A DNA stretch of 64,000 bases. It comes from Streptomyces sp. HUAS 15-9. Lineage in GTDB: Bacteria; Actinomycetota; Actinomycetes; Streptomycetales; Streptomycetaceae. Numbering within the stretch: the stretch's first letter is position 1; every line of letters begins with the position of its first letter. Shown here piece by piece: positions 1-64,000 of the stretch. Where the stretch lies: positions 1,550,001-1,614,000 of the forward strand of contig NZ_CP106798.1 of NCBI RefSeq assembly GCF_025642155.1. Direction: 5' to 3'. Under the pieces are notes generated by a model. It was given only the letters and a program-made list of their open reading frames with translations, had not been told where the DNA came from and ran no database searches. The translations under genes were made by a program, and so were the position numbers.

Positions 1-14
1 CCGCCCCGTCGGTG

Positions 15-692
15 TCAGTCCTCCCGGCGGGCGGGCTGCGGCGCCGGGTAGGACGGGTCCAGCTCCTCGATGGCGCGCAGGGCTCCGCCCAGCGTCTTCA
101 CCAGCAGTTCGCGCATGGTGTCGCGGGAGAGTTCGAGGTGGTCTATCCAGTCGAGGGTGGCGCCCTCGACGCTGCACACCCAGGCGAGCAGACCCATCCG
201 GGCCAGCGGTGCGATGTCACCGCGGCCGTAGGCACCCTCGGCTATCGTGCCGACGATCGCCTCGCGCACGCCGTCCCGGATGGCGTGCACCTCGGCGTCG
301 AAGCCGACGCCGCCGCTGACGATGGTCCGGAAGGCGGCCTGGTTGTGCTCGGCGTAGCACAGATAGCTGTCGACGGTGCGGTGGACGCGGTCCACGGCCG
401 CCAGTTCGAGACCGCTCGCGGCATAGGTGACCAGGTCGGCGACGGAGTCATTGATGATCGCCAGGTAGTAGCCACGCTTGGACTGGAAGTAGTAGTAGAT
501 CAGTCCCTTGGCGACATGCGCCTGCCGGGCGATGTCGTCCATGGAGAGCGCGTCGTACGACGTGTCGGCGAACAACTTCCGCCCGATGCCGATGAGTTCT
601 GCCCGACGCGCCAGAGAGCGCTCGGTTCCGCGCGCCCGCGGGCGGGCGACGGCAGACTGTTGACTGATATTCAATTTCGACCCTGGTCTCAA
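15..692 (-). CDS. TetR-family transcriptional regulator
   Basis: A predicted one-component repressor of 225 aa. An N-terminal helix-turn-helix lies at about residues 45-75, with the typical MDDIARQAHVAKGLIYYYF pattern, followed by an all-helical ligand-binding half to about residue 210. The annotated start is a TTG. A second TTG at codon 7 has a better-placed AGGG upstream, so the true N-terminus could be six residues shorter. The gene is not paired with an obvious target: the next genes on the same strand are a small membrane protein and a C39 peptidase. The ligand cannot be told from sequence. Confidence 0.9.
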   Translation of the reverse strand: MRPGSKLNISQQSAVARPRARGTERSLARRAELIGIGRKLFADTSYDALSMDDIARQAHVAKGLIYYYFQSKRGYYLAIINDSVADLVTYAASGLELAAVDRVHRTVDSYLCYAEHNQAAFRTIVSGGVGFDAEVHAIRDGVREAIVGTIAEGAYGRGDIAPLARMGLLAWVCSVEGATLDWIDHLELSRDTMRELLVKTLGGALRAIEELDPSYPAPQPARRED

Positions 693-738
693 CGGGCGGC
701 GGGACCCCCGCAGTATGTCAGGTCGGCAATGAGTCGGA

Positions 739-879
739 TCACATCAGTCCGAGCCGGGTGACGAGCATGGCGACAACCGCGACCAGGACCCAGCCCAGGA
801 CGTGCTCGACGATCTTCGGGCCGTCGTCCTTGGGCCCGCCGGTGCGGACGCGGGTGGCGGTGGCTGAGTGTGCGGTCAT
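739..879 (-). CDS. Small single-pass membrane protein
   Basis: A 46-residue protein with a polar N-terminal half and one C-terminal hydrophobic stretch (VLGWVLVAVVAMLV) ending two residues after a Leu-Gly pair. The reading frame is open further upstream, but the ATG at 879 is preferred because the upstream extension is Arg- and Val-rich and has no ribosome site. It sits between the TetR gene and a secreted peptidase gene on the same strand. I do not recognise a family. It could be a membrane peptide with a structural or signalling role. Confidence 0.5.
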   Translation of the reverse strand: MTAHSATATRVRTGGPKDDGPKIVEHVLGWVLVAVVAMLVTRLGLM

Positions 880-979
880 GGTGTCTCGCTGAGGTCGGAC
901 GTACAGGTGGATTTCCCCCACCGGTCTGTCCACCTTGCCACCCGCGACGGCTTTTGCGGCGGAGACGTTGGTCACATGG

Positions 980-2341
980 TCAGCGCACCCCCACGGCCGC
1001 GAGCGCCTTGCGCTGCCGCGGGCTCACATGGACCGGGAAGTACAGATAGCAGACACCACCCGTGCCGGAGACGACCTTGCCGCTCGCGTTGTACCGCTTG
1101 GTCCGCAGCCAGATGTTCTCGAACTCCCTCCTCAGGTACACCCGCCGCACCGCCTCGTCGCTCGGCGAGGCCGGGTCGTTGGCGATCACATCGCCCTCGG
1201 CGGTGAAGCCGATCACCGTCATCAGATGGCCGGAGGTGCCGTAACCGGCGCCCGTCAGCTCGGTCTTGAGGAAGGACTGGGACGTTATGGCCGGGATGCC
1301 GGCCGCGATCAGCGTCTCCAGGTCGGTGAGCGAGCCGAGCCGCGTGATCACACCCTGGAGGCCGTCGAAGGTGGCCGCGTAGGCGGCGTTGAACGGCCAG
1401 TTCCCGCACCCCGCGTACTGGTAGTCGTAGGTGTACCGGGCCGCGTTGCACACCTGCGGGTCGGCATACGACGGATCGACCCAGGCGAGCTGCTCGGGGG
1501 TGAGCCGGCCGCCCCAGTACTCGATGATCATCTGCGAGGAGGTGGGGCTGCACCAGGCCTCGCCGCCGTTGTCGTACTCGGGGTACTGGCCCTTGTGGAT
1601 CTCCTGGGAGTAGCGCGGGACGCTCAGTTCCCGGGCCGGGCCCGGCGTGGTGGCCGGGACGGTGAAGCGGTCGGGGATGTCGGAGCCCATGGCGCCGAGC
1701 CGCCAGACGGTGGGGGTGAGCCTGGTGCCCGGCCTGCGGTACAGGGTCAGCCGCAGCCGGTACGACACCAGGCGCAGGCCGGTGGTGGCGTCGTCGATGG
1801 CGAAGGTGTCCGTCCAGATGGTGCTCTTGCCGTCGGTCTGGCCGTCCACCGAGGTCCGCTTGATGTCCTGGTCGCCGGCCGCCCAGCGGCCCATCACGTA
1901 CCAGGGCGTCGCCGTGCCGTCGGAGTAGGTACCGGTCAGCTCGACCTGGAGCCAGGTTCCGGCCGGGGTGTGCGCGTTCCAGGAGACGATCGCCTCGGTG
2001 GCGGGGACTCGCAGCTGGTGGACCGGCGAGGTCCAGGTGGCGTACTCCCAGGCGGCCGTGGTGCCGCTGTGCGGGTCCGGGTAGTCCACGGTGCCCGCCG
2101 GGGCGGCGATCACCACGCCCGGGCGGCTGCCCGCCACGGCCCGGACGCCCTTGCTGCTGCCGGAGCGCCAGTCGTTGCAAGTGATCCAGGCACGGTTGTC
2201 GACGGGCCGGGTGGGGTCCGCGTCGTCGGCGTCGTGCGTGGAGGCGGTCACGGCGGCCGCCGGGCCCGTGCCACCGGCCACCGCGGCGGCGACCGCCGCG
2301 GCCAGAACGGTTCTGCGGGACGGCTGTTCGGCTCTGCTCAT
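980..2341 (-). CDS. Tat-exported C39-family peptidase
   Basis: A predicted secreted cysteine peptidase of 453 aa. The N-terminus carries a twin-arginine signal (SRRTVLAAAVAAAVAG) at about residues 8-25, which suggests folded export by the Tat system. Residues 60-220 form a beta-rich region of unknown role. The C-terminal half is peptidase-like: Cys264 in EAWCSPTSSQM, His372 in GHLMTVIGF, and Asp389 in NDPAS make a papain-like C39 triad. The ATG at 2341 was chosen because it places the RR motif at the very N-terminus; the open frame continues 37 codons upstream. The substrate is unknown. Confidence 0.85.
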   Translation of the reverse strand: MSRAEQPSRRTVLAAAVAAAVAGGTGPAAAVTASTHDADDADPTRPVDNRAWITCNDWRSGSSKGVRAVAGSRPGVVIAAPAGTVDYPDPHSGTTAAWEYATWTSPVHQLRVPATEAIVSWNAHTPAGTWLQVELTGTYSDGTATPWYVMGRWAAGDQDIKRTSVDGQTDGKSTIWTDTFAIDDATTGLRLVSYRLRLTLYRRPGTRLTPTVWRLGAMGSDIPDRFTVPATTPGPARELSVPRYSQEIHKGQYPEYDNGGEAWCSPTSSQMIIEYWGGRLTPEQLAWVDPSYADPQVCNAARYTYDYQYAGCGNWPFNAAYAATFDGLQGVITRLGSLTDLETLIAAGIPAITSQSFLKTELTGAGYGTSGHLMTVIGFTAEGDVIANDPASPSDEAVRRVYLRREFENIWLRTKRYNASGKVVSGTGGVCYLYFPVHVSPRQRKALAAVGVR

Positions 2342-2528
2342 GGGCGGAAGACCCCCGGGTGTCCGAGTGGCAGCTGTGCGCCAACTATGGCCGAGACGCC
2401 ATGCCCCTGCCAGCACTTCGGCCCATGCCGCGCCCATGACTATTGGTCTCACCCACTGGCAGCAGCCGGGTGGGCCGCACGGTCCCGGCGCACGCCGGTG
2501 ACGTGCGCCGGAGTCCGTGGCGCGTGGG

Positions 2529-4070
2529 TCAGATGAGGTCCATCGCCGCGACCTCGTCCGGGCGGCCGTAGCTCACTGGCCCCTGGAAGCGGCGGCGGGC
2601 GGTGGCGAACCACCACACCGTGGCCACGATCAGGACGACGGCCAGCGCGATCGGCGCGTAGTTGAAGGAGTCGACGGTGATCGGCGAGGCCTGCGGCAGC
2701 ATGAAGAGCACGCTGCTGGCCACGATCCAGGTCACCGCCAGCCAGCCGATCGGCCGGCCCCAGCGCCCCAGGTGCCAGGGCCCGTGCTGGAACTCGTCGC
2801 CGAGCCGCAGCCGCAGGAAGATCGGCACGGCGTAGGCGAGGAAGAGCCCGACAACGTTGACACTGACGATGGCGGTGAACGCGGTGTGCGACCACCAGCC
2901 CGGCAGCACCAGGGCGAGGGAGCAGGCCACCGCGAGCCATACGGCCTTGACGGGGGTACGGGTGCGGGGCGAGACGGAGTGCCACAGGCGTGAGCCGGGC
3001 ATGGCGCCGTCCCGGGAGAAGGCGAAGATCTGCCGGGTGTTGCTGGTGAGGTTGGCCAGGCCGCAGAAGAGCATCGCGCCGATCACGACCAGCAGCAGTG
3101 CCTTGGCCCAGGCCATGCCGAGGCCGTCGATGAGAATCTGCACGGGTGGCGCGGACGAGCCCGCGACCTTGTCGTAGTCGCTAATGCTGTAGACCAGTGC
3201 CAGCATCAGGATCAGGCCGGTGATCGCCGAATAACCTATCGAACGGGTGATCCCCTTCGGCGCGTTGACCGTCGCGCGCACCGTTTCCTCCGACATGTGG
3301 AAGCTGCCGTCGAAGCCGGTGAACGTCCAGCTGGTGACCAGCAGGCCGAGCATGCCGCCGTAAAGTCCGTTGGTGAAACCGGTGTTGTTCGCGAAATGCG
3401 TCACGAACGACGTCGACTGGTGGTGGTCCGGTATCACGATCAGTGTGCTCACGATCACCACGAGTCCGATCAGCAGCCACCACACCGAAATCCGGTTCAG
3501 TATGGCGACCAGCTGGACCGTGTAGGTGTTGGCGAGCCCCTGCAGCACGATGATCAGGGCCGTGATCAGGACGGTCTGATGCGCAGTCGGCTCGTACGAC
3601 GACCACTGCAGGGCGACGAAGGCCTGGATGAAGGTGGCGGCCGCATATCCGGTGGCCGCGGTGCCGCCGATCTGGCCGACGAAGTTCAGCCAGCCCGTGT
3701 ACCAGGACCAGGCGCCCTTGTGCCGCTTGGCGAGTTTACCGGCGGAGAAATACAGCGCCCCGCTCGTCGGATAGGCCGACGCGACCTCCGCCATGGCGGC
3801 ACCGATGAACAGCACCATGACGGAAACGCCGATCCAGCCGAAGACGAGAACACGGGGGCCACCCGCGTTCATACCGAAGCCGAAGGACGAGAAAATACCC
3901 GAGAGGATATTGATGATGGTGAAGGAGATCGCGAAATTGTCGAACGCCTGGAATCGGCGGGTGAGTTTCCGCGGATATCCCATCGCATGCAGGGTCGCGT
4001 CGTCATCGAGCACGATCGGGTCTTCTCCCCCACGGGCCTTGGCCCGTGGAGTCGATATCCGTTCTGACAC
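2529..4070 (-). CDS. APC-superfamily amino acid permease
   Basis: A 513-residue integral membrane transporter with about 12 hydrophobic segments. After a 25-residue cytoplasmic start comes the conserved first-helix region (FAISFTIINILSGIFSSFG), typical of the amino acid/choline/GABA permease branch of the APC superfamily. The GTG at 4070 follows a GAAAGG ribosome site. The gene begins 37 nt after the stop of a TPR-like protein gene on the same strand, so the two may be co-transcribed. Parts of the gene have lower GC than the surroundings. The transported substrate (GABA, choline or an amino acid) cannot be fixed. Confidence 0.88.
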   Translation of the reverse strand: MSERISTPRAKARGGEDPIVLDDDATLHAMGYPRKLTRRFQAFDNFAISFTIINILSGIFSSFGFGMNAGGPRVLVFGWIGVSVMVLFIGAAMAEVASAYPTSGALYFSAGKLAKRHKGAWSWYTGWLNFVGQIGGTAATGYAAATFIQAFVALQWSSYEPTAHQTVLITALIIVLQGLANTYTVQLVAILNRISVWWLLIGLVVIVSTLIVIPDHHQSTSFVTHFANNTGFTNGLYGGMLGLLVTSWTFTGFDGSFHMSEETVRATVNAPKGITRSIGYSAITGLILMLALVYSISDYDKVAGSSAPPVQILIDGLGMAWAKALLLVVIGAMLFCGLANLTSNTRQIFAFSRDGAMPGSRLWHSVSPRTRTPVKAVWLAVACSLALVLPGWWSHTAFTAIVSVNVVGLFLAYAVPIFLRLRLGDEFQHGPWHLGRWGRPIGWLAVTWIVASSVLFMLPQASPITVDSFNYAPIALAVVLIVATVWWFATARRRFQGPVSYGRPDEVAAMDLI

Positions 4071-4107
4071 TGATCGACCTTTCTCTCAGTAGGGGACGAG
4101 CAGGACG

Positions 4108-5064
4108 TCAGGCGGCGCCCGGCACGGGCAGGCCGCATGCGCGCCTGGCCCGGGAGAGCTGCTCCTCGGGATCGCCGAAGACGCTCCAGGGCATGCGTGA
4201 GGCGTACGGTCCCATCGCCGTGAAGACCGCCCGGGCCTCGAACTCGCGCTGGGCCATGACCAGCGCGTGTCCGAGGTAAGCCAGGTCGAGCACCGGAGTG
4301 AAGCGGTAACCGGCCACCGTGGGCAGCCAGTTGTGGTAGATCGCGAGGGCGGTGGAGCGCCACTGGGGCTGCTCCCAGACGCGGTCGGCGAGCAGCTGGG
4401 TGGGGTTGTAGCTCTCCACCAGGGCGACCAGGGGAAGCAGCCGCAGCGGGGAGTGGGCGGGGGCCCGCTGGCTGAGGAAGGCGGCCACGTCCCAGGCCGC
4501 GTTCACCGAGCCGCCGTGGCGCGAGAAGAAGCAGGAGAGGAAGCGGTGGTGGGCCTCGCGGTTGAACGGGTCGAGCGTCAGGATGTGCGCGAACAGCCGC
4601 CACGGTCCGGGCGGGGCGGTGAGCAGGCCGTTGGGAGCGGGGTCGCGCAGCCGGTGCAGCCGGGCCATGGCCAGCTTGGCGACCCAGGGCGTGGGGTCGG
4701 CCGGGGCCATGACGGCGGCCCGGTCGCAGGCGGCCAGCGCGATGCGTTCCAGGGCTTCGGCCCGCTCGTCACGGGCGTCCGCGGCGCGGATCGCGCGCAG
4801 TACGGCCACCCGGGCCCACATCAGGGCCGCTTCCGGGGTCGGCTCCTCGGCGAGCCAGCGCTCGACGAGGTCGGTGCCGGCGGCCTCGGAGGCCACGACG
4901 AGGGAGCGGTGGGCGCGCAGGCCGAAGTCGGTGCGGGTCTCGGTCAGGGCTTCATGGGCACTCCGATATCTTCCGGCGCGTACATCGACGCATACGCTCG
5001 CCAGGACACGGTCGTCGGCCGCCGGATGCCACACATACTGCCCCTCGAATAACTCCGCGGCCAT
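4108..5064 (-). CDS. TPR-like helical protein of unknown function
   Basis: A soluble protein of about 318 aa made almost entirely of short amphipathic helices with Ala/Leu/Arg-rich repeats, resembling a TPR solenoid. There is no signal peptide, membrane segment or catalytic motif. The start at 5064 gives MAAELFEGQYVWHPAADD; a start ten codons upstream (5094) is possible but lacks a ribosome site. It is the upstream neighbour of an amino acid permease gene, and its promoter region is shared with the divergent kinase-like gene. The AAA protein at 6366 also starts with a TPR-like region, but I see no clear homology between the two. Confidence 0.65.
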   Translation of the reverse strand: MAAELFEGQYVWHPAADDRVLASVCVDVRAGRYRSAHEALTETRTDFGLRAHRSLVVASEAAGTDLVERWLAEEPTPEAALMWARVAVLRAIRAADARDERAEALERIALAACDRAAVMAPADPTPWVAKLAMARLHRLRDPAPNGLLTAPPGPWRLFAHILTLDPFNREAHHRFLSCFFSRHGGSVNAAWDVAAFLSQRAPAHSPLRLLPLVALVESYNPTQLLADRVWEQPQWRSTALAIYHNWLPTVAGYRFTPVLDLAYLGHALVMAQREFEARAVFTAMGPYASRMPWSVFGDPEEQLSRARRACGLPVPGAA

Positions 5065-5315
5065 CTTCCCCTGTCCGTCCCCGTTACGACGCATCGCAGT
5101 TGCGCACCAGGCACCTTACTCAGCACCGGGCAGATCGGATGCGGCGAATTCGACATATCGGTCAGCCGATTCCGAATATTAATGAAACGATTGGCGGGCG
5201 ACTCACGAGTAGTTCAAGGTGATACGTTCTTCCACCCATCGTCCCGGCCGCTATGCGCCGCTACTAGAATGTTTCCGGAAAACACCCCACACCGCATCAC
5301 ACCTCGGGAATCGCC

Positions 5316-5936
5316 ATTCACGACCTCGCCGCCCGCCTGAGCGAACTCCCCCCGTCCTGCGGACCGGTCCGGCTGATCGCCGTCGACGGGCACGCCGGCT
5401 CCGGGAAGTCCACGTTCGCCGACCGCCTGGCCGCCGCGCTGGGCGGGGCACCGGTGTTGCATCTCGACGACATCGCCAGCCATGACGAGCTCTTCGAGTG
5501 GACCGGGCGTCTGCTGGCGCAGGTGATCGAACCGCTCGGCCGCGGCGAGACCGCGTCGTACGAACCCTACGACTGGCACGCCCGCGCCTTCTGCCCGCCC
5601 CGTGCGCTGCCGCCCGCGCCCGTGATCCTGATCGAGGGCGTCGGCGCGGGCCGCCGGGCGCTGCGCCCGCATCTGGCGCGACTGCTGTGGATGGAACTGC
5701 CCCACGAGGAGTCCTGGACACGCGGCCGGCTGCGGGACGGAGCCGAACAGCGGGACTTCTGGGCCGGGTGGGTCCGGGCGGAACACCGGCACTTCGCCGA
5801 GGACCCCTCGCGCCCGTTCGCCGACCTTCTGGTACAGCAGTCACAGAAGGGGTACAAGGTGCTGCCGGGCCCTTGCGGGACCAATGGACCGGACCAGGAA
5901 GTCACCCACCGTGACGGACCGTCCGCTGTGTGCTGA
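5316..5936 (+). CDS. Uridine kinase-like P-loop protein, non-canonical start
   Basis: A nucleoside/nucleotide kinase-like P-loop NTPase of about 206 aa. The Walker A motif GHAGSGKST is at about residues 26-34, followed by LHLDDIASHDELFEW and the second core motif VILIEGVGAGR, as in uridine kinase-like proteins. The frame has no ATG, GTG or TTG between the stop at 5265 and a GTG at 5454, and starting there would remove the P-loop. The best fit is an ATT at 5316, six nt after a GGGA. ATC at 5310 or CTG at 5337 are alternatives. A lost start codon or a sequencing error is also possible. The phosphate acceptor is unknown. Confidence 0.7.
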   Translation: MHDLAARLSELPPSCGPVRLIAVDGHAGSGKSTFADRLAAALGGAPVLHLDDIASHDELFEWTGRLLAQVIEPLGRGETASYEPYDWHARAFCPPRALPPAPVILIEGVGAGRRALRPHLARLLWMELPHEESWTRGRLRDGAEQRDFWAGWVRAEHRHFAEDPSRPFADLLVQQSQKGYKVLPGPCGTNGPDQEVTHRDGPSAVC

Positions 5937-5984
5937 ACTTGTGAAGACCCTGCCTGGGAACTTGTTCGACTGCCTCAACTCGGC

Positions 5985-6014
5985 TTGACCCGGGAGCCGT
6001 ACAGGACTTACGTT
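5985..6014 (+). promoter_or_regulatory. Candidate promoter of a small RNA
   Basis: TTGACC at 5985-5990 and TTACGT/TACGTT at 6008-6014 are spaced 17-18 nt and resemble a housekeeping sigma promoter. The predicted transcript would start near 6020, 84 nt after the kinase stop codon and far upstream of the AAA gene. This is inference from spacing and sequence only. Confidence 0.4.
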
Positions 6015-6019
6015 CTCAA

Positions 6020-6090
6020 TAAGCGGTCATTGGCGCCGCCCCATAGACGCGAAGCCCCCGGTTGTTCCCCCGTGATCGGGGGCTTCGTTC
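6020..6090 (+). ncRNA. Candidate small RNA ending in a terminator hairpin
   Basis: A stretch of about 70 nt lies between a promoter-like sequence and a strong hairpin. The hairpin arms are CGAAGCCCCCG (6050-6060) and CGGGGGCTTCG (6077-6087), followed by TTCT, as in an intrinsic terminator. Its loop holds a run of five C. Upstream there is a second, weaker hairpin (GCG/CGC) enclosing CCGCCCC. Two hairpins with C-rich loops in a short actinobacterial transcript loosely recall the 6C RNA family, but I cannot confirm membership. It could instead be simply the terminator of the kinase gene. Confidence 0.4.
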
Positions 6091-6365
6091 TGCCCGGAGC
6101 CCGCTTTCCGGAAGCCACGTGCACCGATTCGCTCACCCTCGGTCACCGCGCCGCGTGCGCCCCATCTGCTCCCACCTCGTCAAACGGCCCGTGCGACACC
6201 CTTCGGCGGGCACCCGGCCCGCAGGTACGATGCCCTCGGTGCGACCTTCGGACGGCTGCTTCGCGCACCTTCAACTCCGGTCCGTGGCACAGCGGTTCGA
6301 CCACGGCGGCGGTCGGGCGAGTGCCCGGTGGCGAACGTATGGGGGCGCGGTTTGTGGGGGACGTG

Positions 6366-8228
6366 ATGGACTTCGGCACGCAGGGCCCCGAGGCCCCGGC
6401 CGACCTCGCCTGGCTGCGAGGCGTGGACGCCTACACGATGGGTGCCTATCCGCAGGCGGAGGAGGAGTTCCGCACCGCGGTGCGGATGGATCCCGGCATG
6501 GCCGACGCCTGGCTGGGGCTGCACGCGCTGCGCGTCGACACGACGACCGCGCTGCTCAGGATGTTCCGGCACCGGGACCGCTTCGGCGAGCAGCGCGCCC
6601 GCCACCGCCGCACGCTCAACTCCTGGTACTGGCTGGGCTGGTGGGTGCAGCCGGTGCTGGAGAGCCCGCGCGACCTGCTGCTCGCGCACGCCTCGCACTG
6701 GCTGGACGGCCGCCACGTCCCGGAGCTGGACCGGGCTCTCGCCGGGCTCCCGCCCGTGGACGCCGACCCGCAGGTCCGCTTTCTGCACGCCTGCCGGGCC
6801 TATCTGGTCAAGGACTGGGAGCAGTTGGTCCGGCACACCGACCCGCTGCTCGACGACACCCTGCTGGGCATCGAGGCGGGCCTGTTCGGCGGCATGGCAC
6901 GGGTCCGGCTGGAGACCTACGGCCAGGCGGAGCCGCTGCTGTCGGCGGCCCTGATGCGGTGCCGCAGCGAACAGCCCCAGCGCAAGGAGCTGCGGTACTG
7001 GCTGGCCCGGGCCCACGAGGGCACGGGGCGCAGCGCGGCGGCACTGCCGCTGTACCGGGCCGTGCACCAGGTCGACGCCGCGTTCATGGACACCTCGGCC
7101 CGGCTGGCCGCGATCGCCGAGGGCGACGGGTACGACGACGCGGCCGGCCTCGCGGCGATCACGCTCACCGGCGCCGGGCAGGACAGCGTGGACGGTCCCG
7201 ATGTGCTCGATCCCCTCTTCGGCACCGAGGGCCGCGACCTGCGGTTCCCCGAGCCTGATCTGCCGCCCGCCGGTCCGCTGTCGTCGGTGACCGACCCGGC
7301 GGTGCGGGAGAAGACCGTCGTACCCTCGCCCCTGCCCGCCGGGCCCACCGACCCCGCGCTGCTCGAGGAGGCGCTCGCCGAGCTTGAGCGCATGGTGGGG
7401 CTGGAGCCCGTCAAACGCCAGGTCAAGGCGCTGTCCGCCCAGTTGAACATGGCGCGGCTGCGGGCCGGGCAGGGGCTGCCGGTGCAGCCGCCGAAGCGCC
7501 ACTTCGTCTTCTCCGGCCCCTCGGGCACCGGCAAGACCACGGTCGCGCGCATCCTGGGCCGTGTCTTCTACGCCCTCGGCCTGCTCGGCGGCGACCATCT
7601 GGTGGAGGCCCAGCGGGCGGACCTCGTCGGCGAGTATCTGGGCCAGACCGCGGTGAAGGCCAACGAACTGATCGACTCCGCGATCGGCGGTGTGCTGTTC
7701 GTCGACGAGGCCTACTCGCTCTCCAACTCGGGCTACGGCAAGGGCGACGCGTACGGCGACGAGGCCCTGCAGGTCCTTCTCAAGCGGGCCGAGGACAACC
7801 GGGACCACCTGGTGGTGATCCTGGCCGGCTACCCGGAGGGCATGGACCGTCTGCTGGCCGCCAACCCGGGCCTGTCCTCCCGCTTCACGACCCGCGTCGA
7901 CTTCCCCTCGTACCGGCCCCTCGAACTCACCTCGATCGGCGAGGTGCTCGCCGCGGAGAACGGCGACGTGTGGGACGAGGAGGCCCTGGACGAGCTGCGG
8001 TCCATCGCCGGGCACGTCGTCGACCAGGGATGGATCGACGAACTGGGGAACGGGCGCTTCCTGCGGACGCTGTACGAGAAGAGCTGCGCCTACCGGGACC
8101 TGCGACTGTCGACCTACCCCGGCGTCCTGTCCCGCGACGACCTGGCGACCCTCCGGCTCCCGGACCTGATGCAGGCATACGGGGAGGTCCTGTCGGGCCG
8201 GGGCCCACAGGACCCGTCGGCCATGTGA
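6366..8228 (+). CDS. CbxX/CfxQ (EccA-like) AAA ATPase
   Basis: A 620-residue AAA+ ATPase. Residues 1-300 form a TPR-like helical region, and an Asp/Pro-rich linker leads to an AAA module from about residue 335. Walker A GPSGTGKTT is at about 384-392 and Walker B GVLFVDEAYSL at about 442-452; Arg-finger-type residues follow in LSSRFTTRVDFP. This layout matches the CbxX/CfxQ family and EccA of type VII secretion, which use ATP to remodel partner proteins. No other ESX genes are nearby, so a secretion role is uncertain. The ATG at 6366 follows GGGGGA with short spacing; an in-frame ATG at 6339 is an alternative. Confidence 0.88.
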   Translation: MDFGTQGPEAPADLAWLRGVDAYTMGAYPQAEEEFRTAVRMDPGMADAWLGLHALRVDTTTALLRMFRHRDRFGEQRARHRRTLNSWYWLGWWVQPVLESPRDLLLAHASHWLDGRHVPELDRALAGLPPVDADPQVRFLHACRAYLVKDWEQLVRHTDPLLDDTLLGIEAGLFGGMARVRLETYGQAEPLLSAALMRCRSEQPQRKELRYWLARAHEGTGRSAAALPLYRAVHQVDAAFMDTSARLAAIAEGDGYDDAAGLAAITLTGAGQDSVDGPDVLDPLFGTEGRDLRFPEPDLPPAGPLSSVTDPAVREKTVVPSPLPAGPTDPALLEEALAELERMVGLEPVKRQVKALSAQLNMARLRAGQGLPVQPPKRHFVFSGPSGTGKTTVARILGRVFYALGLLGGDHLVEAQRADLVGEYLGQTAVKANELIDSAIGGVLFVDEAYSLSNSGYGKGDAYGDEALQVLLKRAEDNRDHLVVILAGYPEGMDRLLAANPGLSSRFTTRVDFPSYRPLELTSIGEVLAAENGDVWDEEALDELRSIAGHVVDQGWIDELGNGRFLRTLYEKSCAYRDLRLSTYPGVLSRDDLATLRLPDLMQAYGEVLSGRGPQDPSAM

Positions 8229-8233
8229 CACGC

Positions 8234-8265
8234 CCCCGTGGTCCGCCCCTCGGCGGGCCACGGGG
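8234..8265 (+). terminator. Terminator of the AAA ATPase gene
   Basis: Arms CCCCGTGG (8234-8241) and CCACGGGG (8258-8265), extended inwards by CCGCC/GGCGG around a short CCCT loop, six nt after the stop codon. There is no U tract, which is common in Streptomyces. Confidence 0.7.
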
Positions 8266-8333
8266 AGCCGCGAGACCGGCGGCCCGCAGGCGCGGGGCCC
8301 GGGGGCACGCGGCGCACGGGGCCCTGGGCCGGC

Positions 8334-8390
8334 CGGTTGCCGACCGGCACCGCCACAGGTGAGGTGGATCTTCGTGGTCGATCCGCCTCG
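8334..8390 (-). pseudogene. IS5-type transposase fragment (inverted piece)
   Basis: Read on the minus strand, this short stretch encodes RGGSTTKIHLTCGGAGRQP. It is close to the conserved RGG(L/S)TTKIHLACDGRGRP block of IS5-family DDE transposases, as recalled from that family. It has no start and no surrounding open element. In an intact transposase this block lies about 15-20 residues after the HQHAAG motif, which here is found nearby on the opposite strand, so the remnant is rearranged. Confidence 0.5.
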
Positions 8391-8426
8391 GGCTCCTGGT
8401 CGGCCGACGGGCACCTGGGCCACGCC

Positions 8427-8573
8427 CAGCAGCACTCCGATACCTTCGGGGCCATGGACTGGTCGATCGTCCGCATCGACTCGACCGCCTTGTGAACCCA
8501 TCAGCACTCAGCCGGGGGCCGAAACAGAGGGCTCCGGCCACACGAACCGACGGGCCGGGTCACCGCCCACGCC
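8427..8573 (+). pseudogene. IS5-type transposase fragment with in-frame stop
   Basis: The plus-strand frame reads DWSIVRIDSTAL, a TGA stop at 8493, then THQHSAGGRNRGLRPHEP and a second stop at 8574. This matches the DDE block DWS.(V)DST(V)VRAHQHAAGA(R)KRG of IS5-family transposases. The internal stop would be a CGA-to-TGA change at the Arg of VRAHQH. No terminal inverted repeats or complete gene were found. The fragment is a decayed trace of a mobile element between the AAA gene and the CNNM pair. Confidence 0.55.
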
Positions 8574-8616
8574 TGATCGGTCAGCACGTGCCGACGCGCC
8601 CCCGTCGGGTGCGCGC

Positions 8617-9702
8617 TCAGCCGGCCAGGGCCTCCTCCGGTTCGTCGCTTGCCCGGGGTTCTGTCACCTTCGGTTCCGGGGTCGCGCGGTGGGCCGGGTC
8701 GCGGACCTCGCCGACCAGGAGTTCCAGTACGTCCTCCAGCGCGACCAGGCCGAGGACCTTGCCGGACGCGTCGGCCACCTGGGCCAGGTGGGTCGCGGCG
8801 CGCCGCATGACCGTGAGCGCGTCGTCGAGCGGCAGCTCGCAGCGCAGGGTGGTCATGGGCCGCCAGACGTGCTGCGGTACGGCCCGGTCCGAGTCCTCCA
8901 GGTCCAGTACGTCCTTCACGTGCACGTACCCCATGAAGGCGCCCTTCTCCGCGGCCACCGGGAAGCGCGAGAAACCGGTCCGGGCGGTGAGCCGGACGAT
9001 CTCCCCCGGGGTGACCGACGGAGTCACCGTGACCAGCGACTCACGTCTGAGGAGCACATCGGTGACCGGGCGCGAGCCCAGTTCCAGCGCGTCCTCCAGG
9101 CGCTCCTGCTCCTCGGGGGCGAGGAGGCCGGCCTGGCCGGAGTCCTCCAGCAGCCGGTTGAGCTGCTCGCTGGTGACGACGGCCTCCACCTCGTCCTTCG
9201 GCTCGACGCGGAAGAGCCGCAGGATGCCCTGGGCGCAGGCGCCGAGGGCCACCGTGATCGGCCGGCAGACGCGGGCGAAGGCGACAAGCCCCGGGCTGAG
9301 CCACAGCGCGGCCTTCTCCGGCGCCGCCATCGCGAGGTTCTTCGGCACCATCTCGCCGATGACCAGGTGGAAGAAGACCACCGCGGCAAGGGCGATGACA
9401 TACCCGAGCGGGTGAATCATGCCGTCGGGAAGATGAACCGCCTCGAACACGGGTTCAAGCAGATGGGCCACCGTGGGCTCGGCGACCGCGCCCAGGGTCA
9501 GCGAGCAGACGGTGATGCCGAACTGGGCGGCGGCCATCATCTGCGGCAGCCGCTCGAGGCCGTACAGCACCTGGCGGGCCCGTGCCGTGCCGAGCGGTTC
9601 GATCTGGCTGCGGCGCACGGACACGAGCGCGAACTCGGCGCCGACGAAGAAACCGTTGGCGAGCACGAGCAGCATGGCGAAGACCAGTTGGAGCACGCTC
9701 AT
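8617..9702 (-). CDS. CNNM/CorC-type membrane protein with CBS domains (second of pair)
   Basis: A 361-residue membrane protein of the HlyC/CorC (CNNM, DUF21) family, related to Mg2+/Co2+ efflux and magnesium homeostasis proteins. The N-terminal DUF21 region (residues 1-180) starts with LVFAMLLVLANGFFVGAEFAL and has about four membrane segments. Two CBS domains follow at about 205-330. The C-terminal CorC_HlyC extension is short. The start ATG overlaps the stop of the upstream paralogue by 4 nt (ATGA), so the two are almost certainly translationally coupled. The ion handled has not been shown. Confidence 0.88.
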   Translation of the reverse strand: MSVLQLVFAMLLVLANGFFVGAEFALVSVRRSQIEPLGTARARQVLYGLERLPQMMAAAQFGITVCSLTLGAVAEPTVAHLLEPVFEAVHLPDGMIHPLGYVIALAAVVFFHLVIGEMVPKNLAMAAPEKAALWLSPGLVAFARVCRPITVALGACAQGILRLFRVEPKDEVEAVVTSEQLNRLLEDSGQAGLLAPEEQERLEDALELGSRPVTDVLLRRESLVTVTPSVTPGEIVRLTARTGFSRFPVAAEKGAFMGYVHVKDVLDLEDSDRAVPQHVWRPMTTLRCELPLDDALTVMRRAATHLAQVADASGKVLGLVALEDVLELLVGEVRDPAHRATPEPKVTEPRASDEPEEALAG

Positions 9703-11033
9703 CGGGCGGCCTCCATGACGTTCACCGCCGGGGCCGTCCGGACCAGCCGGACCCGCTCCGCGCGGTAGTGCCCGACCTGGCGCACCGACAGCCGCCAGCC
9801 GGGCAGTTCCGCCTTGTCGCCGGGCGCCGGGATACGGCCGAGCAGGTCGGCCACCAGGCCGGCGACGGTCTCGTAGGGGCCCTCGGGCACGTCCAGGCCT
9901 ATGCGCTGCAGGATGTCGACCCGGACGCTGCCGTCGACGTCCCACGCGGGCCTGCCGTCCTGCGGCGGCGCCGCGGCGAGTTCGGGCGCGTCCGGCCGGT
10001 CGTGCTCGTCGCGGACCTCGCCGACGAGTTCCTCGACGATGTCCTCCAGGGTGACCACGCCCGCCGTGCCGCCGTACTCGTCGACGACGACCGCGATGGG
10101 CTGCTCGCTGCGCAGACGCGCGAGCAGCGGCTGCACGGGGAGCGTCTCGGGGACCAGCAGCGCCCTGCTGGCAATACGGCCGACCGGGGTACGCAGCCGG
10201 TCGCGTGACGCGATCGCCAGGGCGTCCTTGAGGTGGACCATGCCGACGATCTCGTCGATCTTCTCCCGGTAGACGGGGAAGCGGGACAGACCGGTGGCCC
10301 GGGTCAGATTGACCACGTCCTCGGCGGTGGCCGAGTCCTGGAGCGCACTGACCTTCACGCGTGGGGTCATGACGTGCTGCGCGGTCAGCTCACCGAGGGA
10401 CAGCGTCCGTACGAAGAGGTCGGCCGTGTCCTGCTCCAGGGCGCCGGCCTGGGCGGAGTGCCGGGCCAGCGAGACGAGCTCGCCGGGGGTGCGGGCGGAG
10501 GCCAGTTCCTCGGTGGGCTCCACGCCCAGGGCGCGTACGAGCCGGTTGGCGACCGTGTTCAGACCGGAGATCACCGGGCGGAACAGCCGGGAGAAACGGT
10601 GCTGCGGGCCGGCGACGAACCGCGCGACCTGCAGGGGCCTGGACACCGCCCAGTTCTTGGGTACGAGTTCGCCGATCACCATCTGGATCGCCGAGGCGAG
10701 CAGCATGCCGACGACCACGGCGACGCCGGAGACCGCGCCGTCCGGGACGCCGATCGCGGCGAACGGGCCGCTCAGGAGCCCCGCGAGGGCCGGTTCGGCG
10801 AGCATGCCGACGACGAGGGAGGTGATGGTGATGCCGAGCTGGGTGCCGGAGAGCTGGAAGGACAGCTCCTTGAGGGCCTCGACGACCGTACGGGCGCGTT
10901 TGTCGCCCTCGGCGGCGGCCTTCTCGGCATCCGGCCGCTCGACCGTCACCAGGCCGAACTCGGCCGCCACGAAGAATCCGTTGGCCAGGATCAGCAGGAA
11001 CGCCGCTCCGAGGAGCAGCAGGGGGATGGTCAT
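9699..11033 (-). CDS. CNNM/CorC-type membrane protein with CBS and CorC domains (first of pair)
   Basis: A 444-residue member of the same family as its downstream partner. DUF21 spans residues 1-190 (ILANGFFVAAEFGLV, VIGELVPKN). A CBS pair lies at about 210-340, including SRFPVYREKIDEIVGMVHLKD, here read as two shorter blocks SRFPVY and GMVHLKD. The C-terminal CorC_HlyC domain (VDGSVRVDILQRIGL) covers about 360-435. It is the first gene of a two-gene unit. Such tandem paralogues may work as a heteromer, but this is inference. Confidence 0.88.
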   Translation of the reverse strand: MTIPLLLLGAAFLLILANGFFVAAEFGLVTVERPDAEKAAAEGDKRARTVVEALKELSFQLSGTQLGITITSLVVGMLAEPALAGLLSGPFAAIGVPDGAVSGVAVVVGMLLASAIQMVIGELVPKNWAVSRPLQVARFVAGPQHRFSRLFRPVISGLNTVANRLVRALGVEPTEELASARTPGELVSLARHSAQAGALEQDTADLFVRTLSLGELTAQHVMTPRVKVSALQDSATAEDVVNLTRATGLSRFPVYREKIDEIVGMVHLKDALAIASRDRLRTPVGRIASRALLVPETLPVQPLLARLRSEQPIAVVVDEYGGTAGVVTLEDIVEELVGEVRDEHDRPDAPELAAAPPQDGRPAWDVDGSVRVDILQRIGLDVPEGPYETVAGLVADLLGRIPAPGDKAELPGWRLSVRQVGHYRAERVRLVRTAPAVNVMEAAR

Positions 11034-11237
11034 GATGCCGCCGCCTCCGCGCTATGTCGGTAGGGGGCGGCGCAGGTACTACAGGACGATCCGTCCATCG
11101 CTGGAGGGAGTCACTCCTCGGGTAGCAGGAACCCCTGCGCGCCGGCCGGCACTACAGGGGCGGAGGCGCAACGTGAACGTCTCCGCCACCAGATTAATCA
11201 AGACACGGCCCGATGCGGCAGGGTGGACGACCCCGAG

Positions 11238-11702
11238 TCAGCCCTGATCTTGACCGGGATCGTGTATGGCGCGGGCCTCGGCGAGCGCCCGCAGCGTACG
11301 CGCGTCGGCGATGGCGCGCTGCTTGGCGACGCCCGGCTGGATGCCGAGCGCGGGCAGGCTGGTGCCGTCGCTGAGGTTCAGGAACACCCAGGGGTCGCCG
11401 GGGCGCAGGTTCACCTGGAGGATTTCCGCCCATTCCAGGTGCCTTTTGCTGGCGATGTTCACCACGGTGACGCCGGACTCGTCGGCGACGACCTTCACCC
11501 GGGCGAGCAGGGCCAGCACCCAGAAGATGAGCCCGCCGGTGACGACGAAGGTGAGCTTCTCCCCCGGGCCGAGCTGTTCCAGCAGCAGGGCGATGCCCGA
11601 AATGATCACGAAGATCACCACGCCGGCTGTGAGCAGAATCGCACGGGTGCGGCCCGGCCGGAAGGTGACGGGGAGGGCGGGAAGGGGGGTCTGTTCGGAC
11701 AT
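11238..11702 (-). CDS. PH-domain membrane protein
   Basis: A 154-residue protein with two hydrophobic segments (about residues 20-38 and 48-65) followed by a small bacterial PH-like domain with KVVADESGVTVVNI and RHLEWAEILQVNL. The start at 11702 lies 20 nt downstream of the hisG stop on the same strand, making it the probable last gene of the rib-his transcription unit. Its function is unknown; the arrangement after hisG is probably conserved in Streptomyces. Confidence 0.8.
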   Translation of the reverse strand: MSEQTPLPALPVTFRPGRTRAILLTAGVVIFVIISGIALLLEQLGPGEKLTFVVTGGLIFWVLALLARVKVVADESGVTVVNIASKRHLEWAEILQVNLRPGDPWVFLNLSDGTSLPALGIQPGVAKQRAIADARTLRALAEARAIHDPGQDQG

Positions 11703-11722
11703 CGGTGTGCGGCGTCCCGTGA

Positions 11723-12571
11723 TCAGAGGCGGCAGGCGTGGATGGCCGTGGTCAGGATGGCCCGGGCACCGATGGCGTACAGGTCGTCCATGATCCGCTG
11801 CGCGTCCTTGGCGGGGACCATGGCGCGGACGGCGACCCACCCCTCGTTGTGCAGGGGGGAGATGGTGGGGGACTCCAGGCCCGGGGTGAGGGCGACGGCC
11901 TTCTCCAGCTGCTCGACGCGGCAGTCGTAGTCCATCATCACGTACGTCCGGGCCACCAGGACGCCCTGGAGGCGGCGCAGGAACTGCTGGACCTTGGATT
12001 CCTCGGCGTCGGCGCCGGTGCGGCGGATCACCACCGCCTCGGACGTCATGATCGGCTCGCCGAAGACCTCCAGCCCCGCGTTGCGCAGCGAGGTGCCGGT
12101 CTCGACGACGTCCGCGATGATCTCGGCGACCCCCAGCTCGATGGCGGTCTCCACGGCGCCGTCGAGGTGGACGACGGAGGCGTCGACGCCGTTGTCGGCA
12201 AGGTGCTTGGCGACGATGCCCTCGTAGGAGGTGGCGACCGTCAGGCCGTTCAGGTCCTCGACGCTCTTGGCCGTGCCGGGCTTGGTGGCGTAGCGGAAGG
12301 TGGAGCGGGCGAAGCCGAGCGGCAGGATCTCCTCGGCGTTGGCGCCGGAGTCCACGAGCAGATCGCGGCCGGTGATGCCGATGTCGAGCCGGCCGGAGGA
12401 CACGTAGATCGCGATGTCGCGGGGGCGGAGGTAGAAGAACTCGACCTCGTTCGCCGGGTCGACGATCCGCAGTTCCTTGGACTCCCGGCGCTGCCGGTAG
12501 CCGGCCTCATGCAGCATCTCCGCCGCAGGGCCGGACAGGGAACCCTTGTTGGGGACGGCGATGCGCAGCAT
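11723..12571 (-). CDS. hisG: ATP phosphoribosyltransferase, long form
   Basis: It catalyses the first step of histidine synthesis, joining ATP and PRPP to give phosphoribosyl-ATP. The 282-aa length matches the long form, which carries its own C-terminal regulatory ACT-like domain (about residues 210-282) and does not need HisZ. The N-terminus LRIAVPNKGSLSGPA and the PRPP-binding stretch EIIADVVETGTSLRNAGL are typical. It lies 71 nt after hisE and is likely feedback-inhibited by histidine, as in the family. The spacer to hisE holds two imperfect copies of a TTCGTGC-rich 18-mer. Confidence 0.97.
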   Translation of the reverse strand: MLRIAVPNKGSLSGPAAEMLHEAGYRQRRESKELRIVDPANEVEFFYLRPRDIAIYVSSGRLDIGITGRDLLVDSGANAEEILPLGFARSTFRYATKPGTAKSVEDLNGLTVATSYEGIVAKHLADNGVDASVVHLDGAVETAIELGVAEIIADVVETGTSLRNAGLEVFGEPIMTSEAVVIRRTGADAEESKVQQFLRRLQGVLVARTYVMMDYDCRVEQLEKAVALTPGLESPTISPLHNEGWVAVRAMVPAKDAQRIMDDLYAIGARAILTTAIHACRL

Positions 12572-12642
12572 GAGGTCGGCTTCCTTTGTTCGTGCCTGCG
12601 GTGTGCTGTTCGTGCGTACGGTGTGCGACGTGCTCTTACGGC

Positions 12643-12915
12643 TCAGAGGTGGGCGTAGACGTCGTCCAGGGAGATCCCGCGGGCGACCATCATCACCTGG
12701 ACGTGGTACAGCAACTGCGAGATCTCCTCGGCGGCCGCCTCCTTGCCCTCGTACTCGGCGGCCATCCAGACCTCGGCGGCCTCCTCGACGACCTTCTTGC
12801 CGATGGCATGGACGCCCTTTCCGACCAGTTCGGCGGTGCGGGACGTGGCGGGATCGCCGTGGGCGGCCTTGTGCTGGAGCTCGGTGAAGAGCTCCTCGAA
12901 CGTCTTCTTGGACAT
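12643..12915 (-). CDS. hisE: Phosphoribosyl-ATP pyrophosphatase
   Basis: It catalyses the second step of histidine synthesis, hydrolysing phosphoribosyl-ATP to phosphoribosyl-AMP. The 90-aa all-helical protein has the MazG-like metal-binding motif [18 protein letters not shown] at about residues 34-51. The stop is followed by hisG, and ribH ends 33 nt upstream, so histidine and riboflavin genes appear to share transcription. The ATG at 12915 is the only sensible start. Confidence 0.96.
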
Positions 12916-12948
12916 GATGGCCCCACCCTACGCGGTTCGGGCGATCCC

Positions 12949-13434
12949 CTAGTGCCAGGGTTCAGATACTGAGCGGAGGGTGATCGCGGTCGCCACCGCC
13001 GCCGTCACCGCCTCGTGCCCCTTGTCCTCGTTGGAGCCCTCAAGGCCGGCCCGGTCCAGGGCCTGCTCCTCGTTGTCACAGGTGAGCAGGCCGAAGCCGA
13101 CGGGGACGCCGGTCTCCACGGAGACCTGGGCCAGGCCCTGGGTGACGCCCTGGCACACGTAGTCGAAGTGGGGGGTGCCGCCGCGGATGACGACGCCGAG
13201 CGCGACGACCGCGTCGTAGCCGCGGCCCGCGAGGGCCTTGGCGGCGACCGGAAGCTCCCAGCTGCCGGGGACCCGCAGCAGGGTCGGCTCGTCGATCCCC
13301 AGGTCGCGCAGGGCGCGCAGGGCGCCGTCCACCAGACCGTCCATCACCTTCTCGTGCCACTGCGCCGCGATGACGGCGACCCGCAGGTCGCTCGCGTTGC
13401 GTACGGACAGTTCCGGTGCGCCCTTGCCGCTCAC
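12949..13434 (-). CDS. ribH: 6,7-dimethyl-8-ribityllumazine synthase
   Basis: It condenses the ribityl-aminouracil with 3,4-dihydroxy-2-butanone 4-phosphate, the penultimate step of riboflavin synthesis, and usually forms a 60-mer or pentamer. Diagnostic blocks are [12 protein letters not shown] (about residues 53-64), [10 protein letters not shown] with the catalytic His (about 86-95), and [12 protein letters not shown]. The GTG at 13434 gives 161 aa, the normal size; the open frame runs further upstream without homology. It lies 37 nt after ribBA in the FMN-riboswitch operon. Confidence 0.96.
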
Positions 13435-13471
13435 GTCTCTCCTCAGTGCTGTTCTGCTGGTTCTGCTGGTC

Positions 13472-14848
13472 TTACTGGTTGCCACAGGTCGCTGCGGACG
13501 CGGCCACGGAAGCCGGCACGGAAGGTGTGTCCAGCCAGGGCAGGTCGTGGCCCATCCGGTCCCGCTTGGTGCGCAGGTAGCGGAGGTTGTGCTCGCCCGC
13601 CTGTACGGGCATCGGCTCGCGCCCGGTGACCTTGAGTCCGTGGCGCAGCAGCGCATCGGTCTTGTCGGGGTTGTTGGTCATCAGCCGCAGGCTGCGGACG
13701 CCGAGGTCCGCCAGGATCCGCGCGCCCGCGCCGTAGTCGCGGGCGTCGGCGGGCAGGCCGAGTTCGAGGTTGGCGTCGAGGGTGTCGTGGCCCTGTTCCT
13801 GCAGCTCGTAGGCGCGCAGCTTGGACAGCAGTCCGATGCCGCGGCCCTCGTGTCCGCGCAGGTAGACCACCACACCCCGGCCCTCCTCCTGGATGCGCTC
13901 CAGCGAGGCGTCCAGCTGGGGGCCGCAGTCGCAGCGCGCGGAGCCGAAGACGTCGCCGGTGAGGCATTCGGAGTGGACGCGGACGAGGACGTCCTCGCCG
14001 TCGCCGATCTCACCGTGGACGAGGGCGACGTGCTCGACGCCGTCGGCGGTGGCGCGGTAGCCGTAGGCCGTGAACGCGCCGTGCTTGGTGGGCAGATGGA
14101 CCTCGGCCTCACGGCGCACGGTGGGCTCGGCGGCGCGGCGGTGGGCGATCAGGTCCTCGATGGAGATGATCGTCAGGCCGTGCTTGCGGGCGAACGGGAT
14201 CAGCTCGGGCAGGCGCAGCATGCGGCCGTCCTCACCGGCGATCTCGACGATCGCACCGGCCGGGCGCAGGCCCGCGAGGCGGGCGAGGTCGACGGCCGCC
14301 TCCGTGTGGCCGTTGCGGACCAGGACGCCACCGGGCCGGGCGCGCAGCGGGAAGACATGGCCGGGGCGCACGAAGTCGGTGGGCTCAGCGGTGCCGCTCG
14401 CGAGCAGCTGGAGCGTGGTCGCGCGGTCCGAGGCCGAGATTCCGGTGCTCACACCGTGGGCGGCCGAGGCGTCCACGGATACGGTGAACGCGGTCTGCAT
14501 CGACTCGGTGTTGTCCTCGACCATCTGCGGCAGCCGCAGCCGGTCCAGCTCCTTGCCCTCCATGGGTGCGCAGATCAGTCCGCGGCACTCGCTCATCATG
14601 AAGGCGATGATCTCGGGGGTCGCCTTCTCGGCGGCGATGACGAGGTCGCCCTCGTTCTCCCGGTCCTCGTCGTCGACGACCACGATCGGGCGGCCGGCGG
14701 CGATGTCGGCGATGGCCTGCTCGACCGGGTCGAGCCGGAAGTCCTCGATGTGCTCGGGGGAGTCGGTGCTGTAGAGCAGCGGCGGGACCGAAGGGGTGGC
14801 GCGCAGGGCCCCGTTCAGGATGGTGGTGGGTGACGGGCGGGCGGTCAT
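13472..14848 (-). CDS. ribBA: Bifunctional DHBP synthase / GTP cyclohydrolase II
   Basis: Two enzymes in one 458-aa chain. The N-terminal half (about 25-230) is 3,4-dihydroxy-2-butanone 4-phosphate synthase, acting on ribulose 5-phosphate, with the acidic loop [11 protein letters not shown]. The C-terminal half (about 235-430) is GTP cyclohydrolase II, with the zinc-site pattern [16 protein letters not shown] and [10 protein letters not shown]. The ATG at 14848 overlaps the ribM stop by 4 nt. Together they supply both precursors of the riboflavin pathway. Confidence 0.97.
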
Positions 14849-15495
14849 GCCGGCGCTCCTTCCAGGACGGGCCGCGCGTCCCCGCGGGAGCGCAGCCACC
14901 AGTCGCGCATGCCCCACAGGACGAGTGCGCCGTATATGACGTAGACGAAGCCGGAGAAGGCGTAGCCGTTGGCGAAGTTCAGCGGCACGCCGACCAGGTC
15001 GACGAGCAGCCAGGCGATCCAGAACTCGACCATGCCGCGGGCCTGCGCGTACATGGCGACGACGGTGCCGACGAAGATGTAGGCGTCCGGCCAAGGGTCC
15101 CAGGACAGGGTCGGGTACGCCTTGAAGAGCAGGGCCACCGCGACGGTGCCGGCGGCCGCGGCGGCGGCCATCGCGGCGCGCTCGCGCCAGGTGGCGAACC
15201 GCGGGGCGATGTGGCCGTCACCTCCGTCTTCGGGCCGGCCCTTGTTGCGGTTCCACTGCCACCAGCCGTAGAGCGCGACGGCGATGACGACGACCTGCTT
15301 GCCGGCGCTGCCCGCGAGGTGGCCGTAGAAGGCCGCGAAGAGGACCAGGCCGGAGAGGAACTGCACCGGCCAGGTCAGCAGGGAGCGGCGCCAGCCGAGG
15401 GCGAGCGCGATGAGACCGAGGATGTTGCCGGCCATGTCCGACCAGATGATGTGCTGGCCGAACAGGACGAACGCCTCGGAGTTGAGCCAGCTCAC
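14845..15495 (-). CDS. ribM: PnuC-type riboflavin transporter RibM
   Basis: A 216-residue membrane protein of the PnuC/PnuX family with about six to seven hydrophobic segments. PnuC proteins carry nicotinamide riboside, but members encoded inside FMN-riboswitch rib operons of Streptomyces and Corynebacterium (RibM/PnuX) carry riboflavin and related flavins. Here the gene sits between ribE and ribBA with 4-nt overlaps on both sides, which supports the flavin role. The sequence [17 protein letters not shown] near residue 42 and [20 protein letters not shown] in the middle are PnuC-like. Confidence 0.9.
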
Positions 15496-16097
15496 CGGTC
15501 GGCCCCCTGACCGGCCGCGAGCAGCCGCTCGACGTACTTGGCGATGACGTCGACCTCGAGGTTGACCGGGTCGCCGGGCTGCTTGAGGCCGAGCGTGGTC
15601 AGGGCGAGGGTGGTGGGGATGAGGCTGACGGTGAAGTAGTCGGGGCCGGCCTCGACGACGGTGAGGCTGATGCCGTCGACGGTGATGGAGCCCTTCTCGA
15701 CGACGTAGCGGGCGAGGTCCGCGGGCAGTGAGACCTTCACGATCTCCCAGTTCTCGGAGGGCTTGCGCTCCAGCACCTGGCCGGTGCCGTCCACGTGCCC
15801 CTGCACGATGTGCCCGCCGAGGCGCGCGCCGACGGCGGTGGGGCGCTCCAGGTTGACGCGGGAGCCGACGGTGAGGACGCCCAGGCTGGAGCGGTCCAGG
15901 GTCTCGGCCATGACATCGGCGGTGAACTCGTCGCCCTCGTGCTCCACGACGGTGAGACAGACCCCGTTCACGGCGATGGAGTCGCCGTGCTGCGCGCCCT
16001 CGGTCACTACGGGGCCGCGCAGTCGGAAGCGGGAGGCGTCGCCGAGGGTCTCGACGGCGGTGACTTCACCCAGCTCTTCGACGATTCCGGTGAACAC
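15492..16097 (-). CDS. ribE: Riboflavin synthase, alpha chain
   Basis: It dismutates two molecules of dimethyl-ribityllumazine to riboflavin. The 201-aa protein has the expected internal duplication: FTGIVEELGEV and AVNGVCLTVV in the first lumazine-binding domain, GHIVQGHVDGTG and TVDGISLTVV in the second. The GTG at 16097 follows AGGAGG at good spacing and gives the universal (M)FTGIVEE start. It is the first gene of the rib operon, about 170 nt downstream of the FMN riboswitch. Confidence 0.96.
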   Translation of the reverse strand: MFTGIVEELGEVTAVETLGDASRFRLRGPVVTEGAQHGDSIAVNGVCLTVVEHEGDEFTADVMAETLDRSSLGVLTVGSRVNLERPTAVGARLGGHIVQGHVDGTGQVLERKPSENWEIVKVSLPADLARYVVEKGSITVDGISLTVVEAGPDYFTVSLIPTTLALTTLGLKQPGDPVNLEVDVIAKYVERLLAAGQGADR

Positions 16098-16158
16098 TTC
16101 CCGGGTCCTCCTGCCACATTGGGGCACGGACTCCGGGGCCTGTCGATGACGACAGAAT

Positions 16159-16251
16159 CTACGGGTGAGCAAGACCATGAGCTCTGCCGACGCCGAGAAG
16201 GACCCGTCCGGCTGCGGACGAGCCCAGATACGGCGGCGCGCACACGTGCAT
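16159..16251 (-). CDS. Possible leader peptide in the rib 5' UTR
   Basis: A 30-codon frame from ATG at 16251 to TAG at 16159 lies between the riboswitch aptamer and ribE. It starts inside a potential stem (CGGCGGGC with GCGCGCCGCCG) that could be the expression platform. Its ribosome site is weak, and codon use does not prove coding. It may be chance; it is listed because leader peptides can couple translation to such platforms. Confidence 0.15.
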   Translation of the reverse strand: MHVCAPPYLGSSAAGRVLLGVGRAHGLAHP

Positions 16252-16267
16252 GCCCGCCCGCCGCGCA

Positions 16268-16388
16268 CTGCCTCCCATCCGGACTTTAACCGTCGGTCCA
16301 GGAATTTCACCTGGTCAACCGGCCGCTGGAAGCGACCGGGTCGCGGACTGTAACCGCCGGTTCGGACTTTCACCGACCCCGGAGTGCG
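16268..16388 (-). promoter_or_regulatory. FMN riboswitch (RFN element)
   Basis: The minus strand shows the RFN aptamer core. It has GGGGTCGGTGAAAGTCCG at the 5' side, an ACCGGCGGTTACAGTCCG segment, a variable hairpin rich in GACCCGG/CCGG, then CCAGGTGAAATTCCTGG, ACCGACGGTTAAAGTCCGG and ATGGGAG closing the junction. FMN binding is known to reduce expression of downstream rib genes. It controls ribE-ribM-ribBA-ribH, probably through to hisG. The intervening leader of about 170 nt holds a GC-rich stem near 16238-16262. Confidence 0.96.
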
Positions 16389-16655
16389 CTGCTTCTGGTA
16401 CAGGGCCAGTGTGCCACGCCCGATCGTCATCCATACAGACGAGGCGTGTGGGTTGGCTCACAGACCGTATCGCTGGACTTCCACGGTCCGCTGACGATCC
16501 GTCGGATCCGGTTGCGCGACCCATTGACCTGAATGGTCTAGTCCTTTTAGTGTTCGAGCGGGCCCGGCGGCGGTGACGACGGCCCTTGCCCGCCGCCGGG
16601 TCGCCGCGCGTACCGGCCGTGCCGGCCGTTCCGCGTGCTCTGGCAGGGTGAGCGC

Positions 16656-17546
16656 ATGACGACGACGCCGATCGCCGAGGAATTCGAAGCCCACCGCCCG
16701 CGCCTGTTCGGCCTGGCCTATCGGATGCTCGGCTCCGCCGAGGAGGCCGAGGACACGGTCCAGGACGCGTTCGTGCGTTTCGACGGCCCGGACCGCGCGC
16801 ACATCGAGCATCCGTCGGCCTGGCTGGCCAGAACGGTCACCAATCTCTGCCTCAACCGGCTGACCTCGGCCCGCGCCCGGCGCGAGCAGTACGTCGGCGA
16901 CTGGCTGCCGGAGCCGGTGATCACCTCCGACGGCGCACTCGGGCCCCTGGAGTCGGCGGAGCGGCGGGACGCGGTGTCGATGGCGATGCTGGTCCTGCTG
17001 GAGCGGCTGACGCCGACCGAGCGGGCGGTGTACGTGCTGCGGGAGGCGTTCGGCTACGGGCACCGGGAGATCGCCGGCCTGCTCGACCTGGGCGAGGCCA
17101 ACTGCCGTCAGCTGTACCGGCGGGCGGTGCGGCGGGTGGCGGCGCCGGAGGGACGGTTCGATCCGGCTCCCGAGCAGCAGGAGAGGCTCGTCGCCTCGTT
17201 CATCACGGCCGCCCGCGACGGCGATCTGGCCGGCCTGGAGAAGCTGCTCGCGGCCGATGTGACCTGGTGGAGCGACGGCGGCGGCAAGGTCTCGGCGGCC
17301 CGGCGGCCGATCGAGGGCCGCGACAAGGTCCTGCGTTTCCTGGTGGGCGGAGCCGTGCGGTTCACGGCGGGCTTCTCCTACACGGCGGCCGAGGTCAACG
17401 GCGCGAGCGCGCTGGTCGTGTGGGACGGCGACGCGCTGGTCGGTGTCGTCTGCCTCGAGGTGCGGGACGGGCTGATCGCGCACGCGCGGGCCGTGGTGAA
17501 TCCAGACAAACTGGACTTCGTACGCCGCCAGCTCGCACGTCACTGA
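16656..17546 (+). CDS. ECF41-family sigma factor (SigJ-like)
   Basis: A 296-residue extracytoplasmic-function sigma factor. Region 2 spans about residues 8-75 (FGLAYRMLGSAEEAEDTVQDAF) read as FGLAYRMLGS plus AEDTVQDAF, and region 4 about 110-165 (LTPTERAVYVLREAFGYGH). A C-terminal SnoaL-like extension carries the ECF41 hallmarks DGGGK (about 208) and NPDKL (about 283), which in this group replace a separate anti-sigma factor. The ATG at 16656 follows AGGGTGAG. The downstream SDR gene fits the typical ECF41 target context. Confidence 0.92.
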   Translation: MTTTPIAEEFEAHRPRLFGLAYRMLGSAEEAEDTVQDAFVRFDGPDRAHIEHPSAWLARTVTNLCLNRLTSARARREQYVGDWLPEPVITSDGALGPLESAERRDAVSMAMLVLLERLTPTERAVYVLREAFGYGHREIAGLLDLGEANCRQLYRRAVRRVAAPEGRFDPAPEQQERLVASFITAARDGDLAGLEKLLAADVTWWSDGGGKVSAARRPIEGRDKVLRFLVGGAVRFTAGFSYTAAEVNGASALVVWDGDALVGVVCLEVRDGLIAHARAVVNPDKLDFVRRQLARH

Positions 17547-17562
17547 AAACGCGCCGCGGGAA

Positions 17563-17590
17563 TGTCACATCTCGCGGGGGCTGTCCGGTC
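17563..17590 (+). promoter_or_regulatory. ECF41-type promoter
   Basis: TGTCACA at 17563-17569, a 16-nt spacer and CGGTC at 17586-17590 closely match the published ECF41 pattern of TGTCACA and CGTC. It lies 58 nt before the start of the SDR gene and just after the sigma gene, so the sigma factor probably drives its neighbour. Confidence 0.6.
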
Positions 17591-17647
17591 TCAGTTGACG
17601 AAGGGTGCTCCATCCCGGGGCGCCCGGCGTCCGAAAGGCTCAACAGC

Positions 17648-18400
17648 ATGACCACGATCCTGGTGACCGGCGGCACCGGAACCCTCGGCCGGCTCGTCGT
17701 CGAGCGGCTGCGCGCCGGCGGGCACGAGGTGCGGGTGCTCAGCCGGCACACCCAGCCCTACGCCGTCGACCTGCGCGAAGGCGGGTCCGGCCTGGACACG
17801 GCCGTCGCGGGCGTGGACACCGTCGTGCACTGCGCGAGCTCGCCGAAGGGTGACGAGGCAGCGGCACGGAACCTGATCGCGGCGGCGCGCCGGGCGGGTG
17901 TCGGCCATCTCGTCCACATCTCGATCGTCGGCATCGACCGGGTGCCGCTCGGCTACTACAAGTCCAAGCTCGCCGTGGAGAGGCTGGTCGAGGAGTCGGG
18001 GCTCGGCTGGACGGTGCTGCGGGCGACCCAGTTCCACGATCTGCCGGTGCAGCTTTTCCAGGCACTGGCCAAGCCGCCCGTGATGCTGCTTCCGGCCGGG
18101 ATCTCGGACCAGCCGATCGAGGTGGCCGAAGTGGCGGACCGACTGGCCGAGTTGGCGGCCGGGGCGCCCGCGGGACGGGTCGCGGACATGGGCGGACCGG
18201 AGGTACGGACGCTCGACTCCCTGGCCCGCGCCTACCTGAAGGCGACCGGTCGGCGCCGCCCGGTGGTGTCCCTCCCCCTGCCCGGCAGAACAGCCCGGGC
18301 CTTCCGCGGCGGCGGCCACCTCACACCCGCGCGGGCGGTGGGCAAGGGAACGTTCGAGGAGTACCTGGCGGCCCGGTTCGGGGACGGCGGCGGGAGGTGA
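17648..18400 (+). CDS. NAD(P)-binding SDR-type oxidoreductase/epimerase
   Basis: A 250-residue atypical short-chain dehydrogenase. The N-terminal nucleotide-binding glycine motif is VTGGTGTLGR (residues 5-14). The later YYKSKLAVE (about 102-110) holds the Tyr-x-x-x-Lys-like pair of NmrA/atypical SDR proteins. The ATG at 17648 follows GAAAGG. It is downstream of an ECF41 sigma gene and its promoter-like sequence. Genes of this kind (oxidoreductases, epimerases, carboxymuconolactone decarboxylases) are the usual ECF41 partners. The substrate is unknown. Confidence 0.88.
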   Translation: MTTILVTGGTGTLGRLVVERLRAGGHEVRVLSRHTQPYAVDLREGGSGLDTAVAGVDTVVHCASSPKGDEAAARNLIAAARRAGVGHLVHISIVGIDRVPLGYYKSKLAVERLVEESGLGWTVLRATQFHDLPVQLFQALAKPPVMLLPAGISDQPIEVAEVADRLAELAAGAPAGRVADMGGPEVRTLDSLARAYLKATGRRRPVVSLPLPGRTARAFRGGGHLTPARAVGKGTFEEYLAARFGDGGGR

Positions 18401-18418
18401 GGCAGAGCGGGCCCGGGG

Positions 18419-19681
18419 CTACCGCTCCGGCGGTGCGAAGAGCTCGTCCTGGGCCCGCTCGCGCGCTGTCAGCAGGGCGCCGCGCAGGACGGCCGAGCCG
18501 CCCAGGCCGCTTGCCCGCACCTCGGTGACCAGCGGCGACATCCGACGGATCCGCTCCTCCACCCACCTGGCGAGCACTCCTCCCCCGGCCTTCCCGACCT
18601 CCCCGCCGAGGACCACGCACCCCGGGTCCAGGATGGCGACGACGGAGGCCACACCGAGGGCGATCCGCTCGGCAAGGGCATCGAGAAAGCGAGCGGCGGC
18701 CTCCTCGGCCTGTGGCGAGGGTGGTGAGGTCGGCGAAGTCACGCGGTCCGCGCCGCCGCCCGCGCCGTCCTCCCCGACCGCCTCCACCACCCCCCGCACC
18801 AGCCCCGCCACCGCGCCCGGCTCGGACAGGTCGGCAGCGCTGTCCCAGAGTCCGTGCTCGGCCGCCAGCTGGGCGATGGCCGTCGATCCGACCAGGGAGT
18901 GGTAGCCGCCCTCGCAGTCCGTGGCGGAGGGCAGGGCGGGGGTGCCCGGGACCGGTAGGAAGCCGATCTCGCCCGTGCCGCCGGAGGCCCCGCGGCGGAG
19001 GCTGCCGTCGAGGACGACGGCGGCGCCCGGGCTGTGGCCCAGCCAGAGGAGGACGAAGGTGTCCCGGTCCCGGGCCACGCCCTCCTCCTGCTCGGCCAGG
19101 GCGGCGAGGTTGGTCTCGTTCTCGACGCTGACGCGGGCCTCGGGGAAGCGTTCCTGGAGCGCGGCGACCAGTCGGCGGTGCCAGGCGGGCAGGCCCGCCG
19201 AGTCGCGGAGCTCCCCGGTGGCGGGGTCGATGAGGCCAGGCGCGCCGATCCCGACGGTGTGCGGTTGCTCGGCCCCGGCGTCCTTGACCGCCCGCTCCAC
19301 CAGCGCCGTCGCCTGTTCCAGGGCGGGCCCGGTCCCGGTGTCCCCGCCGATCGGCCCGGCGGCCTCGGCGAGCACCCGGCCGAGCAGGTCGGACACCAGT
19401 ACGGAGACGCTCGCGGTGCGGACGTCGAGCGCGGCCAGATGGGCCCGGTCGGCGACGATGCCGTGCAGCCGGGCGTTCGGGCCGCGGCGCTGCTCACCCG
19501 CCTCCCCGACGACCGTGATCAGGCCGGACGCGGTGAGGCGTTCGACGAGGTCGGCCACCGTGGGCCGGGACAGTCCGGTCAGCTGTTTCAACTGGCCTGC
19601 CGTCAGCGGGCCTTCGCGCTGCAGCAGCCGCAGGGCGAGCCGGTCGTTGATGGCCCGGGCGGTGCTCGGTGATGCGGGCAT
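18419..19681 (-). CDS. ROK-family transcriptional repressor
   Basis: A 420-residue regulator with an N-terminal winged helix (LTGLSRPTVADLVERL, about residues 34-49) and a ROK sugar-kinase-like domain from about 85. That domain includes GIGAPGLIDPATG, ENETNLAALAEQ and ASGGTGEIGFLP. A Pro/Ser/Gly-rich insertion lies around 310-330, and the usual zinc-site cysteines are partly absent (DCEGGYHSL). The gene diverges from an MFS gene across 122 nt holding a perfect inverted repeat, so it probably represses both. The inducer, likely a sugar, is unknown. Confidence 0.9.
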   Translation of the reverse strand: MPASPSTARAINDRLALRLLQREGPLTAGQLKQLTGLSRPTVADLVERLTASGLITVVGEAGEQRRGPNARLHGIVADRAHLAALDVRTASVSVLVSDLLGRVLAEAAGPIGGDTGTGPALEQATALVERAVKDAGAEQPHTVGIGAPGLIDPATGELRDSAGLPAWHRRLVAALQERFPEARVSVENETNLAALAEQEEGVARDRDTFVLLWLGHSPGAAVVLDGSLRRGASGGTGEIGFLPVPGTPALPSATDCEGGYHSLVGSTAIAQLAAEHGLWDSAADLSEPGAVAGLVRGVVEAVGEDGAGGGADRVTSPTSPPSPQAEEAAARFLDALAERIALGVASVVAILDPGCVVLGGEVGKAGGGVLARWVEERIRRMSPLVTEVRASGLGGSAVLRGALLTARERAQDELFAPPER

Positions 19682-19732
19682 GACGGGAATCCTCCCAGAC
19701 CGGCACTGCGTACCCGGCCGTATCGCGCCTAT

Positions 19733-19755
19733 CTATCAGGAAGGGTCCCTGATAG
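19733..19755. promoter_or_regulatory. Probable ROK operator
   Basis: A perfect 8-bp inverted repeat, CTATCAGG (19733-19740) and CCTGATAG (19748-19755) with a 7-nt spacer, in the divergent region between the ROK and MFS genes. It overlaps the only AT-rich, promoter-like part of the spacer. Confidence 0.55.
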
Positions 19756-19803
19756 TTTACGGCGGTACAGCCGGGTGACAACCGTCCGGGGAGGGGCTGC
19801 AAC

Positions 19804-21018
19804 ATGAGTGACGTGGTCTACGACCAGCATGAGGTGAGGCGCGCCCGGTACGCCGTGGCGGCCGTGTTCGCCGTGCACGGCGCCGTCACCGGCTCGTTCG
19901 CGACCCGCGTGCCGTGGATCCAGGACCACGCCTCGCTCGGGGCGGGGCAGCTCGGGTTCGCGCTGGCCTTCACGGCGTTCGGCGCCTCGTGCTCGATGCC
20001 GTTGGCGGGCCGGATCAGCCATCGCTTCGGCAGCCGGACGGCCCTGCGCGGGCTGATCGCCCTGTGGACGCTGTCCCTGGTCCTTCCGTCGCTGGCACCG
20101 AACCTGTACACGCTGTGCCTCGCGATGTTCGTCTACGGGGCGAGCGCGGGCATGGCCGACGTGGCCATGAACGCGCTGGGCGTCGAGGTGGAGCGGCTGC
20201 TCGACAGGTCGATCATGTCCGGGCTGCACGGCATGTGGAGCGCGGGCGCACTCATCGGCTCCGCGGCCGGCACCCTCGCCGCCCATCTGGGCTCCGACGC
20301 ACGCCTGCACTTCGCCCTGGCGGCGGCCACGCTCACGGCGCTCGGCATCCTGGCCGCGGGCCGGGTCCTGGACCTCCAGCCCGCCGAGGACGAGGAGCCG
20401 CCGCCGAGGTTCGCGCTGCCGCCCGGGTCGGCGCTGCTGATCGGCGCGGTCGGCTTCTGCGCGGTGTTCGCGGAGGGGGCCAGCCTGGACTGGTCGGCGG
20501 TATTCCTGCGGGACCGGCTGGACAGCTCGGCCGGTCTGGCGGCGGTGGCGACGACCGGATTCATGCTGACCATGGCGGTGGCCCGGATCGCCGGGGACGC
20601 GGTGGTGAACCGCTTCGGCGCGGTCCGCACCGTCCGTGCCGGCGGCGTTCTCACCGTCGTCGGCGGGCTGCTGATCGTCGTCGCGGGCCATCCCGCCGTG
20701 GCGATGGGCGGGTTCGCGCTGATGGGCCTCGGGATCGCGGTCGTCGTACCGCTGTGCTTCGCGGCGGCCGGACACAGCGGCCCGAACCCCAGTCAGGCCA
20801 TAGCGGGCGTGGCGACCATCACCTACACCTCGGGCCTGATCGCGCCCAGCCTGATCGGCGGGGTGGCGCAGGCGACGAGCCTGGTGGTGTCGTTCGTCCT
20901 GGTCACCGCGCTGGCCTGCGGACTCGTGGTCTTCGCGGGCGTGCTGCGGGTCGGCGGGCGCGACGGCAGGACCGAGGTCAGTCCGCGGGCCGCAGCAGTT
21001 CCCGACCCGCGGCCCTGA
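19804..21018 (+). CDS. MFS transporter
   Basis: A 404-residue major facilitator protein with 12 hydrophobic segments. It resembles the YbjJ-like group of sugar or drug transporters: ATRVPWIQDH early in helix 1, and AGRISHRFGSRTALRG between helices 2 and 3 as the MFS signature. It is divergent from the ROK repressor and likely controlled by it. The 3' end overlaps the convergent thioesterase gene by 41 nt. The substrate is unknown, but ROK control hints at a carbohydrate. Confidence 0.88.
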   Translation: MSDVVYDQHEVRRARYAVAAVFAVHGAVTGSFATRVPWIQDHASLGAGQLGFALAFTAFGASCSMPLAGRISHRFGSRTALRGLIALWTLSLVLPSLAPNLYTLCLAMFVYGASAGMADVAMNALGVEVERLLDRSIMSGLHGMWSAGALIGSAAGTLAAHLGSDARLHFALAAATLTALGILAAGRVLDLQPAEDEEPPPRFALPPGSALLIGAVGFCAVFAEGASLDWSAVFLRDRLDSSAGLAAVATTGFMLTMAVARIAGDAVVNRFGAVRTVRAGGVLTVVGGLLIVVAGHPAVAMGGFALMGLGIAVVVPLCFAAAGHSGPNPSQAIAGVATITYTSGLIAPSLIGGVAQATSLVVSFVLVTALACGLVVFAGVLRVGGRDGRTEVSPRAAAVPDPRP

Positions 21019-21436
21019 AGCCCTCGCTCCACGGCACCGGGCGCAGCGTCGCCGCGTCCAGCCGGACCAGCACCCGGGTGCCGTGGGCGTAGGTGACCGC
21101 TCCGTCGGTCGAGCAGAAGCGGAAACCGTAGGTCAGGCCGGTGCTGCCGAGCCGCTCCAGCCACAGGTGCACGGCGTAGGCGCCGGGCCTGGTCACCGGT
21201 GCCTCGTAGCCGATCCGCAGTTCCTTGACCGCGTTGCAGGCGTCGCCGGCGGCCTCCCAGTCGCCGTCGAAGCGGATGCCGTACTCGTTGCACAGCTCGG
21301 TCCAGGCGCGCTCGACCATCAGCGGATAGCGGGCGTTGTGCAGCAGTCCGAGCGCGTCGAGGTCGTCGAAGTGGACGGTGACTGGTATCAGCCGGCCGTA
21401 CGACAGGGCGGGGGCGATCGGGGCTTCGGCGGTCAC
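20978..21436 (-). CDS. Acyl-CoA thioesterase, hotdog fold
   Basis: A 152-residue hotdog-fold protein of the 4-hydroxybenzoyl-CoA thioesterase group. VHFDDLDALGLLHNARYP (about residues 21-38) contains the catalytic-loop aspartate and the HNARY signature. It hydrolyses acyl-CoA or related thioesters; the acyl group is unknown. The start is preceded by a near-palindrome that could be an operator. The 3' end overlaps the MFS gene on the other strand. Confidence 0.85.
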   Translation of the reverse strand: MTAEAPIAPALSYGRLIPVTVHFDDLDALGLLHNARYPLMVERAWTELCNEYGIRFDGDWEAAGDACNAVKELRIGYEAPVTRPGAYAVHLWLERLGSTGLTYGFRFCSTDGAVTYAHGTRVLVRLDAATLRPVPWSEGFRAAGRELLRPAD

Positions 21437-21482
21437 GGGAGGGACTCCTGAGCGTGCGGGTGGGGCGGTGGGGACACCCCAT

Positions 21483-21500
21483 CCTAAGCGAGCGCTCAGG
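21483..21500. promoter_or_regulatory. Near-palindrome upstream of the thioesterase gene
   Basis: CCTAAGCGAGCGCTCAGG is an 18-bp near-palindrome with 14 of 18 positions paired. AGCG/CGCT half-sites of this kind are often bound by TetR-type regulators of lipid genes. It lies about 47 nt upstream of the start. The regulator is unknown. Confidence 0.35.
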
Positions 21501-21524
21501 AGTCCCGGTCGGGAAGTCCCCTGG

Positions 21525-22790
21525 TCAGCCCGCGATCGAGTCCAGCTGCTCGGCGGCGGGCCGCAGCGGCCAGAGGTCGCCGCCGGGCGGCGCCGCCAGC
21601 TTGGGGACGGCCTTCTTCGCCGCCGCGTCGCCCGCGTCGGCGGCCGCGTGGACGACGTCGCTCGCCGCGTACCGGTGGAACTCCAGCTCGGGGTGCGGCC
21701 AGCCGGTGGCCCCGGTGGCGGCGGGCAGCAGATAGTCCACGGCCTTGAACAGGCTCTGGCCGTCCGGTCCCCGGTAGGCCCAGAGGTTCACGCCCACGTG
21801 CCGTCCGATGGCGGCGAGCCGGGTGTACGCGACCAGGTCGAAGGTGGAGTAGTGCCAGCTCCGGGTGCGCGCCAGTTCCTGCGGCTGGCTGCCGTCGGCC
21901 GCGATCTGCGGATCGATGCGCCTGGCGCGCGCGTCGAGCACCGTGCGCCGGGCGAGGGCCTCGTCTCCGGTCGCGTACGCGAGGGCGGCGAGCTGCATGT
22001 CGTAGAAGGTGCCGTGGTTGTTGCCGGCCGCGCCCTCCTGCCTGCCGAAGTCGCTGTTCTTCAGCCAGCCGAGGAAGTCGGAGTTCCACCGCGCCATGCC
22101 GGTGCGGTCGGCGGCCGTCCAGCCGGGGGCGCCGGTGGCGAGTACGGCGAGCGCGTCGACGACGCCGGTGTACGACTGCGAGAAGTCGATGATGCCGATG
22201 GCCCTGCCGTCGTACTTGCAAGGGATGAACTGCGCGTGGTTCAGGCTGGGGTTCATCCGGGTCGCCGGGTCGAGGAACCAGGTGCGCAGGACCTGCCCGG
22301 CCTTCTCGGCGTACTCCCGCCTGCCCGTGTAGTACCAGGCGAGCGAGAGGTCGTACGTGGAGTCGAAGACCTTCTCGACGTCCTGGCGGTCGGTGCCGCT
22401 GTCGACCTCGGGATTGCGCTGCCCGTCCCGCTGGACGTACGGGCAGCCCCATGGGTTGTCGGCGGTCGGCGTGCGGGTGGGCCACCAGTAGGGGGCCTGG
22501 CTCAGATAGTCGTGGACGTCACCGCCGGGAGCGGGCCTGGGTTTGTCGACCACCGTCCAGGGGCCCTGTCCGAGCCAGGCGTCGGCGCGGGCGGTCAGCT
22601 TCTCCAGCGCGGCGCGCAGCCGGGGGTCGCCGTGGTCCAGACGGGTCCGGGCGTCCTGGAGCCGGGTGCCGTCGAGGACGGCGGTGTCCGGGGCTTTCGG
22701 GACCGCGCGTGCGGAGGCGGAGGGGACGGACACGGCCGCGAAAACCGCCACGGCGGCCATGATCAGGGCCACACGGGGTCTTCCACTCAT
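21525..22790 (-). CDS. Secreted alginate lyase-family protein
   Basis: A 421-residue exported protein with a Sec-type signal peptide (cleavage near SASARA, about residue 28). An alpha-barrel domain follows, of the PL5/alginate lyase superfamily (AlgL-like). WWPTRTP, NHAQFIPC and AGNNHGTFYDMQ (about residues 237-248, with the catalytic Asn-His) are typical. In Streptomyces such proteins probably cleave uronic-acid polysaccharides, but the exact substrate is not known. Upstream, TGAAC and GTTCA (22812-22824) form a small dyad that could be an operator. Confidence 0.82.
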   Translation of the reverse strand: MSGRPRVALIMAAVAVFAAVSVPSASARAVPKAPDTAVLDGTRLQDARTRLDHGDPRLRAALEKLTARADAWLGQGPWTVVDKPRPAPGGDVHDYLSQAPYWWPTRTPTADNPWGCPYVQRDGQRNPEVDSGTDRQDVEKVFDSTYDLSLAWYYTGRREYAEKAGQVLRTWFLDPATRMNPSLNHAQFIPCKYDGRAIGIIDFSQSYTGVVDALAVLATGAPGWTAADRTGMARWNSDFLGWLKNSDFGRQEGAAGNNHGTFYDMQLAALAYATGDEALARRTVLDARARRIDPQIAADGSQPQELARTRSWHYSTFDLVAYTRLAAIGRHVGVNLWAYRGPDGQSLFKAVDYLLPAATGATGWPHPELEFHRYAASDVVHAAADAGDAAAKKAVPKLAAPPGGDLWPLRPAAEQLDSIAG

Positions 22791-22811
22791 CAGACACTCC
22801 GATCAGAAATG

Positions 22812-22824
22812 TGAACGCAGTTCA
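22812..22824. promoter_or_regulatory. Small dyad upstream of the alginate lyase gene
   Basis: TGAAC-gca-GTTCA, a perfect 5-bp inverted repeat centred 28 nt upstream of the start. It may be an operator or chance. Confidence 0.25.
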
Positions 22825-22924
22825 TGAGTAGGACCGTGTGAGCGTAGAACCACCAGGTATCCCTGACAATGGTCCGGACCGTCTTCACGTACGGAGAAAG
22901 CCACCCAGGAGCCCCTGCCGGCGC

Positions 22925-24112
22925 TCACCGCGCCAGTTCGTAGGCGTACGACGGGGTAAACGTCCCGGCCTCCGCCGCGCAGCCGTCCGACTCCCCCGGC
23001 GGCTTCACCCACAGATAGGCGTCGATGCGCCGCTCACCGGTGTTCAGGGTGGGGGCGCGGCCGAGCCTGCGGCCTGCCGGGTCGCACCACTCGCCGTCCG
23101 CCGGGGCGCCGTTGCCGTTGCGGCTGGTGTCGATCACCGCGCCGAGTCCGGCGGGACCGCCGAGCGCGTCGAGGACCTGCCGGTCGTAGGCGATCTCGTC
23201 GGCCGTGGTGCGGAAGTTGGAGACATTGCTGAAGACGCCGTCGGAGGAGGCGGGTGACGCGGCGCCCGCCTGCCTCAGCAGGTCCGCCTGCCGGTCGGCC
23301 GGGTTCCAGCCCGAGTGGCCGGCGTCGTAGTAGACCCGCGCCCCGGGGTCGGCGGCCTTCAGGACCCGGCCCGCGCGGGCCAGCGAGGCGAACCGGTCGG
23401 CGCGGTCCGCGGCCGGGAGGCAGTCGGACTGGGCGATCGAGTCAGGCTCCAGGACGACGACGACCTCGCCGGAGCCCAGCCCCTGGGCGAAGGCGTCGAT
23501 CCAGGCGTCGTACGCGGCGAGATCGGGCGCCCCGCCCTGGGAGGCGCCGCCGCAGTCGCGGTCCGGGATCGCGTACGGCACGAGCACCGGCACCCGGCCC
23601 CGCGCCGCCGCTGCCGAGGTCACCGCGCGCACCCGCGAGGCGATGGTCGCCGGGGCGTGGTCGGTGAACCACACCGCGGCCGGCTCGTCGGCGATACGGG
23701 ACGCGATGAGCGCGGCACGGGGGTCGTCGGGGTGGGACCGGACCCAGTCGAGTGCCTGGGAGTCCGGGTGCCGGTAGAGGCGGTGGGGCAGGACGGGGGT
23801 CCGTGCCCTGCGCTCGCTGCGGGTCGGGGACGGCTCGGGCCTCGTAGGCTCCCTCTTCACGGACGGGGAAACGGTGGGAGTGCTCGGCGCGGCTGCCGAC
23901 GGCACCGCGGGCAACGGCGCACGGCTCGTCGTGCGCGTGATCCCGGGCCGGGCCCGGTCGGAGCCGTGCCCGTCGTCGAGCGCCGAGATCATCCCCGTCG
24001 CGGTGCCGACGGCGGTCACGGCCGAGGCCACCGCCACCATCACGCCGCGCCGGACGGCGCGCCTGCGGGCGGCCCTGCGTGCGGCCAGGCGGCGGGTGCG
24101 TAAGCCGGACAC
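22925..24112 (-). CDS. Glycoside hydrolase family 6 glucanase
   Basis: A 395-residue GH6 enzyme, expected to cleave beta-1,4-glucan (cellulose or related) with inversion. After an Arg-rich start, a membrane segment (VMVAVASAVTAVGTATGMIS, about residues 18-37) acts as signal peptide or anchor. A Pro/Ser/Thr linker then leads to the catalytic domain from about 110. Catalytic-region motifs are YAIPDRDCGG, VVVLEPDSIA, YYDAGHSGW, DTSRNGNG and LWVKPPGESDG. No cellulose-binding module is present. The GTG at 24112 follows a GGGGAGGGGAG site; the frame is open further upstream but would overlap the divergent gene. Confidence 0.9.
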   Translation of the reverse strand: MSGLRTRRLAARRAARRRAVRRGVMVAVASAVTAVGTATGMISALDDGHGSDRARPGITRTTSRAPLPAVPSAAAPSTPTVSPSVKREPTRPEPSPTRSERRARTPVLPHRLYRHPDSQALDWVRSHPDDPRAALIASRIADEPAAVWFTDHAPATIASRVRAVTSAAAARGRVPVLVPYAIPDRDCGGASQGGAPDLAAYDAWIDAFAQGLGSGEVVVVLEPDSIAQSDCLPAADRADRFASLARAGRVLKAADPGARVYYDAGHSGWNPADRQADLLRQAGAASPASSDGVFSNVSNFRTTADEIAYDRQVLDALGGPAGLGAVIDTSRNGNGAPADGEWCDPAGRRLGRAPTLNTGERRIDAYLWVKPPGESDGCAAEAGTFTPSYAYELAR

Positions 24113-24224
24113 GGTGCCGCTCCCCTCCCCCACCTTGCGCTCGTGTGACGGGACGTTCCCCCGTTGTGGGGAAGCACCGGGCCCGTCGCCGCGCCCGTCA
24201 GCCCAGGACTGGGACCCTTCCCCC

Positions 24225-24962
24225 ATGCCGCAGTTGGAACACCTCACCGCTTCCGTCGCCACCGTCGTCGCCCGGATGCGCGCCCTGGACTCGGCCCTGC
24301 CCGAGCGGGACGGGGTCGCGGTGTTCAACCGCGTCTACCTGGCCGTCACCGAGGAGGTCGAACGGCGCCTGGACGCCGGGCAGTTCACGGACCCGCAGGC
24401 GGCGACCGCGCTGGACGTGCGGTTCGCGGAGCGGTATCTCGCCGCCGTCGACGCGGTGGCGGACGACCGCCGTCCGCCCGCCTGCTGGCGCCCGCTGTTC
24501 CAGCTCCGTCGCCATCCCGGCGTACGACCCCTGCAGTTCGCGCTCGCGGGCATCAACGCGCACATCGGCCACGACCTGGCGCTCGCCGTCGTGGACAGCT
24601 GTCGTACGCTCGGCTGCGAACCGGCCGATCTGGAGGACGAGTTCGACCGCGTGGGCGACCTCCTCGTGTCGTTGGAGGAGCGCATCCGCGAGGATCTGAT
24701 GCCCGGCCCCGATCTGCTCCAGATCGCCGACCCGCTCACCCATCTGCTCGGCTCCTGGAGCCTGGAGCGCGCCCGGGCGGCCACCTGGTCGGCGGCGCGG
24801 GCCCTGTGGGCGCTGCGCCGGTTCGAGGACGTCGCCGAGGAGTTCACCGAGCGCCTCGACGCGGCCGTGGGCTTCGCGGGGCGCATGCTGCTGACCCCGC
24901 TCGCCGACCGAGTCGATCCGATCCGGCCATCCCCGCCACGCCTCACCGGAACTCCGCTGTGA
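24225..24962 (+). CDS. DUF5995 family protein
   Basis: A soluble, mostly helical protein of 245 aa. The block LQFALAGINAHIGHDLALAVVD (here noted as AGINAHIGHDLALAVVD, about residues 105-122) is characteristic of DUF5995. There is no signal peptide. The function is unknown; conserved His/Asp residues hint at metal binding. It is divergent from the GH6 gene across 112 nt and precedes an LLM oxidoreductase gene on the same strand. Confidence 0.75.
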   Translation: MPQLEHLTASVATVVARMRALDSALPERDGVAVFNRVYLAVTEEVERRLDAGQFTDPQAATALDVRFAERYLAAVDAVADDRRPPACWRPLFQLRRHPGVRPLQFALAGINAHIGHDLALAVVDSCRTLGCEPADLEDEFDRVGDLLVSLEERIREDLMPGPDLLQIADPLTHLLGSWSLERARAATWSAARALWALRRFEDVAEEFTERLDAAVGFAGRMLLTPLADRVDPIRPSPPRLTGTPL

Positions 24963-25009
24963 TCACTGTAGGTTGAAGCGGAAACCGATCGCGAAGGAGC
25001 ACTTGGCAC

Positions 25010-25939
25010 ATGGCGACCAGGCTCGGACTCAGCCTTCCGCAGAATCGGCAGTACGCCCTCGGCAAGGACGTGCCCGACGTGGCACGCACCGCCGAGCGGA
25101 TCGGATACGACAGTCTGTGGGTGTACGAGCGGGCCCTGTTCCCGGAGCCCGCGACCCAGGGCCTCTACGGCATCGAGGGCATGCCCTGGCCGGACTCCTA
25201 CCGCGGTGTGGCCGAGCCGCTGGTCACGCTGACACTCGCGGCCGCGGCGACCGAGCGGGTCCAGCTGGGTTCGAGCGTGCTGGTCGCGCCCCTGCACCAG
25301 CCGTTCCAGCTGGCCAAGTCCCTGGCCACGCTGGACGCGGCGAGCGGCGGCCGGGTGCTCGCCGGTTTCGGCACGGGCTGGTCGCTGGACGAGTACGCGG
25401 CCGCCGGCATCCGGCCGATCGCGGAGCGCGGCAAGGTCCTCGACGAGATCATCGAGGTCTGCCGCGCGGTGTGGGGCCCCGACCCGGTGCGCTACGACGG
25501 CCGCCTCACCAAGATCGAGTCGGCTGTGGTCGGGCCCAAGCCCGCCCGGCCGATCCCCATCCTGCTGGCCGCGAGCAACAAGCGGGCGCTGACCCGGCTC
25601 GTCGACCACGCCGACGGCTGGCTGCCGGTGGGCATGGGCGTCGAGCAGATCGCCGCCCAGTGGGCCCAGTTGCAGGACCTGGCGGCCGAGCGCGGGCGCA
25701 AGGAGCCGATCCGCACGGTCCTGCGGGTCAACGCCGCCTACTCGGCCAAGCCCTACGACGGCCCCGACCGCCGGCCCTTCCAGGGCAACGCGGACCAGAT
25801 CGTGGAGGACCTGGTCGCGCACGCGGCGATCGGCCTGGAGGAGATCCTCGTCGACCTCCAGGACTCCGCGCGGGACGCTCAGGAGCTCAAGGAGGTCGCC
25901 TCGGAGGTCTACGAGAAGGCCCGCGCGGCCGGGATGTAG
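25010..25939 (+). CDS. LLM-class F420-dependent oxidoreductase
   Basis: A 309-residue TIM-barrel enzyme of the luciferase-like monooxygenase superfamily. Sequence such as GYDSLWVYERALFP and VLAGFGTGWSLDEY, with a typical C-terminal region of binding and helix motifs, fits the actinobacterial F420-binding branch. It would transfer hydride from F420H2 or use FMN; the substrate is unknown. The ATG at 25010 follows AAGGAG. It converges on davB with a 19-nt gap. Confidence 0.88.
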   Translation: MATRLGLSLPQNRQYALGKDVPDVARTAERIGYDSLWVYERALFPEPATQGLYGIEGMPWPDSYRGVAEPLVTLTLAAAATERVQLGSSVLVAPLHQPFQLAKSLATLDAASGGRVLAGFGTGWSLDEYAAAGIRPIAERGKVLDEIIEVCRAVWGPDPVRYDGRLTKIESAVVGPKPARPIPILLAASNKRALTRLVDHADGWLPVGMGVEQIAAQWAQLQDLAAERGRKEPIRTVLRVNAAYSAKPYDGPDRRPFQGNADQIVEDLVAHAAIGLEEILVDLQDSARDAQELKEVASEVYEKARAAGM

Positions 25940-25958
25940 GACAGGGCCTGGTTGTGGC

Positions 25959-27671
25959 CTAGTCCTCGGGGAGCTCGACCGGCGCGATCTCGTCGTAGAC
26001 GTCACCCGGGCCCGGGTTGGCCGCGTCGGTCGTGCCGCCGAAGTGGTGCATGACGCCCCAGACCGCGTTCAGCGCGGTCTGGACGGCACCCTCGGCCCAG
26101 CCGGCCGTCCAGGAGATGTCGTCGCCGGCCAGGAAGATGCCCCGCTTGTCCTCGGGCAGCCGGTCCTGCATGAAGTGGGTGTACAGGCGGCGCTGGTAGC
26201 GGTAGTGACCGGGCAGGTTGGCCTTGAACGCGCCCATGAAGTAGGGCTCGTTCTCCCAGGAGACGGTCACCGGGTTGCCGATGATGTGCTTCCTGATGTC
26301 GACCTTGGGGTAGATCTCGCCGAGCGACTTCAGCATGACCTCCATCCGCTCGTTCGCGGACAGCGGCAGCCACTTCAGGCTGTCGTCGCACCAGGTGTAG
26401 GACAGGCAGATGACGGCGGGCTTGTCCGGACCGTCGTCCAGCAGGTAGGTGCCGCGCGTCATGCGGTCGGTGAGCGTCATCGACATGACGTCCCGGCCGG
26501 TCGGATTTCCCCTGTCGTCGACGGCCTTGTCCAGCCAGAACGGCCGGTCCACCGGCACGAACAGCTTCGAGGACTCCATGTAGTGGGTGCGCTCGATGGC
26601 GGTCCAGTGGTCGATCGGGAAGAGCGAGTCGTCGCAGGCGATCTTGGACAGCAGCATCCAGGACTGGGCGGTGAAGATGACCGCCTTGAAGGTACGGATG
26701 TCGCCGTTCGCGTCGGTCACCGTGATCTGGTTGCCCGCGGTGCGGTGCAGCCGGGTCACGGCCGGGCGCGGCTCGCCGTTCTCGTGCAGGGCCTTCAGCG
26801 AGGTGCCGTAGGCCCAGTGCACGATCTTCTCCGGCTCGCGCTCCCACAGCCGCAGCGGCAGCTGCTGGGAGCCGCCGACGATGCCGCGGTGGTGGTCGTC
26901 GGCCTCGGTGTAGACGACGCGCAGGATCTCCAGGATGGAGTTGGGGAAGTCGGTGTCCCAGCCGCCGGTGCCGAAGCCGACCTGGCCGAAGATCTCGCGG
27001 TGCCGGAAGGACTTGAAGGCCTCGGACTCGCAGAGGAAGCCGTAGAAGGTCTGGTTGTCGAGCTTCTCGACCAGCTTCGCCCAGATCTCGCGGATGCGCG
27101 GCACGTCCCGCTCGCGCATGGCGCGGTTCATGTCGGAGAAGTCGGCGCCCTCGTCGAGGCACTTGTTCCAGGCCTCGGCGACGTCACGGTAGACCTGCGG
27201 CAGGTCGTCGATCGTCTCGGCGTAGTGCGACTCGCCCTTGAGGTCGACGACGGTCGAAGGCGTCGCCTCGGCAAGGGGGTTGGGGAAGGCCTTGGTCTCC
27301 AGGCCGACCAGGTCGATGTAGTGCTGGAGGGCGGTGGAGGACGGCGGGAAGCGCATCGCGCCCAGCTCGCAGTTGAGCGACTCGTCGCAGCCCTCGAAGC
27401 CGACGGTGCGCAGCCGTCCGCCGAGCTGGTCGGCCTCGTAGACGACCGGCTTGAGGCCCATCTTCATCAGCTCGTAGGCGGCCACGATGCCGGACAGACC
27501 GCCGCCGATGACCGCGACCTCGGTGCCGTGCTCGGTCGCGGGGAGCTGGCCGAGGCCCGCCGGGTGGGCGAGGAAGTCGTCGTACGCGTACGGGAAGTCC
27601 GGGCCGAACATGGTGATCGGCGGCTGCTGCTCGTCGGCGTGCTGGACGGCGTTGGGCACCATGGACGTCAT
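25959..27671 (-). CDS. davB: L-lysine 2-monooxygenase-like FAD enzyme (DavB)
   Basis: A 570-residue flavin amine oxidase-type protein. The FAD-binding glycine motif VIGGGLSGIVA is at about 54-64, and the second FAD region is AGDDISWTAGWAEGAVQ near the C-terminus. It closely resembles Pseudomonas DavB as I recall it (ITMFGPDFPYAYDDFLAHP; VGFGTGGWDTDFPNS). DavB converts L-lysine to 5-aminopentanamide, CO2 and water. The next gene encodes the amidase for that amide, which supports the call. Aromatic amino acid 2-monooxygenase is the alternative. The ATG at 27671 follows AAGGAG. Confidence 0.82.
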   Translation of the reverse strand: MTSMVPNAVQHADEQQPPITMFGPDFPYAYDDFLAHPAGLGQLPATEHGTEVAVIGGGLSGIVAAYELMKMGLKPVVYEADQLGGRLRTVGFEGCDESLNCELGAMRFPPSSTALQHYIDLVGLETKAFPNPLAEATPSTVVDLKGESHYAETIDDLPQVYRDVAEAWNKCLDEGADFSDMNRAMRERDVPRIREIWAKLVEKLDNQTFYGFLCESEAFKSFRHREIFGQVGFGTGGWDTDFPNSILEILRVVYTEADDHHRGIVGGSQQLPLRLWEREPEKIVHWAYGTSLKALHENGEPRPAVTRLHRTAGNQITVTDANGDIRTFKAVIFTAQSWMLLSKIACDDSLFPIDHWTAIERTHYMESSKLFVPVDRPFWLDKAVDDRGNPTGRDVMSMTLTDRMTRGTYLLDDGPDKPAVICLSYTWCDDSLKWLPLSANERMEVMLKSLGEIYPKVDIRKHIIGNPVTVSWENEPYFMGAFKANLPGHYRYQRRLYTHFMQDRLPEDKRGIFLAGDDISWTAGWAEGAVQTALNAVWGVMHHFGGTTDAANPGPGDVYDEIAPVELPED

Positions 27672-27750
27672 GGGGTACGGACTCCTTGCGCGGGAAGAAC
27701 TCGGGGGAGGTTCTGGGGGTCGGGGAGGCGGTTCGGGGGGATCGGGAGGT

Positions 27751-28539
27751 TCAGACGAGCGACCCGTACAGGCCGGGGCGGCGGTCCCCCAGATACGGGT
27801 TCGCCTCGCGGGAGGCGGCCAGGAAGGCGGGGTCGACGTCTGCGAGGACGAGCTCCTCGGCACGGCCGGCCCGGGTGCGGGCGACTCCGTCGGGACCGGC
27901 GAGGACGGACAGTCCGACGAACTCGAACTCGCCCTCCGCGCCGACCCGGTTGACGTACGCCACATACATCTGGTTCTCCCAGGCCCGCACCGGGACGAGG
28001 GACTCGGCGACGAACTGGAACGGATGCATCTGCGCCGTCGGCACGACGAGGAGGTCGGTGCCGGCCAGGGCGTGGGCGCGGACGTTCTCCGGGAATTCGA
28101 CGTCGTAGCAGATCATCAGGCCGACGGTCAGGCCGTTCAGCTCGGCCTGGACGACCGGTTGGTCGCCCGGGGTGAAGTGGTCGCGCTCGAAGCAGCCGAA
28201 GAGGTGGGTCTTGCGGTAGTTCGCGAGGCGGGTGCCGTCCGCGGAGATCAGCTGGACGGAGTTGTGGACCGTGTCGCCGTCGCGCTCCGGGTAGCCGTAG
28301 GCGATGGCCAGGCCGTGCCGGGTGGCGAGCTCGGCGATCGCGTCGGCCGAGTCGCCGTCGGCGGACTCGGCCAGGCGGCCGATGCCGTCGCCGATCGCGT
28401 ACCCGGTGAGGAACATCTCCGGCGTGGAGAGCAGCGCGGCGCCCGCGGCGGCGGCACGGCCCGCGGCCTCGTCGAGGACCTTGAGGTTCTCGACGGTGGA
28501 GCCAGGGCGGCCGGAGCTCTGGAGCAGGGCGGTGCGCAT
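27751..28539 (-). CDS. davA: 5-aminopentanamidase-like nitrilase (DavA)
   Basis: A 262-residue member of the nitrilase superfamily. The catalytic triad is visible: Glu41 in TPEMFLTGY, Lys110 in NYRKTHLFG, Cys144 in MICYDVEFPE. It resembles Pseudomonas DavA (same length, PEMFLTGY, YGYPER, NSVQLI, SNYRKTHLFG), which hydrolyses 5-aminopentanamide to 5-aminovalerate. It is the first gene of a two-gene unit with davB 79 nt downstream. Together they give lysine to 5-aminovalerate; the later transaminase and dehydrogenase (davT/davD type) are not in this window. Confidence 0.82.
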   Translation of the reverse strand: MRTALLQSSGRPGSTVENLKVLDEAAGRAAAAGAALLSTPEMFLTGYAIGDGIGRLAESADGDSADAIAELATRHGLAIAYGYPERDGDTVHNSVQLISADGTRLANYRKTHLFGCFERDHFTPGDQPVVQAELNGLTVGLMICYDVEFPENVRAHALAGTDLLVVPTAQMHPFQFVAESLVPVRAWENQMYVAYVNRVGAEGEFEFVGLSVLAGPDGVARTRAGRAEELVLADVDPAFLAASREANPYLGDRRPGLYGSLV

Positions 28540-28633
28540 GCGTGTTCCTCACCGGTACGGAGGGGTTTGGGGGTCGGTTAGAAGGTACGTTCGGCGCACT
28601 CGGCCGGACAAGGAGGAGCCGTTGCGCGCCGGT

Positions 28634-28681
28634 GAGCGGTTCGTTGCGTGCACCCGGCACCGAGCGGCGATTCGTTGCGTG
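28634..28681. repeat. Direct repeat upstream of davA
   Basis: TTCGTTGCGTG occurs at 28640-28650 and 28671-28681, exactly 31 bp apart (three helical turns), each preceded by GAGCGG. A weaker GTTGCGCG lies at 28621. The phasing suggests sites for a DNA-binding protein controlling davBA. The 246-nt spacer between davA and cvnC holds no gene. Confidence 0.4.
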
Positions 28682-28785
28682 GCCTCGAACCACGGATCCG
28701 GTCGGTCCTGGACCGCTGGAGCCGCCCCACCACCCTGACCTGCGAAAAGACGCCCCGCACGGGCGCCGTACGAACAGCACCGGTG

Positions 28786-29166
28786 TCAGAGCTCGCGCAG
28801 TCGCTCGACGATCTCCTGGAGCAGCTCCGGGTCGGCCGCGGGGCCGGAGACCGGCAGACGGCGCGGCTCGTCGATGCGCACCAGCCCGGCCTCGGCGAGA
28901 TCACCGAGCAGCACGCGTACGACGGTCAGGGGCAGGTCGGCGTCCGCGGCGAGCTCGACGACCGGTCGCGGGCCGCGGCGCACCAGGTCGAGCAGGGCGG
29001 TGCGGGCGTGGTCGACGCCCGGCTGTGCCGTGTCCGCCTCCAGGGCGGTGACCCGGGACATCAGGTCGATGGTGTGCCGCTCCGAGGGCCGGGTGCGGCC
29101 CCGGGTGACGGTGTAGGGGCGCACCATCGACCCGGTCTCGTCCTCGTACCAGTGGTCGTCGCTCAC
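28786..29166 (-). CDS. cvnC: Conservon protein CvnC (DUF742)
   Basis: A 126-residue DUF742 protein, the third component of streptomycete conservons. The N-terminus has the acidic/aromatic DDHWYEDETGSMVRPYTVT. The central winged-helix-like part contains ELAADADLPLTVVRVLLGDL. It ends with the usual helical tail. It follows cvnB with a 7-nt gap. In a normal conservon a small GTPase gene, cvnD, would follow; here none does. Confidence 0.9.
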   Translation of the reverse strand: MSDDHWYEDETGSMVRPYTVTRGRTRPSERHTIDLMSRVTALEADTAQPGVDHARTALLDLVRRGPRPVVELAADADLPLTVVRVLLGDLAEAGLVRIDEPRRLPVSGPAADPELLQEIVERLREL

Positions 29167-29173
29167 GGCCGGA

Positions 29174-29620
29174 TCAGGTGGCCGAGCGTGCGGCGGCGTC
29201 CAGGTGGCGGCCGAGGCGGCGGACGAGCAGCGCCATCTCGTGGGCCAGCTGTCCGACGTCGGTCTGCACCTCGCTGAGCACGGCCAGGCGGCTGCCGTCG
29301 CCGGCCGGGGTGATGAAGAGGTAGGCGTCGTCGAGCATCACCATCGTCTGCCGTACCTCTCCGGCCTCGAACCGCTCCCCCGCCGAGCGGGCCAGGCTGT
29401 GGAAGCCGGAGCAGACGGCGGCGAGGTGCTCGATGTCCCGTCTGCGCATGCCCTCCGAGGCGCTCAGCGGGAGGCCGTCCGCCGTGAGGAGCACGGCCTG
29501 GCGGACGTGGTCGGTCCTGGCCACGAGGTCGTCGAGCAGCCAGCCGAGGCCGGCGTCGGGTGCTCCGGCCCGGTGCTCATGGGTCTGTTCGTCACCGTGT
29601 GTCGTCTCGTCACCGTGCAT
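29174..29620 (-). CDS. cvnB: Conservon protein CvnB (roadblock/LC7)
   Basis: A 148-residue roadblock/LC7-fold protein, known in conservons to bind the small GTPase and thought to act as its regulator. The core (about residues 25-125) includes LLDDLVARTDHVRQAVLLTADGLPLS, here noted as LLDDLVARTDHV and LTADGLPLS. The N-terminal 22 residues are His/Glu/Asp-rich. The ATG at 29620 overlaps the end of cvnA by 11 nt, indicating coupled translation. Confidence 0.9.
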   Translation of the reverse strand: MHGDETTHGDEQTHEHRAGAPDAGLGWLLDDLVARTDHVRQAVLLTADGLPLSASEGMRRRDIEHLAAVCSGFHSLARSAGERFEAGEVRQTMVMLDDAYLFITPAGDGSRLAVLSEVQTDVGQLAHEMALLVRRLGRHLDAAARSAT

Positions 29621-32147
29621 CGTCAGCGCCCGTCCCTTCGTCGGCGTCGGTGGTCGTGGGCAGGCCCTTGCGGCCCCGTTCGAGGCCGCGCTGGAAGGCG
29701 CCGAAGACCGCCCGCATCTCCTCGGCGTCGACCTCACGCTCCGGGGCGGCATCACGGGGCGGCGGGTCGTCGCGCAGCGGTGCGGCGAGCGAGGCCTGCC
29801 GCACGCGGGTGGGCAGGGCGGGAGCGTCCGTGTCAGCAGCGGGAGCGTCCGCGTCGGGAGCCGGACTCTCCGTGTCAGGAGCGGGGCCGACACCCTCCAC
29901 GGGCTCCCTGACCTGGCTGTCCTCCATCGGTCCCCTCACCTGGCCGCCCTCCGTCACCAGGCGCATCACCCGACCGGACTCGGCCGTCACCTCCTGCGTC
30001 CGGCCGTGCTCGGCGAGCGAGGCACGCGTCCGGCCGCCCACCCGGTCGGCGTCCGCCGAGTGGCCGTCGGCTCGGCCGTGCTGGGGCGCCGGTGCCTCCG
30101 GTCGCCCGCCATGCGTCGCCAGGGCCGACGCCTCCGCCCGTGGCCGCTCCCTGCGGCCCGGGGCGCCCGGCCCGCGCCGTGACGGCAGGCTTCGTACCGA
30201 CGTGTCCGGGTCCGGGCTCGCGTCACCGGTCTCCGGCTCCAGCTCCGCCAGCAGCGTCGACGGCAGCAGTACCACCGCGGTCGTACCGCCGTACGGCGAG
30301 TCCCGCAGGGTGACCTGGATGCCGTGGCGGGCGGCGAGGCGGCCCACGACGTACAGGCCGAGCCGGTCGTGCCGGGTCGGGTCGAAGGCGTCGGGGTCGG
30401 TGAGGGTGCGATGGGCGTCGGCGAGCTGGTCGGGGTCGAGGCCGAGGCCTCGGTCGTCCAGCTCCAGGACGAAGCCGCCGGAGGCCCGGCCCGTGCGCAG
30501 GGTGACCTGTGTGTGCGGCGGCGAGAACACCGTGGCGTTCTCCAGGAGCTCGGCGATCAGATGCACCACGTCGGCCACGGCGTCCGCCGCGACGCCGACC
30601 TCGGCCATCGGCGGGACCACGACGCGCGTGTAGTCCTCGATCTCGCCCACCGCGGCCGACACCACGTCCGCGACCGGCACCGGCCGACGCCATCTGCGCC
30701 CTGGCACCGCGCCGGACAGGATGATCAGGCTCTCCGCGTGCCGGCGCATGCGTGTGGTCAGGTGGTCGATGCGGAAGAGCTGGCGCAGGATGTCCGGATC
30801 CTCGGTACGCCGCTCCAGCGTGTCGACGAGCTTCAGCTGGCGATGGACGAGCGCCTGGTTGCGGCGGGCGATGTTGAGGAGCACCGCGAACAGCCCGCGC
30901 CGCAGGGTGGCCTGTCTGACGGCCGCCTCGACGGCGGCCAGGCGCGCGGCGTTGAAGGACCGGCCGACCTGGCCGATCTCATCGGCCCGTACCTCGTCGG
31001 CGGCCAGCGGCGGCGCCTCCGCGACCGCGTCCACCTCATCACCGGCGCTCAACCGCCGCATCACGTCCGGCAGTTGCCGGGTGGTCAGCACGTCGGCGGC
31101 GTCCCGCAGCGTCTCCAGGCGGCGGGAGATCCGCCGGGCGCCGCGCACCGCGAACCACAGGGACACTCCCACCGCGGCCAGCCCGGCCACCGCGACGACG
31201 ACCGCCTTGGTCAGCTCCTGGTAGGCGAACGCCCGTCCGCGCGCGGCCGAGTTCTCGGCGGAGCGGGTGCACAGCTGCATATAGCGCTTGACCGCCCGGT
31301 CGCTGGTCGTCCGCCAGGTGCCGGCCGCGACGGCCTCGCCCGCGTGTGCCGGACCGGCCCGCAGCAGCGCGTCCTCGCCCCGCACCAGCGAGCGGTGCAG
31401 GTCGCCGCGCTGGAACTCCTCGAACAGCGCGCGCGAGTCAGACGGCAGGTCCGGCACATACGTCCGCTCGAAGACCCGCCGGTCCTCGATCGTCGCGGTC
31501 AGGGTGTCGTACTGCCGGTCGGACAGCGTCCCCGCGGCCCGTGCCCCGGCGACCAGGGCGTCCTCGCGGGAGACGAACTCCCGCACCCGCACCAGCTCGA
31601 CGACGACCTGCGCCTCCCGGGCGAGCTGCCCGGCCTGCAGGGCGGTGAGCGTGGACTGGACGTCGAAGCCGGGCTCGACGAGTGCGCTGTACTCGGTGAC
31701 GGCCCGGTCCCAGGAGATCCGCCGGGCCAGCACGCGGTCCCGCAGCTCGTCCAGTCCGTCGGTGGCATGGAGCATCGCATCGAGCGTCGCCCGCTGCCGG
31801 TCGGTGAGCCGGCTGCGGTCGCCGTCCCGGATCGCGTCGCGCATGGCGCTCACGGCGCGGTCGGTACGGCGCTGCTGGGCCAGCAGGTTCCCGGCGGCGG
31901 CCGTGTCGTGGCCGGCGCCCAGGTAGGTGGCCGACAGCCGCCGTTCGATCTGGATCTGGCCGATGGCGGTGTCCACGGGGGTGCCGAAGTCCTCGTACAC
32001 CCCCTGGAGGCGGATCAGCGCACGCAGTTCGCCGGTGACGGACACCATGGCGAAGCTCCACAGTGCCATCAGGGCGACGACCGGAGCGATTGCGAGCGCC
32101 ACGATCCGGGTGCGGACGGTGGTGGGACGGCCGACGGGCCAGCGCAT
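29610..32147 (-). CDS. cvnA: Conservon sensor kinase-like protein CvnA
   Basis: An 845-residue membrane protein. TM1 (about 15-35) and TM2 (about 315-335) enclose an extracytoplasmic nitrate/sulphonate-sensor (NIT)-like helical domain. A HAMP region (about 336-400), a helical segment with RRNQALVHRQLKLVDTLERR (noted as RRNQALVHRQLK) and a HATPase_c domain follow, with ELLENATVFSPP as the N box and DDRGLGL as the G box. The last 200 residues are disordered, rich in Pro/Asp/Ala repeats. There is no phospho-acceptor His typical of two-component kinases, which fits CvnA. Confidence 0.9.
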   Translation of the reverse strand: MRWPVGRPTTVRTRIVALAIAPVVALMALWSFAMVSVTGELRALIRLQGVYEDFGTPVDTAIGQIQIERRLSATYLGAGHDTAAAGNLLAQQRRTDRAVSAMRDAIRDGDRSRLTDRQRATLDAMLHATDGLDELRDRVLARRISWDRAVTEYSALVEPGFDVQSTLTALQAGQLAREAQVVVELVRVREFVSREDALVAGARAAGTLSDRQYDTLTATIEDRRVFERTYVPDLPSDSRALFEEFQRGDLHRSLVRGEDALLRAGPAHAGEAVAAGTWRTTSDRAVKRYMQLCTRSAENSAARGRAFAYQELTKAVVVAVAGLAAVGVSLWFAVRGARRISRRLETLRDAADVLTTRQLPDVMRRLSAGDEVDAVAEAPPLAADEVRADEIGQVGRSFNAARLAAVEAAVRQATLRRGLFAVLLNIARRNQALVHRQLKLVDTLERRTEDPDILRQLFRIDHLTTRMRRHAESLIILSGAVPGRRWRRPVPVADVVSAAVGEIEDYTRVVVPPMAEVGVAADAVADVVHLIAELLENATVFSPPHTQVTLRTGRASGGFVLELDDRGLGLDPDQLADAHRTLTDPDAFDPTRHDRLGLYVVGRLAARHGIQVTLRDSPYGGTTAVVLLPSTLLAELEPETGDASPDPDTSVRSLPSRRGPGAPGRRERPRAEASALATHGGRPEAPAPQHGRADGHSADADRVGGRTRASLAEHGRTQEVTAESGRVMRLVTEGGQVRGPMEDSQVREPVEGVGPAPDTESPAPDADAPAADTDAPALPTRVRQASLAAPLRDDPPPRDAAPEREVDAEEMRAVFGAFQRGLERGRKGLPTTTDADEGTGADDAR

Positions 32148-32227
32148 GAATACCTGCCGGTGTTACCAGTCAGTAGAAAGTGCGGCACAACCTACGGGAT
32201 CGCCACCTGCACCGCAATGGTTGCCCC

Positions 32228-32259
32228 GGGTAACCCCGGGGCATTCCCCGGGGTTACCC
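32228..32259 (-). terminator. Strong hairpin after the HAD-nuclease gene
   Basis: GGGTAACCCCGGGG (32228-32241) and CCCCGGGGTTACCC (32246-32259) form a perfect 14-bp stem with a 4-nt loop, 47 nt past the stop codon on the minus strand. It insulates this gene from cvnA. Beside it are three direct copies of a CGGCTCGGTTCCCGGGTG-like 21-mer (32260-32320), the last entering the end of the gene. Confidence 0.7.
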
Positions 32260-32305
32260 AGCTCGGTTGCCGGGTGGCCCGGCTCGGTTCCCGGGTGATC
32301 CCCGC

Positions 32306-33781
32306 TCAGTTCCCGGGCACCGAGAACCTGGTGACTACCGCGGCATGGTCCGAGGGCCAGTCGTTGCCCGCGACATCGGGCCAGGGGCGCGGGATCCCGC
32401 TGACCACCGTGCGGGCGTCGAGCACCGTCAGACCCCGGTGCAGGACGTAGTCGATCCGGTCCTGCGGTTCGGGCCGGCCGCTGCCGTCCTCGTGCACCGG
32501 ATGGATCGGCGACCAGGTGTGGCCGGGGGCCGTGTCCGGGTCCGGGTGGGCCTCCCGGTAGGAGTCGCGCAGCCCCGCCCGCTCCGCCGCCTTCGTCACC
32601 GGCCACTCGACGTCGGGCCGGTCCAGATGGGAGGGGCAGTTGAAGTCGCCGACGAGGACCACGGGCACGCCGTCGCCGTTCGACTCGGCGATCCGGTCCA
32701 GGGCGTCCCGCATCTGCGCGAGCCGGACCTCCTCGTGGGCGACGAGCACGTCCGGCGGGAGCCCGTCGAAGGCGGACTCGTAGGGCCCGTACGGCGCGCA
32801 GTGAAGGTGGGCGGTCCAGACGTCGACCTCGCGGCCCGGGGCGATCTCGATCCGGGCCCCGGCGGCGCCGTAGAAGCCGACGTCCGGGTCGCCGAAGCGG
32901 GCGGTGAGCGGGTAGCGGCTGATGACGCCGAGGTTCTCCCCGGCCCGGTGGTGGTGCCAGCCGAGTGCCTCGCCGAGCTCCTGGGCCGCGGTGCCGCCGG
33001 TCTCCTGGAGGCCCACGACGTCGGCGCCGCTCTCCAGGATCGCCTTGAGCTGCTTGGCACGGTGGTCGTCGACCGGGCTGCCGCCCAGCCACAGGTTCCA
33101 GGTCATGACGCGCAGTTCGTATCCGACCATGTCTCGCAGATCCTCCGGGGTGACTCCGACGAGGCTGTCGCGTACGGTCCGGCCGGGCGCCGCCTCGATC
33201 GGCGCGAGGGACGGCACGGCGAGCACCGCGCACCCGGCCGCCTCCGCAGAACTGACACCGGTACCGGTGTCCTCCACCGCCACGCAGGCCGCCGGGTCGA
33301 CACCGAGCGCGCGGCACGCGGCGAGGTAGGGGTCCGGGGCGGGCTTGGTACGGCCGGTGTCGTCGGCGGTGACGGAGGCGGCGAAGCGGCCGGGGCCGAG
33401 GGCTTCGAGCACGGTGTCGGCGACCGCGCGCGGGGACGCGGTGACCAGGGCGGTGGGGATGCCGGAGGCGGCCAGGGCGTCCAGCAGGTCGAGCGCGCCG
33501 GGGCGGGGCACGATGCCGGTGCGGACCCGGGCGACGAACTCCCGGTGCAGCTCCCGCGCGATGGCGCCGGCCGGCCTGCCGATGGCCGCGCCGAGCCACT
33601 CGGCGGTGTCCTCGACGGCACGGCCGAGCACCTCCGGCTGGTCCGCCTCGGTCAGCGGGCGTCCGGCGACCTGCTCCACCGCCTCCCACCACAGCCGCTC
33701 GGTGTCGACGAGCGTGCCGTCCATGTCGAAGAGCACAGCCTTCGGGGACGTGTCGGGAATACGGACGGGCAGATTTGCCAT
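32306..33781 (-). CDS. HAD phosphatase fused to an endonuclease/exonuclease/phosphatase domain
   Basis: A 491-residue fusion. Residues 12-215 are a HAD-IA hydrolase of the beta-phosphoglucomutase/phosphatase type: motif I FDMDGTLVDTE, motif II LVTASP, and the later motifs KPAPDPY and VEDTGTG. Residues 225-490 are an EEP (DNase I/sphingomyelinase-like) domain: MTWNLWLGG, LQETGG, VVLVGDFNCPSHLD, and WPSDHAAVV at the active-site end. Both active sites look intact. AGGAGGTACCC upstream of the ATG is a strong ribosome site. The combined role is unknown; a linked phosphate-scavenging function is a guess. Confidence 0.85.
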   Translation of the reverse strand: MANLPVRIPDTSPKAVLFDMDGTLVDTERLWWEAVEQVAGRPLTEADQPEVLGRAVEDTAEWLGAAIGRPAGAIARELHREFVARVRTGIVPRPGALDLLDALAASGIPTALVTASPRAVADTVLEALGPGRFAASVTADDTGRTKPAPDPYLAACRALGVDPAACVAVEDTGTGVSSAEAAGCAVLAVPSLAPIEAAPGRTVRDSLVGVTPEDLRDMVGYELRVMTWNLWLGGSPVDDHRAKQLKAILESGADVVGLQETGGTAAQELGEALGWHHHRAGENLGVISRYPLTARFGDPDVGFYGAAGARIEIAPGREVDVWTAHLHCAPYGPYESAFDGLPPDVLVAHEEVRLAQMRDALDRIAESNGDGVPVVLVGDFNCPSHLDRPDVEWPVTKAAERAGLRDSYREAHPDPDTAPGHTWSPIHPVHEDGSGRPEPQDRIDYVLHRGLTVLDARTVVSGIPRPWPDVAGNDWPSDHAAVVTRFSVPGN

Positions 33782-33909
33782 GGGTACCTCCTATTTCCTC
33801 TCACACATTCTCAGGAAAGCACTCGGCTAATCCACCGATGCGACTTCCCCGTTCTCTTGAGACGTGCTACGTTGACGCCGCAATGACCAAACCGAACTCG
33901 GGGGAAAAC

Positions 33910-34368
33910 ATGCTTTTCCGTTCCCGTGCGGCCGTATTGTCGGCTGCACTCGTATCCGTGACGGCGCTGGGTATTCTCAATGCCCCGAGCGCCGGCGCGG
34001 TGACGGTCCACTGGAAGACCGGCGGCTGCGACTTCTACTCGACCGTCCCGGTCCACCACTACTACAGCCGCGACGACCAGACCATCACCGCTGACGGCTC
34101 GTGGAAGTGCAAGACGAACCACACCTTCCACATGACGTCGGAAATCAATTACATACACCCAGCTTTTGGCCGGTCCTCTTACGAGCACAAGGACTATGTC
34201 TGGAAGAACAAGAAATCGGGTTCCTGGAAGCTGACGCACCAGTGCAAGTTTGACTACCCGAATTCCGGCGCCACCCTGAAGACGTGGCAGACGATATGGG
34301 TACGGGAAGCCGGCAGCCAGCTCTGGCAGACGCCCAGCGTCAACCTCTACTGCGGAATCTTCAAGTAA
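33910..34368 (+). CDS. Small secreted protein with four cysteines
   Basis: A 152-residue protein with a clear Sec signal peptide (about residues 1-30, ending NAPSAGA). The mature part has many aromatic residues, Lys, His and Thr, and four Cys in the GGCDF, WKCKT, HQCKF and LYCGI contexts, which could form two disulphides. There is no known family match I can name. The ATG at 33910 follows GGGGGAAAAC; an in-frame ATG nine codons upstream lacks such a site. GC and third-position GC are lower than in the neighbours. It is divergent from the HAD-nuclease gene. Confidence 0.7.
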   Translation: MLFRSRAAVLSAALVSVTALGILNAPSAGAVTVHWKTGGCDFYSTVPVHHYYSRDDQTITADGSWKCKTNHTFHMTSEINYIHPAFGRSSYEHKDYVWKNKKSGSWKLTHQCKFDYPNSGATLKTWQTIWVREAGSQLWQTPSVNLYCGIFK

Positions 34369-34385
34369 CAGCCGAAATTCCGTGT

Positions 34386-34419
34386 CCGGGCCCGGTCGCC
34401 TTCGTGGCTCCGGGCCCGG
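34386..34419. terminator. Bidirectional terminator between convergent genes
   Basis: CCGGGCCCGG at 34386-34395 and again at 34410-34419 can pair around a 14-nt loop. It sits between the ends of the secreted-protein gene and the ABC ATPase gene and may serve both. Each copy is also self-complementary. Confidence 0.6.
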
Positions 34420-34421
34420 TG

Positions 34422-35525
34422 TCATGCCGCGCGTTCCACCACGGTGACGGGCTCACCGGACAGGGTGACGGACGCGGAGGCGCCGACGGAGAAGTCGGCG
34501 GCCCGCCTCGTGGGCACGTCGGCCTTGACCTCGCACCCGTCAGGCAGTCGTACGGTGACCCGGGTGATCGCCCCGAGGAAGGAGCTGGCGGTCACCCGCG
34601 AGCCCGCCTCCGGGCCCGGGACGATCTCGATCGCCTCCGGCCGGACCAGCACGTCCACCTGGTTCCCCGAACTGCTGCCCTCGCCCAGCACGGGCACCCG
34701 GCGGCCCAGCACCTCGACGGTGTCCGTCGCGGTCATCCGGCCCGGCAGACGGCTCACCGTACCGACGAACTCGGCGATGAAGGCCGTGGCCGGACGGGCG
34801 TACAGCTCGGTCGGGGTGGAGCACTGCTCGACCCGGCCGGCTCGCATCACGGCGACCCGGTCCGCGATGGACAGGGCTTCCTCCTGGTCGTGCGTGACCA
34901 GGAGCGTGGTGATGCCGAGCTCCAGCTGAAGCCGCCGGATCTCCTCCCGCAGCGTCAGTCGCACCTTGGCGTCCAGCGCGGACAGCGGCTCGTCCAGCAA
35001 CAGCACGCGAGGGCGCAGGGCGAGTGCACGGGCAAGCGCGATCCGCTGCTGCTGCCCGCCCGAGAGCTGGCGCGGGTAGCGATCCGCGCGGTCGGCGAGT
35101 CCCACCAGTTCCAGCAGCTCGGCTGCGCGGGCCCGGCGCCGGGCGGTGGGCACCTTGCGCATCCGCAGCCCGAAGGCCACGTTGTCGAGCGCATTCAGAT
35201 GCGGGAAGAGGCTGTACGACTGGAACACCATGCCCGCGCCCCGCCGGTTGGCCGGCACCGGGACGACGTCGTGGCCGTCGACAAGGACCTGTCCCGAGTC
35301 AGGGCGCTCGAAGCCCGCCAGCACCCGCAGCGCCGTGGTCTTGCCGCAGCCGGACGGACCCAGCAGGGCGAGCAATTCGCCGGGCCTGACCTGGAGGTCC
35401 AGGCCGTCGAGGGCGGTGGTGGACCCGAACGTCCGGCGCAGGTCGCGGAATTCGACGCCTGCGGGCTCCCCCTGCTCCGGCCCGCTGTCGGACGTCGTCA
35501 CAGAGGCGGTGGTCTCTACGGTCAT
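34422..35525 (-). CDS. ABC importer ATPase with TOBE domain
   Basis: A 367-residue ATP-binding subunit. The nucleotide-binding domain spans about 24-255: Walker A GPSGCGKTT, Q-loop VFQSYSLFPH, signature LSGGQQQR, Walker B LLLDEPLSALD and H-loop VTHDQEEA. A TOBE domain follows to the C-terminus. This fits the importer group that handles iron, spermidine, thiamine, or phosphonate (2-aminoethylphosphonate). The last gene of the SBP-permease-permease-ATPase unit, it starts 9 nt after the upstream permease stop. Confidence 0.9.
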   Translation of the reverse strand: MTVETTASVTTSDSGPEQGEPAGVEFRDLRRTFGSTTALDGLDLQVRPGELLALLGPSGCGKTTALRVLAGFERPDSGQVLVDGHDVVPVPANRRGAGMVFQSYSLFPHLNALDNVAFGLRMRKVPTARRRARAAELLELVGLADRADRYPRQLSGGQQQRIALARALALRPRVLLLDEPLSALDAKVRLTLREEIRRLQLELGITTLLVTHDQEEALSIADRVAVMRAGRVEQCSTPTELYARPATAFIAEFVGTVSRLPGRMTATDTVEVLGRRVPVLGEGSSSGNQVDVLVRPEAIEIVPGPEAGSRVTASSFLGAITRVTVRLPDGCEVKADVPTRRAADFSVGASASVTLSGEPVTVVERAA

Positions 35526-35533
35526 GGTGTCGG

Positions 35534-36406
35534 CTACTCCGAGGCGGGGGTGTGCGCGGCGGCACGACGGCCGCCGATCAGGGACAGGACCAGCAGCAGG
35601 GCCCAGGTGACGAGCAGGCTCAGCAGCGACACGGCCACCGAGAGCTGGGCGTCGGAACCGCGGGCGTACACCATCCACACGGTGAAGGTGCGGAAGTCGA
35701 GCAGTTGCGCGACGGTGAACTCACCCAGGACCAGGGCGAGGGTCAGGAAGGACGCGTTCAGCAGCGCTCGGTTCAAGTTGGGCAGGACCACCCGCAGCAG
35801 CGCGCTGGTCCAGGACGCGCCGCAGTTGCGGGCAGCCTCCACCAGCGTGCGTACGTCGACGGCTCGCAGACCGGCGTCGAGGGCACGGTGGACCAGCGGG
35901 AGCGCCATCACGGTGTAGGCGAGCACCAGGACCACTGGGAAGGATGGGTTCTGCATCGCCACGACGGTCTGGAAGAACGGGGTCCTGGCCAGGTGGTCGG
36001 GGCCCCAGCGGAGCACGGTGGCGATACCGGCGGCCATCGCGATGGCGGGCACCACCAGGGGCAGTGAGCAGACGATCTCGAGCACCGGGCGCAGCCGGGG
36101 CAGGCTCAGCCGAACCGCCAGCATGGCGGGCACGAGCAGTAGAAGGACGGCGGCGATGGTCGCCGCGGCCAGCTCCAGCGACGACAGCAGACTGGGCAGG
36201 AAGCCGTCGGCGCCCAGGATCTCGGTGTAAGGGCGCAGCGAGAATCCGCCGCGGGGGGCCTGGAGCGTGAACAGCGTCGAGGCGGCCAGCGGTCCCAGGA
36301 AGTACAGCACGGCACCGGCGAGGACGAGCCCGCGCCAGAGCCGGGGGCGGCCGCGCCGCGGGCGGGCGGCGGGCACTGCGGACACGGGGGTGGTCAGTCC
36401 AGCCAT
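35534..36406 (-). CDS. ABC importer permease (second)
   Basis: A 290-residue inner membrane protein with six hydrophobic segments. The EAA-type cytoplasmic loop reads EAARNCGASWTSALLRVVLP (residues about 195-214), which contacts the ATPase. Its start overlaps the end of the first permease gene by 13 nt. This two-permease arrangement is typical for type I importers. The substrate is not determined. Confidence 0.88.
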   Translation of the reverse strand: MAGLTTPVSAVPAARPRRGRPRLWRGLVLAGAVLYFLGPLAASTLFTLQAPRGGFSLRPYTEILGADGFLPSLLSSLELAAATIAAVLLLLVPAMLAVRLSLPRLRPVLEIVCSLPLVVPAIAMAAGIATVLRWGPDHLARTPFFQTVVAMQNPSFPVVLVLAYTVMALPLVHRALDAGLRAVDVRTLVEAARNCGASWTSALLRVVLPNLNRALLNASFLTLALVLGEFTVAQLLDFRTFTVWMVYARGSDAQLSVAVSLLSLLVTWALLLVLSLIGGRRAAAHTPASE

Positions 36407-37308
36407 CGGGCGCTCCGGCGTTGCAGGGGCAGGTACACGGCCATCACAAGCCCGGCCACCAGCACCATGTCGAGGCTGAGGGCGAGCGCCACATTCTCCT
36501 GCCCGACCAGGACGTTGCCGGACAGCGCGTCGGCGATCTGCAGGGTGACCAGGGGCACCGAGCTGCCGACCATCGCCGCGGCGGTGGCGTACGCGGCGAA
36601 CGCGGTACCGAACAGCAGCACGAAGCCGCCGAGCAGGGAGGGGGTGATGATGGGGAGGGCGATGTGCCACCAGTACTGGACGGCGGTGGCGCCGTTGTTC
36701 TGAGCGGCTTCGCGCAGGTGCCGCCGGAGCCCTTCCAGGGCGGGGGTGACGGTCAGCACCATCAGCGGGATCAGGAAGTAGAGATAGACCAGGGTCAGGC
36801 CGGAGAAGCTGTAGAGGCTCCAGCCGTGGTCGGACAGGTGCAGGGAGCGGGTGACCACTCCGGCATTGCCCAGCGTCGCCACGAAGGCGAAGGCGAGGGG
36901 GACGCCCCCGAAGTTGGCCAGGACCCCGGAAGCCGTCAGGACGGCTTCGCGCAGGGCGCGCAGCGGTGAGCTGACCACCGCCTGGGCCAGCAGCAGGCCC
37001 AGCACCACGGCGATCGCCGCGGAGAGGGCGGACAGTTCGATGCTGCCGAGGAGCGCCGTGAGATAGGCGCCGTGCACGGACGCGGTCAGGTTCGCCGCGC
37101 TGTAGGAGCTGGCGCCGGTCGTCGGGTCCGTGACGCTGAAGGCACCGACGGCCATCGCCAGGGCGGGCACGCCGAAGGCGACGGCCACGAAGACGAGGAG
37201 GGGGACGACGGCGACCCAGGCGGCTCCCCGCCCCCGTCGCCGGCCCCGGAGGGCGGGGGCGACGGGGGCGGGGAGCGCGGGGGAGGCGGTCACATCGGGG
37301 GAGGTCAC
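36394..37308 (-). CDS. ABC importer permease (first)
   Basis: A 304-residue membrane protein with about six membrane segments. The EAA-like loop is REAAQNNGATAVQYWWHIALP. The GTG at 37308 overlaps the SBP stop (GTGA), indicating translational coupling; a start seven codons earlier is also open. It pairs with the downstream permease and ATPase. Confidence 0.88.
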   Translation of the reverse strand: MTSPDVTASPALPAPVAPALRGRRRGRGAAWVAVVPLLVFVAVAFGVPALAMAVGAFSVTDPTTGASSYSAANLTASVHGAYLTALLGSIELSALSAAIAVVLGLLLAQAVVSSPLRALREAVLTASGVLANFGGVPLAFAFVATLGNAGVVTRSLHLSDHGWSLYSFSGLTLVYLYFLIPLMVLTVTPALEGLRRHLREAAQNNGATAVQYWWHIALPIITPSLLGGFVLLFGTAFAAYATAAAMVGSSVPLVTLQIADALSGNVLVGQENVALALSLDMVLVAGLVMAVYLPLQRRSARWLD

Positions 37309-38465
37309 TGAGAGACCGCCTTGCCCCAACCGCCGGCGACGGCCGCCTTGGCCTTGCTCTGCTGGGCTTCGGTCGGGAACACCGGGGCCTTCGAGACCTT
37401 GGGGAGGCCGGCCGCAGCCGTCTTGTCAAGAGTTCCCGCCTTGCTCATGGCGTCCAGCAACGCCGGGCGCGCGCCGCCCTTGAGCCAGAGGTTCTGACCT
37501 TCGGCGCTGTAGAGATACTCCTCCCACAGCCGGGCCGCGGCGGGGTGCGGAGCGTCCTTGTTGATGGCCTGCGAGTAGAACTGGGAGAAGGTGCCGTCGG
37601 CGGGGACCGAGACCTTCCAGTCCAGCCCCTTGCTCTTGAACTCCGCGGCATAACCCAGGTTGAGGTAGTCCCAGTCGATGCTGATCGGGGTCTCACCCTT
37701 CTCGACCGTCGCCGGGGTGGACTCTACGGGGTTGAAGTTGCCGCTCTTCTTCAGCCGCCCGAAGAAGTCGATACCGGGCTGGATGTCGTCGAAGGAACCC
37801 TTGTTGGCGAGCGCGGCGGCGTACACGCCGGCAAACGCGGAGCCCGACTTGGTCGGGTTGCCATTGAGGGCGACCTTGCCCTTGTAGGCGGGCTTCAGCA
37901 GGTCGGCGAAGGTCTCGGGGCACTGCTTGACCTGCTTGGCGTCGCAGCCGATGGAGATGTAGCCGCCGTAGTCGTTGTACCAGCGGGACTGCGGGTCCTT
38001 CTGCGCGGTCGGGATGCCGTCGTAGCCGGCGACCTTGTACGGGGCGAGCAGACCCTGCTGGGCCGCGGACTGGGCGAAGGAGGCACCCAGGTCGAGGACG
38101 TCGGGGGCCCGGTCCTGGCCCTTGCCCGTGCGGACGGCGCTGATCTCCTCCTGGCTGCTGCCGTCCGGGTTGGCGACGTCGACCTTGATTCCGTACTTCT
38201 TGGTGAAACCGTCGATCAGTGCGCCGTAGTTGGCCCAGTCCCGCGGCAAGGCGATCGCGTTCAGCGTGCCTTCCTTCTTGGCGGCCTTGACCAGCGCGTC
38301 CATACCGCCGAGGTCGGCGGCGGAGGTGGCGGTGGCGGCGTTCTTGCCGTCCTTGGTGGTGGTCGACGCGTTGTCGGGGGCGGCGCCGCAGGCGCTCAGG
38401 GCGAGGGTGGCGGCTACGGCGAGGCCACCGGTGAGAACGGCGGTTCGCGGCAGGAACACTGTCAC
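37305..38465 (-). CDS. ABC importer solute-binding lipoprotein
   Basis: A 386-residue lipoprotein. The signal peptide ends in the lipobox LSAC (Cys about residue 27), then a Thr/Ala/Lys linker and a two-lobe binding protein follow, of the iron/spermidine/2-aminoethylphosphonate cluster (DALVKAAKKEGTLNAIALP; YNDYGGYISIGCD). The GTG at 38465 follows GGAG with a 5-nt gap; GTG codons at 38471 and 38459 are close alternatives. It is the first gene of the importer unit and divergent from a GntR regulator. The ligand is unknown; a phosphonate-type or small organic anion would be a guess. Confidence 0.88.
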   Translation of the reverse strand: MTVFLPRTAVLTGGLAVAATLALSACGAAPDNASTTTKDGKNAATATSAADLGGMDALVKAAKKEGTLNAIALPRDWANYGALIDGFTKKYGIKVDVANPDGSSQEEISAVRTGKGQDRAPDVLDLGASFAQSAAQQGLLAPYKVAGYDGIPTAQKDPQSRWYNDYGGYISIGCDAKQVKQCPETFADLLKPAYKGKVALNGNPTKSGSAFAGVYAAALANKGSFDDIQPGIDFFGRLKKSGNFNPVESTPATVEKGETPISIDWDYLNLGYAAEFKSKGLDWKVSVPADGTFSQFYSQAINKDAPHPAAARLWEEYLYSAEGQNLWLKGGARPALLDAMSKAGTLDKTAAAGLPKVSKAPVFPTEAQQSKAKAAVAGGWGKAVSQ

Positions 38466-38508
38466 GGTCACTCCAGGGGTGCACACGAGCGGGGAGATGA
38501 GACGACGA

Positions 38509-38528
38509 CAACTTGTCTGAACAAGTTG
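38509..38528. promoter_or_regulatory. Palindrome between SBP and GntR genes
   Basis: CAACTTGTCTGAACAAGTTG: perfect 8-bp arms with a 4-nt centre, 44 nt upstream of the SBP start. It is a likely operator, perhaps for the divergent GntR protein. Two TGTGCACA palindromes lie nearer to that gene (near 38594 and, as GCTGTGCACAGC, near 38649-38660). Confidence 0.5.
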
Positions 38529-38680
38529 CGTCACAGTACGCCCGCTCCGGGTGTCCTGTCTGTAAACCACGGAGAAACTTTGACCGCTTGTTGTGTGCAC
38601 AATCCAGACCGTTTCAGATCACGCTCAGGTCTCGATTAGGCTGGTCACGCTGTGCACAGCGATCTACTCAGAGGGGAAGC

Positions 38681-39421
38681 ATGACCGCGCGACACGAGGA
38701 GATCGCCGATGAACTGCGGCGGGCGATCGACCACGAGGAGTACACAGTCGGCAGTCGGCTGCCCTCGGAGACGGAACTCGCCGCGCAGTACGGGGTCTCA
38801 CGCGGCACCCTGCGCCAGGCCGTCGCGACCCTCACCACCGAGGGGCTGATCGGTTCCCGTCAGGGTGCCCGCAGGGTGGTGCTGGCCAGCCGCCGCAGCC
38901 AGAGCTTCGAGGAACTGCGCAGCTTCGCGCAGTGGGCGCGGGCGATGGGCCGGGAGGCGACGGGTCATGTCGTGGCGCAGGAGCACCGCCCGGCGACCAA
39001 GGAGGACGCCGTCCGCCTTCAACTGGGCGCCGGGACGCCGGTGTTGCACGTCCTGCGGGTGCGCGGTCTGGACGGCGAGCCGGTCCTGCTGGAGCGGACC
39101 GTGTACGCCGACTGGATCGCCCCGGCCGTCGAGGCCATCGAGCCGGACTGCCCGTCCGTCACCCAGCGGCTCTTCGAGGACACGGGCCTGGTCTTCGCCT
39201 ACGGCGAGCACGTCATCGACGCGGTGGCGGCGGGCGCCCAGGACGCCGAACTGCTCGGCATCCGCCGCACCAGCCCCCTGCTGCGGGTCCGCAGGGTGAC
39301 GACGACCCGTGAAGGGCGCCCGGTGGAGTGGTCGGACGACCGCTACCGCTCGGACGCCGTGAGCTTCAGTGTGCACAATTCGATCGGGAGCAACGCCCTG
39401 GCACGCAAGACGGCCGAGTGA
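38681..39421 (+). CDS. GntR/HutC-family regulator with UTRA domain
   Basis: A 246-residue transcription factor. The N-terminal winged helix spans about 1-70 (LPSETELAAQYGVSRGTLRQA), and a UTRA effector-binding domain about 90-235. The ATG at 38681 follows GAGGGGAAGC. It is divergent from the ABC importer genes and probably regulates them in response to the imported solute, as is usual for HutC/PhnF-type regulators. The effector is not predictable. Confidence 0.9.
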   Translation: MTARHEEIADELRRAIDHEEYTVGSRLPSETELAAQYGVSRGTLRQAVATLTTEGLIGSRQGARRVVLASRRSQSFEELRSFAQWARAMGREATGHVVAQEHRPATKEDAVRLQLGAGTPVLHVLRVRGLDGEPVLLERTVYADWIAPAVEAIEPDCPSVTQRLFEDTGLVFAYGEHVIDAVAAGAQDAELLGIRRTSPLLRVRRVTTTREGRPVEWSDDRYRSDAVSFSVHNSIGSNALARKTAE

Positions 39422-39432
39422 GGGGAGCCCGT

Positions 39433-39894
39433 ATGAAGCCCGCCGCGATCGCCGCACTGCCGTTCGTCGACGAGCACACGGCCCTCGTCCCGGCGCGGCC
39501 GGACGCCGTCTGGCGCGGTCTCGGCGATGTCCTGGACCACTCGTTCACGCGCCCGCGCGCCACCGCCTACGCACGCCTGGTCGGCGCCGCCGACCAGGCG
39601 CTGTCAGGACCGCGCCGCCCACCGGCCGAGGGCACGGTGTTCGCCGGATTCCGGGTGGTCTCCGCGCACCCGGGCCGCGAACTGGTCCTCGCCGGACGCC
39701 ACCACTTCTCGACCTACGCCCTGATCTTCCACCTCGACGCGGCGGGCCCCGGCCACACCCTGCTACGTGCCGAAACCCGGGCCCGTTTCCCCGGCCCCCT
39801 CGGCACCCTCTACCGCTTCGCCGTCATCGACACCGGAGGCCACGCCCTCGCGGTACGCCGCCTCCTCACCTCGGTCGGCCGCCGCTACCCGTAG
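39433..39894 (+). CDS. SRPBCC-like (START/Bet v 1 fold) protein
   Basis: A 153-residue protein with LVPARPDAVWRGLGDVL near the N-terminus and a beta-rich C-terminal part ending in a long helix, consistent with the SRPBCC fold that binds hydrophobic ligands. It begins 11 nt after the GntR stop and is probably co-transcribed with it. There are no catalytic residues I can assign. Its role is unknown. Confidence 0.65.
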   Translation: MKPAAIAALPFVDEHTALVPARPDAVWRGLGDVLDHSFTRPRATAYARLVGAADQALSGPRRPPAEGTVFAGFRVVSAHPGRELVLAGRHHFSTYALIFHLDAAGPGHTLLRAETRARFPGPLGTLYRFAVIDTGGHALAVRRLLTSVGRRYP

Positions 39895-39900
39895 CCCGGA

Positions 39901-40353
39901 TCAGGTGGGCGACCCCGAGGAGAACCTCCGCAGCAGCGGTGAGAGCACCAGGACGGACTTGGTTCGTTCCACGAACGGCTCCCCGGCGATCCGCTCCAGC
40001 ACGCGCTCGAAGTGGCGCATGTCGGAGGCGAAGACCTGGGCGATCGCGTCCGCCTCACCGGTGACGGTGGAGGCGGCCACAACCTCCTGGTAGCGCTCCA
40101 GGCCCCGCTGGATGGTCTCCGGCGAGGTGTTGCGCCGGCAGTAGATCTCGACGTACCCCTCGGTCTCCCAGCCGAGCGCCGCCGGGTCGACCCGTACGGT
40201 GAAGCCGGTGATGGCTCCGGTGGCCCGCAGCCGGTCCACGCGCCGCTTCACGGCGGGCGCGGACAGGCCGACCAACTGCCCGATGTCCGCGTAGGAGCGG
40301 CGGGCGTCCTCGGCGAGGGCGTGCACGATGCGTTCGTCGAGATCGTTCAGCAC
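39901..40353 (-). CDS. Lrp/AsnC-family regulator
   Basis: A 150-residue feast/famine regulator. The N-terminal HTH is at about 1-60 (LNDLDERIVHALAEDARRSY; IGQLVGLSAPAVKRRVDRL), and the C-terminal RAM/ACT-like domain at about 65-140. The GTG at 40353 has only a weak ribosome site. It is 10 nt downstream of the permease gene, suggesting co-transcription. It probably senses an amino acid taken up by that permease. It converges on the SRPBCC gene with a 6-nt gap. Confidence 0.9.
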   Translation of the reverse strand: MLNDLDERIVHALAEDARRSYADIGQLVGLSAPAVKRRVDRLRATGAITGFTVRVDPAALGWETEGYVEIYCRRNTSPETIQRGLERYQEVVAASTVTGEADAIAQVFASDMRHFERVLERIAGEPFVERTKSVLVLSPLLRRFSSGSPT

Positions 40354-40363
40354 AGTGGGTCGA

Positions 40364-41830
40364 TCAGCTCTCAGGTGTTGCGAGTCGGGAACGGCGGTAG
40401 CCGTACAGGAAGTAGAACACGAGTCCGGCGGCCATCCAGCACCCGAAGACGACCCAGGTGACGGTGTCGAGGCTGAACATGTTGTACGCGCAGAACAGGA
40501 AGCCCAGCACCGGCAGGACCGGCCCGAACGGCACCTTGAACGTGCGCTCCAGCTCCGGCCGCCGGTACCGCAGGATGACGACCGCGATGTTGACCAGGCC
40601 GAAGGCGAACAGCGTGCCGATGCTGGTGGCGTCGACGAGCTTGCCCAGCGGGATGAGCGCGGCGAGCACACCGCAGAACAGGGACACGATCACCGTGTTG
40701 AGGCGGGGCGCGCCGGTCTTCGGGTGGACCTTGCCGAGCGCCTTGGGCACCAGGCCGTCGCGGGACATCGCAAAGAGGATGCGGGTCTGGCCGTAGAGCA
40801 CGGTGAGCACCACGCTCGCAATGGAGATGACCGCGCCCAGGGCGAGCAGCGTGCCCCAGAAGGTCTGGCCGCTGACATCGTTCATGATCGCGGCGAGGGT
40901 GGCCTCCGAGCCGTCGAACTTCTTCCAGTTCCAGGCGCCGACGGCGACGGCCGCGACGAGCACGTACAGCGCGGTCACGATGATCAGCGACAGCATGATC
41001 GCCCGCGGCAGGTCCCGCTTGGGGTTCTTCGCCTCCTCACCGGCGGTGGAGGCGGCGTCGAAGCCGATGTACGAGAAGAACAGCGTGGCACCAGCGGCGC
41101 TGACCCCGGCCATGCCTAGCGGCATGAAGTCGGCGTAGTTGCCGGACTTGAAGCCCATGAAACCGATCGAGCAGAACAGCACCAGGGCGGCGATCTTCAC
41201 GCACACCATGATCGTGTTGGCTCGGGCGGACTCACGTGCGCCACCGAGCAGGAACACCATCGCCAGCAGGACGACGATCAGGGCGGGCAGGTTGATGATG
41301 CCGCCCTCGCCGGGCGCCGAGGACAGGGCGGTCGGGATGGTGACGCCGATGGTGCCGTCGAGCAGCTCGTTCAGGTACTCGCCCCAGCCGACGGCGACCG
41401 CGGCCACCGACACGCCGTACTCGAGCACGAGGCACCAGCCGCAAACCCAGGCGACCAGCTCACCCATCGTTGCGTACGCATACGAGTAGGAGGAGCCGGC
41501 GACCGGGATGCTGCCCGCCAGTTCGGCGTACGACAGGGCCGAGAAGAGAGCCGTGAGACCGGCGATGACAAAGGCCAGAGTGACCGCGGGACCGGCCTCC
41601 GGAACGGCGTCACCGAGGACGACGAAGATGCCGGTGCCGAGTGTGGCACCGATGCTGATCATCGTCAGCTGCCACAGGCCGAGGGAGCGCCGGAGCGTGC
41701 CTCCCTCGCCCTGGCCGCCCTCCGCCACCAGGCTTTCCACGGGCTTGCGACGCATGAGGCCCGCGGCGACACCCGAGGGCGCCGATGTGGTCTCTCTGCG
41801 GTTGTGCGGGGGTGCGCCTTGATCGAGCAC
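40364..41830 (-). CDS. CAT-family amino acid permease
   Basis: A 488-residue APC-superfamily transporter with about 12 membrane segments. The first helix region (TMISIGATLGTGIFVVLG) and EEAKNPKRDLPRAI after helix 6 are typical for the cationic amino acid transporter branch. The GTG at 41830 follows AAGGAG at a 7-nt distance; the frame is open further. Transcription probably continues into the Lrp gene. Substrate could be lysine/arginine or another amino acid; if lysine, it would fit the davBA pair at 26-28.5 kb, but this is inference. Confidence 0.9.
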   Translation of the reverse strand: MLDQGAPPHNRRETTSAPSGVAAGLMRRKPVESLVAEGGQGEGGTLRRSLGLWQLTMISIGATLGTGIFVVLGDAVPEAGPAVTLAFVIAGLTALFSALSYAELAGSIPVAGSSYSYAYATMGELVAWVCGWCLVLEYGVSVAAVAVGWGEYLNELLDGTIGVTIPTALSSAPGEGGIINLPALIVVLLAMVFLLGGARESARANTIMVCVKIAALVLFCSIGFMGFKSGNYADFMPLGMAGVSAAGATLFFSYIGFDAASTAGEEAKNPKRDLPRAIMLSLIIVTALYVLVAAVAVGAWNWKKFDGSEATLAAIMNDVSGQTFWGTLLALGAVISIASVVLTVLYGQTRILFAMSRDGLVPKALGKVHPKTGAPRLNTVIVSLFCGVLAALIPLGKLVDATSIGTLFAFGLVNIAVVILRYRRPELERTFKVPFGPVLPVLGFLFCAYNMFSLDTVTWVVFGCWMAAGLVFYFLYGYRRSRLATPES

Positions 41831-42113
41831 GCGCTGGCTCCTTATCGCTGCCACTGAGGGCGGCGGGGACCGGAGGCGTTCTGGCGAGGCCAGGAACCCA
41901 CCGAGCGGGGTCCCCGCCGCACCACGTACAGCGCAGCACCCTATGAGCCAGACCTTTACGGGCGTAATGCAGCAACCTTGCGCATACCTGCAAGATCATT
42001 GCGTTCATCCCGGGAGCGTGTCCATTTGTTGCGCCACGGCTGTCGAGCGTTGCGTCAAGGCCCCGGGAGCCTGTTCACGAAGGCCTCGGAAGCCTGTTCA
42101 CCACACACGCCGA
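41831..42113. other. Intergenic region upstream of the CAT permease
   Basis: No gene seen in these 280 nt, which are lower in GC than the flanks near 41950-42050. The part CTTGCGCATACCTGCAAG (41976-41993) is an inverted repeat (CTTGC/GCAAG), and several TTGCG motifs follow up to 42055. They could be sites for the Lrp protein encoded downstream. The promoter of the permease must lie here. Confidence 0.4.
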
Positions 42114-42152
42114 CGGCCCCCGTCCACCCGGGTGCCGGGAGGACGGGGGCCG
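42114..42152 (-). terminator. Terminator of guaB1
   Basis: CGGCCCCCGTCC (42114-42125) and GGACGGGGGCCG (42141-42152) form a perfect 12-bp stem with a 15-nt loop, 20 nt after the guaB1 stop on the minus strand. Confidence 0.8.
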
Positions 42153-42172
42153 CGTGGGAAACGGGTCTCGGC

Positions 42173-43657
<1,485 letters not shown>

Positions 43658-43773
43658 TCAGCCCGGGGGAGAAGCACGTACTTCATTGTCCCATGACGGC
43701 CGGAATGCGATGCCCGGTCGAATCATCCAGGCAGGTCAAAGGGCGTTCGGAGGATCCGCCGAACCGGCTCCGG

Positions 43774-44082
43774 TCAGCCCAGCGCGAGGGCCACGGTCAG
43801 GAGGGGGTCACGGCCGGACGCCTCGGTGAACACCTCCAGGGCCACGGCCCACTCGTCGGGTCGGGCCGCCGCGTACTCCAGCCAGCCGCCGACGACGAGG
43901 AGCAGCCCGTTCTCGGCCGCGTCCGGCGGCCAGAACGAGGGGTCGCCGAGGCTGTCGGCGAGCGCGTCCCAGTTGCGGCCGAACCAGTCGGGCAGGGCGA
44001 GGGCCTGCGCGAAGCGGTCCATGAACGCGGCCTTGTCGGCCACCCCGCCGAGGTCCAGCGTCACCACCCGCCGGCTCGTCAT
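43774..44082 (-). CDS. Barstar-family ribonuclease inhibitor homologue
   Basis: A 102-residue protein with the barstar fold signature LPDWFGRNWDALADSLGD (about residues 31-48) and a hydrophobic core strand LLLVVGGW. Barstars neutralise barnase-type guanyl ribonucleases by binding in the cytosol. No barnase gene lies beside it, so this is an orphan inhibitor or a protein that guards against imported toxins. The start ATG at 44082 is clear. Confidence 0.88.
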   Translation of the reverse strand: MTSRRVVTLDLGGVADKAAFMDRFAQALALPDWFGRNWDALADSLGDPSFWPPDAAENGLLLVVGGWLEYAAARPDEWAVALEVFTEASGRDPLLTVALALG

Positions 44083-44200
44083 CTCAGCACCGTCCTGAAC
44101 GTGTCGTCATGATCATGGGAAAGCACGCGGGGGACGAACCGCGGCAGCACGCTGTCGTTGCTGTCACGGCCGTCCCCTCGAGACCTGCCGCGGGCCGCCC

Positions 44201-45244
44201 TCAGGCGCCGTCCGGGTCCGCCCGGTTCAGGGCGGGCTTCGGCGTGGGGCCCGCGGTCATCAGGTAGTCCGCGGCCGACGTGTCCGTCACCAGGCTGGTG
44301 ACCAGACCCGACCGCAGCACCGCGTCGATCGCGGACGCCTTGCGCTGGCCGCCGGCGATCGCCACGACCTCGGGGATACGGCGGAGCTGGTCGGCCTTGA
44401 CCGTGATGCACCGCTCCCCCAGGTCCCGGCCGACGCGTCGGCCCTCGGCGTCGAAGAGGTGTGCGGACATCTCGGCGGCGACACCGAGCGAGGCATAGTG
44501 CGCCCGCTCCTCGTCGCTGAGCATGTCGTGCACCGTCGAGATGCCCGGCTCCCAGGAGCCGATGGAGACACAGGCGACCGTGACCTTGTCGAAGTACTCG
44601 AAGGCCCGGGCGATCCCGGTCTGGTGGCGCAGCGCGGCCGCGGTGGCCGCGTCCGGCAGCAGCATCGGCGCGTAGATGGGGTGCGCGTCGCCGCCGGACA
44701 CCTGGGCGGCGCGGCGGACGGCCTCGACGGAGCCGCGCTCGGCGGTCCCGGCGTCGTACACGCCCGTCAGCTGCACCACCGTGCACGGCGGCAGCCGGTC
44801 GAGTGCCGCCGCCATGTGGATGGTGGACCGGCCCCAGGCCAGTCCGAGGACGTCCCCCTCGTTGACGAGCTCGCCGAGCAGGTCGGCCGCCACCTCGCCG
44901 AGGTTCTCGGGGTCGGGGGTCTCCTCGGCCTCGGCCGGGGATTCGACCACGACGGCGTGCCTGAGGCCGTAGCGGGCGCGGAGCGCGTCGGAGCGCTCGG
45001 CGTCCAGCTCGGCCGGCACGCGGATCTCGATGCGTACGAGATCCCGTTCGAGGGCAGTCTCCAGAACCCGGGCCACTTTGAAGCGGCTGACGCCGAACTC
45101 CTCCGCGATCTGGATCTTGGACTTGCCCTCGAGGTAGAAGCGGCGGGCCATGGCCGCCGCCTGCACCAGCTCGGCGGGTCCCATCCGCATGGCTGACCGG
45201 CCCGCCGACATACCCGACACGGCGATCTCCTCACTGCTGTTCAC
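44201..45244 (-). CDS. SorC/DeoR-type sugar-responsive regulator
   Basis: A 347-residue protein with an N-terminal HTH (KSKIQIAEEFGVSRFKVARVL, noted as IQIAEEFGVSRFKVARVL, about residues 42-59) and a C-terminal SorC sugar-phosphate-binding domain from about 90 (GLAWGRSTIHMAAAL; IAGGQRKASAIDAVL). Members sense phosphorylated sugars. Next to rpe in position, it may respond to pentose or central carbon metabolites. The GTG at 45244 starts the longest frame; ATG at 45211 (MSAGRSAMRMG) is an alternative. Confidence 0.88.
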   Translation of the reverse strand: MNSSEEIAVSGMSAGRSAMRMGPAELVQAAAMARRFYLEGKSKIQIAEEFGVSRFKVARVLETALERDLVRIEIRVPAELDAERSDALRARYGLRHAVVVESPAEAEETPDPENLGEVAADLLGELVNEGDVLGLAWGRSTIHMAAALDRLPPCTVVQLTGVYDAGTAERGSVEAVRRAAQVSGGDAHPIYAPMLLPDAATAAALRHQTGIARAFEYFDKVTVACVSIGSWEPGISTVHDMLSDEERAHYASLGVAAEMSAHLFDAEGRRVGRDLGERCITVKADQLRRIPEVVAIAGGQRKASAIDAVLRSGLVTSLVTDTSAADYLMTAGPTPKPALNRADPDGA

Positions 45245-45334
45245 ACTCTGGATTCGCCGTTCATCCTTGCAGATCCGGCGCGACTGATCCGCCCTGATGG
45301 GCGCCGTTCCCTTAGCTGTTCACGTCGTTGTGGC

Positions 45335-46021
45335 TCAGTGGTCGCATGCCCAGGACGCCTTGGCGGTGGCCGTCTCCGCCTGGGCGCGCAGTGCACGTAC
45401 CGCATCTGCCGGGTCCTTCGCCCCGTACACCGCCGAACCGGCGACAAAGACATCGGCGCCCGCGTCCGCGCACCGCTCGATCGTGGCCGCGGAGACGCCT
45501 CCGTCGACCTGCAGCCAGAGCTCGAGACCGTGCTTCTCGATCAGCTGACGCGTGCGGCGGATCTTCGGCAGCATGATGTCCAGGAACGCCTGACCACCGA
45601 AGCCCGGCTCGACCGTCATGATCAGCAGCATGTCGAGCTCGGGGAGCAGGTCCTCGTACGGCTCGATGGGCGTCGCGGGCTTGAGCGCCATGGAGGCACG
45701 CGCGCCCTTGGCACGGATCTCGCGGGCCAGCCGCACCGGGGCGGCGGCCGCCTCGACGTGGAAGGTGACGGACGAGGCACCCGCTTCGACGTACTGGGGC
45801 GCCCACCGATCGGCGTCCTCGATCATCAGATGGCAGTCCAGCGGCGTGTCCGTCGCTCGTGCCAGGGACTCTACGACCGGCACGCCGAGCGTGAGGTTCG
45901 GGACGAAATGGTTGTCCATCACGTCGACGTGGAGCCAGTCGGCTCCCTGCGCCGCCTTCGTCTCCTCCGCGAGGCGGGCGAAATCGGCGGACAGGATGCT
46001 GGGGTTGATCTGCACGGCCAT
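45335..46021 (-). CDS. rpe: Ribulose-phosphate 3-epimerase
   Basis: It interconverts ribulose 5-phosphate and xylulose 5-phosphate in the pentose phosphate pathway. The 228-aa TIM barrel shows the family motifs [26 protein letters not shown] (with metal-binding His and Asp), [12 protein letters not shown] and VDGGVS. The ATG at 46021 starts the conserved N-terminus; the open frame runs further upstream without homology. It is followed 90 nt later by the SorC regulator gene upstream... in map order rpe lies upstream of that regulator on the same strand. Confidence 0.97.
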
Positions 46022-46079
46022 GACCCAAGCCTGCCATGTCCGGGCACGGATGTTCGCCTCGGTCCCTGGCTGGATCACG

Positions 46080-46093
46080 ATGGTATATACCAT
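46080..46093. promoter_or_regulatory. Perfect palindrome between rpe and the MMPL gene
   Basis: ATGGTATATACCAT is a perfect 14-bp palindrome in the 153-nt divergent spacer, 59 nt upstream of rpe and 82 nt upstream of the MMPL gene. TGGTATATACCA resembles operators of some GntR-type proteins. It stands out as AT-rich in a GC-rich region and could also contain a -10 element. Confidence 0.5.
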
Positions 46094-46174
46094 TCTGCAA
46101 ATCAGGTGCCCTTCGGACGGGGCCGTGCCATGCTGGGCGGCCCACCGGCTTCACATGCGGCTACGGGGGGCACC

Positions 46175-48346
46175 GTGAAGGACGCGCGATCGGACGACCA
46201 TGGGCGCCATGTACGCCAGGGGCTCATCAAGTTCCTGACCGGACGTCGCAGCAAGTGGCTGATAGTGGCCCTCTGGCTGCTGGCGCTCGTGCTCGCGGGA
46301 CCGCTCGCCCAGAAGCTCACGGACGCCCAGGACAACGACGCCGCCTCCTGGCTGCCCGGGTCCGCGGAGTCCACCCAGGTGCTCGACATCTCCGACCACT
46401 TCCGGCCCGAGCAGATACCGGCGGTCGTCGTGTACGCCCGCGACGGCGGACTCACGGCGCGGGACAAGCAGCAGATCGCGCGAGACGTCCAGGAGATCAA
46501 GGGGCTGACCGCGCACGGCATCCGCGGCGCCGAGACACGCGGACCCGTCTATGACAGTCCTTCCACTCCCAAAGCCGCCCAGATCTACGTGCCCATCACG
46601 ATGGACGCCAAGGGCTGGGCCGAGCTCGCCCCGGCCGTCGACACCCTGCGCGACCAGGTGGGCAGGGGCAGCGGCGGGCTCGCGGTCCACATCACCGGGC
46701 CGGGCGGCACCTCCGCCGACTTCTCCAAGGCCTTCGAGGGCATCGACTCCACACTGCTGCTCTCGGCGATGGGCGTCGTGATCGTGATGCTGCTGCTGAC
46801 CTACCGCAGCCCGGTCCTGCTCTTCGTGCCCCTCGTCGCGGTGGTCGTCGCCCTGTTCACCGCGCAGGCGCTGATCTATCTCCTGGCCCGGCACGCGGGC
46901 CTGACCGTCAACGGCCAGAGCGCGGGCATCCTCACCGTGCTGGTCTTCGGAGCCGGGACCGACTACGCGCTGCTCCTCGTCGCCCGCTACCGGGAGGAGC
47001 TGCGCCGCCACGAGGACCGGCACGAGGCGATGGCGCTGGCTCTGCACCGCGCGGGCCCCGCCGTGCTCGCCTCGGGCGCCACCGTGGTGCTGAGCATGCT
47101 GGTGCTGCTGGCCGCCGAGATGAACTCCACCCGCGGCCTGGGCCCGGTCGCCGCACTCGGCGTGGCGGTCGCGCTGCTGGCCATGCTCACGCTCTTTCCG
47201 GCCCTGCTCCTGGTCTTCGGCCGCTGGATCTTCTGGCCGGTGGTCCCGCACTTCGGCTCGTCCGACCCGACCGAGCGGGGCGTCTGGGCCCGTATGGGCC
47301 ACGGCATCAGTCACCGGCCGCGGGTCGTCTGGGGCGCCACCGCCCTGGCGCTGGCCGTCCTCTCGCTGGGCCTCCTCCAGCTCCGCGCCGACGGCATCGG
47401 CAACGCGGACGCCTTCACCGGCACTCCCGACTCGATCACCGGGCAGAAGGTGTCACAGCGGTACTTCCCCGCGGGCAGCGGCGACCCGCTGGTGGTCGTC
47501 GCGGACCGGGTGCGGGGCGACCAGGTGCGGCAGGCGGTCGCCGGTACGCGCGGTGTCGCGCCGGACAGCGTCACCGTGCCGCCCGGGACGAAACCCTCGT
47601 ACAACGGCAAGGTCCTGTTCGAGGCGACCCTGACCGACCCGTCCGACAGCGCGGCGGCCAAGCACACCGTCGAGCGTGTGCGCGACGCCGTCCACGCGCT
47701 GCCCGGCGCCAACGCCCAGGTGGGCGGCGGCACCGCGGCCCTGCTGGACATGGAGCGGGCGACCACGCACGACAACGTACTGATCATCCCGGCGGTCCTG
47801 CTGGTCGTGCTGCTGATCCTGGGCGCGCTGCTGCGGTCCCTGGTGGCCCCGCTGCTGCTGATCGGCACGGTGGTGCTGTCCTTCGCGGCGGCCCTCGGCG
47901 CCAGCGCCCTCGCCTTCCGGCACGTCTTCGACTACGCGGGCGAGCAGACGGACTTCCCGCTGTTCGTCTTCGTGTTCCTGGTGGCCCTGGGCATCGACTA
48001 CAACATCTTCCTGACCACCCGCATCCGCGAGGAGGCCACCCGCCAGGGCACCCGTCCCGGAGTGGTGACGGGTCTGGCGGCGACCGGCGCGGTCATCACG
48101 TCCGCGGGCCTGGTCCTGGCCGGGACGTTCGCCGCGCTCGGCACCCTGCCCATGGTGGCCTTCGCGGAGATCGGCTTCGCCGTCGCCCTCGGCGTCCTGC
48201 TGGACACCTTCGTCGTACGGTCGGTCCTGGTCACAGCACTGTTCCTGGACGCCGGCCGGAAGGTGTGGTGGCCGAACCGGCTCGCACGCGAGGACGGTAC
48301 GACCCGGGTCGTGCGCGAGTCAGAGGTCAGCCGGTCCGGCGGATGA
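46175..48346 (+). CDS. MMPL-family RND transporter
   Basis: A 723-residue membrane protein with 12 predicted membrane segments in two repeats, each with a large extracytoplasmic loop after the first segment, as in MmpL/HAE transporters. Proton-relay type motifs GAGTDYALLLVARYRE (about residue 265) and LGIDYNIFLTTRIREE (about 605) are present. Streptomycete MMPL proteins export lipids or metabolites; this one's cargo is unknown. The GTG at 46175 follows GGGGGG. The end overlaps the convergent rsmB gene by 20 nt. Confidence 0.9.
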   Translation: MKDARSDDHGRHVRQGLIKFLTGRRSKWLIVALWLLALVLAGPLAQKLTDAQDNDAASWLPGSAESTQVLDISDHFRPEQIPAVVVYARDGGLTARDKQQIARDVQEIKGLTAHGIRGAETRGPVYDSPSTPKAAQIYVPITMDAKGWAELAPAVDTLRDQVGRGSGGLAVHITGPGGTSADFSKAFEGIDSTLLLSAMGVVIVMLLLTYRSPVLLFVPLVAVVVALFTAQALIYLLARHAGLTVNGQSAGILTVLVFGAGTDYALLLVARYREELRRHEDRHEAMALALHRAGPAVLASGATVVLSMLVLLAAEMNSTRGLGPVAALGVAVALLAMLTLFPALLLVFGRWIFWPVVPHFGSSDPTERGVWARMGHGISHRPRVVWGATALALAVLSLGLLQLRADGIGNADAFTGTPDSITGQKVSQRYFPAGSGDPLVVVADRVRGDQVRQAVAGTRGVAPDSVTVPPGTKPSYNGKVLFEATLTDPSDSAAAKHTVERVRDAVHALPGANAQVGGGTAALLDMERATTHDNVLIIPAVLLVVLLILGALLRSLVAPLLLIGTVVLSFAAALGASALAFRHVFDYAGEQTDFPLFVFVFLVALGIDYNIFLTTRIREEATRQGTRPGVVTGLAATGAVITSAGLVLAGTFAALGTLPMVAFAEIGFAVALGVLLDTFVVRSVLVTALFLDAGRKVWWPNRLAREDGTTRVVRESEVSRSGG

Positions 48347-49754
48347 GCGCCAGATACATGGCGTCGGTGCCGTGCAGATGCGGCCACAGCTGTACGTCGG
48401 GGCCCTCCCCGAGGGCCGGTACGCCGGGCAGTAGCGGGCGGGCGTCGACGAGTTCGGTGTCCGGGCGCTGCTTGAGCAGGTCCTGGACCACGGCACGGGT
48501 CTCGGCGAGGTGCGGCGAGCAGGTGGCGTAGCCGACGACCCCGCCGACGCGCACCGAGTCGAGCGCGGTGCGCAGCAGGGCGCGCTGCAGCGGCGCGAAG
48601 TTGTCCAGGTCCCCCGGGCGGCGCCGCCACCTGGCCTCGGGCCGTCTGCGCAGGGCGCCGAGACCGGTGCACGGCACGTCCATCAGCACCCGGTCGAAGG
48701 TGCCGGGCCGCCACGGCGGCCGGGTCCCGTCGGCGGCGATGACCTGGTACGGCCCCGGGTTGTAGGCCAGTGCCTTCGCGACCAGGCCGGCGCGGTGCGG
48801 CTGCTTCTCGGAGGCGAGCAGCGCGGCTCCGCGTTCGGCGGCGAGCGCGGCCAGCAGCGCGGCCTTGCCGCCGGGCCCCGCGCAGCCGTCGAGCCACTTC
48901 TCGTCCGGGCCCTCCAGCGGCGCGTTGGCGAGTGCGAGGGCGACCAGCTGGCTGCCCTCGTCCTGCACACCGGCCCGGCCCTCCCGAACGGCCTCGACGG
49001 CGCCTGGCTCCCCGCCCTCGGCGAGCCGCACGGCGTACGGCGACCAGCGCCCCGGCACGGCGGCCTCCTCACGGAGCAACTCCTCGGCCGTGGCCCGCCC
49101 GGGCCGGGCGACGAGGGTCACCTCGGGCCGCTCGTTGTCGGCCTCCAGCAGGTCCTCGATCCCGGCGCGCCCGCCGCCGAGCGAGTCCCACAGCGCGGAG
49201 ACGACCCAGCGAGGGTGCGAGTGCACGACGGCGAGATGGTCCTCGGGGTCCTCGTCGTAGGGCGGCGCGACCCGCTCCAGCCACCCGTCGAGGTCGTGCT
49301 GCGCGACCTTGCGGAGCACGGCGTTGACGAACTTGGCCCGCCCGTCGCCGAGGACGACGCGCGCGAGCTCGACGGAGGATGACACGGCGGCGTGCGTCGG
49401 GATGCGGGTGCCGAGCAGCTGATGCACCCCGAGGCTGAGCACGTCGAGCACCGGCGGGTCGACCTCCCGCAGCGGCCGGTCGACGCAGGCGGCGATCACC
49501 GCGTCGTACGTGCCCTGCCTGCGCAGCGTCCCGTACACCAGCTCGGTGGCGAGGGCGGCGTCCCGGCCGTCGAACTGGTCGGGGCCCTCCTTCTCCCGCG
49601 CCTTCCGCAGCAGCGGGGGCAGGACGAGGTTGGCGTACGCGTCCCGCTCGTCCACGGCGCGCAGGGCCTCGAACGCGAGGATGCGGACCGGGTCCTTCTG
49701 GGGACGGCGGTAGGGCTTGGCGGGCCTGCGGGGCCGCCGGGACTGCTCACTCAC
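48327..49754 (-). CDS. rsmB: 16S rRNA m5C967 methyltransferase
   Basis: An SAM-dependent rRNA cytosine methyltransferase of 475 aa. The N-terminal NusB-like RNA-binding domain covers about 25-165. The Rossmann catalytic part contains DGCAGPGGKAALLAAL (SAM site), DVPCTGLG and YATCSPH, the two cysteines being the release and nucleophilic residues. The GTG at 49754 follows GGAGCACC at long spacing. It lies 139 nt downstream of fmt, as in many bacteria. Confidence 0.95.
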   Translation of the reverse strand: MSEQSRRPRRPAKPYRRPQKDPVRILAFEALRAVDERDAYANLVLPPLLRKAREKEGPDQFDGRDAALATELVYGTLRRQGTYDAVIAACVDRPLREVDPPVLDVLSLGVHQLLGTRIPTHAAVSSSVELARVVLGDGRAKFVNAVLRKVAQHDLDGWLERVAPPYDEDPEDHLAVVHSHPRWVVSALWDSLGGGRAGIEDLLEADNERPEVTLVARPGRATAEELLREEAAVPGRWSPYAVRLAEGGEPGAVEAVREGRAGVQDEGSQLVALALANAPLEGPDEKWLDGCAGPGGKAALLAALAAERGAALLASEKQPHRAGLVAKALAYNPGPYQVIAADGTRPPWRPGTFDRVLMDVPCTGLGALRRRPEARWRRRPGDLDNFAPLQRALLRTALDSVRVGGVVGYATCSPHLAETRAVVQDLLKQRPDTELVDARPLLPGVPALGEGPDVQLWPHLHGTDAMYLALIRRTG

Positions 49755-49893
49755 GAAAAAGGTGCTCCGGATGTGGGATGGGTGCAGATCCCAGCGTACG
49801 TCTCGGGGGCCTGCACGGTTCCGCCGCGTACGCCGGGAATCCGCCGACGCGAAACGCCGGACGGGTCGGGACGGGGCATGGCGGGGCTGTGCT

Positions 49894-50826
49894 TCAGCCG
49901 TCCAGCGTCTCGCCCACGGCGATCCGCACCCCTCGCGCCCAGTCCGCCGCCCGCATCGGCTTCTTGCCCTGGGCCTGCACCCACAGCAGCTCGACGGCGT
50001 AGGACCCGGTGCCCACGTGCACGCTGTTCTTGCCAACGGCCAGCTGCCCCGGGAGCAGGTCGGTCCGCTCCGGTACGGGCGTGGCCTGGACGAGCTTGAG
50101 CCGTTCGCCGCGGAAGGTGGTCCAGGCGCCGGGGGCCGGGGTGCAGCCGCGCACCACCCGGTCGACGCGCAGGGCCGGGACGGTCCAGTCGATCCGGGCG
50201 TCCTCGACGGTGATCTTCGGCGCCAGGGTGATGCCGTCGGCCGGCTGCGGCACGGCCTTGAGCGAGCCGTCCTCGATGCCGTCCATGGTCGCGGCGAGCA
50301 GCCCGGCGCCGGCGAAGGCGAGCCGGGTGAGCAGGTCGCCGCTGGTGTCGCTGGGCCGGATCTCCTCGGTGACGGTCCCGTACACCGGCCCCGAGTCCAG
50401 CCCTTCCTCGATGAGGAAGGTGGAGGCACCCGTGATCTCGTCCCCCGCCATGATGGAGTGCTGCACGGGCGCCGCCCCGCGCCAGGCGGGCAGCAGCGAG
50501 AAGTGCAGATTGACCCAGCCGTGGGCGGGGACGTCGAGGGCGACACGGGGCAGCAGGGCGCCGTAGGCGACCACGGGGCAGCAGTCCGGGGCGATCTGCG
50601 CCAGCCGCTCCAGGAACTCGGGGTCCCGCGGCTTGAGCGGCTTCAGCACCTCGATCCCGGCCTCCTCCGCCCGCTCGGCCACGGGTGACGCGACCAGCCT
50701 GCGCCCGCGCCCGGCCGGCGCGTCGGGCCGCGTGACGACGGCGGCCACCTCGTGCCGCCCGGAGGCGATGAGAGCGTCCAGAGCGGGAACGGCGACCTCG
50801 GGGGTACCGGCGAAGACGAGCTTCAT
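49894..50826 (-). CDS. fmt: Methionyl-tRNA formyltransferase
   Basis: It formylates the initiator Met-tRNA with 10-formyltetrahydrofolate. The 310-aa enzyme has the formyl-transferase core with [19 protein letters not shown] (about residues 105-123, catalytic Asn and His region) and the C-terminal tRNA-binding domain from about 205. It is upstream of rsmB in a short operon; the 284-nt spacer to the next gene upstream carries the promoter region. Confidence 0.97.
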
Positions 50827-51032
50827 GGAAGGGTTCGGGCCTCTCGGGCGGTGGCGACTGGCGGGCAGCCCCCAAGTCTATGACCACACACGCGAGTCCG
50901 CCGACGGCGAGCGACGTCCACGGCATACGCCGGTTTTCACCGGACCGGGGACAGGTGGTGCACGGGTGGGCAGACCGGCGTACGCATATGCCCGTACGCC
51001 CCCACACCGTGACCAGCGGAGCGCAAACGCGT

Positions 51033-51653
<621 letters not shown>

Positions 51654-51703
51654 CGCCCCCTCACGCCACCCTCCCGGCAGGCACCGGGACGCTTCCTCAC
51701 CCC

Positions 51704-51730
51704 GCCCTCCCGGCAGACATCCGGGAGGGC
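51704..51730 (+). terminator. Terminator after the HTH-like gene
   Basis: GCCCTCCCGG (51704-51713) and CCGGGAGGGC (51721-51730), perfect 10-bp stem and 7-nt loop, 50 nt after the stop codon. Confidence 0.7.
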
Positions 51731-51762
51731 AGCCGCGCACCGGGGCCCACCCCATCACCGAG

Positions 51763-52049
51763 GGCTCACCCGATGCCCGGGGCCCGACCCGACCTCGGCG
51801 CCTCACCCGACCTGCGCGGGTCCCATCCGATGGCCACGGGCCGCTCCTGACCTCCGCGGGCCTCAGCCGATGTCCAGGGACCCGACCCCGGCGTGCCTCA
51901 CCCGATGTGCGTGGGCCAGACCCGACCTCCGCCGGACTCATCCGACATCCGCAGGACCCCACCTCGGCATGCCTCACCCGGTGTCCGCGGGCCTCACGCG
52001 ACATCCGCGCCCGACCCAACCTCCGCACGCCTCACCCGATGTCCGGCGG
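51763..52049. repeat. Array of about 15 degenerate 19-20 bp repeats
   Basis: Plus-strand units follow a pattern like CCTCACCCGATGTCCGCGGG, alternating with CCCGACCTCCGC-type halves; two units make about 39 bp. I count about 15 copies, some shortened. The last copy enters priA and encodes its final residues (PPDIG and stop). On the minus strand most copies contain CATCGGGTGA or a variant, the exact end of priA. The array thus seems to have grown from the 3' end of priA. It fills the gap between the HTH-like gene and priA. Confidence 0.65.
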
Positions 52050-54185
52050 ATCGATCCGTACCCGTACGGCCTCCCCGCTCCCGCTCCCCCGCACCATCCG
52101 TGCGGCCTGCGCCGACTTCAGCGCGGACGCCAGTGCCGCCCCGCTTCCCGGCGGCACCCGCACGAGTGCCCGCTCCCAGTGCTCCCCGGGCGGTGGCGCC
52201 CCGGTGCGCCGCGGTCGCCCTGGGAGGGTGACCGGCATCGGCACGGGGCCCAACACCTCCGCGTCCGACGGCAGTTCGACCATCTGAAGAAACTCCGCGA
52301 CGGCCTCCGCCGTGCCCGACACCGCGGCCATCCGGGACACCGGTGGAAACCCCAGCTCGGCCCGCTCGGACAGCTCCCGCACCGCGTGTCCGACGGGGTC
52401 CCAGCGCACCAGCGCCTGCACCGGTCGTAGCGTCGGCTCGGCGACGACCACCACGGTGCCCCGCTCCCCCTGCGGCCGTACGAGCGCACAGGCACCGATC
52501 CAGCGGCGCAGCGCGTCCTCCTCGGCCCGCAGGTCGGGACGGCCCAGCATGGCCCAGCCGTCCAGCAGCAGGGCCGCCGCATAGCCGCCCTCGGCGACGG
52601 GTTCGGCCCCGGGTGTGCTCACGACCAGCGCGGGAGTCCCCGGCACCGTGTCCAGCACGTGCTCCCGCCCCGAGGTGCGCACCGGTACGGCGGGAAAGAC
52701 CCGCCCCAGTTCCTCGGCGGTCCGCCGCGCCCCCACGACCTGGGCCCGCAGCCGGAAGCCGCCGCACTCCGGACAGTGCCAGGCGCCCTCCTCGCGCCCG
52801 CACCACCCGCACCGCAGCGCCCCCGCGTCCTGCGCCTCCAACGGCCCGGAGCAGTGCCGGCACCGCGCGGGCGCCCGGCACTGGGCACAGGCCATGCGCG
52901 GCACGTACCCCCGCCGGGGCACCTGTACGAGGACCGGCCCGTGCCCCAGTCCCTCCCGGACCGTCTGCCAGGCGAGCGTCGGCAGCCGGGCGGCACGGGC
53001 GGCCTCGTCCCGGGCGAGGTCGCCGTCCCCCACGGTCCGCACGAGGGGCGCGGTCCGCCGCACCTGCTCCCGGCCCGCGATCAGGGGGCGTGCCCAGCCG
53101 TTCTCCACGAGCTGCGCGGCCTCCACGGTGCAGCTCCAGCCGCCCAGCAGGAAGCCGCACCCGTCCAGGGCCGCGCGCAGCAGGAGCACATCCCGGGCGT
53201 GCGGCTGCGGCGCGTGCTGCTCGCTGTGACTGTCGTCCCCGTCGTCCCAGATGGCGACCAGTCCGAGGTCCCGCACGGGCGCGAACATGGCGGCCCGCGT
53301 GCCGACGACGGCCCGTACGGAACCACGGCGCACGGCGAGCCACTGCGCGTACCGCTTCTCGGGCCCGGCGTCGGCGGTGAGCAGCGCGTGGCGTCCCTCG
53401 CCGAGCAGCGCGGTCAGCGCCGCGTCGACCCGGGCGGCGGCCCGTCCGTCGGGTACGACGACGAGCGCGCCGCGTCCCGAGGCGAGCGTCGCCGCGACGG
53501 CCCGCGCGAGCTCCTCACTCCACTCCGGTCCGGGCAGCGCGTTCCACACGGCACGGGGCGCACCCCCCGAGGCCAGCGACTCGACGAAGGCCGGCCCGTG
53601 CTCGTACCGGGACCAGGACCCGGCGTCGGGCGCCGCCGGTGGGGGCAGTGGCGGGGGCGAGGGGCGCTGCTCGGCTCGCGCGCTGCGCGGCGGCACGGCC
53701 AGTTGCAGCACATCGGCGAGGCTGCCCGCATACCGGTCGGCGACGGCCCTGGCCAGGCCGAGGAGCTCCGCGCTCAGCACGGGTTCGGGGGACACCACCT
53801 GGGCGAGCGCGGCCAGCGGCCCGGAGTAGTCGGACTCGGCCCGCCGCTCCACGAGGAACCCGTCGATGAGCCCGCCGCCCTCGCGGCGCCCTTCCCGCAC
53901 GCGGTGCCGACCGGCCCCGAACCGCACGCGCACGCGCACTCCGGGCTGGGCCTCGGCGTCCAGTTCCTCGGGCACGGCGTAGTCGAAGTACCGGTCGAGG
54001 TGGAGCACGCCCTTGTCGACCAGCACCCGTGCGACGGGCAGCTCCTTGGCGAGCGCGGCCCCCCGCCAGGTCCGGGGCTTGGCCCGCGGCACCTTGGCGC
54101 CCCGCACGCTCTCCCGGATGAGCGCGAGCTGCTCCGGCGGCGCCCCTTCGGCCCCGCCGCCCCCCTGCCCGTTCTCGCTGCTCAC
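52032..54185 (-). CDS. priA: Primosomal protein N' (PriA), ATPase-degenerate
   Basis: A 717-residue PriA-type replication restart protein. The N-terminal DNA-binding domain spans about 45-150 and the helicase-like core about 210-560. The normal Walker A GxTGSGKT is missing (ALPGPEWSEELA at the site), and the DEEH box is replaced by IWDDGDDSHS. The eight zinc-binding cysteines are kept (CAQC, CRHC, CGWC, CPEC). This is usual for actinobacterial PriA, whose helicase activity is doubtful. The GTG at 54185 has a weak ribosome site. The gene ends inside a repeat array. Confidence 0.9.
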   Translation of the reverse strand: MSSENGQGGGGAEGAPPEQLALIRESVRGAKVPRAKPRTWRGAALAKELPVARVLVDKGVLHLDRYFDYAVPEELDAEAQPGVRVRVRFGAGRHRVREGRREGGGLIDGFLVERRAESDYSGPLAALAQVVSPEPVLSAELLGLARAVADRYAGSLADVLQLAVPPRSARAEQRPSPPPLPPPAAPDAGSWSRYEHGPAFVESLASGGAPRAVWNALPGPEWSEELARAVAATLASGRGALVVVPDGRAAARVDAALTALLGEGRHALLTADAGPEKRYAQWLAVRRGSVRAVVGTRAAMFAPVRDLGLVAIWDDGDDSHSEQHAPQPHARDVLLLRAALDGCGFLLGGWSCTVEAAQLVENGWARPLIAGREQVRRTAPLVRTVGDGDLARDEAARAARLPTLAWQTVREGLGHGPVLVQVPRRGYVPRMACAQCRAPARCRHCSGPLEAQDAGALRCGWCGREEGAWHCPECGGFRLRAQVVGARRTAEELGRVFPAVPVRTSGREHVLDTVPGTPALVVSTPGAEPVAEGGYAAALLLDGWAMLGRPDLRAEEDALRRWIGACALVRPQGERGTVVVVAEPTLRPVQALVRWDPVGHAVRELSERAELGFPPVSRMAAVSGTAEAVAEFLQMVELPSDAEVLGPVPMPVTLPGRPRRTGAPPPGEHWERALVRVPPGSGAALASALKSAQAARMVRGSGSGEAVRVRIDPPDIG

Positions 54186-54263
54186 GCTTGCATTCTTACC
54201 AAAAGCCACTGACAACCGAAGCCCGCCCGAGATCAGCCCGGCCACGGCCGCCGTCAGGCGCTG

Positions 54264-54351
54264 ACTTCTGCCTTGGGCCACTCGGCCATACCGGTCCAGG
54301 ACCGGCAGCGGGATTCGAACCCGCGTGGAAATCATTCCGGAAGTTCGAAGT
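54264..54351 (-). ncRNA. tRNA-like element in circularly permuted order
   Basis: Minus strand, in 5' to 3' order. ACTTC (54351-54347); a 22-nt variable-arm region with GGAA/TTCC; T arm GCGGG-TTCGAAT-CCCGC (54324-54308); TGCCGGTCC (54307-54299); one nt; GGACCGGTA (54297-54289); TGGCCGAGTGGCCCAAGGC, a Ser/Leu-type D arm (54288-54270); A; GAAGT (54268-54264). The GGACCGGTA/TGCCGGTCC stem pairs over 9 bp (one G-U), and GAAGT/ACTTC close an anticodon-like stem. All arms fit a type II cloverleaf but with 3' half first. U33 and CCA are absent, so normal decoding is unlikely. It lies 79 nt upstream of priA, possibly in its 5' UTR. Confidence 0.5.
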
Positions 54352-54520
54352 ACCCGTGCCCCTCGCACCGGGCGGCGTCGATCTCCCGAGATCCGGTCGA
54401 CAGCGGTCTGTGCAAAGCCAGTTTCACCGCACGCGCGAAGCGCACTCCACCGAAGTAACCGCGGTCATCGCACCGGGAGATCACCACCGTACGGGCGCGA
54501 CGCAGGCGCCCGCGAGCCAT
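54332..54520 (-). CDS. Possible small protein upstream of the tRNA-like element
   Basis: A 62-codon frame from ATG at 54520, basic at the N-terminus and ending GHGYFELPE. Third-position GC is about 75%, below the genes around it, and there is no clear ribosome site. The last codons overlap the anticodon-like and variable arms of the tRNA-like element. It could be a real small gene, a decayed one, or chance. The stretch 54186-54612 otherwise has only the tRNA-like element and the metK terminator. Confidence 0.25.
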   Translation of the reverse strand: MARGRLRRARTVVISRCDDRGYFGGVRFARAVKLALHRPLSTGSREIDAARCEGHGYFELPE

Positions 54521-54557
54521 TTACCCGGCCGGTGAATCGGTCGGGTGGTGAAACGCC

Positions 54558-54589
54558 GAGGCCCGGCCCCCGAAGGGAAGCCGGGCCTC
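54558..54589 (-). terminator. Terminator of metK
   Basis: GAGGCCCGGC (54558-54567) and GCCGGGCCTC (54580-54589), perfect 10-bp stem with a 12-nt loop, 24 nt past the metK stop on the minus strand. Confidence 0.85.
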
Positions 54590-54612
54590 GACGGGAAAGC
54601 GGCAGTCGGGAC

Positions 54613-55821
54613 CTACAGCCCCGCGGCCTTGCGCAGGGCGTCCACGCGGTCCGTGCGCTCCCAGGTGAAGTCGGGGAGCTCGCGGCCGAAGTGGCCGTAG
54701 GCCGCGGTCTGGGCGTAGATCGGGCGGAGCAGGTCGAGGTCGCGGATGATGGCGGCCGGACGGAGGTCGAAGACCTCGTCGATCGCCTTCTCGATCTTCT
54801 CGGGCTCGACCTTGTGGGTGCCGAAGGTCTCGACGAACAGACCGACCGGCTCGGCCTTGCCGATCGCGTAGGCGACCTGGACCTCGCAGCGGGAGGCCAG
54901 GCCCGCGGCGACGACGTTCTTGGCGACCCAGCGCATCGCGTACGCCGCCGAGCGGTCCACCTTGGACGGGTCCTTGCCGGAGAAGGCGCCGCCGCCGTGG
55001 CGGGCCATGCCGCCGTACGTGTCGATGATGATCTTGCGGCCGGTCAGGCCAGCGTCACCCATCGGGCCGCCGATCTCGAAGCGGCCGGTCGGGTTGACCA
55101 GCAGGCGGTAGCCCTCGGTGTCCAGCTTGATGCCCTCGTCGAGCAGCGCCTTGAGCTCCGGCTCGACGACGAACTCACGGATGTCGGGGGCGAGCAGCGA
55201 CTCCAGGTCGATGTCGCTCGCGTGCTGCGAGGAGACGACCACGGTGTCGAGGCGGACGGCCTTGTCACCGTCGTACTCGATGGTGACCTGCGTCTTGCCG
55301 TCCGGGCGCAGGTAGGGGATCGTGCCGTTCTTGCGGACGTCCGACAGACGCTTGGACAGCCGGTGCGCCAGGAAGATCGGGAGCGGCATCAGCGTCGGCG
55401 TCTCGTCGGACGCGTAGCCGAACATCAGGCCCTGGTCGCCCGCACCCTGCTTGTCGAGCTCGTCGTCGTCACCCTCGACCCGGGTCTCGTACGCCGTGTC
55501 CACACCCTGGGCGATGTCCGGGGACTGCGCGCCGATCGACACCGACACACCGCAGGAGGCGCCGTCGAAGCCCTTCTTTGAGGAGTCGTAGCCGATCTCC
55601 AGGATCGTGTTGCGGACCAGCGTCGCGATGTCCGCGTACGTCTTGGTCGTGACCTCACCGGCCACGTGCACCAGGCCCGTGGTGATCAGTGTCTCCACGG
55701 CGACCCGGGAGGTCGGGTCCTCGCGCAGAAGCGCGTCGAGAATGGCGTCGCTGATCTGGTCAGCGATCTTGTCAGGGTGACCCTCGGTCACGGACTCCGA
55801 GGTGAACAGTCGACGGGACAC
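54613..55821 (-). CDS. metK: S-adenosylmethionine synthetase
   Basis: It makes SAM from methionine and ATP. The 402-aa length is exactly typical. Motifs: [16 protein letters not shown] (about 19-34) near the ATP site, [12 protein letters not shown] (about 123-134), and [16 protein letters not shown] (about 277-292), the P-loop-like and K+ binding signature. The GTG at 55821 follows GGGAG and gives the standard start (M)[16 protein letters not shown] supply matters to secondary metabolism in Streptomyces. The frame continues upstream only as non-homologous sequence. Confidence 0.98.
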
Positions 55822-56059
55822 AACGCTCCCTGGGGTTGCAGCGGCTGCTGGCTGATCATTGGTGGACGACACGGGGGCTGCGCCCGGCGTCGTCCGAGAA
55901 CAGCTTATCGGTCGTGCTCCGCCACCGGCCCACCCGTCTCGCCTCTCGGGAGCGCTGTGACCTGCGGCACGCGCATTCTGCCCAATGCCGTGCGGCATTG
56001 GCCAGTGGCGCCACGCGACAATGTCATGGGGGAAAGCACCGTCGCGTGGCCGAAACAAT

Positions 56060-57262
56060 TCAGGCCAGACGGGGCCCCACCAGGTCCCAGACGATGTCGG
56101 CCAGGGCCTCCTTCGGGCCGTGCGGTACGGGCGTCTCACTGCCGTCCGTGCCCAGCACAACGGCCTCGTTCTCCTCGGCACCGAAGGTCTTGCGCTCCCC
56201 CACCTCGTTCACCACGAGGAGGTCGCATCCCTTGCGTGCCAGCTTCGCCCGGCCGTTGGCGAGGACGTCGTCCGTCTCGGCGGCGAAACCGACGATCACC
56301 TGTCCGGGGCGCGCCCGGTCGGCTGAGATCTCCGCGAGGATGTCCGGATTCCGCACCAGGACGACCGGCTCCGGGTCCTGGCCGTCCTTCTTCTTGATCT
56401 TCCCCGAGGCGTAGTTCGCGGGCCGGAAGTCCGCGACGGCGGCGGCCATCACCACCGCGTCGGCGTCCGCGGCCGCCTTCAGCACCGCCTCGCGCAGCTG
56501 CACGGCCGTGCCGACCGGGACGACGTCCACGCCGGCCGGGTCCGGCAGGCCGGTGTTCGCCGCGATCAGCGTCACCCGGGCGCCCCGCGCGGCGGCCGTA
56601 CGGGCAAGGGCGTAGCCCTGCTTGCCGGAGGAGCGGTTGCCGAGGAAGCGGACCGGGTCGAGGGGCTCACGGGTGCCGCCGGCGGTGACTACGACGTGCC
56701 GGCCCTTCAGATCCGGCTCGGTGACGCCCCGGGCCAGCACCCGGCGGCAGACCTCGAATATCTCGGTGGGGTCGGGCAGCCGGCCCTTGCCGGTGTCGAC
56801 GCCGGTGAGGCGGCCGACCGCCGGCTCGATCACGACGGCGCCGCGGCGGCGCAGCGTCGCCACGTTCTCCCGGGTGGCCGGGTGCTCCCACATCTCGGTG
56901 TGCATGGCCGGGGCGAAGACGACCGGACAGCGGGCGGTGAGGAGCGTGTTGGTGAGGAGGTCGTCGGCGAGGCCGTGGGCGGCCTTGGCGAGCATGTCGG
57001 CCGTGGCGGGGGCGACCACCACCAGGTCGGCGTGCTGGCCGATGCGGACGTGCGGGACCTCGTGGACGCCGTCCCAGACCTCGGTGGAGACGGGGTTGCC
57101 GGACAGGGCGGACCAGGTGGCCTCACCGACGAAGTGCAGCGCGGAGGCGGTCGGGACCACGCGGACGTCGTGACCGGACTCCGTCAGCCTCCGCAGCAGT
57201 TCACAGGCCTTGTACGCGGCGATGCCGCCGCTGACCCCCAGAACGACCCTTGGCTTGTCCAC
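56060..57262 (-). CDS. coaBC: Bifunctional CoaBC (PPCS/PPC decarboxylase)
   Basis: It carries out two steps of coenzyme A synthesis. The N-terminal flavoprotein half (about 1-180) is phosphopantothenoylcysteine decarboxylase, with [18 protein letters not shown] and [13 protein letters not shown]. The C-terminal half (about 190-400) is phosphopantothenate-cysteine ligase, with [20 protein letters not shown] (noted as [18 protein letters not shown]) and the lysine-rich [10 protein letters not shown]. The GTG at 57262 starts [12 protein letters not shown]. It is 160 nt downstream of rpoZ, with a terminator in between. Confidence 0.97.
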
Positions 57263-57360
57263 CGTGGCTCCCCGAACTCGACGACGTACGACTCGATCTC
57301 GACAACGTACGGCTCAATGCTGCCTCACGGCGGGGATCGATCCCCGCACCCCCGAGCACA

Positions 57361-57395
57361 CCACAGGCCCGGCAGTCGCGCTGCCGGGCCTGTGG
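57361..57395 (-). terminator. Terminator of rpoZ
   Basis: CCACAGGCCCGGCAG (57361-57375) and CTGCCGGGCCTGTGG (57381-57395): a perfect 15-bp stem, 5-nt loop, 26 nt after the rpoZ stop. Confidence 0.9.
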
Positions 57396-57421
57396 ATAAA
57401 GCCAACCGCAATCTGAAAGTA

Positions 57422-57694
57422 CTACTGCGCCGGGCCCTCGACGGCCTCGGACGTCAGCAGACCGGCGTTGATCTCCCGCAGGGCGATCGAGAGCGGCTTC
57501 TCGTGGACGTGGGTGTCGACCAGCGGACCGACGTACTCGAGGAGGCCCTCGCCGAGCTGCGAGTAGTACGCGTTGATCTGGCGGGCCCGCTTGGCCGCAT
57601 AGATCACGAGGCTGTACTTCGAGTCGGTGGCCTCGAGGAGCTCGTCGATCGGCGGGTTGATGATGCCCTCGGGCGCGGTGATGGAAGAGGACAC
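57422..57694 (-). CDS. rpoZ: RNA polymerase omega subunit
   Basis: A 90-residue omega subunit that helps assemble RNA polymerase by clamping the beta-prime C-terminus. [17 protein letters not shown] and [19 protein letters not shown] are the family signatures. In Streptomyces loss of rpoZ affects antibiotic production and development. It is downstream of gmk with a 38-nt gap. Confidence 0.97.
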
Positions 57695-57732
57695 GCTCTA
57701 CCTTCCGAAAGATGGGAAAAGATCAGACACGA

Positions 57733-58290
57733 TCACACAACGTCCATCAAGGCTAGCAGCTCGCGCGCCACGTCCTCGACGGAGGTGTTGACCAAGGTCA
57801 CGTCGAACTCCGGCTCGGCCGCCAGCTCGATCTTGGCCGCCTCCAGGCGGCGCTCGATCACCTCGGGCGGCTCGGTGCCCCGGCCCGTGAGCCTGCGCAC
57901 GAGCTCCTCCCAGGAGGGAGGAGCCAGGAACACCAGCTGGGCCTCCGGCATGGAGTCACGGACCTGCCGGGCGCCCTGGAGGTCGATCTCCAGGAGGACC
58001 GGCACACCGGCCTCCAGGTGCTCCAGCACGGCCGCACGCGGCGTGCCGTAGCGGTTGCCGGCGAATTCGGCCCACTCCAGCAGCTCGCTGTTGGCGATCA
58101 GCTTGTCCATCTCCTCGTCGGTGACGAAGAAGTAGTGGACACCGTGCTTCTCGCCGGGGCGGGGCTGACGGGTGGTCGCCGACACCGAGAGCCAGACCTC
58201 GGGGTGTTCCTTGCGCATATGGGCGACGACCGTGCTCTTGCCGACCCCGGAGGGGCCGGAGAGCACGGTCAGCCGCGGACGTTCACTCAT
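57733..58290 (-). CDS. gmk: Guanylate kinase
   Basis: It phosphorylates GMP to GDP. The 185-aa protein has the P-loop [10 protein letters not shown] (about residues 10-19), the GMP-binding [20 protein letters not shown] (noted as [16 protein letters not shown]) and the [11 protein letters not shown] motif. The ATG at 58290 starts [15 protein letters not shown]; a longer open frame extends upstream. It lies between the IHF and rpoZ genes. Confidence 0.97.
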
Positions 58291-58350
58291 GCAGCGATTA
58301 TTCCAGCAATCCCGGGTGGCCCGGGACGCCAGTCCCGGACTGCCCAGCAC

Positions 58351-58674
58351 TCAGGAACCGGTGCTGCCGAACTCGCGCTCCAGGGAGGCGATCTGGTTGG
58401 ACCCGAGGCCACGCACGCGGCGGCTCTCGGAGATACCGAGTCGCTCCATGATCTGCTTGGCGCGGACCTTGCCCACGCCCGGCAGGGACTCGAGCAGGGC
58501 GGAGACCTTCATCTTGCCGATGACGTCGTTCTCCTGGCCCTGCTTGATGACCTCGTGAAGAGAGGCGCCGGAGTGCTTGAGTCGATTCTTGACCTCGGCC
58601 CGCTCCCGGCGAGCCGCGGCGGCCTTTTCGAGCGCGGCTGCGCGCTGTTCAGGGGTAAGGGGCGGAAGAGCCAC
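58351..58674 (-). CDS. Actinobacterial integration host factor (mIHF/sIHF)
   Basis: A 107-residue nucleoid-associated DNA-binding protein, essential in mycobacteria and important for chromosome structure, sporulation and antibiotic production in Streptomyces. The N-terminal long helix is RAAALEKAAAARRERAEVK, and the helix-two-turn-helix contains LLESLPGVGKVRAKQIMERL. The GTG at 58674 gives the known start (M)ALPPLTPEQRAAAL. It is 60 nt upstream of gmk. Confidence 0.95.
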   Translation of the reverse strand: MALPPLTPEQRAAALEKAAAARRERAEVKNRLKHSGASLHEVIKQGQENDVIGKMKVSALLESLPGVGKVRAKQIMERLGISESRRVRGLGSNQIASLEREFGSTGS

Positions 58675-59006
58675 GCCTACGTCACCTCGGATGTCGAACT
58701 GTCGGATACGGACCGGTGAGGAACCTAGTCGCCCCACACCTGGGGAGCCACGAGCAACACGCTCGCCCGTTCTCCCCCACTACCTAATGGGTGTGGGGGT
58801 GTCCCCACTGCTCGGAGACTAGCGGTCGAGACCGCCAGAGTCAGCGAGAACAGCGGAAAAGTCCTGGTCAGCCTCCGTCAGGTCGGATATTTCAGACATA
58901 TTGCCCCGGATTTGAGGATGTATTCAGACTCAAGACGTCCAGGCGCCCCTCACCGGAACACCCTTCGGACACACACGCGAGCCCCGACGGAGACTCATCC
59001 GAGGAC
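58675..59006. other. Intergenic region between pyrF and the IHF gene
   Basis: No gene seen in 332 nt. It must carry the promoter(s) of the IHF gene; the AT-richer part is 58880-58935. A hairpin of CCCCCAC (58774-58780) and GTGGGGG (58793-58799) lies about 100 nt upstream of the start, so it could be a terminator of pyrF read-through or a leader structure. Confidence 0.5.
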
Positions 59007-59852
59007 TCAGACGGCCGTCACGGCCGCCCTGATCTCCTCCGCGAAGCGCTCCGCGGCCGAGCGCAGCGCTCCGACCTCGGGACCGTGACGCAGAACACCC
59101 CGGCTGACGTTCGGCACGACATTGCGCACCGCCGCCCCGAAGACCCCGGGAAGATCGGCCGGGGTCGCCCCCTGGGCGCCGATGCCGGGGGCGAGGAGCG
59201 GACCGTTGATGTCGAGGTCGTACGACGACAGGTCGCCGAGCGTGGCGCCCACGACCGCCCCGAAGGAGCCCAGGGGCTCCTCCCCCGCGTTCTCGGCCGC
59301 CAGGTGGGCCAGCATCGTCGCCCCGATGTTCCGCCCGCCGGCCCGGACCGCGTGCTGCACCTCGCCGCCCTCCGGGTTGGAGGTCAGCGCCAGCACGAAC
59401 AGACCCGCGCCGCTCTCCCGCGCCAGCGCGATCGCCGGGCTCAGCGAGCCGTAGCCGAGGTACGGCGAGACGGTCAGGGCGTCGGAGAACAGCGGGGCGT
59501 CCTTGTGCAGGAAGGCCTCGGCGTAGGCGGCCATGGTCGAGCCGATGTCGCCGCGCTTGGCGTCCATGACGATCAGCGCACCGGCCGCGCGTGCCTCCTC
59601 GACAGTCTTCTCCAGGACGGCCAGGCCCCGCGAGCCGAAGCGCTCGAAGAACGCGCTCTGCGGCTTGAGGACGGCGACCCGGTCGGCCATCGCCTCGACG
59701 ACCGTACGGCTGAACCGCTCCAGGCCGGCGATGTCGTCGTTCAGTCCCCACTGGGTGAGCAGCGACGCGTGCGGGTCGATGCCGACGCACAGCGGGCCGC
59801 GCTCGTCCATGGCGTGGCGCAGGCGTGCGCCGAAGGGTTCCAGGGCGGTCAT
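59007..59852 (-). CDS. pyrF: Orotidine 5'-phosphate decarboxylase, type 2
   Basis: It converts OMP to UMP, the last de novo pyrimidine step. The 281-aa length and sequence are of the actinobacterial type 2 form: [10 protein letters not shown] near the N-terminus, and the catalytic [19 protein letters not shown] (about residues 96-114) with Asp-Lys-Asp. Its ATG overlaps the pyrD stop by 4 nt. The last visible gene of the carB-pyrD-pyrF unit. Confidence 0.97.
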
Positions 59853-60964
59853 ACCGTCTTTCCTGCCTTCCTGACATCGGCGCCGACCGCGTCGGCGAGG
59901 GTCGCGTACGGGCTCGTACGGAGCCGGGCGGCGAGCCCCTTGTGGATGGCGCGGCCCCAGAAGGGCCCCTCGTAGATGAAGGCGCTGTAGCCCTGGACCA
60001 GCGTGGCGCCCGCCAGGATCCGCTGCCAGGCGTCCTCGGCGTTCTCGATGCCGCCCACGCCCACCAGGGTGATCCGGTCTCCCACGCGCGCGTACAGCCG
60101 GCGCAGTACCTCCAGGGAGCGCGCCTTGAGCGGGGCGCCGGACAGCCCGCCGGTCTCCTTGACGAGGGAGGGGTCCGACTTCAGGCCGAGCCCCTCGCGC
60201 GCGATGGTGGTGTTCGTGGCGATGATCCCGTCCAGGCCGAGCTCGACGGCCAGGTCGGCCACGGCGTCGACGTCCTCGTCCGCGAGGTCCGGCGCGATCT
60301 TCACCAGCAGCGGGACCCGGCGGTGGGACACCGTGCGGTCGGCGGCCTCGCGCACGGCGGTCAGCAGCGGGCGCAGCGCCTCGGTCGCCTGGAGGTTGCG
60401 CAGCCCGGGCGTGTTCGGCGAGGAGACGTTGACCACCAGGTAGTCGGCGTACGGCGCGAGCCGCTCGGCCGACTTCACGTAGTCGCCCACGGCCTCCGCC
60501 TCCGGGACGACCTTGGTCTTGCCGATGTTCACACCGACGACGGTCTTGAAGACCGGCTCACGGGTCGCGAGGCGGGCGGCGACGGCGAGGGAGCCGTCGT
60601 TGTTGAAGCCCATACGGTTGATCAACGCACGGTCCGCAACGAGGCGGAACAGCCGCTTCCCGGGGTTTCCGGGCTGCCGCTCGCCCGTCACCGTACCGAT
60701 CTCGACGTGGTCGAAGCCCAGCATCGCCATCCCGTCGATCGCGACGGCGTTCTTGTCGAAGCCGGCGGCGAGGCCGAAGGGGCCGTGCATCCGCAGTCCG
60801 AGCGCCTCCGTCCGCAGCTCCTTGTAGCGGGGCGCGAGGGCGGCCGCGAGGAAGGTGCGCAGCACCGGGACGCGGACGGCGAGGCGGATCCAGCGGAAGG
60901 CCAGGTGGTGCGCCTGCTCGGGGTCCATCCGTTTGAAAACCAGACGGAAGTAGAACTTGTACAT
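59849..60964 (-). CDS. pyrD: Dihydroorotate dehydrogenase (quinone), class 2
   Basis: It oxidises dihydroorotate to orotate, passing electrons via FMN to the quinone pool at the membrane. The 371-aa protein has the N-terminal amphipathic helix pair of class 2 enzymes (about 1-45), then the barrel with [20 protein letters not shown] (noted as [15 protein letters not shown]) and [15 protein letters not shown] containing the catalytic serine. It sits 57 nt downstream of carB with a strong hairpin in the gap. Confidence 0.97.
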
Positions 60965-60983
60965 GTCTCTGAGTCCTCACAAA

Positions 60984-61013
60984 GAGGGGGACACCGTTTC
61001 CGGTGTCCCCCTC
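60984..61013 (-). terminator. Hairpin between carB and pyrD (terminator or attenuator)
   Basis: GAGGGGGACACCG (60984-60996) and CGGTGTCCCCCTC (61001-61013) form a perfect 13-bp stem; on the minus strand the loop is GAAA and TTTG follows. It lies just 8 nt after the carB stop and 20 nt before pyrD. It could end most carB transcripts, with pyrDF made by read-through, or expose/hide the pyrD ribosome site GTGAGGAC. Confidence 0.8.
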
Positions 61014-61020
61014 AGGGCTG

Positions 61021-64000
<2,980 letters not shown>

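Follow-up and report, generated by a model that had tools for sequence, protein, structure and literature searches.

The window, that is, the whole 64-kb stretch of Streptomyces DNA analysed here (genome G000), carries metK and priA on its minus strand and, between them, two adjoining RNA elements. A sequence-only reading had noted at 54264-54351 the parts of a tRNA in circularly permuted order (T arm, then acceptor, then D arm), and each part was found on the minus strand where it had been placed. The element proved larger than first noted, extending over 54222-54377. A related RNA without the tRNA module, which was aligned with 19 relatives, occupies 54381-54482, 3 nt upstream of the tRNA-bearing RNA. 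Both elements were scored with two covariance models: R1, built from an alignment of 32 Y RNAs (A1), four of them from the priA locus, and R2, built from 24 Streptomyces rsr-linked (TROVE/Ro60) Y RNAs with the window elements left out. The priA-locus members of R1 were the reason for limiting R2 to rsr-linked sequences. Read along the minus strand, the features are the following:

54613 to 55821, minus strand: metK, the upstream neighbour (start approximate)
54519 to 54523, minus strand: A-tract TAAAT upstream of the -10-like element, common to many Y RNA arrays (putative)
54486 to 54491, minus strand: putative -10-like element TACGGT of the tandem's promoter
54381 to 54482, minus strand: second Y RNA, a tRNA-less member of this family (R1, 51.3 bits; R2, 42.7 bits, E = 3.4e-7)
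54222 to 54377, minus strand: YrlA-type Y RNA of 156 nt, consisting of an outer helix and a permuted tRNA-like module (R1, 90.0 bits; R2, 65.5 bits, E = 5.2e-12)
54364 to 54376, minus strand: 5' strand of the outer helix, including GGTGCG (54369-54364), a candidate Rsr-binding helix
54347 to 54352, minus strand: TACTTC, invariant in 32/32 sequences of A1
54351 to 54347, minus strand: ACTTC, formerly taken as the 3' strand of the anticodon stem
54327 to 54338, minus strand: class II-like variable-arm hairpin GGAA-TGAT-TTCC (GGAA 54338-54335, TTCC 54330-54327)
54308 to 54324, minus strand: T arm GCGGG-TTCGAAT-CCCGC, with 100% of cells paired in 19 priA-locus relatives
54289 to 54307, minus strand: acceptor-like 8-bp hairpin with CUG triloop (3' strand 54307-54300, 5' strand 54296-54289)
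54270 to 54286, minus strand: D arm GCCGAGTGGCCCAAGGC
54269, minus strand: single A
54268 to 54264, minus strand: GAAGT, formerly taken as the 5' strand of the anticodon stem
54222 to 54234, minus strand: 3' strand of the outer helix, GATCTCGGGCGGG
52032 to 54185, minus strand: priA, the downstream neighbour, with its GTG start at 54185, 36 nt past the Y RNA

Two further structured RNAs were detected in the window, namely a Streptomyces-metK RNA (RF03063; 55826-55942, minus strand, 123.5 bits) upstream of metK and an FMN riboswitch (RF00050; 16261-16391, minus strand, 98.9 bits).

A strict search for permuted tRNAs (5-bp T stem, 7-bp acceptor, 3-bp D stem and U8) returned a single site in the window, both strands included, and none in 150 dinucleotide shuffles of it; the earlier observation is confirmed. 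ARAGORN found no tRNA in the window, and folding stability was unremarkable (z of -1.24 and -1.53). The evidence for the element is comparative rather than a matter of folding stability. Family identity, conserved structure, tandem arrangement and co-distribution of the family with TROVE/Ro60 (rsr) genes are shown below.

Some of the pairings first proposed were revised by these comparisons. An acceptor helix is present, although the 9 bp originally counted are best read as an 8-bp hairpin (UGCCGGUC/GACCGGUA, triloop CUG), for which 98.0% of cells are paired among the 19 relatives. The proposed extension of the closing stem by GGTGC and GCGCC did not hold: GGTGCG, invariant in A1, pairs instead in the outer helix with 54222-54234, and the GCGCC-like stretch of the relatives falls within a predicted hairpin after the D arm (17/19 cut segments). 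The ACTTC/GAAGT closing or 'anticodon' stem is possible in the window, but it does not define the family, because TACTTC is invariant throughout A1 even in sequences without a GAAGT partner; among the priA-locus relatives the motif is found in 17/19. Folds of cut segments, taken without a shuffle control, predict a variable-arm hairpin with 3 bp or more in 19/19 priA relatives and, in 17/19, a further short hairpin that follows the D arm.

The family to which the element belongs was recognized through its homologues. In a DNA search of 101 Streptomyces genomes, G040 and G024 matched nearly over the full length at the corresponding locus, other genomes gave shorter matches, many of them to the priA start alone, and a second site appeared in the window's own genome, 118 kb from the contig start. 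The related sequences display a common frame, i.e., GGTGCG, then TACTTC, the permuted tRNA module and GATCTC-like ends. One homologue locus (L035) yielded two sub-threshold matches to the Rfam YrlA family (56.1 and 45.4 bits), and the gene downstream, in L035 as well as in L036, encodes a TROVE/Ro60 protein. Further, 30 TROVE loci (L037-L066) were fetched, and a home-made finder located a permuted module in 22 of them; the permuted order is the architecture of the Y RNAs lying beside rsr genes in the same and in other genomes. The rsr-derived model R2 recovers both window RNAs, and its next match in the window reaches 14.4 bits. In ten public Streptomyces contigs with an exact motif of this form, one of them probably from the genome of G024, R2 scored in 10/10 and found both RNAs in 5; S. 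rhizosphaerihabitans and S. phaeochromogenes are among the species that carry the pair. The Rfam model itself (RF02553) gave 17.7 bits on the window, below its gathering cut-off of 69, which was reached by none of 14 matches in 10 rsr loci (best, 55.9) nor by the two in L035.

The structure derived from A1 comprises 39 pairs, 27 of which show changes on both sides. Pairing holds in 89.8% of its cells, as compared with 76.6% in shuffles, and double changes are seen in 153 cells (53.8 in shuffles); none of 500 shuffles was as good on all five measures, and slid structures reached at most 47.3% of cells paired. The outer helix (90.9% paired, with changes on both sides in 6/10 pairs) and the T, acceptor and D arms (100%, 95.3% and 96.1%, respectively) are well kept, the weakest part being the anticodon-like helix (53.3% and 80.7%). 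When the 19 priA-locus relatives were considered in an alignment fitted to R1, 91.3% of cells were paired (86.3% in shuffles) and 43 double-change cells were counted (16.9 in shuffles), neither value being equalled in 500 shuffles, whereas the both-side-change pairs (37/500) and further pair types (35/500) were unexceptional; the outer helix stood at 92.1% and the inner part of the anticodon-like helix at 45.7%. Compensatory changes, proposed beforehand as a check, are thus present both at the priA locus and across the family, and it is the stems that are kept, while the lengths of the element vary out of frame. A protein-coding explanation was rejected because the 19 priA copies differ in length (145-161 nt); moreover, PriA homology starts at residue 1 in 28/30 loci, and at residues 10 and 17 in the other two.

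Taken together, these conserved stems with their compensatory changes support the earlier suggestions of an independent small RNA and of a structural tRNA mimic, and the tRNA-shaped part most likely belongs, as its tRNA-like module, to a bacterial Y RNA, the partner class of the Ro60-like protein Rsr. In our main reading, to which we assign a probability of about 0.78, an rsr-unlinked ('orphan') YrlA-type Y RNA stands right behind a second, tRNA-less Y RNA and would act as an extra isoform tethering or gating Rsr. Since only 3 nt separate the tandem Y RNAs, a single transcript is likely: one promoter upstream of 54482 would give a two-RNA transcript, subsequently cut into two Y RNAs. By analogy with other bacteria, the outer helix with GGUGCG, which presumably resembles the Ro60 site of animal Y RNAs, may bind Rsr, a ring protein whose gene lies elsewhere in the genome. 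The permuted module, with its closed acceptor and no anticodon loop, may likewise be the effector end: it would dock on the exoribonuclease PNPase and could also be recognized by tRNA-modifying enzymes. The window Y RNA would in this manner tether or gate Rsr for the decay of structured RNA.

The analogy derives from YrlA. In one study, its ends pair into a stem by which Rsr is tethered, and its tRNA-like domain, a substrate of DusA and TruB, is the part that binds PNPase (PMC8394870); the tethering of Rsr to PNPase through paired ends and tRNA-like domain is reported from other bacteria (PMC8394870, PMC6181284). By this comparison, the window RNA keeps both ends of the YrlA design, and could bind Rsr and PNPase alike. 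With YrlA (RF02553) in its complex with Rsr and PNPase (RYPER), the element shares the end-pairing helix and the T, acceptor and D arms, and its Streptomyces homologues lie beside rsr; it differs in its distance from the nearest TROVE match, in scoring below the Rfam cut-off, and in having a class II-like variable arm and the predicted hairpin after the D arm mentioned above. Two adjoining Y RNAs are likewise described for the rsr-yrlBA-rtcBA operon of S. Typhimurium (PMC9879122, PMC7790460), whereas the metK-priA pair stands away from rsr. Among the literature matches listed, no title dealt with Y RNAs in Streptomyces.

The distribution of the family follows that of TROVE/Ro60 genes. TROVE was present in 60 of the 101 Streptomyces genomes, and R1 matches above 80 bits occurred in 55/60 genomes with TROVE and in 0/41 without it; all 102 such matches were in TROVE-bearing genomes, 87 of them no more than 5 kb from TROVE and the other 15 elsewhere. 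For a sample of 197 genomes from the class, some of them included in both samples, the corresponding figures were 22/25 and 0/172. These genome-wide counts refer to a limited number of candidates scored per genome under strict filters. The window genome has two TROVE genes, the nearest TROVE match lying about 504 kb from the priA-side Y RNA; two full Y RNAs stand upstream of one of these genes, and the other is preceded, at about 190 nt from its matched start, by a weak short match (L068 4098-4176, about G000:C1:8776097-8776175, minus strand; R2, 33.8 bits, E = 1.1e-5). Elsewhere, at L102 (G066:C1:1791656-1791988), a broken rsr remnant with a stop adjoins a surviving tRNA-less Y RNA.

For the metK-priA locus, a BLAST search of 392 Streptomyces genomes gave matches in 96, and the best 30 places, one per genome, were examined. 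In these best 30 of 96, priA lies beside the element in 30/30 and metK in 29/30. When the loci are sorted by how long their R1 match is (E up to 0.01), the tRNA-bearing form is found in 21/30, the tRNA-less form in 22/30, and both in 13; one match of 118 nt, in L130, was left unclassed. TROVE is present in 26 of these 30 genomes and absent in G316, G159, G333 and G322. The last has the short Y RNA form only, and the other three, out of 21, keep the tRNA-bearing form without an intact rsr. Co-distribution is therefore strong and not absolute. A protein search for rsr recovered a 62-residue C-terminal piece in G333 and, in G159, 38 residues interrupted by a stop; G316 and G322 gave no match.

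These genomes bear on a different, unlikely explanation, in which the priA copies are of Y RNA origin and are now tRNA mimics free of Rsr that bind PNPase, tRNA-modifying enzymes or another partner. It is favoured by the retention of the tRNA-bearing RNA in G316, G159 and G333, and by the fact that, beyond the priA elements, R1 finds in the four TROVE-less genomes only partial matches of the tRNA-tandem type and one match of 35.8 bits (G316). However, TROVE accompanies the tRNA-bearing form in 18/21 genomes, the loss of rsr may be recent, and the priA copies keep the outer helix at the 92.1% pairing given above.

The priA-side copy also turns over, and tandem, single, fused and remnant forms are found. 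By eye, a short RNA alone was seen in G091, a fused form in G007 and remnants in G009 and G063, where R2 had no match, while in L118 (G049) 49 nt from the 5' part of the priA Y RNA are directly and exactly duplicated. The loss of the D-arm and acceptor matches in close relatives, named beforehand as grounds for refutation, is partly seen, the element being lost or decayed in some relatives and intact in others. Such a series (tandem, short-only, tRNA-bearing-only, fused, duplicated and remnant) would be expected if Y RNA loci were repeatedly duplicated and lost, with the window copy as a functionless late intermediate; the compensatory changes across the 19 priA copies, the promoter-like elements and the well-paired stems of the window copy make this quite improbable.

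The arrays also have a common promoter-like layout. In 49 of the known arrays (24 at priA, 14 unlinked, one of these beside a broken rsr, and 11 at rsr), TANNNT, searched without a control, was found near the 5' end in 39. AAA or AATT lies 28-45 nt above it in 34 of these 39, as compared with 2.1% of random stretches, in a count that drops the 10/49 arrays without TANNNT, five of them being priA copies that lack the short RNA. The Y RNA arrays at priA, rsr and elsewhere hence appear to have a putative promoter of a common type. The earlier proposal of a cis-regulatory priA leader, sensing through its tRNA-like fold, agrees with the position of the element close upstream of priA in 30/30 loci compared (36 nt in the window). 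Nevertheless, we consider it very unlikely: the promoter-like layout belongs to the array itself and is common to unrelated loci, the family also occurs at rsr and at scattered places, and G009 and G063 retain the sequence immediately before priA even though the Y RNA there is a remnant.

Such scattered places include a second unlinked Y RNA in G000 (L031 2531-2673, minus strand; G000:C1:118530-118672), 118 kb from the contig start and with a Glu-like D arm. Similar Y RNAs occur in other genomes, and one lies on the 678-kb Streptomyces plasmid NZ_CP109366.1 (L256 3954-4091; R2, 100.7 bits) with no annotated gene beneath. No match was found in phages. Among the neighbours, picked by a GC3 rule, of 15 loci where the match is unlinked or weak, nothing was shared beyond two general enzyme families. 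In D-arm likeness, the priA copy is nearest to Ser/Tyr, the 118-kb orphan to Glu(ttc) (18/20) and the rsr-linked L066 to Leu(gag) (18/19); the identity of the mimicked tRNA is a hint only, because same-genome tRNAs for other amino acids often match equally. ARAGORN tRNAs overlap R1 Y RNA matches in 4/50 loci (L033, L105, L110 and L111, the last with a weak match of 49.8 bits), called as Asp, Lys, Cys and an unknown type, and are likely false calls.

Permuted tRNA genes of algae and archaea, and two-piece tmRNA, display a like order of tRNA parts. Partial R1 matches at model positions 31-116 also occur, and the one checked corresponds to tandem tRNA-Asn genes 4 nt apart (L101 1057-1208, G000:C1:2806556-2806707, minus strand), which have a permuted-tRNA look across their junction; such junctions are a possible route by which permuted modules arise. 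Even so, we give practically no credence to a permuted gene whose product decodes after circularisation, or to a relic of two tandem tRNA genes as formerly suggested, despite the part order and the tRNA-Asn pair: the acceptor strands are joined by the CUG triloop alone, with no removable linker, CCA, U33 or anticodon loop, the covarying outer helix would be left unexplained, and the element is a Y RNA by covariance model, its order being that of the rsr-side Y RNAs. A conventional tRNA gene was likewise rejected, as ARAGORN finds none and the anticodon loop and CCA are absent.

An rsr-unlinked YrlA-type Y RNA with a tRNA-less partner is of moderate interest, which would be higher if independence from Rsr in some lineages were true. 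A wider view, possible though doubtful, is that Streptomyces has dispersed Y RNAs with interchangeable tRNA-like modules, a shared promoter type and rsr-unlinked loci, the metK-priA copies having become Rsr-independent in some lineages, as Y RNAs without Ro60. The Streptomyces Y RNAs examined score below the Rfam gathering cut-off and some are overlapped by ARAGORN tRNA calls; therefore, even in well-studied genomes a common RNA family can go unnoticed. With unlinked copies, tandems with and without the tRNA module, and genomes in which rsr is broken, a role of the tRNA-like module apart from Rsr becomes testable.
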